This document shows, one piece after another, positions 1 to 42,296 of a stretch of DNA of 42,296 nt. This stretch comes from Deltaproteobacteria bacterium (GTDB lineage: Bacteria > Desulfobacterota > Desulfarculia > Adiutricales > Adiutricaceae). Position numbers and translations under genes: made by a program. The notes below the pieces were generated by a model. It saw only the letters and a list, made by a program, of their open reading frames with translations. It was not told the DNA's origin and ran no database searches. Every line of letters begins with the position of its first letter. The stretch's first letter is position 1. Location of the stretch: positions 1 through 42,296 of the forward strand of contig JAITII010000073.1 in the NCBI GenBank assembly GCA_031279515.1, in the 5' to 3' direction.

Positions 1-5
1 ACTAA

Positions 6-644
6 TTAAGGCTCGTATACCTTGTAGAGGTCTTTGACAGGCAGGCCGTTTTTCTTAATAAGGACCTTCCAATGATGATTGGCACCCATATTGTATAGCC
101 ATCTTGGCATGGAAGGGGAGGATTCTAAATCTGGGCCTGGGACAAGTTTTAAGATATTTGAAGCCATGGTCTTTAATGCCTTTACGTACTTACCAAAGGG
201 CCAGATTCCCTTGGGTAGGGAATCGGGAAACATAAGGGTTAAGGGCCCTCCTCCAATGGCCAAACCCTGTCCCCATGAGAGATTTGCCTTCATAGCAAAG
301 AGGCGGCATTGCTCCAGCACCAAAAGAGAGCGACTGGTCTCATGAAAGCCGCAATTTACAATTACATAAAGTTTTGGGCTCTTACTATTTTCCGGCAAGT
401 CTTTATTTACGATAGCAAACTCTTCTAAAAAAGCTATAACCTGGGAGGGAAAGGTATCCACATACAGGGGAAAGGCAAGAACCAAAGAATCATTTGCCAT
501 AAGGGACTTAAAATCTCCTGGCAGCTTGGCCTTCAGTAAAGAAAAAGAAGCCTTTTTTCCCAAAAATCCCTTAATTGCCTCCAGGAGCAAAAGGCTTGCG
601 CTTTTATTAGGTTGGGGACTTCCGTCCAATAGAGCTACCTTCAT
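6..644 (-). CDS. Flavodoxin-fold NAD(P)H-dependent FMN reductase-like protein
   Basis: A 212-residue cytosolic protein. The N-terminus MKVALLDGSPQPNKSAS is the phosphate-binding loop (GSP..NKS) of NADPH-dependent FMN reductase/flavodoxin-like proteins, and residues near 55-62 (LAFPLYVDTFPSQ) match the second flavin loop of that fold. It probably carries FMN and moves electrons; the partner is unknown. It lacks the CxxC iron-sulfur or disulfide motif seen in its upstream neighbour. It is the last recognisable gene of a minus-strand operon, and its ATG overlaps the stop of the preceding gene (ATGA), so the two are translationally coupled. The family is clear; the substrate is not. Confidence 0.8.
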   Translation of the reverse strand: MKVALLDGSPQPNKSASLLLLEAIKGFLGKKASFSLLKAKLPGDFKSLMANDSLVLAFPLYVDTFPSQVIAFLEEFAIVNKDLPENSKSPKLYVIVNCGFHETSRSLLVLEQCRLFAMKANLSWGQGLAIGGGPLTLMFPDSLPKGIWPFGKYVKALKTMASNILKLVPGPDLESSPSMPRWLYNMGANHHWKVLIKKNGLPVKDLYKVYEP

Positions 645-1156
645 GAAAATATTATCTCTTTTGGGGAGGGGAAAAAAAGGCTTTTAAAGCTTCGCGCTCC
701 AAGGTTTAAAGCATTTGCGCTAAAAAGTCTTTCCGCTAGTGCCGTTTCCTGGGGGCTAGCCTCGCCGTAAAAGGCAGCTGTTACATAGATGTCCTTTTTT
801 ATCCTTTGGTTGTGTACCGATTTCCCATCTTTAGTATGTATAAAGGGGATGAGATACCCTATTGACCTATCTAAAACCGCCTTAATGGCCGGCGAATAGC
901 CACCTAATATCAGCTCGCTTACAATTATCAGCTCCTCGTGCATCCGCATTTCGGCAGTAAATGAGGCACCTCTGTCATTAATGACGCACTTTCCAGGAGT
1001 CAGTACCCAGCAGCCAAAGCAGCCTCTGCAGGGGGCAACCTTTGGGAGGGCAGCAAAGAAAGTAAATTCCGTTTCCTCAGAGAGCTCTTCTCCAAAGCTT
1101 ATCTCTTTTAAGCTTTCATCATCTAAATCGTGCAATACTAAAATTTTATCTCGCAT
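641..1156 (-). CDS. Flavodoxin-family protein with Cys cluster
   Basis: A 171-residue relative of the iron-sulfur flavoprotein/NADPH-dependent FMN reductase group. Residues about 43-57 hold CRGCFGCW followed by PGKC, a cysteine cluster of the type found in that group. The segment SELILGGYSPAIKAVLDRS matches the flavin-loop and following helix (usually SPVY.G..s..LKaf.DR). The N-terminus (KILVLHDLDDESL) lacks the GSPR..SNS phosphate loop, so FMN binding may be weak or shared with the coupled downstream protein, which has the loop but lacks the cysteines. It follows the HgdB-like gene after a 141-bp gap and overlaps the next gene by an ATGA junction. Confidence 0.78.
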   Translation of the reverse strand: MRDKILVLHDLDDESLKEISFGEELSEETEFTFFAALPKVAPCRGCFGCWVLTPGKCVINDRGASFTAEMRMHEELIIVSELILGGYSPAIKAVLDRSIGYLIPFIHTKDGKSVHNQRIKKDIYVTAAFYGEASPQETALAERLFSANALNLGARSFKSLFFPSPKEIIFS

Positions 1157-1297
1157 GTTATCTAAAAAGCCTTGGCCTCAAATTTGTCACATATAGACCC
1201 AATGTCTTTCTTAATGCCAGCTAGTGCCTTTTTCTGCAATAGCTTAACCTAAATCCCCATAAGACATCAAGGATTATCTCCTAAATACTACTTACCT

Positions 1298-2560
1298 TCA
1301 ACCGGCTAATTCATCTAGCGGCTCACTTTCGGCTAGAGTAGGCCTAAAGGCTTCCAGGCGCGTCAAAAGATTTCCAGTATCTTCAATTGAATAGTCGGTC
1401 TCTATCTTAAGGTATTTAAGCCCCCATTCCTTTAAAGACTCTTCCAGGCAAAAAGAGTCCAGTTCATAGGGGTGGCAGCCCTTTAGGAGATGAAAGATGA
1501 CACCGCGGATGGGCGCCTCACTCAAGGCTTCTTTGATAATAGAGGCCCTGTGGCTATTTTCCGCAAAGACTGGGCATAAGCAGCCCCTGTGATAGGCTTC
1601 CGCCAGGGCCCGCATGAGGCCATCTTCCGAGGTATCGGTCAACCCCACATGGCGAGGAAAGATCCTCTCTGAAGAGCAAAGGTCATCGCCGTAGACCTTG
1701 AGGCCCGCCTCTTCTATAAGATGGAGGGCCTTAAAATTGGGAAAGAAGATGGGAGATCCCGAGAGAAAGATCCCCTCTTGCAGCCCTTTGGGCTCTTTTT
1801 TGTCTAGAAATTCCACCACCTTTAGGACATTGGCAGTCCAGTTTGTGGGATTATCTAAGAAAAAGGAGCTGGTAATGAGGGCATAGAAAACTGAGGCGAT
1901 AAAACCCCTGCGGCGCAAGCGGGTCAATTGGAAAAGGGCCTTGCGGGCCTCTTCCATGACCTTTAAGGCAGCCAAAAGGTTTTTGGCCTTAAGCTTTTCT
2001 CCCCCAATCTTTTTCAAAAAACCTGATAGAGAGTACTGCTCGTAAAACCAACGGTCCCTGGCAATGGGGCTATCTTTAACCCTGGGGACCTCCAAAAAAT
2101 GCACAGGGCGCCTGAACTCGCCAAAAAGCTCCCTGGTCTCTTTAAACTTTACCACCCAGTCACAGGTAAGGGGTATGACCCAGGGCACTTCTGCTAAGCT
2201 TTCGTCCATCTCAGCACGGCCTAAAATAGCCTTCAAAGTGGGGCACATAAGGGCCGGAAGTCTTGGAGATGTAAGATTAGAGGCTCCATAGGAACCGGAG
2301 TAAATCTTTACTGGGAAAAAACCCTGCGCCCAGAAAAGCTCAATAGGTGCCTGAAGGCACAAGAGGGCTATTGTTGGTTTTCTCACTCTTTGGGCAATTG
2401 TCCCCAAGTCCCCACCATCTTTTAAGAGGTCCAAAAAATAGTCAAGGTGAGGAAAATAGTCTTCCCTTGCTATTAGGAGCTCTATTTCCGTTTCCGTCTC
2501 GCTTTTATATTTCTGTCTGGCTCTCTCTAAAAGCCTTATGCTTCTATCATCCTTTTTCAT
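1298..2560 (-). CDS. 2-hydroxyacyl-CoA dehydratase D-component (HgdB/double-cubane) family protein
   Basis: A 420-residue cytosolic Fe-S protein of the HgdB/BcrC/FldB superfamily. Family landmarks are visible in order: C68 in CLQAPIEL, C106 in LMCPTLKA, C133 in TCDWVVK, the segment FLSGSPIFFP near 266, C295 in GDDLCSSER, C362 in KGCHPYELD and the terminal strand LKIETDY. These proteins bind [4Fe-4S] or double-cubane clusters and carry out very low-potential reductions, usually energised by an ATP-dependent activator (HgdC type). No activator gene or second dehydratase subunit lies in the operon, and the single-subunit length resembles the stand-alone double-cubane cluster proteins. It overlaps the polyferredoxin gene by 4 bp. 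The fold is confident; the reaction is unknown. Confidence 0.85.
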   Translation of the reverse strand: MKKDDRSIRLLERARQKYKSETETEIELLIAREDYFPHLDYFLDLLKDGGDLGTIAQRVRKPTIALLCLQAPIELFWAQGFFPVKIYSGSYGASNLTSPRLPALMCPTLKAILGRAEMDESLAEVPWVIPLTCDWVVKFKETRELFGEFRRPVHFLEVPRVKDSPIARDRWFYEQYSLSGFLKKIGGEKLKAKNLLAALKVMEEARKALFQLTRLRRRGFIASVFYALITSSFFLDNPTNWTANVLKVVEFLDKKEPKGLQEGIFLSGSPIFFPNFKALHLIEEAGLKVYGDDLCSSERIFPRHVGLTDTSEDGLMRALAEAYHRGCLCPVFAENSHRASIIKEALSEAPIRGVIFHLLKGCHPYELDSFCLEESLKEWGLKYLKIETDYSIEDTGNLLTRLEAFRPTLAESEPLDELAG

Positions 2561-3504
2561 GCGCTGGTCTTTTTAGTCTTAAGCCCCAGGGAGAGTTCCC
2601 TGGAGGAACTAACCAAGGTCTTTCCGGCAAAGCTAAAGCCTAAGGCCCCCTTGGCTGAGCATGAGGCTATGCAATCCCCGCAATTTATGCAATCCACCAC
2701 CTGGACATCTTTTTTTTCTTTTTCCAGGCAGACCTCTTCCACGTCCATGTTGCAGACCCTTTGGCAGGTGCCGCAGCCGTGACATAGGAGGGGTTCTTTT
2801 TTTAGCTTGAGCAAGGTCAAAGGCTCTAAAAAATGGATCATTGCCAAAAGGGGACAGAAGGTACAAAAGAATCTGGGCCTGGCAAACATTGCCGCCAGAA
2901 AGCCTCCAGTCACCAAAAGGGATGAGGTGGTAACAATTCTGGTAACAAGGTTGGTAGTATCTAAGGCGAAATGCCTAAACTCACCTCCAAAGACGGGCAG
3001 AATGGGTTTAGCCGGACAGAACATCTGACAAAAAGGGAGATAAAAATCCGGATGGAGAACCTTTAAATCTACAAGTATTGGCCCCAAAATTAGCCAGCCC
3101 AAAAGGATGTATTTCACGTAGCCTAGCTTATGGAGGGTTTCTGGTTCAATCTTTAAGCTGGAAAAACCTAGTTTCCTCCTCAGATAGGTAAGCCAATCCT
3201 GAAAAAGGCCAAAGGGACAGATCCAGCCGCACCAGATCTTGCCCAACAAGACCACCAGGATAATAAAAACAGCCAGGTAGAAAAGTGCCCTTAGGCCCTC
3301 AAAGCCCCAAAAGTCGGCCAGAGAGATGCCAAAGCCTATATATCCCTGGAGCCCCATTAGATAGCACTGACCGCCACAGCCATTGACGTAGGGACAGGCG
3401 AAACAAGGTACAGCCGGCCCCAACTGCACGCCAAAACGCCCGCCGTAGATTAAAATGATAAACGACAGGTGCTGGACTATGAGCCTATATACCTTGAGCA
3501 GCAT
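2557..3504 (-). CDS. Membrane polyferredoxin (NapH/MauN-like 4Fe-4S protein)
   Basis: A 315-residue membrane protein. Several hydrophobic spans occur (for example about residues 70-92, 128-147 and 188-209). Cysteine motifs are CPYVNGCGGQC near 38, CGWICPFGLFQDW near 91 (the typical NapH/RdxA-type signature) and CTFCP near 214. Two C-terminal ferredoxin motifs follow, CHGCGTCQRVC and CINCGDCIASC, binding two [4Fe-4S] clusters on the cytosolic side. The family passes electrons between a quinone or periplasmic donor and soluble partners. Here the overlaps with an exported protein gene (20 bp) and with the HgdB-like gene (4 bp) suggest that it feeds the latter. A ribosome binding site AGGAGG lies 10 nt before the ATG. 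Confidence 0.9.
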   Translation of the reverse strand: MLLKVYRLIVQHLSFIILIYGGRFGVQLGPAVPCFACPYVNGCGGQCYLMGLQGYIGFGISLADFWGFEGLRALFYLAVFIILVVLLGKIWCGWICPFGLFQDWLTYLRRKLGFSSLKIEPETLHKLGYVKYILLGWLILGPILVDLKVLHPDFYLPFCQMFCPAKPILPVFGGEFRHFALDTTNLVTRIVTTSSLLVTGGFLAAMFARPRFFCTFCPLLAMIHFLEPLTLLKLKKEPLLCHGCGTCQRVCNMDVEEVCLEKEKKDVQVVDCINCGDCIASCSAKGALGFSFAGKTLVSSSRELSLGLKTKKTSA

Positions 3505-4351
3505 GTCTCAATGCCCTCCTTAAGTAAAAGACCCGAGCCAGAAAAAACACCGTGACAACAAAGCCGGAAAAAAAGATGATAAGCCCCAGGTTCATATTCT
3601 CGCCGCCATAGCGGTTACGGTGGACATAAATTGTATAGGAAAGGTTCCCTCCGCCCTCCAAGGGGGCTACGAAGTACACTGGTTTCGAAGCTGCGCTGCC
3701 CTGGGCATTGAGCTTTGGATCTGCTGCTGGAATGAAACTGCGGCCATGGGGCCCATTTTCAAAGGTGCCAGAGGCAGGCCCCGTGCCCTCGTAGGCTGCA
3801 AATTCTCCTATGCCAAAGTCTGGACGGGGGATCATGGTAAAGCTTTGTCCAGTTTGGGGCCAATAGGTCTCCCCAGAGCGTATCAGCATGAAAGAAGGCC
3901 AGATGGGTTCTGGGCCATTGCTCTCCGGGAGCTGGTAGCCTTTCCCCTCCCCAAAAAGAAGAGCGCCGGTTTGGGCATAGGACCTCTTGCCGTGCAAAAT
4001 AGCACTACCCATGATCTCAACTAAGATATATTTTCCGGAATTTATGACAAGTTCATTGGTACCGGGTTCAAAATACCCAGAGATTATAATGGGAGGAAGC
4101 TGGAAATTGACTTCGCGAAAATTTTCCAGACTGATAATGCGGTAATACCAAAAGGCATCACTTATTGGGGCCCCGTCACTGGAGGTCAGAAATAAATTTA
4201 CCCCAGCCATACCATTGCGATGCCTTGGCGGAGATTTATATTCCCAGCGGATATAGGGATCTTGTTCTGCGGCGCAAAGAAGACCCTCTCCCAAGAAGAG
4301 AAGGCTTAAAAGGAGGGCAGGAAAAAGAGAAAAAGTTTTGAGCGGACCCAT
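3485..4351 (-). CDS. Unknown exported protein anchored by a C-terminal membrane helix
   Basis: A 288-residue protein that I do not recognise. Residues 1-28 form a signal peptide (charged start, leucine-rich core, LLCAAEQ near the cleavage site). A C-terminal helix at about 255-277 (LGLIIFFSGFVVTVFFLARV) is followed by basic residues, so most of the chain should sit in the periplasm with a short cytosolic tail. No heme motif (CxxCH) or cysteine pair is present in the exported part, so it is not an obvious electron carrier. It is the first gene of the redox operon and overlaps the polyferredoxin start by 20 bp, which argues for a dedicated partner of that membrane protein. A G-rich ribosome binding site precedes the ATG. 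Confidence 0.75.
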   Translation of the reverse strand: MGPLKTFSLFPALLLSLLFLGEGLLCAAEQDPYIRWEYKSPPRHRNGMAGVNLFLTSSDGAPISDAFWYYRIISLENFREVNFQLPPIIISGYFEPGTNELVINSGKYILVEIMGSAILHGKRSYAQTGALLFGEGKGYQLPESNGPEPIWPSFMLIRSGETYWPQTGQSFTMIPRPDFGIGEFAAYEGTGPASGTFENGPHGRSFIPAADPKLNAQGSAASKPVYFVAPLEGGGNLSYTIYVHRNRYGGENMNLGLIIFFSGFVVTVFFLARVFYLRRALRHAAQGI

Positions 4352-5233
4352 AGATCATCCCCCCAAGACATGCCAGTTGTAAAAGAAATATAATTACTGA
4401 TATTTATATATAATAAAATTATCTAATAATCTCTTATCTTAAACTTGTGGGTTAGACAAGAAATCGCTTACTATCCCAGAAGCTTTTAGCTTTTGAGATA
4501 GCTGGAATAGTTGGAGTGAGGGGACTAATCCACACCCAATCTAGTTAAAATCGCTTGATTTGTCAATTAATATTTTCTCTTTAGCCATAAGGGCCATTTG
4601 TTAGGAGGCCTAGGTAAGAATCAAAAAATTTTATTAGTCTCCACTAGTAACTAAAAAAAGAAATAGAAGGCGTAGCTTAGATGAGGTTTTTTGGTAAATA
4701 CTTTTTTGGCTGTTACTAATTCCATAGCAAAGCCTAGAAAAACCAAACGATTAGTAGTCTTTAAAAATAGTCAAAAAAAATATTGCCCTTTGCCTAAATT
4801 TTATCCGCGCCCTTACTCTACTAGCACAAAAATAAAACCTCTAACAAAAATTGCTCCCCCTTTTTCAAAACCAATTAAAATTAGTCCATAAAAGTTTTCT
4901 TAGCTTTTTCAGGTTTTTTCTTATTAATGCCCTTTTTGGATCCAGTAAAAAATTCTTCCCCTTGCCTCTTTCTTTTGCGGCTCCAAGACCCTTTAAGCCT
5001 TTAAATTTGCCCCAGTCCTAATTTAAACTTCTCTTCCCATAGCCTGGCAATTTTATTTAGGGGAATCTAGGTAACCCACTAAAATATGGAAAATGCTCCT
5101 CGCAAGATGAGGATTTCCAGGGCATACCAAAAGGTGCCCTAACTAGGGGCTTAGAAGAAAACCTCTTGAAAATAAGCCTCTATCTTGCTAATTTATGGAG
5201 CATTATCTTTAAGGCCAAAGGACCAAATTTGGG
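4352..5233. other. AT-rich divergent spacer between the redox operon and recR
   Basis: This 0.88 kb spacer separates divergently transcribed genes and must hold promoters for both. The part next to the redox operon (about 4385-4440) is extremely AT-rich. A weak candidate for recR is TTGAAA at 5166-5171, 17 bp from TAATTT at 5189-5194, which is poor at the -10 position. A 66-codon open frame at 4691-4891 has no ribosome binding site or family-like composition and is treated as chance. No RNA gene or riboswitch fold was recognised. Confidence 0.5.
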
Positions 5234-5845
5234 ATGCGCTATCCACAACAGATTACAGATCTCATAGAAAATCTAGCCAAACTTCCAGGCTTGGGGCGCA
5301 AAAGCGCCACAAGGCTCGCTTTCCATATCTTAAAGAGACCGACCTCTGAGATAGCAGCCTTAGCTTCAGCCCTTCTGGCAGTCAAGCGCGAGATCCATTT
5401 CTGCTCCGTATGCCATGACTACACGGACCAGGATCCCTGCAGTCTCTGTAGCGATCCCAAAAGAGACTCTACAGTCATCTGTGTGGTGGAATCTCCCAAT
5501 GACCTTCTGGCCATAGAGTCGTCAGGGATTTTCAAGGGCCGTTACCACGTCTTGGGAGGCGCCATCAGCCCCCTTTCCGGCATAGGTCCAGCTGACCTCT
5601 ATCTTGACGATTTAATTGCCCGCGTGAAAAATCCTCTCCCTGATGGCTCCAAGATCCAAGAGGTGCTCCTGGCTACCGGCAGTTCTCCGGATGGCGAGGC
5701 CACCTGTTCTTACCTTCTTGACCTCTTAAAGGATATTCCTGTAAAGGTCACCAAGCTTGCCAGGGGCCTTCCCGTTGGCATGGACCTGGAATTCGTTGAC
5801 CAGGGATCCCTCAAAGAGGCCCTAGAATTCAGGCGCAAGATCTAA
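5234..5845 (+). CDS. recR: Recombination mediator protein RecR
   Basis: A 203-residue protein of normal family length. It acts with RecF/RecO to load RecA on SSB-coated single-stranded DNA in gap repair. The N-terminal helix-hairpin-helix (LAKLPGLGRKSATRLAFHIL, about residues 14-33) is followed by a four-cysteine zinc motif (CSVC near 57-60, then CSLC near 69-72) and a Toprim domain (VICVVESPNDLLAIE onward). The C-terminus has the usual TKLARGLPVGMDLEF segment. In many bacteria recR follows dnaX and ybaB; neither is present here. The ATG gives the standard N-terminus MRYPQQITDLIENLAKLPG. Confidence 0.97.
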   Translation: MRYPQQITDLIENLAKLPGLGRKSATRLAFHILKRPTSEIAALASALLAVKREIHFCSVCHDYTDQDPCSLCSDPKRDSTVICVVESPNDLLAIESSGIFKGRYHVLGGAISPLSGIGPADLYLDDLIARVKNPLPDGSKIQEVLLATGSSPDGEATCSYLLDLLKDIPVKVTKLARGLPVGMDLEFVDQGSLKEALEFRRKI

Positions 5846-5872
5846 ATATTTCCTCTTTTTCTTCTCTTTCCG

Positions 5873-7597
5873 GTGATAATTTTGACAACTAAAAGTAAAT
5901 CCACGGCTCCACACAAAACGCCCCAAGAAATGACTGGGGCCCAGGCCATTGTCCATTTTTTCAAGGAAATGGGGATAGACCTGGTCTTCGGCTATCCAGG
6001 TGGCCAAATAATCCCACTTTATGACGCCCTCTACGACTCGGGGATAAAGCATATCTTAGCCCGCCATGAACAGGGGGCAATACATGCCGCTGACGGCTTT
6101 GCCAGGGCCAGCGGCAAGACCGGGGTGGTCATAGCCACAAGTGGCCCAGGCGCCACTAACCTCGTAACTGGCCTTGCCAATGCCCATATGGATAGTGTTC
6201 CAATACTGGCCATAACCGGACAGGTGCCCACCACCTCCCTTGGGACAGATAGCTTCCAGGAAGCGGATATCTATGGGATCTCCATTCCCATTACCAAGTA
6301 CAACTATTTAATAAAGGAACCAAGTGATCTCTTGCCCGCCTTATCAGAGGCCTATTATCTCACCTCCTCTGGAAGGCCAGGACCGGTCCTGGTGGATGTC
6401 CCCAAAGATATCCAGACTGCCCACGTGGATCCCAGTATCCCAAAACCTGTCTCCATACCTGGCTACAACCCCCAGCCGGCGCCTAAAGCTGAGCAAGTAA
6501 GCGCCCTAGCTGAGGCCCTTACCCGCTCTTTGCGTCCTATCTTCTATGTAGGGGGCGGGGCCAACATGAATAATGTGGCTGAAGCCCTCTTAAAGCTGGC
6601 CGAGGCCTCAGATATCGGGGTAGTAACTAGCCTCCAGGGCAAGGGCATCTTTCCCGACGGGCATAGCCTCTCTTTAGGGCTCCCCGGGATGCATGGACCC
6701 AAGTACGCCAACATTGCAATCAACGAGGCCGACCTCATCATTGGCCTGGGTGTGCGCTTTGATGACAGGGTGGTAGGTGATGTGCGCCGTTTTGCCCCTC
6801 TTGCCCGCATAGCCCACGTGGACCTGGACCTAGCGGAGATAGGCAAGAGGCTCTCTGTGGACCTGCCGGTTTCCGGGGACCTTAAATTGGTTTTAGAGGA
6901 GCTGGAAAGAAAGCTTTCCCCCATCAAGAGACCAGAGTGGAAAAAGAGGATCTTGGAGCTTAAAAAAGAGTATCCACTTACGATCCCCAAAAGCCTAAAG
7001 GAGATAAAACCGCAAGCTGTCATCAGCGCCTTATCTGCCGCCACCAAGGGCGGGGCTATCATAGTCACAGACGTGGGGCAGCATCAGATGTGGTCCGCAC
7101 AATTCATAGAGAGTAAAAAGCCCAGGCGCTTTTTATCCTCCGGCGGCTTAGGGACTATGGGATTTGGACTTCCCGCAGCCATTGGGGCAAGCTTATCTGG
7201 TAGAAAGGACCCTGTGGTCCTGGTCTCAGGGGATGGGGGTTTCCAAATGAACCTCCAGGAGCTGGCAACTATCAGGCAATACAATCTTCCCGTGAAGATA
7301 GTCATTATCAACAATGGCTGCCTGGGCATGGTGCGCCAATGGCAACAATTCTTTTTCCAGCGCCGCTACTCCCAAACCATCTTTGAGTACAACCCAGACT
7401 TTTCTAAGCTAGCTGAAGTCTACGGCATCCCCTCCCAGAGGATAGAAGACCCTAATGAGGTGGAAAGGGCCATTGGGGCCTTAATATCTTCCAAGGGCCC
7501 AGGCCTATTAGACGTCATAGTGGATATGGAAGAAAATGTCCTTCCCATGATCCCCGCTGGCCGCGGCCAGACAGATTTTTACGAGACAGATTCCTAA
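5873..7597 (+). CDS. ilvB: Acetolactate synthase large (catalytic) subunit
   Basis: Thiamine-diphosphate enzyme that makes acetolactate or acetohydroxybutyrate, the first common step to valine, leucine and isoleucine. Visible landmarks are GYPGGQIIPLYDAL near 40, the cofactor-activating glutamate in RHEQGAIHAADG near 65, and the ThDP/Mg motif GDGGFQMN...NN near 453-480. The 574 residues include about 19 that precede the usual family start. The listed GTG start has no clear ribosome binding site, and an ATG at 5930 (MTGAQAIVHFF) fits the family better, so the true start may be 5930. The regulatory subunit gene follows after 11 bp. No ilvC or leu genes are nearby. Confidence 0.96.
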   Translation: MIILTTKSKSTAPHKTPQEMTGAQAIVHFFKEMGIDLVFGYPGGQIIPLYDALYDSGIKHILARHEQGAIHAADGFARASGKTGVVIATSGPGATNLVTGLANAHMDSVPILAITGQVPTTSLGTDSFQEADIYGISIPITKYNYLIKEPSDLLPALSEAYYLTSSGRPGPVLVDVPKDIQTAHVDPSIPKPVSIPGYNPQPAPKAEQVSALAEALTRSLRPIFYVGGGANMNNVAEALLKLAEASDIGVVTSLQGKGIFPDGHSLSLGLPGMHGPKYANIAINEADLIIGLGVRFDDRVVGDVRRFAPLARIAHVDLDLAEIGKRLSVDLPVSGDLKLVLEELERKLSPIKRPEWKKRILELKKEYPLTIPKSLKEIKPQAVISALSAATKGGAIIVTDVGQHQMWSAQFIESKKPRRFLSSGGLGTMGFGLPAAIGASLSGRKDPVVLVSGDGGFQMNLQELATIRQYNLPVKIVIINNGCLGMVRQWQQFFFQRRYSQTIFEYNPDFSKLAEVYGIPSQRIEDPNEVERAIGALISSKGPGLLDVIVDMEENVLPMIPAGRGQTDFYETDS

Positions 7598-7608
7598 GGT
7601 TTATGTAA

Positions 7609-8094
7609 ATGAAGAAAATCATCTCTATCTTAGTTCGTAACAAGCCTGGGGTCCTTTCCCATGTGGCGGGCTTAGTGACTCGCCGGGCTTACAATGTGGA
7701 GTCCATCGCAGCCGGTCCCACGGAAAATCACCAGATAACCCGCATCACCTTAGTAGTCTCAGGGGATGAAAAGGTCTTAGAGCAGGTCTCCCGCCAGTTT
7801 GAAAAGCTAATAGATGTAATTAAAGTGGATGCCATTCCCCACGAGCTCGCCTTGACTGGAGAACTTGCCCTCATAACCGTCTCTTTTACCCCGGAGAAAA
7901 AGACCGAGATCATGAGCCTCATTGCACTCTTGGGCCTCACAATAAAGAGCATAGAAAGGGATAGTGCCACAGTCATGATAGCTGGTTCCGCCCAGAGCGT
8001 GGATACGGCCATAAACGGACTTGCCCCCTTCCATATCAAGGCCATGGCGCGCACCGGCTTAGTGGCCCTCCCCATAGGAGGGGTTACGGATTAG
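7609..8094 (+). CDS. ilvN: Acetolactate synthase small (regulatory) subunit
   Basis: A 161-residue partner of IlvB that stimulates it and confers feedback inhibition by branched-chain amino acids. The N-terminal ACT domain (KIISILVRNKPGVLSHVAGL, then RRAYNVESIA) is canonical. The C-terminal half (ELALITVSFTPEKKTEIMSL and onward) matches the second domain of the long small-subunit form (IlvH-like). It lies 11 bp after ilvB, clearly co-transcribed. The start ATG immediately gives the family N-terminus MKKIISILVRN. Gene symbols ilvN and ilvH are both used for this family. Confidence 0.95.
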   Translation: MKKIISILVRNKPGVLSHVAGLVTRRAYNVESIAAGPTENHQITRITLVVSGDEKVLEQVSRQFEKLIDVIKVDAIPHELALTGELALITVSFTPEKKTEIMSLIALLGLTIKSIERDSATVMIAGSAQSVDTAINGLAPFHIKAMARTGLVALPIGGVTD

Positions 8095-8186
8095 ACCCGT
8101 ATCTTCTAATTGAAAATAGCTAAAAAGGCTATAATTATCCCTTAGCTAAAAATATTTCTAGCTAGTAATGGTGTTTAAGGAGAAAA

Positions 8187-8768
8187 ATGGAAACGAGGGT
8201 TGCAACAATAGAGCGCAAGACCAAGGAGACTGAAATCAAAGTCACCTTAAATTTGGATGGCGGTGAGATAAAAATCCAAACCCCAGCCGGCTTTTTCGGC
8301 CATATGCTCACAGCTCTTACTACCTATGCCGGCTGGGGCATCACCTTGGAGTCTACGGGGGATACCCACGTGGATCAACACCACATAGTGGAGGACACTG
8401 GACTAGTAATAGGTGACGCCTTGGCGAGCTGCCTGGGGGATAATCCCTCCCACGTCCGCTACGGCTCTGCCCTTATTCCAATGGACGATGCCCTAGCCGA
8501 GGTGGCCTTGGACGCCGGCAGGCGTCCCTTCCTGGTCTTTGACGTAGAGTTTCCCCAGGAGCGCACAGGGGACTTCGAGTTCTGCCTGGTGGAAGAATTC
8601 TTCCGCGCCCTCATAAGCCGCGCCGGCTGGACGCTTCACATTACAGGGCGCAGGGGAAAAAATAGCCATCACCTCTCAGAGGCCATCTTCAAGGCCGTGG
8701 GCCTGGCAGCCAAAGTGGCATTAGCTAAGAGTACAACAAGTGCCATTAGCACCAAGGGGGTCCTGTGA
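8187..8768 (+). CDS. hisB: Imidazoleglycerol-phosphate dehydratase
   Basis: A 193-residue monofunctional HisB that dehydrates imidazole-glycerol phosphate in histidine synthesis. The manganese-binding histidine motifs are all present: HML near 33, HVDQHHIVEDTG near 60 and HHLSEAIFKAVG near 158. The phosphatase domain found in enterobacterial HisB is absent, as expected for most bacteria. A strong ribosome binding site (AAGGAG) precedes the ATG. Upstream, a perfect TATAAT at 8130-8135 lies in the 92-bp gap after ilvN, but the nearest -35-like TTGAAA (8110-8115) is only 14 bp away, so an independent promoter is uncertain. The hisA gene follows after 28 bp. Confidence 0.96.
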   Translation: METRVATIERKTKETEIKVTLNLDGGEIKIQTPAGFFGHMLTALTTYAGWGITLESTGDTHVDQHHIVEDTGLVIGDALASCLGDNPSHVRYGSALIPMDDALAEVALDAGRRPFLVFDVEFPQERTGDFEFCLVEEFFRALISRAGWTLHITGRRGKNSHHLSEAIFKAVGLAAKVALAKSTTSAISTKGVL

Positions 8769-8796
8769 AAAGCTCATCTTACAAGGGCCTGTACCT

Positions 8797-9519
8797 ATGC
8801 TCCTCATTCCGGCTATAGATCTAAAGGATGGGAAATGCGTGCGCCTATTTAAAGGACGCTTTGACAAGACCACTGTCTACGGAGACGACCCTGCCGCCAT
8901 GGCAGAACGCTGGGCCGAAGCCGGAGCTGAGCTCATTCACCTGGTGGACCTTGACGCCTCCTTAGGAAAGACTACTAACCGCGCTGCCATCAAAGCCATC
9001 CGAGACAGGGTAAAGGTTCCCTTAGAGCTGGGCGGAGGCATCAAAGACCTGGGCGCTGTGGAGTATTTTTTGGACCTGGGGATAGAAAGGCTCATCATGG
9101 GCACGGCTATCTCGGAGAACCCCGACCTGGTGCGCAAATCCGCCGAGCTCTATCCAGGGCAGATTGTAGCTGCCTTAGATTCTTCCGGCTTGACTCTAAA
9201 GACCTGGGGTTGGCTCAAAGACGGGGGAAATCTCTTAATTGCGGCTAGCAGCCTTAAAGACCTGGGGATCTCTTACGTCATCCACACCGATATTGAAAGG
9301 GACGGTACCCGCGAGGGTCCCAACATCGAGCTGGCCGCCCAAGTGGCAAAAGTATCTTCCCTTCCCACAATAATCTCCGGAGGGATTGCAACTCTGGATG
9401 ACCTAATAAGGATAAAACAGATAGCACCGCAACTCTACGGAGTCATCTCTGGAAAGGCCTTATATACCGAAGACCTTAACTTTACTAAAGGAAAAGCGAT
9501 ACTTAGTGAATATAATTAA
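8797..9519 (+). CDS. hisA: ProFAR isomerase HisA
   Basis: A 240-residue TIM-barrel isomerase that opens the ribose ring of ProFAR in histidine synthesis. The two catalytic aspartates are visible in PAIDLKDGKCVRL (residue 8 region) and in HTDIERDGT. The phosphate-binding elements LGGGIKDL and SGGIATLDDL are intact, as in HisA rather than HisF. The start was set to the ATG at 8797, which gives the universal N-terminus MLLIPAIDL; a longer in-frame reading would begin inside hisB (8740). A terminator follows at 9531-9589, so the ilv-his unit ends here. Confidence 0.95.
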   Translation: MLLIPAIDLKDGKCVRLFKGRFDKTTVYGDDPAAMAERWAEAGAELIHLVDLDASLGKTTNRAAIKAIRDRVKVPLELGGGIKDLGAVEYFLDLGIERLIMGTAISENPDLVRKSAELYPGQIVAALDSSGLTLKTWGWLKDGGNLLIAASSLKDLGISYVIHTDIERDGTREGPNIELAAQVAKVSSLPTIISGGIATLDDLIRIKQIAPQLYGVISGKALYTEDLNFTKGKAILSEYN

Positions 9520-9530
9520 AGAACTCCTTT

Positions 9531-9589
9531 AGAAAAAAGGGGCACCTTTATCTTGCTAGATAAGATAATAAGCGGCCCTTTTCTTTTTA
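9531..9589 (+). terminator. Rho-independent terminator after hisA
   Basis: A two-part stem: the outer arms 9532-9543 (GAAAAAAGGGGC) and 9572-9583 (GCGGCCCTTTTC) pair imperfectly, and the inner arms TTATCTT (9548-9554) and AAGATAA (9562-9568) pair exactly. A run of five T follows at 9584-9588. It lies 12 bp after the hisA stop. Confidence 0.7.
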
Positions 9590-10242
9590 TGATTTTTTAA
9601 TTAGCATTCAAATAGCTCTCTGTAGCTATCACGTTTTCCCATAAAAAATCCTTTGCTAAGAGTTTTTAATTTTCTTTATTGAAAGGCTTTTTGTTTTATT
9701 CAATATTTTTTTAGTTTTTTTCATAATCATGGGGCTTTAAATTTTAGAAAATATCTATCAATTCTATCAAATCTTGCAAATCTATCAATTCAAATCTTGC
9801 AAATCTTGCAAATCTTGCAAATCTCTCAAAAAGTTCTTTAAATTCGAGCTAGCTCTTTTTTGTACGAGAAGATAAAAAGTATTTCATTTTTACGCGGTAA
9901 ATTTAGCATTACTGGCTCTCCAATAAAAATCTTACTACCTTAAATAAAGTAGAGCCAAATTAAAGGGCTAAAAAAAATTTCAATGACAATTTTCCCCTAA
10001 CTTAAGGTGAGCTAAAAAGATCTAACCTATGGAGAAAGTAAGAGCTAAGATTTTAGGCTTAGCACTTTTACAAAAATTCCTATGCTACTTTTCCAGTTTC
10101 TGGGCTATAGCATTAAAGACTTCCCTTATTAGCCTCTTTTAGGCAAAGAGCCGGGGGAGGCTTTCTAAGCTCCAAAAGATCGAGTAAAATTCTAGAAGAT
10201 TAGTAAAATTCACAAATTATTTGTCTAGTTAGAAAAAACAGT
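9590..10242. other. AT-rich spacer before mutS2
   Basis: A 0.65 kb gene-free stretch. It contains the 9-bp tandem array at 9751-9830, described separately. The rest is AT-rich with many short homopolymer runs. I see no convincing promoter pair, RNA gene or reading frame. The mutS2 promoter must lie here or be weak. Confidence 0.5.
9751..9830. repeat. 9-bp tandem repeat array
   Basis: Units of AAATCTTGC repeat with a 9-bp period. Exact copies start at 9769, 9792, 9801 and 9110 offset equivalents at 9110 are not implied; the last exact copy starts at 9810 and a variant AAATCTCTC starts at 9819. Variant units with CTATCAA occur at 9751-9790. The array lies upstream of mutS2. Confidence 0.8.
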
Positions 10243-12627
10243 ATGATGACTGAAACCCACGACAGCCAAGACCCTTTAGAGCGGGAATACCTGCAATACT
10301 TGGATTATATAGCCCTTAAGACCCAGTCGGACCCGGGGGCCCAAAAGGCCCTGGAACTTCACCCAAATCTCTCACCGGAGGAAATACTTCATTCCTTTGA
10401 CATCTTAGATGAGGCACGGGCCGTAGTCTTGAGAGCTGGAAGGCCGCCCCTTTCGGCACACCTAGATTTAGGAAAGCTTTTGGATCACTTGGGACGTGAG
10501 GGCTCAGTTTTAAGTCCCACTGAGCTCATCCTGTTAAAAGGAGAGGCTCAGACCAGCCGGGACGTCAAGGCCTTTTTTGAGCCCATGGAGGAAATTGCCC
10601 CCCTCTTATATGCCCAGGCTATGGAATTGGGTGATTACGCGGACTTTTTAAGGGAGATGGAACATAGTATCTCCCCAGATGGGGAGATCTTAGATAGTGC
10701 CTCCCCTGAACTAATGCGGGTAAGGCAAGAGGCCTCTTTAGCTAAAAAAGAGCTCTCTCTAAAACTTGTCTCTCTCATGCGCTCCCAAGAATTTAGCTCT
10801 ATTGTGCGCGATGAGATAGTAACTATGCGCCAGGACCGCTTTGTCATCCCGGTGCGCGCAGGGGCAGGGAAAAACCGAGGGCTCATCCACGACTGGTCCC
10901 AATCCGGCCAGACGGCTTATCTGGAGCCTTTGGAGACTGTAGAAGACAATAACCACCTGGCTTACCTAAAGGCCAAAGAAAAAAACGAGATAGAGAGGAT
11001 CCTCTACCGGCTTTCCGCCTTAGGAAGGGTAGCTGCCACCTCAATGGAGCACTCAGCTAAGATACTTACTTTCATGGACCTCTATCTCACCTTGGGCCGC
11101 ATAGCTATAGAAGCCCATGCCATCAGGCCAAATTATCTCCCTGGCGCAGGCCTTCGCATCCTGGGCCTGCGCCATCCCCTCTTGGAAGAGACCTTGGCCG
11201 CCCAAAAGCGGAAGATGACCCCCTTGGATTTCTTTATCGACCCTAAGGCTCCGCTTTTGGTTATCTCCGGGCTCAATACCGGGGGGAAAACAGTAGCTCT
11301 AAAGACCTTGGGCTTAAATCTGCTCCTGGCTAAAAGCGGCCTCTTTATCCACGCCAAAGAGGACTCCCAGGTGGATCTGCCAGAGCGGATCCTAGCTGTC
11401 ATGGGCGATAGCCAAGATATAGCCTCCGATCTTTCCACCTTTTCCGGCCATGTCTTAAAACTAATAGAAGTCTTAAAAGAGGCAGGTCAAGGCTCTTTGA
11501 TACTTTTAGACGAATTGGGCGGGGGCACGGACCCAGCCGAAGGCGCGGCCTTGGCCCTTTCTGTCCTGGAATACCTTTTACAAAGCGGGGCCTGGGTCTT
11601 GGCTGCCACCCACTTCCATTTGGTTAAGACTTGGGCAGCTCTTACCCCAGGCGTCGTCTCCGTTGCTGTAAATAGTAAGACCGATGGGTCTCCGGCCTAC
11701 GGTCTAGCCTATGGCACCCCGGGCCTGTCTGGGGGTCTGGCCATGGCAGGGCGCTTAGGCCTTCCCCAACATTTATTGGAAAGGGCAAAAGGCTATTTAG
11801 ATGAGGGACATCAGAAGTCCTTAGAGCTCTTGGAAAAGCTGGAAGAGGCCAGAGGTGAACTAATTAGGGAAAAGGAGCTCTTGGAGACGGAAAGGTTCTC
11901 CCTTGTAAAGTCCCTTTCCGAGAGCAAGGACCTCTATGCCAGAGAAGTGGAGCGCTTAAAAAGAGAATCCAAGGATAGGGACATCCGCATGAAGATGGCC
12001 CTTTCAAGGTACCGCCTGGGCTTTGAAGAGCTCAAAGACGAGGTGAAAAAGGCCCTTAAAAGCGGGGAAAAACCCAACCCAGTCTCCATTGGGGTCACCC
12101 GCTCCAAGCTGGAAAAGGAGTTCTTGGAGGCCAGAGCGATAGATATTATCCCGGAAGAAATAGTCCCGGCCCCCCAAGACCTAAACATCGGAGATGAGGT
12201 TTTTATCCGCAAGCTTAAGCAATATGGCACTATAAGCTCCTGGAACCACCAGAGGGGGGAAGGTACTGTCACCAGCGGGAAGGTAGTAGTAAAGGCCAAG
12301 CTTGTGGAATTGGGAAAGGGACGCAAGAAAAAAGGTGTGAAGTCCGGAGCAATAAATATCTCCGTAAGCCCAAGGGATAACCCATTTTCCACTTTAAATC
12401 TCTTGGGGCGCACAGTGGACGAGGCAATAGATGAGATAGATAGGGAGATAGACAGGACTATACTTTCCGGAGGGGAAACCTTGACCATCATCCACGGCAC
12501 TGGCACAGGTAAATTAAAGAGCGGCATTTTAGACTTTTTGCGCAAACACCCCAAGGTACTGGATTTTAAAAGTCCATTGGACGCGCCAGGGGGCCAGGGG
12601 GTAACGGAGGTCCATTTGGATCTCTAG
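10243..12627 (+). CDS. mutS2: MutS2 family ATPase with Smr domain
   Basis: A 794-residue MutS2. It lacks the mismatch-recognition domain of MutS and is linked to suppression of homologous recombination and, in Bacillus, to rescue of collided ribosomes. Visible parts are the core/lever helices, Walker A GLNTGGKT (343-350), Walker B LILLDELGGGTDPAEG near 418-434, a long charged coiled coil (about 510-605), a KOW-like segment near 645-690 and the C-terminal Smr domain with HGTGTG (751-756). The usual LDLRG motif at the start of Smr reads LNLLGR (718-723), which could affect nuclease activity. The start is ATG at 10243 or the next codon. It is followed 125 bp later by infA, which has its own promoter. 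Confidence 0.95.
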   Translation: MMTETHDSQDPLEREYLQYLDYIALKTQSDPGAQKALELHPNLSPEEILHSFDILDEARAVVLRAGRPPLSAHLDLGKLLDHLGREGSVLSPTELILLKGEAQTSRDVKAFFEPMEEIAPLLYAQAMELGDYADFLREMEHSISPDGEILDSASPELMRVRQEASLAKKELSLKLVSLMRSQEFSSIVRDEIVTMRQDRFVIPVRAGAGKNRGLIHDWSQSGQTAYLEPLETVEDNNHLAYLKAKEKNEIERILYRLSALGRVAATSMEHSAKILTFMDLYLTLGRIAIEAHAIRPNYLPGAGLRILGLRHPLLEETLAAQKRKMTPLDFFIDPKAPLLVISGLNTGGKTVALKTLGLNLLLAKSGLFIHAKEDSQVDLPERILAVMGDSQDIASDLSTFSGHVLKLIEVLKEAGQGSLILLDELGGGTDPAEGAALALSVLEYLLQSGAWVLAATHFHLVKTWAALTPGVVSVAVNSKTDGSPAYGLAYGTPGLSGGLAMAGRLGLPQHLLERAKGYLDEGHQKSLELLEKLEEARGELIREKELLETERFSLVKSLSESKDLYAREVERLKRESKDRDIRMKMALSRYRLGFEELKDEVKKALKSGEKPNPVSIGVTRSKLEKEFLEARAIDIIPEEIVPAPQDLNIGDEVFIRKLKQYGTISSWNHQRGEGTVTSGKVVVKAKLVELGKGRKKKGVKSGAINISVSPRDNPFSTLNLLGRTVDEAIDEIDREIDRTILSGGETLTIIHGTGTGKLKSGILDFLRKHPKVLDFKSPLDAPGGQGVTEVHLDL

Positions 12628-12649
12628 CTAGCTAATTGCCAGGGCGCCC

Positions 12650-12678
12650 TTGAATCAAAAAGACATTGGGGTTATAAT
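12650..12678 (+). promoter_or_regulatory. Sigma-70 promoter of infA
   Basis: TTGAAT (12650-12655), 17-bp spacer, TATAAT (12673-12678). The predicted transcript start near 12685 leaves a leader of about 68 nt before the infA ATG and lies just after the mutS2 stop. Confidence 0.75.
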
Positions 12679-12752
12679 AAATGGCCTCCATAAGAGGCCA
12701 CCTCTTTGGAGAGCTAAGGACTATTTTGTCCTATTACACATTAAGGAGCATA

Positions 12753-12971
12753 ATGACCCGCGAAGATCTTATAAAACTCGAAGGCCGCGTCACCAATACC
12801 TATGGTGACGGACGCATGGAAGTGGAAACCGTAGACGGTGTGCGGATAAGAGCCATGCTCTCCGGTCGCTTGAAACGCTTTAAAATAAGGGTACTTTTAG
12901 GTGATCGGGTGGAAGTTGCGGTCTCTCCATACGATCCTACCCATGGCCTCATTACCTACAGGTTGAAATAA
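12753..12971 (+). CDS. infA: Translation initiation factor IF-1
   Basis: A 72-residue OB-fold protein that binds the 30S A-site during initiation. The N-terminus MTREDLIKLEGRV and the C-terminal GDRVEVAVSPYDPTHGLITYRLK match IF-1. The central part is divergent (RIRAMLSGRLKRFKIRVLL instead of the usual hisGkmRknyIRil). The start was moved from an upstream in-frame ATG (12681) to 12753. The upstream ATG would fall at the predicted transcript start, whereas 12753 has a ribosome binding site (AAGGAG) and gives the family N-terminus. It is a single-gene unit bounded by its own promoter and terminator. Confidence 0.92.
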   Translation: MTREDLIKLEGRVTNTYGDGRMEVETVDGVRIRAMLSGRLKRFKIRVLLGDRVEVAVSPYDPTHGLITYRLK

Positions 12972-12988
12972 GCCCCCTTGGTTATTAA

Positions 12989-13025
12989 GGCCCCCCAGAG
13001 CGACGGCTCCGGGGCATTTTTTTTG
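12989..13025 (+). terminator. Rho-independent terminator after infA
   Basis: A GC-rich hairpin (GCCCCCCAGAGC, loop GAC, GGCTCCGGGGC) with two internal mismatches is followed by a run of eight T starting at 13017. It is 18 bp after the infA stop. Confidence 0.85.
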
Positions 13026-13076
13026 CTTTAGGCCCTCTTGCCTTTTTTAGCTAATTTATGCCCCTAAATTGGTGCC

Positions 13077-13148
13077 CTAGTCTGCCCACTAGTTTGCACC
13101 CTAGTTTGCCCACTAGTCTCCCCACTAGTCTGCGCCTTAGTCTTGGGG
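13077..13148. repeat. 12-bp CTAG-phased tandem repeat array
   Basis: Six units with an exact 12-bp period, consensus CTAGTCTGCCCA. CTAG starts at 13077, 13089, 13101, 13113 and 13125; the sixth unit begins TTAG at 13137. An open frame across it (13058-13240) is simply translated repeat and was not called as a gene. Confidence 0.9.
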
Positions 13149-13248
13149 AGTATTGCCGCCTCTATAGCTGCTTGTGCCTTTACTTTAGGCGCCCCCCATT
13201 AGCCGCTAAGCTGTGCCTTGGCTATGAAATATTTGAATAATCTTTCTC

Positions 13249-13294
13249 TAAATTTCATATTAATATATAATTTATACTAACAATATGAAATTTA
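13249..13294. repeat. Perfect 13-bp inverted repeat upstream of ftsH
   Basis: Arms TAAATTTCATATT (13249-13261) and AATATGAAATTTA (13282-13294) are exact reverse complements around a 20-bp AT-rich centre. It lies about 100 bp upstream of the predicted ftsH promoter. It has no T-run typical of a terminator, so it could be an operator or a cruciform. Confidence 0.8.
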
Positions 13295-13392
13295 TCTAAA
13301 TATAATAGATTTTATATAGTTTTCCCAAGTCTGATTTGACCCAGCGCCTCTTGACTTTGGGGCTTTTATTTTATACACCAGTTGCTTAAAAG

Positions 13393-13421
13393 TTGAAAAG
13401 AAGCCCAGTTTGGCGTATAAA
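13393..13421 (+). promoter_or_regulatory. Sigma-70 promoter of the ftsH operon
   Basis: TTGAAA (13393-13398), 17-bp spacer, TATAAA (13416-13421). The predicted start near 13428 leaves a leader of about 88 nt before the TTG start codon of ftsH. Confidence 0.65.
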
Positions 13422-13515
13422 TATTTCGTGTCAAAGCTATGATGATGGTCTTTTTTTTACATTTTGAACTTTTTTCCAAGCTTTTTTATAACCCGCCTTT
13501 TGAGAGCAAAATAAT

Positions 13516-15570
13516 TTGAATACATTTTCCCGCAACCTAATAATATGGGCCTTGATAGTCCTTGTTATCTTGGGACTATTCAACTACTTCAAACCCACCG
13601 AAGACGTCACCCGCCAAAGCTACTCCCAGGTATTTGAGGCTATAAGTAAAGGGGAGGTCTCCGAGGCCACCCTGTCCCAAGGCGAGATAGTCGTCACCTT
13701 TAAAGACTCCAAGGCCCACTGGACTGCCTACATGCCCTATGACGAGGCCCTGCTTCCCACCCTAAGGGAGCAGAACGTCAAGTTAACCGTAGCTCCCCCT
13801 CCCTCTACCCATTGGTATACCTTTTTAGGTGGTCTCTTTCAGATCATCTTGCTAGTGGTGGTCTTTCTCTTTTTCATGCGCCAAATGCAAGGCGGAGGCA
13901 AGGCTATGACCTTTGCCAAGAGCCGGGCCAAGATGCTCTCCGACGAGCAGAAAAAAGTTACCTTCGAAGATGTTGCTGGTATTGAGGAGGCCAAGGGGGA
14001 ACTGGAGGAAATAATTGACTTTTTAAGGGAGCCAGGTAAATTTGTGCGCCTGGGAGGCCGGATCCCCAAAGGGGTACTCTTGATGGGGGCACCCGGTACA
14101 GGCAAGACCTTACTGGCCCGTGCCATAGCCGGAGAAGCCGGAGTTCCCTTCTTTTCCATAAGCGGCTCAGATTTCGTGGAGATGTTCGTGGGCGTGGGGG
14201 CCTCCAGGGTGAGGGACATGTTCGCCCAGGCCAAGAAAAATAGCCCCTGCATCCTCTTTATCGATGAGATAGATGCCGTGGGACGCCACCGCGGGGCAGG
14301 CTTGGGGGGAGGACACGACGAAAGGGAGCAGACCTTAAATCAGCTCCTAGTGGAAATGGACGGTTTTGAGCCCAATGATGCACTCATCATCATCGCTGCC
14401 ACCAACCGCCCGGACGTCTTAGATCCAGCCCTCCTGCGCCCTGGCCGCTTTGACCGCCAGGTGGTGGTGCCTGTTCCTGATGTACGCGGCAGAGAACAGA
14501 TCTTAAAGGTCCACAGCAAAAAAGTTCCCCTAGCTTCCAGCGTGAGTCTTATGACAGTGGCCAGGGGAACCCCTGGATTTTCCGGAGCCGACCTCGAGAA
14601 CCTCATCAATGAAGCCGCCTTAATGGCGGCCCGCCTCAATAAGGAAGAGGTGGAGGGCTCCGATCTGGAGGCCGCCAGGGACAAGATTATGATGGGCGTG
14701 GAGCGCAAGAGCCTCATCATGAGCGAGGCGGAAAAGAAGACCACGGCCTGGCACGAGGCAGGCCACACCTTGGTTGCCCTCCTCTTACCCTATTCCGATC
14801 CCCTCCACAAGGTCTCTATCATACCCAGGGGCAGGGCCTTAGGTGTCACACAGTATTTGCCAACCGAGGACAAGTACACCTTTAGCCGGGATTTCTTTAA
14901 GACCAGGCTGGCTATCTTAATGGGCGGCAGAGTGGCTGAGGAGTTGGCCTTAAACCAGATGACCACAGGGGCTGGCAATGACATAGAAAGGGCCACCAAG
15001 CTCGCCCACAATATGGTCTGTCGCTATGGCATGAGCGAGGTCTTAGGCCCCTTGACCTTTGGCAAACAAGAGGACCAGATCTTCTTAGGCCGGGAAATAG
15101 CCCAGCATAGGGATTATTCCGAAGAGACGGCCCAGCGTATAGATGCCGAGGTAAATTCCTTAGTCTTAAGCGGCTACGAAAAGGCCAAGGAACTTATTAG
15201 CCGTTACATGGACGTATTAAAGACCCTAGCCGAGCTCCTTTTGGAAAGGGAGACCATAGACGCCTACGAGGCGGTAGATATTGCCAGAGACGCCATCTTA
15301 GCCGAGGGCCTTCCCATTCCCGAGGTGGCTGAATCCTTAGACCCTGAAGCTGAGCACGAGGAAGGGAGCAAACGCTCCAAATCCTCCGGCTCCAAGAAAT
15401 CCTCTTCTTCCGACAAGAGGGGCCAAAAGCAAAGCTCTAGTAAGGACGAGGACGAGGACGAAGATGATCCCGGCGATAAGGATAGCTATGAGATTCCCGA
15501 AGAAGATGATGATCTTAATTCCGTCTCGCTCTCCAAAAAAAATAACAAAAACGACACACCTCCCTCTTAA
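13516..15570 (+). CDS. ftsH: ATP-dependent zinc metalloprotease FtsH
   Basis: A 684-residue membrane-bound AAA+ protease that degrades membrane and regulatory proteins. It has two membrane helices (about 7-25 and 101-121) flanking a small periplasmic domain. Walker A is GAPGTGKT (191-198), Walker B ILFIDEID near 246-253, the second region of homology [20 protein letters not shown] near 295-314, zinc site HEAGH (413-417) and third ligand D489. The TTG start is supported by the standard N-terminus [15 protein letters not shown]. The C-terminal 75 residues are an unusual low-complexity tail, first serine/lysine-rich, then acidic ([13 protein letters not shown]). It leads an operon; folP starts 9 bp after its stop. 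Confidence 0.97.
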
Positions 15571-15579
15571 AAACCGCCT

Positions 15580-16482
15580 ATGAGCACCATGCCGCAAATC
15601 TCACAAAGGCCCACCTCGCTTAGCTGGTCCCACCCCGATGGGCGCAGTTTTACCTTGGATCTTACAAGGCCTAGGATCATGGGCATAGTTAATATCACCC
15701 CTGACTCCTTTTCCGACGGGGGGCTCCACTATGAAAGCAATGCTGCCATAGAAAAGGCTAGATGCCATCTTTTAGAAGGGGCTGATATCCTGGACTTGGG
15801 CGCAGAGACCACCCGCCCTGGATCCCTTCCTACCCCGGAGGCCGAAGAGTGGCGGCGTTTGGAACCGGTTTTAAGCTCTCTTGTGGCCTCCAATAGCAAT
15901 GCCCCCATTTCCGTGGATACCTACAAGGCCTCCATAGCGGCCAAGGCCATAGACGCTGGGGCTGCCATTGTCAATGACATCTATGCCGGCCGCAAAGACC
16001 CGGAGATCTTATCCGTAGCTGCGGAAAAAGGGGTTCCCATTATCTTAATGCATATGCAGGGCGAGCCTCGCACTATGCAACTTGAGCCCCATTACAAGGA
16101 CGTGGTAAAGGAAGTTCGGGACTTCCTTTTGGAAAGGGCCCTAGCAGCTGAAAGCGCCGGGGTCCCAAAGGAACATATCATCTTAGACCCTGGCCTGGGT
16201 TTTGGGAAAAATACTGACCATAACCTTCTGCTCTTACGCAATCTCTATGAGGTCTATCCCACAGGTTACATTAGCCTCATGGCCCTTTCCCGCAAGGCCT
16301 TTTTGGGAAAGCTCTTAGATGGAATCCCGCCCCTGGAAAGGGACTACGCAACAGCTACAGCTTCTGCCATCGCGGTCTTCCAAGGGGCACAGCTGGTGCG
16401 CGTCCACAATACGGCACCCACCCTTGAGGCCTTGAAAGTAGCCTGGCGCATTTCCCAAGGCACCCTCCATGAATGGAGCTAA
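15580..16482 (+). CDS. folP: Dihydropteroate synthase
   Basis: A 300-residue TIM-barrel enzyme that joins p-aminobenzoate to dihydropterin pyrophosphate in folate synthesis. Conserved signatures are IMGIVNITPDSFSDGG (near 30-45), DILDLGAETTRPG, ISVDTYKASIA, VNDI, ILDPGLGFGKNTDHN and the SRKAFLG loop. The start may be the listed ATG or the ATG three codons later. It sits 9 bp behind ftsH and ahead of cdaA, an arrangement I associate with deltaproteobacteria. All catalytic motifs appear intact. Confidence 0.95.
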   Translation: MSTMPQISQRPTSLSWSHPDGRSFTLDLTRPRIMGIVNITPDSFSDGGLHYESNAAIEKARCHLLEGADILDLGAETTRPGSLPTPEAEEWRRLEPVLSSLVASNSNAPISVDTYKASIAAKAIDAGAAIVNDIYAGRKDPEILSVAAEKGVPIILMHMQGEPRTMQLEPHYKDVVKEVRDFLLERALAAESAGVPKEHIILDPGLGFGKNTDHNLLLLRNLYEVYPTGYISLMALSRKAFLGKLLDGIPPLERDYATATASAIAVFQGAQLVRVHNTAPTLEALKVAWRISQGTLHEWS

Positions 16483-16561
16483 ATGAAGAGCAGGCCTTTT
16501 TAAAAAAAGCTTTAATAGTAAACTCATCAATCATAAGCCCTCACGATTAAGCTAAAAAAAG

Positions 16562-17386
16562 ATGATCCTAGACCGTTTCCCCAAATTATTAGACTCCATG
16601 ATGTCCATGCGCTGGGAAGACTTCCTGGACATCTTTCTGGTGGGACTTATCATTTACCAAATCATCCGTTTGGTGAAAGGTACCCGCAGTTTCCAGGTCA
16701 TTGTGGGGATTATCTTAGTCTTGGTGGCTTATTACCTGGCCCTCCAGTTCCAGCTGTTAACCCTTACCTGGCTCCTTTCTTCTTTTATTGCTAACATCTT
16801 CTTAGTAACTGTAGTCCTCTTTTCCACGGATATAAGGAGGGGCCTGGCCAGGGCCGGACGCTTTTCCCGTTCCTCCAAGGGCAATTCCTCCACAGTGGAG
16901 GCCATCAACGAGGTGGTGCGCGCTGCCTTTTTCATGGCGGAAAAGCGCATAGGGGCCCTCATAGTCTTTGAGCGCCGGGTGAGCCTGGGCGAATACATGG
17001 AGTCAGCAGCGAGGCTTTCCGCCGTGGTCTCAGATAGGCTCTTACTTGCCATCTTTAATACCCATGCCCCTTTACACGACGGCGCAGTCATCATCCAAGA
17101 CGGGCGCCTGGAGGTGGCAGGCTCCTTTTTGCCCTTGCTGCCTGCGGAAGACAATGTGAGCCGTTTTTTTGGTACCCGCCACAGGGCGGCAATAGGTCTT
17201 TCCAGAGAGACAGATGCGGTAATAGTTGTGGTCTCAGAAGAGAGGGGACTGGTTTCCCTGGTACGGGACGGGGAGGTGGAGGTGATGATGGGAGCCGGCT
17301 CTTTAAGAGATAAGCTACTTACCCTCTTGGGCTTTCCTGCGGTGAAAAAAGGAAAGCCAGTAGCCAAAACCGTTCCCTTAGGTTAG
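16562..17386 (+). CDS. cdaA: Diadenylate cyclase CdaA
   Basis: A 274-residue membrane enzyme making cyclic di-AMP from two ATP. Three N-terminal hydrophobic helices (about 20-38, 43-62 and 68-88) precede a DAC domain. The catalytic motifs are intact: DGA at 173-175 (HDGAVII) and RHR at 206-208 (GTRHRAAIGLS). The following ybbR-like gene (CdaR) and glmM are its standard partners and modulators. The ATG has only a weak ribosome binding site. In such bacteria c-di-AMP governs potassium and osmotic balance and cell-wall status; this is family knowledge, not shown here. Confidence 0.95.
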   Translation: MILDRFPKLLDSMMSMRWEDFLDIFLVGLIIYQIIRLVKGTRSFQVIVGIILVLVAYYLALQFQLLTLTWLLSSFIANIFLVTVVLFSTDIRRGLARAGRFSRSSKGNSSTVEAINEVVRAAFFMAEKRIGALIVFERRVSLGEYMESAARLSAVVSDRLLLAIFNTHAPLHDGAVIIQDGRLEVAGSFLPLLPAEDNVSRFFGTRHRAAIGLSRETDAVIVVVSEERGLVSLVRDGEVEVMMGAGSLRDKLLTLLGFPAVKKGKPVAKTVPLG

Positions 17387-17465
17387 GCCATACTTGTGGT
17401 TTAAAGCCCATAGGCCTTTCCTGTTTCTGCCTCCAATAGCTACATTTAACAAATGAAATCTAAAC

Positions 17466-18467
17466 ATGTTTAAATTTTTGCGCACACAATTGCCCCTCTT
17501 GCTCCTTTCCATGGCTCTGGCCTTTATCCTGTGGCTTGCAGTATCCGGAAGGGAAACGGCGCCCCATGAGGTAAAGGCCTCCCTTAACTTCATAAACCTT
17601 CCCACTGACCTCTATGTGGACTTAGAAGAGTTTCCCGGGGAGGTTACCGTAATCGTGGAGGCCAATACGGCGCAATTCCAGCTCATGGAGGGTCCCCGTA
17701 AATATTCCATCACTGTGGATTTGGAGCATTCCACAGCAGGGGAAAATACCAGGGTAATAGATCCCAAGACCATGTTGGACCCGCCCTTACCCAGGGGGGT
17801 CCAGAATGTCAGGGTCCAGCCCACGGAATTTACCTATGAAGCCTACCCTTATGCTGAAAGGGAGCTCCCTGTCTATGCGCCCCTCTTTGGTAAGCTCCCA
17901 GATTACCTGGAACTCACAGAAGATATCACCATCTATCCCCCCACGGCTAATGTGCGCGCCCCGGCAAACCGCATAGATACAGTGACCAGGGTCACCACCA
18001 ACTCCATAGACCTTAACCAGGTCCACAATAACTCCAATTCCTTTGCCCTCTTTCCCTCTCTGCCTGGCTTAAACAACTGGCTCCACATAACCCCGGACAA
18101 GTTTGCCGCCCATGTGCCTGTGGCCTTTTTGGAAAGGGAGATCAGCTTCCAGCTCCCCATTAAGCTTTCGGGTTTAGATGTCTACGGCCCCAATCTGCCG
18201 GTAATAGTAGAGCCCCAAAAAGCTACAGTCCTTATCACCTACAGAGCAGATAGGCCCAGTCCTCCAGTTGAGTCCGATGTAACCCTGGAGGTAAATCTAG
18301 CCAATAGTACGGAGATAGATAGGGCGGGACCCCAGGAAATGGACATCCAGGTGACGGAAAGTCCAGGTCTTACGGTGAAGGTCACTCCCCCCAAGGTGAA
18401 AGTCACCTGGAAAAATGCCACCAATTTCCGCCAAGAGGAGTCAGAAAATGCTACGGAAGAACAGTGA
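17466..18467 (+). CDS. cdaR: YbbR-domain protein (CdaR-like regulator of CdaA)
   Basis: A 333-residue protein with one N-terminal membrane anchor (about residues 8-27, LPLLLLSMALAFILWLAVSG) followed by repeated YbbR-type beta domains outside the membrane. Typical strands such as YVDLEEFPGEVTVIVEAN and a proline-rich linker between repeats are visible. CdaR proteins bind CdaA and adjust its activity. It lies 79 bp after cdaA, and its 3-prime end overlaps the glmM start by 20 bp. Sequence conservation in this family is low, so identification relies partly on position. Confidence 0.88.
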   Translation: MFKFLRTQLPLLLLSMALAFILWLAVSGRETAPHEVKASLNFINLPTDLYVDLEEFPGEVTVIVEANTAQFQLMEGPRKYSITVDLEHSTAGENTRVIDPKTMLDPPLPRGVQNVRVQPTEFTYEAYPYAERELPVYAPLFGKLPDYLELTEDITIYPPTANVRAPANRIDTVTRVTTNSIDLNQVHNNSNSFALFPSLPGLNNWLHITPDKFAAHVPVAFLEREISFQLPIKLSGLDVYGPNLPVIVEPQKATVLITYRADRPSPPVESDVTLEVNLANSTEIDRAGPQEMDIQVTESPGLTVKVTPPKVKVTWKNATNFRQEESENATEEQ

Positions 18468-19839
18468 CAAAAGGCACCTCTTTGGAACCGACGGTATCAG
18501 GGGCCTAGTCAATACTGAGCCCATGACCAGCCACACTGCCCTGGCCCTAGGCGCGGCACTTACCTACCTCTTGCGCACCGAAAGGGTTTCGGGTCGTAAA
18601 CCCAAGGTGGTGGTAGGTAAAGACACCCGCCTTTCCGGTGACATGCTGCTAGCAGCTGTGGCCTCCGGCGTCATGAGCCAAGGGGGCGACGTCTTTGAGG
18701 CCGATACCCTTCCCACCCCGGGACTGGCCAACCTTACTGCCAGTACCCGCGCAGATGCCGGCATAGTCATCTCCGCCTCCCATAACCCCTATGAGGACAA
18801 TGGCATCAAGATCTTTGACGGCCAGGGCTACAAGCTCCCCGACGAGATAGAAGTTAAGCTTGAAGAGCTCATGACCTGTGCCTCCATCAACAAAGAGATG
18901 CTCCCAGAGCCCCATGCTGTGGGAAGGACCTTTCCCGTAAGGGATGCCGTGGGCCGCTATGTGGTCTCTCTTAAAAACACCTTTCCCAAAAACCTCTCCC
19001 TAGAAGGCCTAACTATAGTCCTGGACTGCGCCAATGGGGCAGCTTATAAGTCAGCTCCCAGTGTCTTTGAGGAATTGGGGGCCACCTGCCATGTCCTTGC
19101 CGCTAATCCCGACGGTTTTAACATTAATTTAAATACCGGGGCCCTCCACCCTGAGGTGGCAGCTCAAAAGGTCAGAGAAACTGGAGCGGATCTAGGGGTG
19201 GCCTTGGACGGGGACGCGGACCGAGCCATCTTTATAGATGCCCAAGGCAAGGTGGTAGATGGGGACCAGATAATGTTCATCTGCGCCTCCCACCTAAAGA
19301 AAAAGGGGCAGCTTTTAAGGGACTCCATGGTGGCAACTATCATGAGCAACATGGCCTTGGAGATAGCCTTAAAGGAAGATGGAATTTTTCTTTTCCGCGC
19401 CCCAGTGGGGGACCGCTATGTAGCTGAGCTCTTACGCAAGAAAGGCCTAAACTTCGGGGGGGAAAAGTCAGGGCACCTTATCTTTTTGGACCATGCCACA
19501 ACAGGTGACGGCACCCTAGCGGCCCTCCAGACCCTATCTGTCATGAAAGAATCTGGCGCCTCCCTAGCTGAGCTCGCAGGGCAGGTAAAACCCTTTCCCC
19601 AGGTCCTCATAAATGTCAGAGTGGCCAAACCCAGCGAGGTGGAAAACCACCCTCAAGTGGGCCTCCTTCTGGAGGAATACAAACAGAAACTGGGCGACAA
19701 GGGTAGGTTAATTTTAAGGCCCTCAGGCACAGAGCCGGTGGTAAGGGTCATGATGGAAGGAGAGGATGAAAAAGAGATAAGCTTTCTAGCCCAAGAATGC
19801 GCCCAAAGGGTATCAAGCTTCCTTAGGTTAAAGCTATAA
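18448..19839 (+). CDS. glmM: Phosphoglucosamine mutase
   Basis: A 463-residue alpha-phosphohexomutase that turns glucosamine-6-phosphate into the 1-phosphate for UDP-GlcNAc, feeding peptidoglycan and LPS. Signatures are FGTDGIRG near 12-19, the phosphoserine loop SASHNP (S111), the metal loop DGDADR, the sugar loop GGEKSGH and the phosphate site RPSGTEPVVRVM. The start was moved from an in-frame ATG at 18415 to 18448. The later ATG has an AGAGGAG ribosome binding site and leaves the normal short N-terminus. It overlaps ybbR by 20 bp, so translation is coupled. No terminator is evident before creD. Confidence 0.96.
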   Translation: MLRKNSDKRHLFGTDGIRGLVNTEPMTSHTALALGAALTYLLRTERVSGRKPKVVVGKDTRLSGDMLLAAVASGVMSQGGDVFEADTLPTPGLANLTASTRADAGIVISASHNPYEDNGIKIFDGQGYKLPDEIEVKLEELMTCASINKEMLPEPHAVGRTFPVRDAVGRYVVSLKNTFPKNLSLEGLTIVLDCANGAAYKSAPSVFEELGATCHVLAANPDGFNINLNTGALHPEVAAQKVRETGADLGVALDGDADRAIFIDAQGKVVDGDQIMFICASHLKKKGQLLRDSMVATIMSNMALEIALKEDGIFLFRAPVGDRYVAELLRKKGLNFGGEKSGHLIFLDHATTGDGTLAALQTLSVMKESGASLAELAGQVKPFPQVLINVRVAKPSEVENHPQVGLLLEEYKQKLGDKGRLILRPSGTEPVVRVMMEGEDEKEISFLAQECAQRVSSFLRLKL

Positions 19840-19896
19840 GCTAGCTAAATGGCCTTCAGCTTAAAATCCATAAATAATCCATAGGCTTTCCATGCC

Positions 19897-19960
19897 AGCT
19901 CCACCATTAAAAATGACATTGGAGCTAATATTTGCGGCAAAGAGGCATTTTACCTCTTTG
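19897..19960 (+). promoter_or_regulatory. Two hairpins in the creD leader
   Basis: Hairpin 1 pairs AGCTCCA (19897-19903) with TGGAGCT (19920-19926). Hairpin 2 pairs CAAAGAGG (19938-19945) with CCTCTTTG (19953-19960) across a 7-nt loop. Neither is followed by a T-run, so they are not typical terminators. Hairpin 2 ends 5 nt before the creD ribosome binding site. Confidence 0.55.
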
Positions 19961-19976
19961 TAGCAAAAGGTGCCCT

Positions 19977-21482
19977 ATGGAAATATCCTTTGCAATCCTA
20001 GCTATAGCCTTAATAGCTGTAGCTATTACAGTACTTACCTTACTTTCCTTTTACCTGTGGACCAAGGTGCGCGCCCCCCAGGCTAGAAAAGAGCCGGGCC
20101 CAAAAGCCTACAATAGGGGCAGAAGCTTTCTCATCCGCCTTTTGGTAGTAGGCGCCATCACCCTCTTGATGCTCATACCCACCACTTTGGTGACGGGGCT
20201 TATTAGGAGCCGCCAGAGTAGCTCCCACACCGCCATAGAGGAGATCCACTCTGAATGGGGCCGGGAGAGCACCATTTACGGGCCCATCATCATCGTCCCC
20301 TACATAACCCATGAGCTTACCAGCTTCCCCTTAGCCTATGGGAATGTGCCATTGGAAAATAGTAGCCCCTCTCATGAAGAGGGGGCTAAAAATAGGGATA
20401 CTACCCTTACCCGCAAGGTAGAGGTCATCCGCTACGCCTATTTCACAGCAGAATCCCTTAGGGTAGTGGGCAACTTTTCCACAGAAACCCGCGCCAGGGG
20501 TATCTATGAGGCCCTCTTATATACGGGGGAGATTAGTTTTCGAGGAAATTTTGTAAGGCCGGACCTAAAACTAATAGACCCCAAGGTCAAAACTGTGCTC
20601 TGGGAGGAAAGCCGCCTGGTGGTGGGCTTAAATGAGACAAACTCCCTAAAGGGGAACATAATCCTACATTTTGGACAAGAAGAGTACCCCTTTGAGCCTG
20701 GCACAGGACAAGACCTGGTATTTAATGGTATTTCCGCCAGGGTGGCATTTACCCAAGAAGAGAGCGAATTTTCTTATCTAGTCTCTCTGACAGGAAGTAG
20801 CTCCTTTTCCATAGCCCCCAATGCCCAGCTCACAAATATTAGCTTCCACTCCCCCTGGCCCCACCCTAGCTTTATGGGAAGCTCACTTCCTGTGGAAAGG
20901 ACTGTGACAGAGGCTGGGTTTAGCGCTAAGTGGACTGTACCCAACCTGGTCCACGACTATCCCAGTCAAGGCAAACTCACGCTGCTTACCAATAGTGAGA
21001 AAAATGTCTTTGCCCAATACACAGTGGGAGTGAGGTTTTTCGAGCAATTAAATCACTACCAACTAGTACTAAGGACGGTTAAATACTCAATTATCTTTAT
21101 CCTTCTTACCTTTTTGGTCTATCTCATCTTCGAAAACAGTCAAAAGGCAGAGGAAAAACTATCAATTACGCATCTAGTCTTAATAGCCCTATCCTTGGGA
21201 CTATTTTATCTTCTAATTCTGGCCCTCTGTGAGCATATTTCCTTTCCCCTCTCATTTTTCCTGGCCTCAATTTTGATAATTTTTATGAATTCAGGATATA
21301 TCCTCTTATCTTTAAAAAATCTGAAAAATGCCGCAATCATGGCCCTTAACCTTGGGGCCCTTTACAGCTCTTTGTACATTATTATCAATCTAGAAGACTA
21401 CGCGCTTTTAGCTGGCAGTCTTCTTTTGGCAGTCGCTTTAGCGGCTCTAATGTACAGTACACGCAATATGAGCAAAGGGTAG
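19977..21482 (+). CDS. creD: CreD-family inner membrane protein
   Basis: A 501-residue membrane protein of the CreD family, known in Escherichia coli as the colicin E2 tolerance/envelope-stress protein of the CreBC regulon. Membrane helices lie near 5-28 and 51-74. The signature LIRSRQSSSHTAIEEI...WGRESTIYGPIIIVPY follows, then a large exported beta domain and a bundle of C-terminal helices. The end, YIIINLEDYALLAGSLLLA followed by MYSTRNM, matches the family C-terminus. An additional N-terminal helix precedes the one usual in the family. The start at 19977 has an AAAGG ribosome binding site; an upstream in-frame start (19932) would read through a leader hairpin. No creB or creC gene is nearby. 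Confidence 0.88.
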   Translation: MEISFAILAIALIAVAITVLTLLSFYLWTKVRAPQARKEPGPKAYNRGRSFLIRLLVVGAITLLMLIPTTLVTGLIRSRQSSSHTAIEEIHSEWGRESTIYGPIIIVPYITHELTSFPLAYGNVPLENSSPSHEEGAKNRDTTLTRKVEVIRYAYFTAESLRVVGNFSTETRARGIYEALLYTGEISFRGNFVRPDLKLIDPKVKTVLWEESRLVVGLNETNSLKGNIILHFGQEEYPFEPGTGQDLVFNGISARVAFTQEESEFSYLVSLTGSSSFSIAPNAQLTNISFHSPWPHPSFMGSSLPVERTVTEAGFSAKWTVPNLVHDYPSQGKLTLLTNSEKNVFAQYTVGVRFFEQLNHYQLVLRTVKYSIIFILLTFLVYLIFENSQKAEEKLSITHLVLIALSLGLFYLLILALCEHISFPLSFFLASILIIFMNSGYILLSLKNLKNAAIMALNLGALYSSLYIIINLEDYALLAGSLLLAVALAALMYSTRNMSKG

Positions 21483-21587
21483 TGGTGTATTGATTTTAAC
21501 AATGCCCCAAGGGGTGGTTATAATAATGGCCCAAAGGGGAAAAAGGACCTTATTTTAAGGTTAATATAATGGTCCAAGGCAAAAAAA

Positions 21588-21639
21588 AGCCCTTTTAAAA
21601 TTTTCGTTAAAAAAGCAAACGAAAAAATTTAAAAGGGCT
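21588..21639 (-). terminator. Terminator of the minus-strand H1-like gene
   Basis: Near-perfect 20-bp arms (21589-21608 and 21618-21638, ends GCCCTTTTAAA and TTTAAAAGGGC) form a long hairpin. Read on the minus strand it is followed by a run of eight T. It lies just after the minus-strand stop and between convergent genes, so it could also block read-through from creD. Confidence 0.75.
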
Positions 21640-21647
21640 AGAAAGGT

Positions 21648-22265
21648 CTACCTCTTTCGAGTCTTCTTGGCAAGCTTGGACATCCTATAGGCCCTGGCGC
21701 TCTTGAAACCCTTGGGGGTCTTAGTGGTTTTTGCCTTAGGGGCCTTAGTGCTTTTTACAGCCTTGGGGGCCTTGGGGGCCTTTGCAGCCGGCGCCTTTTT
21801 GGCCGAGGGCGGGTATTTAATCTTGGTCTTCTTATACCCGTGCCTCTTCAAGATGTCATAGACAGTTGTGAGGCTGATGTCGTGACCCAGGTAATCCTGC
21901 AACTGCTGCTGGATCTCTGAGCCCTTCAACCTCTCTAGCTTGCGCTGTCCGTTGAAAAAATTTTCCAGGATCTCGGCTTCCTCTTGCGGAGTCATGAGCT
22001 TGCGGCGACCGCTGCCCAATTTTTCCTTCCGCCTTCTTGGGCCGGGTGAGCCGCCTGCCTTGTATAACATTTGCATTTCCGTCCGGTATTTATACACGGT
22101 GCGAGCGTCAACATTCAAGAGATGGGAGATCTGGGCAACACTCAGGTCAAATTCAGCGCCCAGGATAACCGACAAGGCTTTCTTGAAATCTATGATGTAA
22201 CTGCGCTTGGAAAACTCATATGCAAAAGAAAGGAGCCCATCTGAACAAACAAAAAGTTTAGCCAT
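21648..22265 (-). CDS. Helix-turn-helix protein with histone H1-like tail
   Basis: A 205-residue, strongly basic protein. Residues 39-63 (FDLSVAQISHLLNVDARTVYKY) form a first helix-turn-helix. Residues about 92-144 (MTPQEEAEIL onward, then LKGSEIQQQLQDYLG and ISLTTVYDILKRHGY) form a second winged-helix domain. The order resembles the N-terminal DNA-binding half of IS630/Tc1-type transposases, but there is no DDE catalytic domain. Instead, residues 145-205 are a tail with 20 lysines and 4 arginines, no acidic residue and KAPK/KTPK repeats like the histone H1 C-terminus. A GGAAG ribosome binding site and a near-consensus promoter lie upstream and a long terminator downstream, so it is a functional single-gene unit. 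It is probably a nucleoid-associated or regulatory DNA-binding protein. Confidence 0.8.
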   Translation of the reverse strand: MAKLFVCSDGLLSFAYEFSKRSYIIDFKKALSVILGAEFDLSVAQISHLLNVDARTVYKYRTEMQMLYKAGGSPGPRRRKEKLGSGRRKLMTPQEEAEILENFFNGQRKLERLKGSEIQQQLQDYLGHDISLTTVYDILKRHGYKKTKIKYPPSAKKAPAAKAPKAPKAVKSTKAPKAKTTKTPKGFKSARAYRMSKLAKKTRKR

Positions 22266-22327
22266 AGTTAACTTCCATTATCTTTGATTTTACACCGCTA
22301 AAAAAAATATAAACCAAAACATATTTT

Positions 22328-22356
22328 ATTATAAACTGGATCGATCTAAATTTCAA
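22328..22356 (-). promoter_or_regulatory. Sigma-70 promoter of the H1-like gene
   Basis: On the minus strand: TTGAAA (22356-22351), 17-bp spacer, TATAAT (22333-22328). The predicted start near 22321 gives a leader of about 56 nt before the ATG at 22265. The spacer contains the palindrome GATCGATC. Confidence 0.75.
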
Positions 22357-23080
22357 GAAAAAACAAAAAATAAAATACGTTTTTTTGTTATGTTATTTAT
22401 TAATATTTAATAAAATTATTATTTATTGTACTATTTATAAATATAAATTATACTAATATTTCCTATATGTAATTAAGATATTTTGCAAAATTTTTACCCC
22501 GCTGGAAAAAAATTTCTTTTCCAAAAAATTACCAAATTTTCCACAAGATAGGGGTATTTACTTTTTTTTAAAGGCTAATTTGTCCCTTTTTCCGGATTAT
22601 TTTTACTTAGCTTATATTTCTTGACTGGCAACAATAACTTTTCTAATTATGTGGAAACTTTTCAAAGAAAAAATATACCAAAAGGTTCAAGTTTTGTTGA
22701 TTTAATTCCCAAATGCCTAAAAAATTTTTTTTGGGAAGTTTTTCTAGTATCAATGCCTTTTTTTAAAACAAGCCTTCCGTTTTTGATTCATATAGATGCT
22801 ACAATTTCACCTGTGAAAAAAAGGTATTTTTTGCCCTTTGGGACTAAGATCCCCCCAGATAAAGTGGTCCATAGCGTTTTTTTAAAAACAACTAAATTTC
22901 TTATTCCTAAAGGCGGCTCAAAATCTTATTTGACTTTAAATAAGCCTAAGCGGCCCTAGCGGCTTTGGGAAAAAAGGGGGGCAAGATTTACCCTAAAATA
23001 AGGGCCTCAAACTAAATTTGCCTAAAATCTAAAGTAAAGCTTTAGGTTTTTACAAATAAAACATTGCAGAGGGGCTAGAT
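22357..23080. other. AT-rich gene-free block between the H1-like gene and hemB
   Basis: Positions 22357-22620 are extremely AT-rich with long A and T runs. A 112-codon frame starting with TTG at 22621 has no ribosome binding site and no family-like sequence and was not accepted. No clear terminator for hemB was found; a short CCCT/AGGG stem near 23000 lacks a T-run on the minus strand. Confidence 0.5.
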
Positions 23081-24058
23081 TTACCACAACAGGAATTCAG
23101 GGGCCAAATAGCTGATTATGAGGTCAGCTCCGGCTCTTTTGATGCCTATTAGGGACTCTTTGGCAGCTTTTCTAAAGTCCAAAAGCCCGTGGTTGGCCGC
23201 TGCGTCCAGCATGGCAAACTCCCCGGAGACCTGGTAGGCGGCTAGGGGCCTTAAGGTTAGGTCTCTCATTTCCCTTATTATGTCCAGGTATGGGCCTGCC
23301 GGCTTTACCATCACAATATCGGCCCCCTCTTGGAGGTCCAGTTGCAATTCAAAGGCCGCTTCCCGGCGATTGGCCGGGTCCATCTGGTAGCCTTGGCGGT
23401 CACCGGCACAGGGGGTGTTGCGCGCCGCCTCGCGGAAGGGCCCATAGAAGGCGGAGGCGTATTTGACGCTATAGCTCATAATGGGGAGCCCATAAAAGCC
23501 ATTTTCATCCAGCTTTTGGCGGATGGCCGCCACTCGGCCGTCCATCATGTCCGAGGGGGCCACAAGGTCCGCCCCCGCCTTTGCGTGGGACAGGGCTTGG
23601 GCTGCCAAAAGCTGGATGGTGGGGTCATTTAAGACCTTAGTGCCTTCCAGGACCCCGCAGTGCCCGTGGGAGGTGTATTCGCAGAGGCACACGTCTGTGG
23701 CTATGAGGATTTGCGGTACCACATCCTTAATGGCCTTGATGGCCTCTTGCACCGGCCCATTTTCTTCAGCCCCACTGGAGCCCAGCTCGTCCTTATGGTC
23801 CGGAAGGCCAAAGAGCAAAAGGGCCCTGCCTCCGTCTTTATAGAAGCTCTTGGCCCGTTCTGCTGCGCGGTCCGGAGACAGGTGGTACTGCCTGGGAAGG
23901 GTGCTTATTGGGCTTTCCACGCCCTTACCTGGCACCACAAAAAGGGGGTAGATAAGATCCTGGGGCGTTACTAAGGTCTCGCGTACAAGTGAGCGTAAAG
24001 TGGAATTGTCTCTTAAGCGTCGCGGCCTATCCAAGGGAAAAGGCATTGCAATCCTCAT
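23081..24058 (-). CDS. hemB: Delta-aminolevulinic acid dehydratase (porphobilinogen synthase)
   Basis: A 325-residue TIM-barrel enzyme that condenses two aminolevulinates to porphobilinogen, the first common step to heme, siroheme and corrinoids. The two Schiff-base lysines are K199 (YSVKYASAFYGPFR) and K252 (MVKPAGPYLDI). The catalytic zinc cysteines C124, C126 and C134 (DVCLCEYTSHGHC) mark it as the zinc-dependent form. It follows dnaJ by 30 bp on the same strand and probably shares its transcript, an unusual pairing. Its presence shows that the organism makes at least some tetrapyrroles, relevant to the receptor locus at 35694-42236. Confidence 0.97.
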   Translation of the reverse strand: MRIAMPFPLDRPRRLRDNSTLRSLVRETLVTPQDLIYPLFVVPGKGVESPISTLPRQYHLSPDRAAERAKSFYKDGGRALLLFGLPDHKDELGSSGAEENGPVQEAIKAIKDVVPQILIATDVCLCEYTSHGHCGVLEGTKVLNDPTIQLLAAQALSHAKAGADLVAPSDMMDGRVAAIRQKLDENGFYGLPIMSYSVKYASAFYGPFREAARNTPCAGDRQGYQMDPANRREAAFELQLDLQEGADIVMVKPAGPYLDIIREMRDLTLRPLAAYQVSGEFAMLDAAANHGLLDFRKAAKESLIGIKRAGADLIISYLAPEFLLW

Positions 24059-24088
24059 AAAAAATATAACTAATTTATAAAAAATAAA

Positions 24089-25219
24089 TTATTTTAAGAC
24101 GTTTTTTAACTTTTCTCCCACTTTTCGCTTTATTCCTTGAAAGAGGGTCTCATTTTTCTTCTCTTCTTCCAATCTGGCAAATTCCTTTAAGAGCCCTATC
24201 TGTTTTTCCGTCAAATCCTTGGGGATCAACACATTTAATGAGACTATCAGATCCCCACGCTTTCTAGTGGGATTTTTCAGGTGGGGAAAACCTAGACCAT
24301 CCACCCGCAATAGCCTGCCATTTTGGGTGCCGGCTGGAACCGTAACTGTGCGGGTCTCACCTGTGACTGTTGGGATCTCGAGCTCTCCTCCCAAGGCCGC
24401 TAAGGTCATGTCTATCTTCTTTTCTAAAACTACCTGAACACCTTCTCGGTAGAAGATTGCGTGGCGTTTTACGCAGATCTCGATAAAGAGATCCCCATTT
24501 GACCCGCCCCTGATACCCAGGTCCCCGCGTCCCTGATAGCGGAGACGGTGGCCCGTATCCACCCCCGCTGGCACCTTTACAGTCACCTCTTTTATTTTCT
24601 TTACCCGGCCCAAGCCTTGGCATTCAGGGCAGGGGTCCAAGTAGATAACCCTCTTGCCCCTACAACGGGGGCAGGTGGAAGCCATGCGGATAAAGCCGTG
24701 CCCCTGGAAGATCTGGCCCTCTCCACGGCACTGGGGGCAGGTCTCTTTTTTGTCGGAAAGAGCCCCTGTGCCATTGCAGTTTTCGCAATTTTCCTCCCGG
24801 GGAATGGATATTACCTTTTCTACCCCTGAATACGCCTCTTCAAACTCAATGTCCAGCTCATAGGCTAGATCCTGGCCCCTTCTGGGGCCGTAAGCATAGG
24901 CATCGCTTCCGCCACCGAAAAAATCCCTGAATATGTCCCCAAAGCCGCTGAAAAAGTCCCCAAAACCCCCAGAGTGGAAGCCGTTCTGCCCTTTTAAGCC
25001 GTCGTGGCCATACTGGTCGTAGAGCTGTTTTTTCCCAGGATCGGATAAGACCCCGTAGGCCTCATTGATATCTTTAAAACGCTCTTCGGCCTCTGTATCG
25101 CCAGGATTGCGGTCTGGGTGGTATTTTAATGCCAAAGACCTAAAAGATTTCTTGATGGTCTCACCGTCAGCTGTACGGCTGACCTCTAGGATTTCGTAAT
25201 AGTCTCGTTTCTCACTCAT
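24089..25219 (-). CDS. dnaJ: Chaperone DnaJ (Hsp40)
   Basis: A 376-residue type I J-protein that delivers substrates to DnaK and stimulates its ATPase. The J domain (5-70) has the HPD motif (YHPDRNPGD). A G/F-rich region follows (FHSGGFGDFFSGFGDIF). The zinc region holds four cysteine repeats, CENCNGTG, CPQCRGEG, CPRCRGKR and CPECQGLG; the third ends in KR instead of the usual GxG. The C-terminal substrate domains and dimerisation segment follow. DnaK and GrpE are not in the window. The 240-bp upstream gap holds two small hairpins (GTTTC/GAAAC and CCTTCCC/GGGAGG) close to the start, but no CIRCE element or sigma-32 promoter was seen. Confidence 0.97.
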   Translation of the reverse strand: MSEKRDYYEILEVSRTADGETIKKSFRSLALKYHPDRNPGDTEAEERFKDINEAYGVLSDPGKKQLYDQYGHDGLKGQNGFHSGGFGDFFSGFGDIFRDFFGGGSDAYAYGPRRGQDLAYELDIEFEEAYSGVEKVISIPREENCENCNGTGALSDKKETCPQCRGEGQIFQGHGFIRMASTCPRCRGKRVIYLDPCPECQGLGRVKKIKEVTVKVPAGVDTGHRLRYQGRGDLGIRGGSNGDLFIEICVKRHAIFYREGVQVVLEKKIDMTLAALGGELEIPTVTGETRTVTVPAGTQNGRLLRVDGLGFPHLKNPTRKRGDLIVSLNVLIPKDLTEKQIGLLKEFARLEEEKKNETLFQGIKRKVGEKLKNVLK

Positions 25220-25459
25220 AAATTACAAAAGTCTATTGCCGGAAGTGTTTCAAAGAAACCGCCCCTCCCGGCGGGAAGGCTTGTTATATATTCCAAAAAA
25301 GACAAGATGCTTTTGGTTTATAGGTTTAACTAGAATAGGCCAGGGTTTTGGGGAAATTAAAAAGAAAAAGGATATTTGGTAGAGCTTTTAAGTTATAAAA
25401 GGATACTTATGTGCCATGTGTGATAGGGGAAAAAATCATATCCTGTAGCTATTAATAAA

Positions 25460-25804
25460 TTATGAATTCGGATTGGCCAAGTTTAGCGTCTTATTGTAAT
25501 AGAGGATAAATCCTTTTTCTTGGGCATTTTCTGCCAAAAGCTTAAGTTCCTGGCTAGTAAAATCCCTACCCAGTGCCTGGACGCAGAGATTTGATAAAAA
25601 AAAGTCCCCTTCTCCAATTGTCAATTGCAAAAAGTTCGCTAGTTCTGGCTTATCATCTGCCTTTTGCAGAAATTCCAAGGCCGCAGCTAGATAGCCGCAA
25701 GCTATTAGCTCCTTGGCTTTGGCAACAAAATCAGCCGAGCTTATAGTTACCTTACCCTCCAAAAGTTGCCGTCTTGTCTTCCATTGGCTTATTGGCTCCG
25801 TCAC
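25460..25804 (-). CDS. Small conserved-looking protein of unknown function
   Basis: A 114-residue protein that I do not recognise, predicted to be mostly helical (for example DFVAKAKELIACGYLAAALEFLQKA). It has no signal peptide or membrane segment. A longer frame reaches an ATG at 25843, but that ATG lies inside the spacer of a good promoter (25833-25860), so it cannot be used by that transcript. The chosen start is the GTG at 25804, which has a perfect AGGAGG ribosome binding site 9 nt upstream and gives MTEPISQWKTRRQLL. It is followed by dnaJ on the same strand after 240 bp and is divergent from the sensor kinase gene. Confidence 0.65.
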   Translation of the reverse strand: MTEPISQWKTRRQLLEGKVTISSADFVAKAKELIACGYLAAALEFLQKADDKPELANFLQLTIGEGDFFLSNLCVQALGRDFTSQELKLLAENAQEKGFILYYNKTLNLANPNS

Positions 25805-25832
25805 TTGGGGGACCCTCCTAAATGATACAGAG

Positions 25833-25860
25833 AATATAAGCATTTTTCCAATCTTGTCAA
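25833..25860 (-). promoter_or_regulatory. Sigma-70 promoter of the 114-residue gene
   Basis: On the minus strand: TTGACA (25860-25855), 16-bp spacer, TATATT (25838-25833). The predicted start near 25826 leaves a leader of about 22 nt containing AGGAGG and ending at the GTG start. Confidence 0.7.
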
Positions 25861-26409
25861 GAAGACTAGGAGGGCTCTAAAATTAGCAGAAAAATTCTCT
25901 TATAGGATCTAAAAATGCCCCATTTCCCCCATCTACCCATGAAAATTAATTTTTTCCTTACAACATTAGGCCCCTTTTGAAAGAAAAAATTTACTATAAA
26001 ACAATATTTACTAATAGTATCTTCAAGTATACCCAATACAATTTAATAGTCCAGCAAAAAAATTAACTAGGCCCAGTAATATTAGTGGCAATTTTTTATA
26101 ATTTCATTATTTTATTGTTTTATATGTTATTTTGATATTTTATTTTTATATTATTTTATATTATTATAACAAATAAATATTGTATTACAAAATAATTATT
26201 TCACTCTAGAAGATTCTTGCCTTTTATCCAACCGAGCCCCTAACCCAGATAAGACTACTAAAACACTACGGCTTCTAAGCTTTCCTCTATTTGTCACTAT
26301 TGCGGCTAGGATACGCTTGTGCTAAGCTTGATAATTAACCTTTTTACCCCGCGGGCAGTATTGTCTTTCTAATACCATACCCCAATAGCATCCTCCCCCA
26401 TAGGACAAG
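25861..26409. other. AT-rich divergent spacer before the sensor kinase
   Basis: A 0.55 kb spacer between divergent genes. Positions 26090-26200 are almost pure A/T. The promoter of the kinase gene must be here, but no -35/-10 pair stood out. No reading frame or RNA gene was recognised. Confidence 0.5.
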
Positions 26410-28563
26410 ATGACGGTAAATACTGAGAAGGGCTCTGCCCAAAACAATCAAAAGAGAAATCGCGGCCTTATCATCCTGTCCCTTTTAGGTCTTCTCTTAC
26501 TTATCATCCTCCAAAGAAGACTTTTAAACCTAGGTCCGGGCCTTTCTTCCAACCAGGGCGTAATCACCCTTGTCAGCATCAATTTTTCTGTTTTAACCCT
26601 GGCCCTTCTGCTTTTTCTCATCTTGAGGGGTCTGTACCGGGTCTTTTTTGAGCACAAGGAATATGGTAGCCTCCAAACCAAGATGGTGGTGGCCTTTATT
26701 GGCTTATCTTTAATCCCTACTCTTTTGATCTTCTACTTCGCCTATCTCTTGGTGGGCCAGGATCAAAAGACCTGGTTTAGTGAAAGCCTCAAAATTACCA
26801 TTGCCCAGTCTTTAGAGCAGTCGAGAAATAGTTTAGACAGCGAGCGGGAGCTCTTTTTGCTCTCTTCCAAGCTGGCCTTGAGCCAGTTTTCTGCCCTGGA
26901 GCTAAAGGCTGACTCTATGCTCCTAGACGAAAACTCTGTTACTCGCCTCCGCACCCAGGACTACTTGACCTCCTTGGAGTGGTACAGCCGGGACGGCCGC
27001 ATCCTTTTAAGTTCCCTAGACGCCCAATTAGCCTCTCTTCCCACCCTCCCGGCTTCTGTCTTTGAAGGATTGGGGGAAGGTGTTGCCTCTTCAGAGGTAG
27101 TGACCCAGACTGATTTTGGGCCTTACACGCGCCTTATCCTCCCGGTATCCTCCCAAAATCCCTCCCCCAGGCATCCCCAGGAGGGCTTTTTCGTAACCGG
27201 CCGCTTGGAGTTGGATCTCTCCCAGGCCAGGGCGGAAATCCTTTCCAAGGGCCTGGAAAAATACGACGCAGTCTTAGGTATTGAGCGCCCCTTCAAGGTG
27301 AGCCAGCTTACGAGCCTTGCTGCTGTTACCCTGGTGGCGGTCTTCTTTTCCATCTGGATAGGAAGCCATTTGGCAGGCTCCCTTTCCGCCCCTGTGATAG
27401 AGCTAGTTGAAGGCACCAAGAGGGTGGCCCAAGGGGATTTGGACTTTGTCCTAAAACCCACCGCCAGCTCAGGGGAGATGGATCACCTGGTTTCCGCCTT
27501 TAACCAGATGACCTCTGAGCTCAAAGAGAGTTACGCTGAACTGGATACCAGGAGGCGCTTTGTGGAGACGGTCTTAAAGCAGGTCTCCAGTGGGGTCATG
27601 GTCTTAGACAATAATCACAAGCTAACAGATATCAATGAGGCAGCACTTTCTATTTTGCACCTCACCCGCGCCGAGGCCAAGGCGCCCAATACCCCTTTAC
27701 CAATCTTGGATCTCATAGGCCCCCCGGAAGGGGGACCCCCTCCCAAGGGGGCTATCTATTTAGAGCTCCCAGACGGTGAGACCTTAAGTCTCATGGTCTT
27801 TCAGGCCAAGTTAAAGGACGAGGATAACCTCACCATAGGCTGGCTCATCACCTTTGACGACATAAGTGAGCTGGAAAAGGCCCAGAGGCTTTCCGCCTGG
27901 CGGGAAGTGGCCAAACGCATTGCCCATGAGGTCAAAAACCCCCTTACCCCCATCTCTCTGGCAGCCCAACGTCTCAAAAGACGCTTCAGTGACAAATTGA
28001 AAGGTGACCCGGAGGCCCCCATCTTCGAAGAATGCACCTCTGTAATAATCCGGCAGGTGGATAATATGCGCTCTTTGGTGGATGAGTTCAGCCAATTCGC
28101 CCGTCTGCCTCAAGCCAATCCCAAGCCCTCGGATATCCTGGAAGTTATAAACGATAGCCTCACCCTCTTCCGGGAAGCCCACACTGGTATTGACTTTTCC
28201 TTATTGGTGAAACAGACTCCGGAGATCTTCTCCTTTGACCCTGTCCAGATGGGCCGCGTCATCTCCAATCTCCTGGCCAATGCCGCTTCTGCCATAAATG
28301 GAGTGGGCAAGGTAGAGATAGAGGTGGATTTAGACGAGCTCCAGGGGGTGGTAATCACCATCTCCGACGATGGGCCAGGGCTTTCTCCCGGCATCAGGGA
28401 CAGTATCTTTGAGCCCTACGTCACCACAGGCGGCCAGGGCCTGGGCCTTTCCATAGTAAAGACCATAGTTGGCGACCACGGCGGATACGTGCGGGTCTTA
28501 GACCGCAAACCCAAGGGCACCTCCTTTAGGCTCTCCTTACCCTACCAAAAGAAAAACACCTAA
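26410..28563 (+). CDS. NtrY-type membrane sensor histidine kinase
   Basis: A 717-residue sensor kinase with the NtrY layout. It has N-terminal membrane helices (about 19-37, 52-73 and 91-113), an exported segment, a further helix near 299-320, HAMP (about 320-375), a PAS-like domain (about 385-490), HisKA with the phosphorylated histidine in RIAHEVKNPLTP near 506, and an ATPase domain with NLLANAASAI, DDGPGLSPG and GGQGLGLS. NtrY usually pairs with the sigma-54 activator NtrX, but no response regulator is adjacent; the next gene is cinA, 23 bp downstream. The signal is therefore unknown. The N-terminus is polar and lysine/asparagine-rich before the first helix. Confidence 0.92.
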   Translation: MTVNTEKGSAQNNQKRNRGLIILSLLGLLLLIILQRRLLNLGPGLSSNQGVITLVSINFSVLTLALLLFLILRGLYRVFFEHKEYGSLQTKMVVAFIGLSLIPTLLIFYFAYLLVGQDQKTWFSESLKITIAQSLEQSRNSLDSERELFLLSSKLALSQFSALELKADSMLLDENSVTRLRTQDYLTSLEWYSRDGRILLSSLDAQLASLPTLPASVFEGLGEGVASSEVVTQTDFGPYTRLILPVSSQNPSPRHPQEGFFVTGRLELDLSQARAEILSKGLEKYDAVLGIERPFKVSQLTSLAAVTLVAVFFSIWIGSHLAGSLSAPVIELVEGTKRVAQGDLDFVLKPTASSGEMDHLVSAFNQMTSELKESYAELDTRRRFVETVLKQVSSGVMVLDNNHKLTDINEAALSILHLTRAEAKAPNTPLPILDLIGPPEGGPPPKGAIYLELPDGETLSLMVFQAKLKDEDNLTIGWLITFDDISELEKAQRLSAWREVAKRIAHEVKNPLTPISLAAQRLKRRFSDKLKGDPEAPIFEECTSVIIRQVDNMRSLVDEFSQFARLPQANPKPSDILEVINDSLTLFREAHTGIDFSLLVKQTPEIFSFDPVQMGRVISNLLANAASAINGVGKVEIEVDLDELQGVVITISDDGPGLSPGIRDSIFEPYVTTGGQGLGLSIVKTIVGDHGGYVRVLDRKPKGTSFRLSLPYQKKNT

Positions 28564-28586
28564 AAACTCTAGCCAAATCCTTTTAT

Positions 28587-29879
28587 ATGCCCACTGCATT
28601 TCGCAAAAGCCGCTTAAAAGCGGCTGTCATTGCCTCAGGAAGCGAACTCACCTTGGGCCGCAGCCTGGATACCAACTCAGCCTATATCTCCAGAAAACTT
28701 GCGGCCCTGGGGGTCAAGGTGGAAATGCATCAAACCGTACCAGACGATTTTGAAGTCCTGGCCAAGGTCATCAAAGCTGCCAGTTTAAACTACCAAGTTG
28801 TAGTCATGACCGGGGGACTGGGTCCCACAGAAGACGATTTTACAAGGCTCGCCGCAGCCAAGGCCTTTGGGGTACCCCTTAGCTACTCTTGGAAGTTGGC
28901 TAAGGAAATAGATGAGCGCATGTCGGCTTATGGCTCTCCCGCCCCGGCCAATAACCTGCGCCAGTCTTGGATCCCAAAATATGCCAGGGTCATATCTAAC
29001 CCCTACGGCACTGCCCCCTCCTTTGCCATAGTGAGGCCCGGGAACTTATCTTTGTTTCTCCCCGGGGTTCCCAAAGAACTGGAAAGACTCATTGACGACA
29101 ACCTGGAAACCCTTCTCTTTTCCGCCTTCCCTGCCAGCCGCAAGGTCCTAGAGACCCATACCCTGGTGGCCGTGGGCCTGGGGGAAAGCCGGGTAGATGC
29201 CCTTATTTCCGACCTCATGAATAAGAAAAACCCGAGCTTGGGGATAACCGCTGGCCCTTATGAGACCAAGATCCATGTAACAGCTGAAGCCAAAGGGAAA
29301 GATAGCGCAAGAGAGCTCATAAACCCTATCATAAGAGAATTGGAAAAACGCTTGGGCTCCTATTTGACGGGCACCGATGGCCGCGGTCTCTTTGCTGCCG
29401 TAGCCAATGAGATTAGCCTTAGGGGCTTTAAACTGGGGATAATGGACTTTCTCACCCAGGGGCTTTTCACTTCTTTGCTCTTACCCCATTTGACAGTGGA
29501 TAATTTCGCAGGCTCCATCACTTTAGCCCCTGGAAGCCCCATTGGACCTAACCCCTTAAATTATCTCTTAGCGGAAGGGGCCACCTTGACCCTATCTTTG
29601 ACCTGCAAGAACCCAGCAGGCACCAAAGACTGCCACAGCTTCGCGCCACCTGAGGCCTCTGGTCCTTCCCCATTGGGGGGCCTTGGGAAACTGGAAAAGA
29701 TTACCTTATCCACCCGCATCATCCATTCACCTGAACCTGGCTCCAAGCTGGTAAAAGGCCCCAATGGCCGAGACTTTTTCCAAATTACCCCCCTTTCTGC
29801 CCCCTCTTCTAACCTAGCCAATAGGGTCTCTATGCTGGCCGCCTTCCAGCTCTGGTCCTTTATGAGGGAAGAGAAATAG
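28587..29879 (+). CDS. cinA: CinA-like protein with degenerate C-terminal deamidase domain
   Basis: A 430-residue CinA family protein. The N-terminal molybdopterin-binding-like (COG1058) domain is well conserved: IASGSELTLGRSLDTNSAYIS, then VVMTGGLGPTEDDFTR, and LFLPGVPKELE near 160. This domain hydrolyses ADP-ribose or dinucleotides in studied members. The C-terminal PncC-type domain should carry the ESCTGG nicotinamide-nucleotide amidase motif, but the corresponding site reads DFLTQG (287-292), so deamidase activity is probably lost, although the full-length chain is kept. It is close behind the NtrY-like gene and probably co-transcribed. Confidence 0.88.
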   Translation: MPTAFRKSRLKAAVIASGSELTLGRSLDTNSAYISRKLAALGVKVEMHQTVPDDFEVLAKVIKAASLNYQVVVMTGGLGPTEDDFTRLAAAKAFGVPLSYSWKLAKEIDERMSAYGSPAPANNLRQSWIPKYARVISNPYGTAPSFAIVRPGNLSLFLPGVPKELERLIDDNLETLLFSAFPASRKVLETHTLVAVGLGESRVDALISDLMNKKNPSLGITAGPYETKIHVTAEAKGKDSARELINPIIRELEKRLGSYLTGTDGRGLFAAVANEISLRGFKLGIMDFLTQGLFTSLLLPHLTVDNFAGSITLAPGSPIGPNPLNYLLAEGATLTLSLTCKNPAGTKDCHSFAPPEASGPSPLGGLGKLEKITLSTRIIHSPEPGSKLVKGPNGRDFFQITPLSAPSSNLANRVSMLAAFQLWSFMREEK

Positions 29880-30437
29880 AAAAGTCCCGCCATTTATAAG
29901 CTTATCCCTGGCAGTGGCTACTAGCTCGCAGCTTGTGATATCTAATGCTCTTTAAGCTTTCCTTTGAACAAAGCCTCTAAGATGGGATAAAAAGGCAAAA
30001 TTTCTAGAAATACTCCCAAGAACTAGCAAAAGCCTTAAAAAAATCCCTTAAAAGGAATTCTAGCCGGCACCATGGGCTAAAAGCATCAAGATTCTAGCCC
30101 ACTTTAAGCTAGGGCTGGCAATAATCTTTGCCCTTCTGGCCATCTAGTGCTAAAATCAACATAGTTTTTTGCGATTAGCAGAGAAAAATAGCTTTATTTA
30201 AGAAAAAAGGCAGAAAAAGAGCACTTTTTCCTTGGTGCTTTCAAGGCCTTCTTAGGTTTAAGAGCCACATTGAAACTAGATATTGTAGCTCTTACCCAAT
30301 AGAGGCTTTACAAGATAGAATTCATACTTATAGTATAGTATAGCTTATTAGCTACTATTTCTGCTAGTACCCAGAAATTTTCATCTTTTTTGACTATTTC
30401 CCCTAAAAGTTAGGCATCTTTTGGAGGCTAGATACTC
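29880..30437. other. Spacer between cinA and the unknown 788-residue gene
   Basis: A 0.56 kb gene-free stretch. It contains the candidate promoter at 30307-30334. Several short stems occur (for example AAAGAGCAC with GTGCTTT near 30215-30240), but none has a T-run in the right place. No RNA gene was recognised. Confidence 0.45.
30307..30334 (+). promoter_or_regulatory. Candidate promoter of the 788-residue gene / HD-GYP operon
   Basis: TTTACA (30307-30312), 16-bp spacer, TATAGT (30329-30334), about 100 bp before the ATG. A second overlapping TATAGT starts at 30334. It is a moderate match. Confidence 0.4.
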
Positions 30438-32804
30438 ATGGCAAGCCTAGAAGGCGCCAATTTGGGTGTGCGGGACGAGGCTAGCCCTTCCCCCTTAGGC
30501 GGGCCCAAACCCAGTGATAAAGAACAGGTGGCCCTGTTAAAGCAGGGCTTACACCAGTTCATTGTCACCATGAAGAATATGGCCCTCTACCCAGAAACCA
30601 GCCAGACCAACCTCCAGGCCTCCTACCTACTCCACAATTGGCTGATGGATTATTTTTCCAAGTATCCTGGGCCTTTAGTTCTGGTAGTTTTAAAAGATAG
30701 CCTCACCACCGAGGGGGATGTGCCTGTCTACACGGAAAAGCCCAATGAACAGTATTTGGCATTTCCTCTTTTTAGAGACGGCATCCAATCCATTATTTTC
30801 GAGCCCAATATTACCGAAGAGGAGCTAAGGGCCTTCCTCTATATAATGATCCGCTTCAAAACCACCACAGAAAGTGACCACGACGATATAGTCACAGTCA
30901 TGTGGGAGACGTCCTTTAACAATATCAAATACGTCATAGCCGATGAGTACGAGGAAGTAGGGCCGGAGTTTGACACCAATGCCCTTGTCTGTTCCCGCCC
31001 TCCAATAAATAAACCTGACATCGACGCCCCCTACCAGGCCACAGCCCCGGTGGAAGCGGAGGGCGCAGCTCCTGTGGCCAAATCCATAGGCTCTCTTTTT
31101 GCCCTGGCCGAGACCTTAGACTTTTCCTTTGCCCCTGGCGGCAAAGATGGCAGAGTCAAAGACCCCCATGCAGACGGGAAACTACTGCCCCCGGAGCCTG
31201 AAGAAGATGATGATGAAGATGGCTTCGGGCCCTTCCAAAGTAGCACCAATATCCATGATACCCCGGAAGAGATACCGGCTAATTTCGCTGACGATGCCCT
31301 GCCCGACAGAATTCGCATGGCCAGGACCACGCCCCGAGAAGATGATGATTTAGACAGTCTCATGGGTTCCGGAGGCTTTGGGAAAAAAACTGGCACAGGA
31401 AATGGCAATGGCCCTGGCAATGGCAATGGAGGCTCAGCCTCATCTGCTGCCTACGGAGAGGCAGCAGATGAAAATAGCGATGCCATGGATTATTTGGATT
31501 CCGACGAGGACCCCTCCAATGTGGTCACAAGCCCCTTTGGGGGCGCTCTCCAGGACTTGGATCTCTCCTCACTTTCCATGGACGAGTCCTTTAACACCAA
31601 TAGTGACATAGAGGCTGTAGTTACCCTGCCGGATGAAGAAAGAGTGGAAGTGGATAAGGATATCCTCGCCAACAGAGCCAATAGGCTCAAATTCTGGGGG
31701 CTTTCTTCCAGGGAGATTAAGCAGATAGCGGCCTTAATCCAGTGGGATGAGACCAGGGCCAAGTCGTCATCAGTTCTTTCTTTCATGCTGGTCCTCTTAA
31801 AATCGCCCACTTTAAAGAGCTCTCACAAGCAGGCTATAGTCAACTTCCTCACAGAAGAATTTAAGCTCTCTTTGAGTAAGCTGTCTTTGAGCCATATGAA
31901 CAAGTTTTTAGCCGATCTGCAGGCTATTGCAGGTTCCCCTTCCCTGCCCCTCATACCTTCCATCAATAATGACCTCAAAAATAATATAAATAACCCAGAA
32001 TTTCTCGCACTCTTGTGCGAGCCCAGTATTACTGAGGAGAGTGTAAACTCTATCTACGAGGACCTTCGCTATTTTCTCTATCAACTGCCCCCTTCCAGCC
32101 TCTTTATCCTGGCAGAACTCTTACCCCAGGTAAAGACCCTAAGGCTAAAAAAGCTTTTTATTGAGCTCATTGCCTGGCAGATTCCCCGCTCCGAGGCCTT
32201 GGCAAAGCTTCCTCCCCTTTTAAACGAGTGGGCCATCTTGGAGCTTATTTCCATCTTGAGGGCCATGCGAATTAGCCTTCCCGTCGGGCTCATTACGGTA
32301 TTTTCCCACCACAATTCCGCCTCTGTCAGAGAGCTCACTGCCCGTTATGTCCTGGAAGAGGACCCAGACAACCTCAACCCCATAGCCCACCTCATAGTGG
32401 ACAAGGATGTGAGGATAAGAGAGCTTGTGACCCCGCGCCTTGTAAGGCGCCGGGACCCCTCTGTGGAAGCTATCTTAAAAAAGTTTATCTCTGAAAGTTA
32501 CCAAAGAAAAGAAAACTCTAGGCTCATCTTAGGCTACTACCATTCCTTTGGACTGACAGCCAGTTACGTCTCTGTATCCTTTCTCACAGAAATCTTGATG
32601 AAAAAAGACCTCTCTTCCCTCTTTGGAAGTTCTAAACAATACCATAGGGTAGGAGCTGCCTTAGCGCTTCTCTTGATGCCTGCCTCCACAGGCTCCGACG
32701 CGATAATCAGTAACGCTTCTAGGAGCGTTTTTAGATCTGTGCGCTGGGCCTACAATGAGGCGAAAAAAATACTAGCCCAGGAGGAATTTGGCATAAATGG
32801 CTGA
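30438..32804 (+). CDS. Large unknown protein paired with HD-GYP (HEAT-like helical C-terminus)
   Basis: A 788-residue cytosolic protein without signal peptide or membrane helices. Residues about 30-165 form a helical/beta domain (MALYPETSQTNLQ..., DSLTTEGDVPVY, ITEEELRAFLYIMIRF). Its pattern is echoed in the N-terminus of the next protein (HQPNNKLFQENL, RGRMFINNQKY, LTDEDIVAFIRTL). Residues about 180-410 are a low-complexity linker rich in aspartate, glutamate, glycine and asparagine (GNGNGPGNGNGG). Residues about 430-780 are helical with HEAT-like repeats (VRELTARYVLEED, VRIRELVTPRLVRRRDP). It overlaps the HD-GYP gene by 8 bp. The function is unknown; it is probably a scaffold or regulator of that enzyme. 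Confidence 0.75.
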   Translation: MASLEGANLGVRDEASPSPLGGPKPSDKEQVALLKQGLHQFIVTMKNMALYPETSQTNLQASYLLHNWLMDYFSKYPGPLVLVVLKDSLTTEGDVPVYTEKPNEQYLAFPLFRDGIQSIIFEPNITEEELRAFLYIMIRFKTTTESDHDDIVTVMWETSFNNIKYVIADEYEEVGPEFDTNALVCSRPPINKPDIDAPYQATAPVEAEGAAPVAKSIGSLFALAETLDFSFAPGGKDGRVKDPHADGKLLPPEPEEDDDEDGFGPFQSSTNIHDTPEEIPANFADDALPDRIRMARTTPREDDDLDSLMGSGGFGKKTGTGNGNGPGNGNGGSASSAAYGEAADENSDAMDYLDSDEDPSNVVTSPFGGALQDLDLSSLSMDESFNTNSDIEAVVTLPDEERVEVDKDILANRANRLKFWGLSSREIKQIAALIQWDETRAKSSSVLSFMLVLLKSPTLKSSHKQAIVNFLTEEFKLSLSKLSLSHMNKFLADLQAIAGSPSLPLIPSINNDLKNNINNPEFLALLCEPSITEESVNSIYEDLRYFLYQLPPSSLFILAELLPQVKTLRLKKLFIELIAWQIPRSEALAKLPPLLNEWAILELISILRAMRISLPVGLITVFSHHNSASVRELTARYVLEEDPDNLNPIAHLIVDKDVRIRELVTPRLVRRRDPSVEAILKKFISESYQRKENSRLILGYYHSFGLTASYVSVSFLTEILMKKDLSSLFGSSKQYHRVGAALALLLMPASTGSDAIISNASRSVFRSVRWAYNEAKKILAQEEFGING

Positions 32805-34290
32805 CTCAAACTCAGCACAACAAGCTGTTGCGCCCATAAATCAGGAACCTAAGCCTATAGAAGTCATAGCTCAGTCCCTCCTAAGACTCCCCCAGCTGGT
32901 AAAGATCCATCAACCCAACAATAAGCTCTTCCAGGAAAATCTCTTTGTCTTCCGCGAGGCTTTAAATACCCTCTGGGAAGAGACGCCGGAAATAGTCTTA
33001 AGAGCCCACAGGGGAAGGATGTTTATTAACAATCAGAAATACACCCCGACTGGCTCCATGGTGGTAACAATCCAAAAGCTTTTGGAGTATTTCGAGAAGA
33101 GATTGTTTTTTGGCCTAAGGCTCATCAAGAAAGAGGCCCTAACAGACGAGGACATCGTAGCCTTTATCCGCACCCTAAACCAATGCCAAAACCATAAGAA
33201 CCCAGCCGAATGGCTGGACAAAGCCCTGGCCGATTCCTGGGTGAAGCTAATAATAGACAGTGATTTTAAAATCACCTACATCTTTTCAGGTGATGGGCAA
33301 GGCGAATCCAAGGGAAGACCCTTAATCTGGAACTCAGGGTCCCGTACCCTGGCCCTGAAAGCCCGCAAATCCTATTCTAGGGCCATGGCTGCAGTCACCG
33401 ATCTCCAAGACAACCTCAAAGAAGGTGGCAATGTCTCTCTGGCCAAACCCCGCAGGGTGGTGCAAGACATGGTGGAATCTCTCTTTCAGGAGGAAAGGCT
33501 ACTTTTGAACCTCTCCACCTTGAGGGACTATGACGACTACACCTGCACCCATTCTGTAAATGTAGCTATACTTTCCATGTGTCTGGGCAAAAGGCTGGGC
33601 TTAAGTAAGGTGGCCGTGGTGGCCTTAGGCCTTTCCGGCCTCTTTCACGATCTTGGGAAAGTGGATGTCCCCATTGAGCTTATCCGCAAGACGACACGCT
33701 TCACCCCGGAGGAGTACGAGGAGGTAAAAAACCATTCCCTGTACTCGGTGAGCCGGATCCTGCAGATAAACGCTGATCACAAATTGAAATCCAAGCTCAT
33801 CCAGGCCCCCTTTGAGCACCATCTGGGCATAGACCTGACAGGCTACCCTGCTAGTAATGACCATATGCCCCTATCTCTCTTTGGCCGCATCGTAGCCATT
33901 GCCGACCACTACGACGCCCTCACCTCTTCCAGGTCCTACAGGCCCATCCCCATGAATCCAGAGCAGGCTTTAGACATCATGATGGGCATCTCAGGGAGCA
34001 TCCTAGACCCCTTACTCTTAAAGGTCTTCATCAACATGGTGGGCATCTACCCCATAGGAACCTTACTGGTCCTAGATACTAAAGAGATAGCCATTGTCGC
34101 CGAGACCCCGCCCGAGGCAATAGACGCAAGGCCCTTGGCATACCTCTTAGATAGAGACGACAACACTATCATAAAGGGCGAGCAGATAAACCTCTCTGAC
34201 GCAGACGCCTACGGGAACTTCTTCCGAAACATCTTAAGATGTTTCCATCCCTCTGACTTTGGGATAAACGCCTCGGACATTCTTTTATAA
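32797..34290 (+). CDS. HD-GYP domain protein (putative cyclic-di-GMP phosphodiesterase)
   Basis: A 497-residue cytosolic protein. The N-terminal domain (about 20-150) resembles that of the preceding gene product. The HD-GYP domain (about 245-400) keeps the metal ligands H252, H284-D285 (GLFHDLGK), H313, H341-H342 and D370 (IADHYDAL), and has TGYP at 348-351. The usual HHE..DG.GYP reads HHLGIDLTGYP, so the glutamate after the histidine pair is replaced by leucine. Family members degrade cyclic di-GMP; this variant is likely active but unproven. Translation is coupled to the upstream gene by an 8-bp overlap, which suggests a stoichiometric pair. Confidence 0.9.
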   Translation: MADSNSAQQAVAPINQEPKPIEVIAQSLLRLPQLVKIHQPNNKLFQENLFVFREALNTLWEETPEIVLRAHRGRMFINNQKYTPTGSMVVTIQKLLEYFEKRLFFGLRLIKKEALTDEDIVAFIRTLNQCQNHKNPAEWLDKALADSWVKLIIDSDFKITYIFSGDGQGESKGRPLIWNSGSRTLALKARKSYSRAMAAVTDLQDNLKEGGNVSLAKPRRVVQDMVESLFQEERLLLNLSTLRDYDDYTCTHSVNVAILSMCLGKRLGLSKVAVVALGLSGLFHDLGKVDVPIELIRKTTRFTPEEYEEVKNHSLYSVSRILQINADHKLKSKLIQAPFEHHLGIDLTGYPASNDHMPLSLFGRIVAIADHYDALTSSRSYRPIPMNPEQALDIMMGISGSILDPLLLKVFINMVGIYPIGTLLVLDTKEIAIVAETPPEAIDARPLAYLLDRDDNTIIKGEQINLSDADAYGNFFRNILRCFHPSDFGINASDILL

Positions 34291-34350
34291 ACTCCCCTTG
34301 AGGCTTATGCAGCTTTAAGGCAAGAGAAAAAAATTTTAAAAAAATTTAAG

Positions 34351-34468
34351 CTAGACCTCTAGCATCTAGCATCTAGCCACTAGCATCTAGCTTTACTAGC
34401 CTCTAGCCACCAGCTTTACTAGCATCTAGCATCTAGCATCTCGCCTCTTGCTTTACTAGTTATTCTAG
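34351..34468. repeat. 7-bp CTAG-phased tandem repeat array
   Basis: Units of CTAGCAT or CTAGCCA. CTAG occurs 13 times between 34351 and 34468. Exact 7-bp steps link 34359, 34366, 34373, 34380 and 34387, and again 34396-34403 and 34119-type offsets 34419, 34426 and 34433. The spacer AGCTTTACTAG interrupts the array twice and a variant GCTTTACTAG follows. It is not a CRISPR array: units are too short and there are no unique spacers. Confidence 0.85.
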
Positions 34469-34529
34469 CTCTCTTTGAGTCTATTTTGATTGTTACCTAT
34501 AAATTAGAGTCAAAAAATAAAGGGCTTGG

Positions 34530-34558
34530 GCTGGGAAATTCTCCCGGCGCCTTTTTTT
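34530..34558 (+). terminator. Terminator with a competing alternative hairpin
   Basis: GCTGGGA (34530-34536) pairs with TCCCGGC (34542-34548; one G-T wobble), followed by seven T at 34552-34558. Its 3-prime arm is also the 5-prime arm of a second stem, CCGGCGCCTTTTTT (34544-34557) with AAAAAAGGTGCCCGG (34565-34579), which has one bulge and one wobble. The two cannot form together. It probably ends the HD-GYP transcript about 240 nt after its stop. Confidence 0.6.
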
Positions 34559-34634
34559 CAAGCTAAAAAAGGTGCCCGGCTAAAAGGAAAAAAATTTTAA
34601 AATAGAGAGAAACCCCAGCCAAAAAAACCCAAAT

Positions 34635-34845
34635 TTGACAGCCCTTTCTGTGGCCCAGGCTAAAAATTATGCATGCCCATACCTTTTTGGAAAAGCCTGC
34701 GGCTTTAATATCAATTTTTCCCTTCTAGATGAGAAAATTCAATCTGTCAAATTATAGTCATTTGTCAAAAACATTTTTTCTTGCCCCTTACAAAAGGCAA
34801 ATTGACAGAAAACTTTTTCCAATTAATAAAATTTATTGATTGACA
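34635..34845. promoter_or_regulatory. Cluster of five TTGACA/TGTCAA boxes
   Basis: TTGACA occurs at 34635-34640, 34802-34807 and 34840-34845, and its reverse complement TGTCAA at 34745-34750 and 34763-34768. The flanks are similar (AATTTGACAG, CTGTCAAATT, AATTGACAG). The last copy is the -35 box of the promoter at 34840-34869. The others may be regulator half-sites or additional -35 boxes. Confidence 0.4.
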
Positions 34846-34869
34846 AAACGGCTCAAGGGAAAATATAAT
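34840..34869 (+). promoter_or_regulatory. Perfect consensus sigma-70 promoter
   Basis: TTGACA (34840-34845), 18-bp spacer, TATAAT (34864-34869). Both hexamers are exact consensus. Transcription would start near 34876, about 820 nt before the TonB receptor ATG; no gene was recognised in between. Confidence 0.75.
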
Positions 34870-35693
34870 TACGCATATTAACGATGTTATCGCAAAAACA
34901 CCTCACTCCAAACTTCCTCTAAACCCCGACCATTTTCTTTACTTGGTACCTTTGATTTGCAATACTACTTTATATTGTATTGTTTGTGCAGGCATGTGCC
35001 CAAGTCCACACCTCCTACTATGTCTTTGCGATGACACCTTTTAAATTTTGTCTCTTAGCCTGCACGCTTTGTAAAATCCCTCAAGTCAAGAACCCTTTAA
35101 AAAAATCAATTTTTATGGTGAAGACTTTTTTCCTAATCCCACCAGCTATTTTTAGTTTTATAAAGAGCTAATCTTAAACTCTGCAAAGAGCCGCAATTTT
35201 TTGCTTGATATTGTCGCCTCAGGGAAAACTATACCCTTTTTCCAAAGCTTTTTTAGACATATTGTTTTTTTAAAGGCATTTAAAAAAGATAATGTCTTCA
35301 AAAAAGCAATTAATTTTGGGGCAAACTAGGGCTGCGCCTCATTTACAAATCATGAGCGGACAATCTCTATCCCATCCATCTTTTCACCCTAGAGGGAATT
35401 TTTATCCCCGCCTTTAACCAAGGGTCGCTCAAAAAAAACTCATCAAAGGGCTGTGAAACAAATAAAGTAGCTTATGTCCTTTCTGCTTGCAAAATAAAAC
35501 CATGGAGAAAAGCTTTGGAGCCTAAATTCTGGGCCAATATTTAGGGCAAAAATGAATCAAGATAGCTTTAGCGTTTTAAATTGAAATACTGCCTACTTTA
35601 CCCAATTTGAGGCGTATCTTCTGGGCTACTGAAATATCAGTAAGGTTATGAATCGTAACTTTGATCTGTCCTCAAAAGAAACATGGAGAAAAA
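34870..35693 (+). other. Long leader or unannotated RNA region before the TonB receptor
   Basis: About 0.8 kb downstream of the consensus promoter and upstream of the receptor gene. A 63-codon frame starting TTG at 34980 lacks a ribosome binding site. No cobalamin, TPP or other riboswitch signature and no Fur-like box was recognised. A weak stem AGGG/CCCT followed by five T lies near 35220-35242. The region may be a long 5-prime leader or may encode a small RNA. Confidence 0.45.
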
Positions 35694-37862
35694 ATGCGTA
35701 CAAAATTTTGGTACTTTACCTGGGCCTTGGCGATGGCATTTTTATGCCAACTACTCCTTACGCCCAACACCTCCTTTGGCCAACAGGTCACTGGAGGATT
35801 ACTTGACACCGTGGTTGTTTCCGCCACGCGTTTTTCCGATACCCTAAGAGATCTACCCATTAGTCCTGTAGTCATTGACGAGGAGACCATTGCCCGCCAC
35901 CCCAATACAGACCTAGGCGATCTGTTAGAGGAGGCCGGCGTCTTGGTGGACCGCCAGTATTACCTGGGAGGCCAGGTGGTGATCCGCGGGCTCACCGCCA
36001 ATATTAGCGGCAGCGACGTGCAATCTGAAGTGCTGATGCTTTTAAACGGGCACCGTATAGGCCTCGGCAGTATGTTGCGCTTCCCTTCAAAAAATATCGA
36101 AAGAATTGAGATTATCCGTGGACCCATGGGCCTCCAGTTCGGATCAGCTGCTATGGGCGGTGTTGTGAACGTCATCACCAAAAGGGGAACCGGGCCTATA
36201 CAGGGCTATGCCGAAGCTGGGATAGGAAGTTGGGGCCACTATGATTTCGGCGCTGGTTTTTCAGGTGAGTACAAGGGTTTCGACTACTCAGTGGGTGCCA
36301 GCAAATTGGCCCAAAAGTCAGACTACCATATAGGCGGAGGGCCCACTTATTTAAACACCCAGACCAAGGCCAAAATAGAGGCAAGTGCCCAGCTGGGGTA
36401 CACCTTCAATGAGCGGCACCGCTTAGGGATCATTGTCAATTACCTGGACCTCCAGGACTATGGATTTGTGGGCACTTACACAGCCATGAACAATGTCACC
36501 ATGGGGGTGGCCAATACCTCGGGGAAAACCTCTGGAGACGGCAAGTATGTGGATCTCTCCTATGAAGGCGGAACTGAAAACGGCCTTTTTACCTGGCTCT
36601 TAAAATATTTTGTGGGAAGGAACAATCAGGAGGGGCGCACGGTTAACGCCCCATACCACAATGATATAAACGGCGCCCAGGCTAACATTACAGGCAATTT
36701 TACAGATATTGGGCTGGAGGTCACCGCTGGCTACGATCTTACCAAATACGATTTTCAGCAGCCCTCTTCCTCCGGTTATGAATATACCGATATGGGAGGA
36801 TATATTTTAGGGAAGAAATACTTTTTAGATGACCGCCTGGTCATAACAGGTGGCATCAGGGTGAACCACGTGGAAACCAGTACCGAAGCTTACGGTGGAA
36901 ACGAGTTTCGGGAGACCAAGTGGACCCCTGCAATTGGATTTAGCTTCATGGCAACTGATTACCTCAAATTCAGAGGAAACTACTCCCAAGGCTACAGGGC
37001 CCCCACAGTCAGCGAACTCTACGGCCGCGGAAATGCCATGGTGGGCCGCTATTTCTTTTACCTTACCACCATGGGAAATCGCGTAGTAAATACGGTTTAC
37101 CAATATCCTAACCCTAACCTCAAGCCCCAGACCTCGGAGTCCTTTGAACTGGGTGTTGATGTGGATTTGGAAACCTTCCGAGGAAGCCTCACTGCATTTA
37201 CGAGTACTTTCAAGGGCAAGATAGATAGGGTGGACTCGCCTTTCCCGCCCTTTGTCTATTCCGAGGCAATACAAAAGTGGCCCTGGATAGAAGGGAGAAT
37301 CATGCCCCAGATGTACGCAGGGTTTCCCGCAGGCTTCCCAAATCCTGATGCTATAAGTGTTTACGCCGCTGAAGCCATAACCATGAACGTAGGCGACGCC
37401 AGAATCGCCGGTCTGGAATGGTCCTTAAGGTGGGACATGGGAAGGACTTTCGACTGGGGATTTTCACTTACGGCCTATTCATTCGGCACCTATCTCCCGG
37501 TGGCAAAATACACCAAGGGACCGGATGAAAATACCAGGATGCGCAAGGTCCCACGGTTTTTTATCTCCTCGGGCATCGATCTGGAGCTTGAAGAATATGG
37601 CCTATGGGCGGATCTGAACTTCATCTATAAATCCACCCAACGCGGCTCCAACCTCACAAGCGATCCGACCCTTCCCGACATCCAGCCCAGCTATGTGGTA
37701 AGTAACATCAAGATCGGAAAGACCATCAAAGAATGGGACAGCGGAGCAATTAAGTTCCAGGTAGAAGTGGACAATATAGCCGATACCTACTATGAAGTCA
37801 CTGCCGGTTATCCGCTCCCTGGCCGCACCTTCTACGTGGGCCTCCGCTACGACTTCCATTAA
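35694..37862 (+). CDS. TonB-dependent outer membrane receptor, probable heme/porphyrin type
   Basis: A 722-residue outer membrane importer. A signal peptide spans 1-29, and the TonB box DTVVVSA lies at 38-44. The plug domain runs about 50-165 (VLMLLNGHRIGLGS, IERIEIIRGPMGLQFGSAAMGGVVNVITK), followed by the beta-barrel ending in YVGLRYDFH with the required aromatic C-terminus. The motifs YRAPTVSELYG near 434 and NPNLKPQTSESFELG near 473, preceded by MGNRVVNTV, resemble the FRAP/NPNL region of heme receptors; no histidine lies between them, unlike well-studied heme receptors. The start was moved from a TTG at 35661 to the ATG at 35694, which has GGAG upstream. The following radical SAM and ECF genes suggest a tetrapyrrole substrate. 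Confidence 0.88.
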   Translation: MRTKFWYFTWALAMAFLCQLLLTPNTSFGQQVTGGLLDTVVVSATRFSDTLRDLPISPVVIDEETIARHPNTDLGDLLEEAGVLVDRQYYLGGQVVIRGLTANISGSDVQSEVLMLLNGHRIGLGSMLRFPSKNIERIEIIRGPMGLQFGSAAMGGVVNVITKRGTGPIQGYAEAGIGSWGHYDFGAGFSGEYKGFDYSVGASKLAQKSDYHIGGGPTYLNTQTKAKIEASAQLGYTFNERHRLGIIVNYLDLQDYGFVGTYTAMNNVTMGVANTSGKTSGDGKYVDLSYEGGTENGLFTWLLKYFVGRNNQEGRTVNAPYHNDINGAQANITGNFTDIGLEVTAGYDLTKYDFQQPSSSGYEYTDMGGYILGKKYFLDDRLVITGGIRVNHVETSTEAYGGNEFRETKWTPAIGFSFMATDYLKFRGNYSQGYRAPTVSELYGRGNAMVGRYFFYLTTMGNRVVNTVYQYPNPNLKPQTSESFELGVDVDLETFRGSLTAFTSTFKGKIDRVDSPFPPFVYSEAIQKWPWIEGRIMPQMYAGFPAGFPNPDAISVYAAEAITMNVGDARIAGLEWSLRWDMGRTFDWGFSLTAYSFGTYLPVAKYTKGPDENTRMRKVPRFFISSGIDLELEEYGLWADLNFIYKSTQRGSNLTSDPTLPDIQPSYVVSNIKIGKTIKEWDSGAIKFQVEVDNIADTYYEVTAGYPLPGRTFYVGLRYDFH

Positions 37863-37897
37863 ACAGGGCCTATAGTTTATTCCCATTTAAGTAGATT

Positions 37898-37927
37898 ATC
37901 CAGGGGGAGCCATCCCCCTGGATTTTT
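37898..37927 (+). terminator. Rho-independent terminator after the TonB receptor
   Basis: A perfect 11-bp stem, ATCCAGGGGGA (37898-37908) and TCCCCCTGGAT (37913-37923), with loop GCCA and a following T-run. It lies 36 bp after the stop. Confidence 0.93.
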
Positions 37928-38091
37928 ATCTCTAGCTTTTATTTAGGAACAAAAATATTACGATAATGGCCTCTGAGCTAAAGAGAATGCACAGTTAAAA
38001 AGTTTGTATCATAATAGAGAAAAAAAATAGTGCCTAAGGCAAAAAGCCTAGATAAAATTTATTTCATGTAAATTTGCCACAAGGAAGAGAA

Positions 38092-39423
38092 ATGGACATT
38101 CCCTCGGAATATAAGGCCCGCATCGGAGGGGATCCTATGCGCATAGCTTTTGACAAACCTGCCTTAGGGGGCGCTATGCAAGATAGGCAGATGGGAGCTA
38201 AAAAATATGAGGGGCCGGTTCCCACTTTTGCGGACCTCTGGAAAGGCGCAAAGGCGCCTCTTTCTTGCTATATAAATATCCCCTTTTGCGCTAGCTTTTG
38301 CCCCTATTGCGGGTTTTTTAAGCTGAAACATACACCGCAACTGGAGGCCTCCTATCTGGAGGGTCTCCTCAGTGAAATAAAAATAGAGGCCTTGGAAGCT
38401 AAAAAAAAGGGCTTGAAATTTCAAGCCGTCTTTGTGGGAGGTGGGACTCCCACCTCCTTTTCCGCCAATTCCTTAGAGAAAATACTAGGTGCCATTGGCG
38501 AGCTGCCCCTTGAAGATGACGCTGAAATCACCTTAGAGGGTAGGATAAGCCTACTTTCAGAAGAGAAGATCCGCAGGATCTGGGAAGGGGGAGTTACTAG
38601 ATTTTCCTTAGGCATCCAGAGCTTTGATGAAAAAACCCGCCAGAGGGCTGGACGCTTTGACAAACCGGAAAAACTAAAAGAGATCTTAGAGGCTTTAATT
38701 GAGACCGCCCCAGGCATAGTAACCATCGATCTAATTTACGGACTTCCGGAGCAAACTCTGTCTGTCTTTGAAAAAGACCTTGCCACTGCCACAGAACTTA
38801 AGGTCCACGGCATAAGCCTCTACCTTTTAAAGCAAATGCCAACTAGTCCCCTTTTCGAAAACAAGGCCACAGGCAAAAGGGAGAGGCCTTTAACGGCAGC
38901 TGAACTTTCTGACTACTATAGGCTTTCCTTAAATTTCCTTCCCCAAAAAGGCTATAGGCAGCTATCAGTGAGCCACTGGAGCCGAGATAAAAGGGACAGA
39001 AACCTATACAACACATTTACTATGGGCCGCAGGGATCTAGTGGGCGTGGGAGCTGGCGCAGGCGGCTCGATAAATGGGGCATCATATCTGAATTTTCCCA
39101 GTCTAGAGAAATACTTATTGGCCCTTTCCCAAAAGATTAAACCCATTTTAAACTACTATCCCCCCAGCCCTTTAACCCCCTTTTTAAACTCTGTCTCTAG
39201 GCAACTTTTGGAGGGCAGGGTTTCTCTTAAAACCTTAGATGAGGCAGGTGCTTTAAAAGACCCTCTGGTTTTAGCGCTTTTAAGGCAGTGGGAGGAAGCT
39301 AGCTTGCTCCAAGAAAATCCAGATGGTTTTTCCCTTACCCAGGCAGGTGTTTTTTGGAGGGCCAATATGGAGTTCATCTTAAGGTCCCTTTTAACAGCAG
39401 CCTTACAAGAGAACTCCCTATGA
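38092..39423 (+). CDS. HutW/ChuW-like radical SAM protein
   Basis: A 443-residue radical SAM enzyme of the HemW/HutW branch. The cluster motif is CASFCPYCGFF (C66, C70, C73), followed by the SAM-contact region VFVGGGTPTSFS and IDLIYGLPEQT. HutW/ChuW enzymes open the heme ring anaerobically by radical methyl transfer, freeing iron, and are encoded with heme receptors; the true coproporphyrinogen oxidase HemN and the heme chaperone HemW are related alternatives. The position between a TonB receptor and an importer favours HutW/ChuW. The start was moved from a TTG at 38074 to the ATG at 38092 with AAGGAAG upstream. The stop overlaps the next ATG (ATGA). Confidence 0.82.
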   Translation: MDIPSEYKARIGGDPMRIAFDKPALGGAMQDRQMGAKKYEGPVPTFADLWKGAKAPLSCYINIPFCASFCPYCGFFKLKHTPQLEASYLEGLLSEIKIEALEAKKKGLKFQAVFVGGGTPTSFSANSLEKILGAIGELPLEDDAEITLEGRISLLSEEKIRRIWEGGVTRFSLGIQSFDEKTRQRAGRFDKPEKLKEILEALIETAPGIVTIDLIYGLPEQTLSVFEKDLATATELKVHGISLYLLKQMPTSPLFENKATGKRERPLTAAELSDYYRLSLNFLPQKGYRQLSVSHWSRDKRDRNLYNTFTMGRRDLVGVGAGAGGSINGASYLNFPSLEKYLLALSQKIKPILNYYPPSPLTPFLNSVSRQLLEGRVSLKTLDEAGALKDPLVLALLRQWEEASLLQENPDGFSLTQAGVFWRANMEFILRSLLTAALQENSL

Positions 39424-39953
39424 AATTTGGCACTTGGTCCACTAGAGATCTGGCGGTAATAGGCGTTTTAGCAGCCCTCTCCAGGGCCCTAGGCCTAATA
39501 ACTGTCTTCGCCTTAGGGGGCATGAATCCCCTCTCTCTTTCCTTAAGGGCCATGATTATAACTGTCCTTTTCATAGTCCTAAGGATTAAGGTGAGGGTAT
39601 TTGGCACCTTGGTGTTAGCTACTGCAATCGGCTCTTTAACCTCCTTTTTCATCATGGCTCGGGGGATCACAAGCCTTCCTTTAGTCCTCTTGTGCGCCCT
39701 CATTGCTGAAATAATCATAGTTTACATAGGCCAAAACAAAGTCTGGGCCATTATCATAGTTACCTCCCTTTTGGGGGTATTGGAAAAAGCCGTTAGTTTA
39801 CTCTTCATGTATCTCAGCATGAGAGAAGCCCCGGCTATGATGTGGCCTATTGTCTTTTTGACAGCCATCAGCTCAATAGGCGACCTAATAGCTCTTTTCA
39901 TAGCCCCCCGCTTTGTCAAAGAATTAAGGCACGCTGGATTTATCAATGCTTAA
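39420..39953 (+). CDS. ECF transporter substrate-binding S component
   Basis: A 177-residue integral membrane protein with about five or six hydrophobic helices (for example DLAVIGVLAALSRALGLITV, IVFLTAISSIGDLIALFIA). Its size and topology are typical of ECF S components, which bind the vitamin or cofactor. The substrate cannot be read from the sequence; none of the best-known substrate signatures was recognised. The start was set to the ATG at 39420, which overlaps the stop of the radical SAM gene, instead of an upstream frame beginning inside that gene. It overlaps the T component by 8 bp. The tight linkage to the radical SAM gene suggests that its substrate is a tetrapyrrole. Confidence 0.8.
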   Translation: MKFGTWSTRDLAVIGVLAALSRALGLITVFALGGMNPLSLSLRAMIITVLFIVLRIKVRVFGTLVLATAIGSLTSFFIMARGITSLPLVLLCALIAEIIIVYIGQNKVWAIIIVTSLLGVLEKAVSLLFMYLSMREAPAMMWPIVFLTAISSIGDLIALFIAPRFVKELRHAGFINA

Positions 39954-40782
39954 AGACGCAGGATTTTTCGCCTTAGGGGCCCCTTTAAACGAACTTAGCC
40001 AAGAGGAGGGCTTTAGCGGTGCTCCGATAAAGCTCATCTTCGCCCTTTGTGCCTATATCTTGGCCCTAGTACTTAATAAATGGGAGCCTTTGGTGTTCTT
40101 GGCCGCCTCCTCCATGTTCTGGGCCCTAGGGAAGATCCGTCTGGGGCTCTTAATAAAGGCCTATCTTATCTTAGCTATCTTTTTGGCCCTCTGCCTGGCC
40201 GGGGCCATCTATTTGCCCGCCCTCATCTGGTCGCGTCCAGCTTCAACCGCTGGCTCCGGGCTGACCTATGCCATTTTACCCGCCTTGAGGATGCTAATTG
40301 GGGTCAATATGGCCCTAGTTTTGGTGATAACTGTCCCCGCCGGGGCTATTTCCAGGCTGATTTCCGCCCTTCGGTTGCCGGATTTTCTCTTTGTGCCCTT
40401 AATAATAGTTTTTCGTTTTATTGGCACCTTTGTCCAGGAGTTCTTCCTGGTAAGTGAGGCAACGAGGGCCAAAACAGGTAGAAGCTTAATCTTTTTGGCC
40501 TTGGTAAAGCCATGGAAACTATGGAGGGGTTTTTTTGTACCCATGGTCTTTAGGGCCCTTTGCGGGGCTGATGAGCTGGCCTTGGCCTTGGAAATGAAAG
40601 GCTTGACTAGAAAATCTTTATTTTGGGAGCGGCCTAAGCTCTTAAATAGCCAAGACTATTACCTTCTCTTTGTGGGCTCCATAGTTCTTTTGGGCTCCAT
40701 CTACCTCCAGTTGCAGGGCGCCATCTTTGGAGTCGACGCGGCTCCTCTGGCAAATACCGCTATGGGAGCCAGAGTCAAGTGA
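39946..40782 (+). CDS. ECF transporter transmembrane T component (CbiQ/EcfT family)
   Basis: A 278-residue membrane protein that couples the S component to the ATPases. Helices lie near 28-60, 66-92, 110-135 and at the C-terminus (YYLLFVGSIVLLGSIYL). The cytoplasmic coupling helix region shows ADELALALEMKGLTRK, corresponding to the A-R-G motifs of EcfT, with lysine in place of the usual arginine. It overlaps the S gene by 8 bp and the ATPase gene by 4 bp (GTGA), so the three are translated as a unit. Confidence 0.88.
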   Translation: MLKDAGFFALGAPLNELSQEEGFSGAPIKLIFALCAYILALVLNKWEPLVFLAASSMFWALGKIRLGLLIKAYLILAIFLALCLAGAIYLPALIWSRPASTAGSGLTYAILPALRMLIGVNMALVLVITVPAGAISRLISALRLPDFLFVPLIIVFRFIGTFVQEFFLVSEATRAKTGRSLIFLALVKPWKLWRGFFVPMVFRALCGADELALALEMKGLTRKSLFWERPKLLNSQDYYLLFVGSIVLLGSIYLQLQGAIFGVDAAPLANTAMGARVK

Positions 40783-42236
40783 AAGAGCTGCAATTGGACC
40801 TTACTGTACCCACCATCCAGGCTGACTCCCTTTCCTTCCGCTACCCCATGGCAACTGTGCCTGCCTTAAAGGACGTCTCTTTTTCCCTCTTGCCAGGTGA
40901 GGTAATGCTAGTAGCCGGTCCCAGCGGAGGGGGTAAAAGTACCCTTATAAGGCTCTTAAATGGTCTGGCCTATCACCACTATCACGGTCAGGTGCTAGGG
41001 AGCCTTATGGTCTTGGGAAAAGAGCACAGCTCTAAGACCCTTTCTGAAATCTCCTGGCAAGTGGCCTCTGTTTTCCAAAATCCGGAATCTCAGTTCTTTG
41101 GGCTTAACCCCCGAGACGAAATACTTTTGGCCTGGGAATGCCGAGGCCTAGCCAAAGATAAGGCATTGGCCCTTCTAGAAAAATGGCAAGAGACATTAAA
41201 GCTATCTGAATTTCTCTTACGCCCCATAGCCTCCCTTTCCAGCGGACAAAAGCAAAAGACCATCCTCGCAGAATCCTTGGCCCTGTCCCCAGGACTATTA
41301 ATATTGGATGAGCCCTCAGCCAACCTGGACCCGGAATCCACCAAGGATTTGGCAAGTGAGCTTAAAAGCCTTAAAGAGACCGGGATCTCTATCTTAATAG
41401 TGGACCATCACCGCCGCTGGCTGGGCGACTGGGTGGACAAGGGCCTAGTCTTGGACAAAGGTAGGCTTATGTATTTTGGACCCTATGCCGGCTTAGATGA
41501 CCCAGTTTTACGGGAAAAATATGGCCTCCGGCCAGGGCACAGGGGCTCTAATAAGCCCCACAGCCAAGCTAGCAAAAAAGAAAGAAAAGAGGAAAATACA
41601 GTTGAGGCACAAAAGATTAGCTTTTCTTATCCCAAAGGGTCACTGCTCTTTAAAGACTTAAATCTCACCTTGTATCCAGGGGAAGTAACGGCCCTAACTG
41701 GCCAGAACGGCTCAGGGAAGACTACCCTTTTAAAGCTCTTATCCGGGCTTATTGATCCCGATAGCGGCTCCATTCTCTTTTCCGGTAAGGCCCTTAAAAA
41801 AGGCCAACGCTTAAAAAATACCAGCGTTGCCATGCAAAATGCCGACCGTCAGCTGGTCATGAGTACTGTAGCCCAGGAGATTAAAGCTGCCTATGAAAAG
41901 CTCTGCCCAAAGGAAATTCAAAGGGAACTTGAGCGCTGGAACCTAGGGGACTTGACCCAAAGGCACCCCCAGTCCCTTTCCGGAGGGGAGAGGCAGCGCC
42001 TCGCCTTGGCCGCAGCCCTAAGTAAAAAATCCCAGCTCTTACTTTTAGATGAGCCCACCAGCGGCTTAGATGCCACTAACCTTGCCTTGGTGGCCAAAGC
42101 TATAAAGGGAGCCTCCTTAACAAGGCCCGTTTATCTTATCACCCACGACTTAGACCTCTTGGAGATGACCGGCGCCTCTATAGTAGCTTTAGATGAGCTA
42201 AAGGCGCAAAATAACACCCTAGCCCCCCAAAGCTAA
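40779..42236 (+). CDS. ECF transporter double ATPase (fused A and A-prime)
   Basis: A 485-residue protein with two ABC ATPase domains in tandem, supplying both nucleotide-binding subunits of the ECF importer. Domain 1 has Walker A GPSGGGKST (from 47), signature LSSGQ (153-157) and Walker B LLILDEPSANLDP. Domain 2 has Walker A GQNGSGKTT (from 308), signature LSGGE (400-404), Walker B LLLLDEPTSGLD and the switch histidine in THD near 456. The Q-loops read FQNPESQFFG and MQNADRQLVM, the pattern typical of ECF ATPases. A lysine-rich linker (about 255-275) joins the halves. The GTG start overlaps the T component stop. Confidence 0.93.
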   Translation: MKELQLDLTVPTIQADSLSFRYPMATVPALKDVSFSLLPGEVMLVAGPSGGGKSTLIRLLNGLAYHHYHGQVLGSLMVLGKEHSSKTLSEISWQVASVFQNPESQFFGLNPRDEILLAWECRGLAKDKALALLEKWQETLKLSEFLLRPIASLSSGQKQKTILAESLALSPGLLILDEPSANLDPESTKDLASELKSLKETGISILIVDHHRRWLGDWVDKGLVLDKGRLMYFGPYAGLDDPVLREKYGLRPGHRGSNKPHSQASKKERKEENTVEAQKISFSYPKGSLLFKDLNLTLYPGEVTALTGQNGSGKTTLLKLLSGLIDPDSGSILFSGKALKKGQRLKNTSVAMQNADRQLVMSTVAQEIKAAYEKLCPKEIQRELERWNLGDLTQRHPQSLSGGERQRLALAAALSKKSQLLLLDEPTSGLDATNLALVAKAIKGASLTRPVYLITHDLDLLEMTGASIVALDELKAQNNTLAPQS

Positions 42237-42296
42237 ATTCAGAAACAAAAAGGGCCTGGCCCCTAAAGCCTTTTGGCCCCTAAAGCCCATAGGCCC
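42237..42296 (+). other. Sequence after the ECF operon
   Basis: The last 60 bases contain GGGCCTGGCCC and two copies of GGCCCCTAAAGCC. They could form part of a terminator that continues beyond the window; it cannot be judged from what is present. Confidence 0.3.

Follow-up and report, generated by a model that had tools for sequence, protein, structure and literature searches.

Has a gene that joins the DNA-binding half of a transposase to a histone H1-like tail become a gene of its host, and what could its product do? The question is raised by a gene on a contig of a Deltaproteobacteria bacterium, probably from a termite gut (family Adiutricaceae; contig JAITII010000073.1), the whole 42,296 nucleotides of which were analyzed and are referred to here as the window. 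An earlier note on this DNA had proposed that the N-terminus of a transposase was domesticated into a chromosome-architecture or global regulatory protein.

The gene encodes an IS630 OrfA-like protein and is flanked by its own expression signals

The open reading frame starts with ATG, has exactly the limits given in Table 1, and encodes a product with a pI of 10.3. Residues 29-81 matched the Pfam profiles HTH_29, HTH_23, and HTH_17, and residues 68-153 matched HTH_32, HTH_33, and HTH_Tnp_Tc3_2; all of these matches (E-values of 6e-4 to 5e-5) are under the gathering cut-off yet mutually consistent. The NCBIfam profile for IS630 transposases, NF033545, matched residues 33-163 with an E-value of 9.5e-12 and a score of 45 bits, compared with a whole-protein cut-off of 100, and this match spans only positions 5-127 of the 299 positions of the profile. 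In alignments, the protein is up to 33-34% identical to OrfA proteins of the IS630 family (IS630-Tc1-mariner group) over ~165 residues and shares with them the order of the two helix-turn-helix (HTH) domains, a GGRR-type linker, and an RHGWRK-type end of the second HTH. In the bi-HTH part, the linker reads GSGRR, and a basic stretch, GPRRRKEK, is inserted. Both recognition-helix regions are kept, as are 21 of 32 conserved OrfA positions, which is fewer than in most OrfAs of intact elements; many of the replacements at these positions are conservative.

In AlphaFold models (mean pLDDT of 65-66; pTM of 0.3), residues 25-69 and 93-141 are helical, residues 147-174 form a low-confidence coil, and a basic helix at 190-203 comes last. 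A fold search returned no significant match among solved structures; CENP-B, TnsB, IstA, and Mos1 were among the weak, non-significant matches, with CENP-B(1-129) ranking high (E-value of 0.18). Pfam, NCBIfam, the OrfA alignment, and the predicted helices bear out the earlier assignment of two HTH domains in the IS630/Tc1 order, and the profile match and alignments support that the gene is a relative of IS630 orfA and, thus, that it originates from a transposase N-terminus.

Table 1. Coordinates in the window of the tailed gene, its parts, and its flanking signals
Feature	Position	Strand	Basis
Tailed OrfA-like gene, 205 aa	21648..22265	-	ORF, IS630 and HTH profile matches, composition
Bi-HTH part, residues 1-144	21834..22265	-	IS630 OrfA alignment and predicted helices
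Lysine-rich tail, residues 145-205	21651..21833	-	Composition and tandem repeats at 21710-21789
Sigma-70-like promoter, TTGAAA-N17-TATAAT, 11/12	22328..22356	-	Consensus scan
Shine-Dalgarno sequence GGAAG, ~7 nt ahead of ATG	22269..22279	-	Sequence AATGGAAGTTAACTATG
Intrinsic terminator, ~20-bp stem followed by U8	~21579..21639	-	RNA fold; inverted repeat I3

The promoter, ribosome binding site, and terminator that had been attributed to the gene are all real sequence matches (Table 1). The terminator hairpin is located shortly past the stop codon, and the folded stretch has a free energy of -29 kcal/mol (z = -4.4), with 0 of 200 shuffles being equally stable. The AT-rich spacer upstream of the gene is ~0.8 kb long and contains several weaker promoter-like sites besides the 11/12 site; because such sites exceed those in shuffles (9 versus 3.5), the promoter carries less weight as evidence than the terminator does. 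The promoter is flanked by an imperfect inverted repeat of 15 bp (22316-22330 and 22369-22383). We rejected this repeat as a palindromic operator because 110 of 1,000 Markov-simulated sequences were as good, and the repeat is, therefore, not significant in AT-rich DNA. No Rfam family matched anywhere in the window.

The tail is rich in lysine and contains near-repeats with lengths that are multiples of three

Our recount of the tail composition agrees with that given previously: the 61 residues include 20 Lys and 4 Arg and neither Asp nor Glu, and the tail pI is 11.7. Among the six-frame open reading frames of the window, the tail is by far the most lysine-rich stretch of 61 residues (Lys minus Asp/Glu of 20 versus 14 for the next best). 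Using TRF, we identified overlapping near-repeats of 9, 24, and 27 bp in the tail DNA. Because all three unit lengths are multiples of three, the KAPK and KTPK blocks plausibly arose through in-frame duplication.

The earlier note had also raised the possibility that the tail came from a frameshifted DDE region; when the three minus-strand frames were translated, no DDE-like alternative frame was found, and this explanation was discarded. A tail donor elsewhere in the family was rejected as well, as the search returned only weak low-complexity matches. Among these was a Sel1-repeat protein (family genome G019, contig C20, ~12966-13106; L028/L122) with a K/A/P/T-rich C-terminal tail, KAPKAPKASKTARTPKAKTSKTPKSE. 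The presence of a comparable tail on this unrelated protein suggests that H1-like tails can arise independently within the family.

The relatives belong to two-ORF IS630 elements, whereas the tailed gene lacks the other transposon parts

Each relative that we read through is the OrfA half of a two-ORF IS630 element with an adjoining DDE frame, and none of them has the tail. The best relative in the same genome (contig C101; 31% identity) has a DDE OrfB directly downstream in another frame. The OrfBs of the relatives read through, within the family and beyond, are adjacent or overlapping and carry QDEARFGR...DGASSH...PPYSPELNP. Some close relatives come from Gx485_bin207 and Kf353_bin9, which are titled as Deltaproteobacteria MAGs; judging by the style of these names, both may be MAGs from termite guts and of Candidatus Adiutrix type (class Desulfarculia). 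IS630-type DDE domains occur at about six places in the genome with the tailed gene, and copies of IS630 reside on its contigs C94 and C101. Contig C4 of this genome (~64795-64914; L003) also encodes a solo first HTH of the IS630 type, 92 residues long and ending in a short basic stretch; this fragment has AT-rich codons (GC3 of 0.29), is close to a divergent open reading frame with CxxC motifs, and is probably a relic.

Unlike a two-ORF IS630 element, the tailed gene has neither a DDE frame nor terminal repeats. In agreement with the earlier note, no DDE domain is encoded: the profile match covers the OrfA part only, tblastn with the OrfBs of the relatives against the window gave no orfB similarity near the gene on either strand, and the three minus-strand frames, followed through the gene to ~350 bp past the stop codon, contained no DDE remnant. 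The protein also differs from IS630 OrfAs in lacking the FKK region, in which the OrfA and OrfB frames overlap, and has the H1-like tail there instead. The reservation that homologues might simply be orfA halves beside a DDE frame, therefore, applies to the homologues but not to the tailed gene itself.

At their ends, several elements of the relatives have roughly ATTCTAATTTGCNNNCAAGAT in common (read ATTCTAATTTGC...), and we found no ends of this IS630 type in the window at ≤3 mismatches. Of the inverted repeats around the gene, the best is only marginal, being equaled by 10 of 200 Markov-simulated sequences, and does not resemble the relatives' ends. The gene DNA is single copy in the genome, where the only further match, of 37 bp, falls inside the tail, although one copy by itself does not exclude an element. 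A recently mobile IS or MITE ending at the inverted repeats I1/I2 was rejected based on the weakness of these repeats and the single copy. Similarly, we rejected a phage or plasmid origin, as there were zero matches in phages and only one distant OrfA-like match among plasmids, on a plasmid of Polaromonas that has a transposase gene downstream of the match.

The tailed gene has host-like codon usage and was added at a variable junction

The GC3 of the tailed gene is 0.65 (0.62 in the HTH part and 0.71 in the tail), which is in line with neighboring host genes, compared with 0.35-0.42 for IS630 genes and 0.29 for the solo OrfA-like fragment of the same genome. Both parts of the gene have this host-like GC3, whereas spacers of the genome fall to 14-30% GC. 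Calculated against the ribosomal-protein and elongation-factor region, the codon adaptation index (CAI) of the tailed gene was 0.647, which is within the range of host genes in the window (0.58-0.72), while IS630-type genes of the genome had values of 0.52-0.57. Recoding the protein with average local codon usage gave the same CAI (z = -0.5); the gene, therefore, resembles an ordinary host gene and not a very highly expressed one, and codon bias does not support that its product is very abundant.

The gene is located between hemB and creD, which are separated by 1.6 kb in this genome. Two genomes of genus g10 have convergent hemB and creD only 38 and ~140 bp apart and without the tailed gene between them, while another relative has a transporter-like gene at this junction, supporting that the tailed gene was added at a site that varies. 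The pair dnaJ-hemB is kept across much of the family, and glmM-creD is present in several genomes. A genome of the same genus, which is 78% complete and of very different composition, contains creD and ~750 bp downstream without the gene. In family genome G007 (contig C129; L059), a degenerate second hemB with seven stop codons and a dnaJ fragment lie beside an intact hemB-dnaJ, apparently as remnants of a decaying tandem duplication. Elsewhere in the window, which has several spacers of >500 bp, the 1.37 kb at 34291-35660 contain no convincing gene, and a 788-residue open reading frame without a Pfam or NCBIfam match (30438-32804) is located directly upstream of an HD-domain gene.

Homologues with the same tail, for which the earlier note had suggested a search, were found neither in the 36 other genomes of the family, including the 78% complete one, nor in 62 other genomes of the class, ~395 sampled genomes of the phylum, or two scans of GTDB contigs. 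Hence, the tailed gene is known from one genome assembly of 148 contigs. With no orthologue found in these genomes, the evidence for selection and function is indirect. The proposed domestication is, thus, supported indirectly by the gene's own signals, the absence of a DDE domain and IS ends, host-like codons, the single copy, and the empty site in relatives, but not by conservation of orthologues.

Precedents and possible functions

AlgP/PhaF of Pseudomonas are DNA-associated proteins with a disordered K/A/P-rich C-terminal domain likened to histone H1 (PMC9239181), and HupS/HupB of Actinobacteria combine a DNA-binding domain with a long disordered lysine-rich C-terminal tail (PMC11229371). 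A disordered, lysine-rich C-terminal tail without acidic residues is common to these types and the tailed protein. However, the helical N-terminal domain of AlgP is unrelated to the bi-HTH part here, and the KPAA array of AlgP is regular and, at 154 aa, longer than the 61-aa tail; the head of HupS/HupB is HU, whereas the head here is a transposase HTH pair; neither an HU nor an AlgP N-domain was found in this head, which matched HTH/IS630-type profiles only. CENP-B and other pogo-derived genes are examples of host use of the DNA-binding domain of an IS630-related transposase (PMC7386202). The tailed protein would resemble CENP-B in being a host-retained DNA-binding domain of an IS630-related (ITm) transposase, but CENP-B is eukaryotic and pogo-derived, keeps a DDE-derived domain, and has no H1-like tail. 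We regard AlgP, HupS/HupB, and CENP-B as precedents and claim no membership in these groups. In the part of the literature covered, we found neither a bacterial IS630 OrfA with an H1-like tail nor a paper on such a protein.

Several alternatives to a domesticated DNA-binding protein have to be weighed. A regulator acting at a single site, for instance on its own gene or on hemB/creD, with the tail serving as a charge tether of little global importance, would fit the bi-HTH part, the AT-rich upstream spacer, and the inverted repeat around the promoter; given that this repeat is not significant, we consider such a regulator unlikely. A former OrfA could also have been kept as a trans-acting repressor that binds IS630 ends and competes with active transposase, with the tail only raising affinity. 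The IS630-type DDE domains elsewhere in the genome and the retained recognition-helix regions are consistent with such a repressor, but identity to the nearest OrfA of this genome is only 31%, making recognition of common ends doubtful, and the locus has no IS630-type ends, so that we judge this explanation somewhat less probable still. The least probable of these alternatives is that the gene is a non-functional relic of an IS630 insertion with a tail that is an accident of repeat slippage. Its occurrence as a singleton in one assembly, with no detectable orthologue, fits a relic, while the intact frame, host-like GC3 in both parts despite AT-rich spacers, the directly flanking promoter and strong terminator, and the lack of a single acidic residue in the tail speak against it.

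Based on these considerations, we favor with moderate confidence that the gene is a lineage-specific, domesticated IS630 orfA, in the product of which the HTHs would bind DNA and the tail would bind non-specifically. In this scenario, the OrfA half of a two-ORF IS630 element would have lost the DDE half and terminal repeats and settled between hemB and creD, and the linker region would have grown into the H1-like tail, probably as short blocks of K/A/P/T codons were duplicated in tandem and in frame. By the logic of IS630/Tc1 transposases, the two HTHs may recognize an extended site, and the disordered polycation may contribute charge-driven affinity of a non-specific kind or may bridge or condense DNA, in the way proposed for AlgP or HupS. 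The product is likely a DNA-binding protein that is specific to the lineage and either nucleoid-associated or regulatory; the role in chromosome architecture or global regulation envisaged in the earlier note would be plausible by analogy with AlgP and HupS.

More tentatively, and with considerable doubt, the tail-bearing IS630 half may represent a new class of nucleoid-associated proteins in a gut lineage and a bacterial counterpart of CENP-B-type domestication. If true, joining the sequence-reading half of a transposase to a polycationic tail grown from repeats would be a simple route to new bacterial chromosome-binding proteins, and the repeat structure of the tail makes this step of their origin testable.
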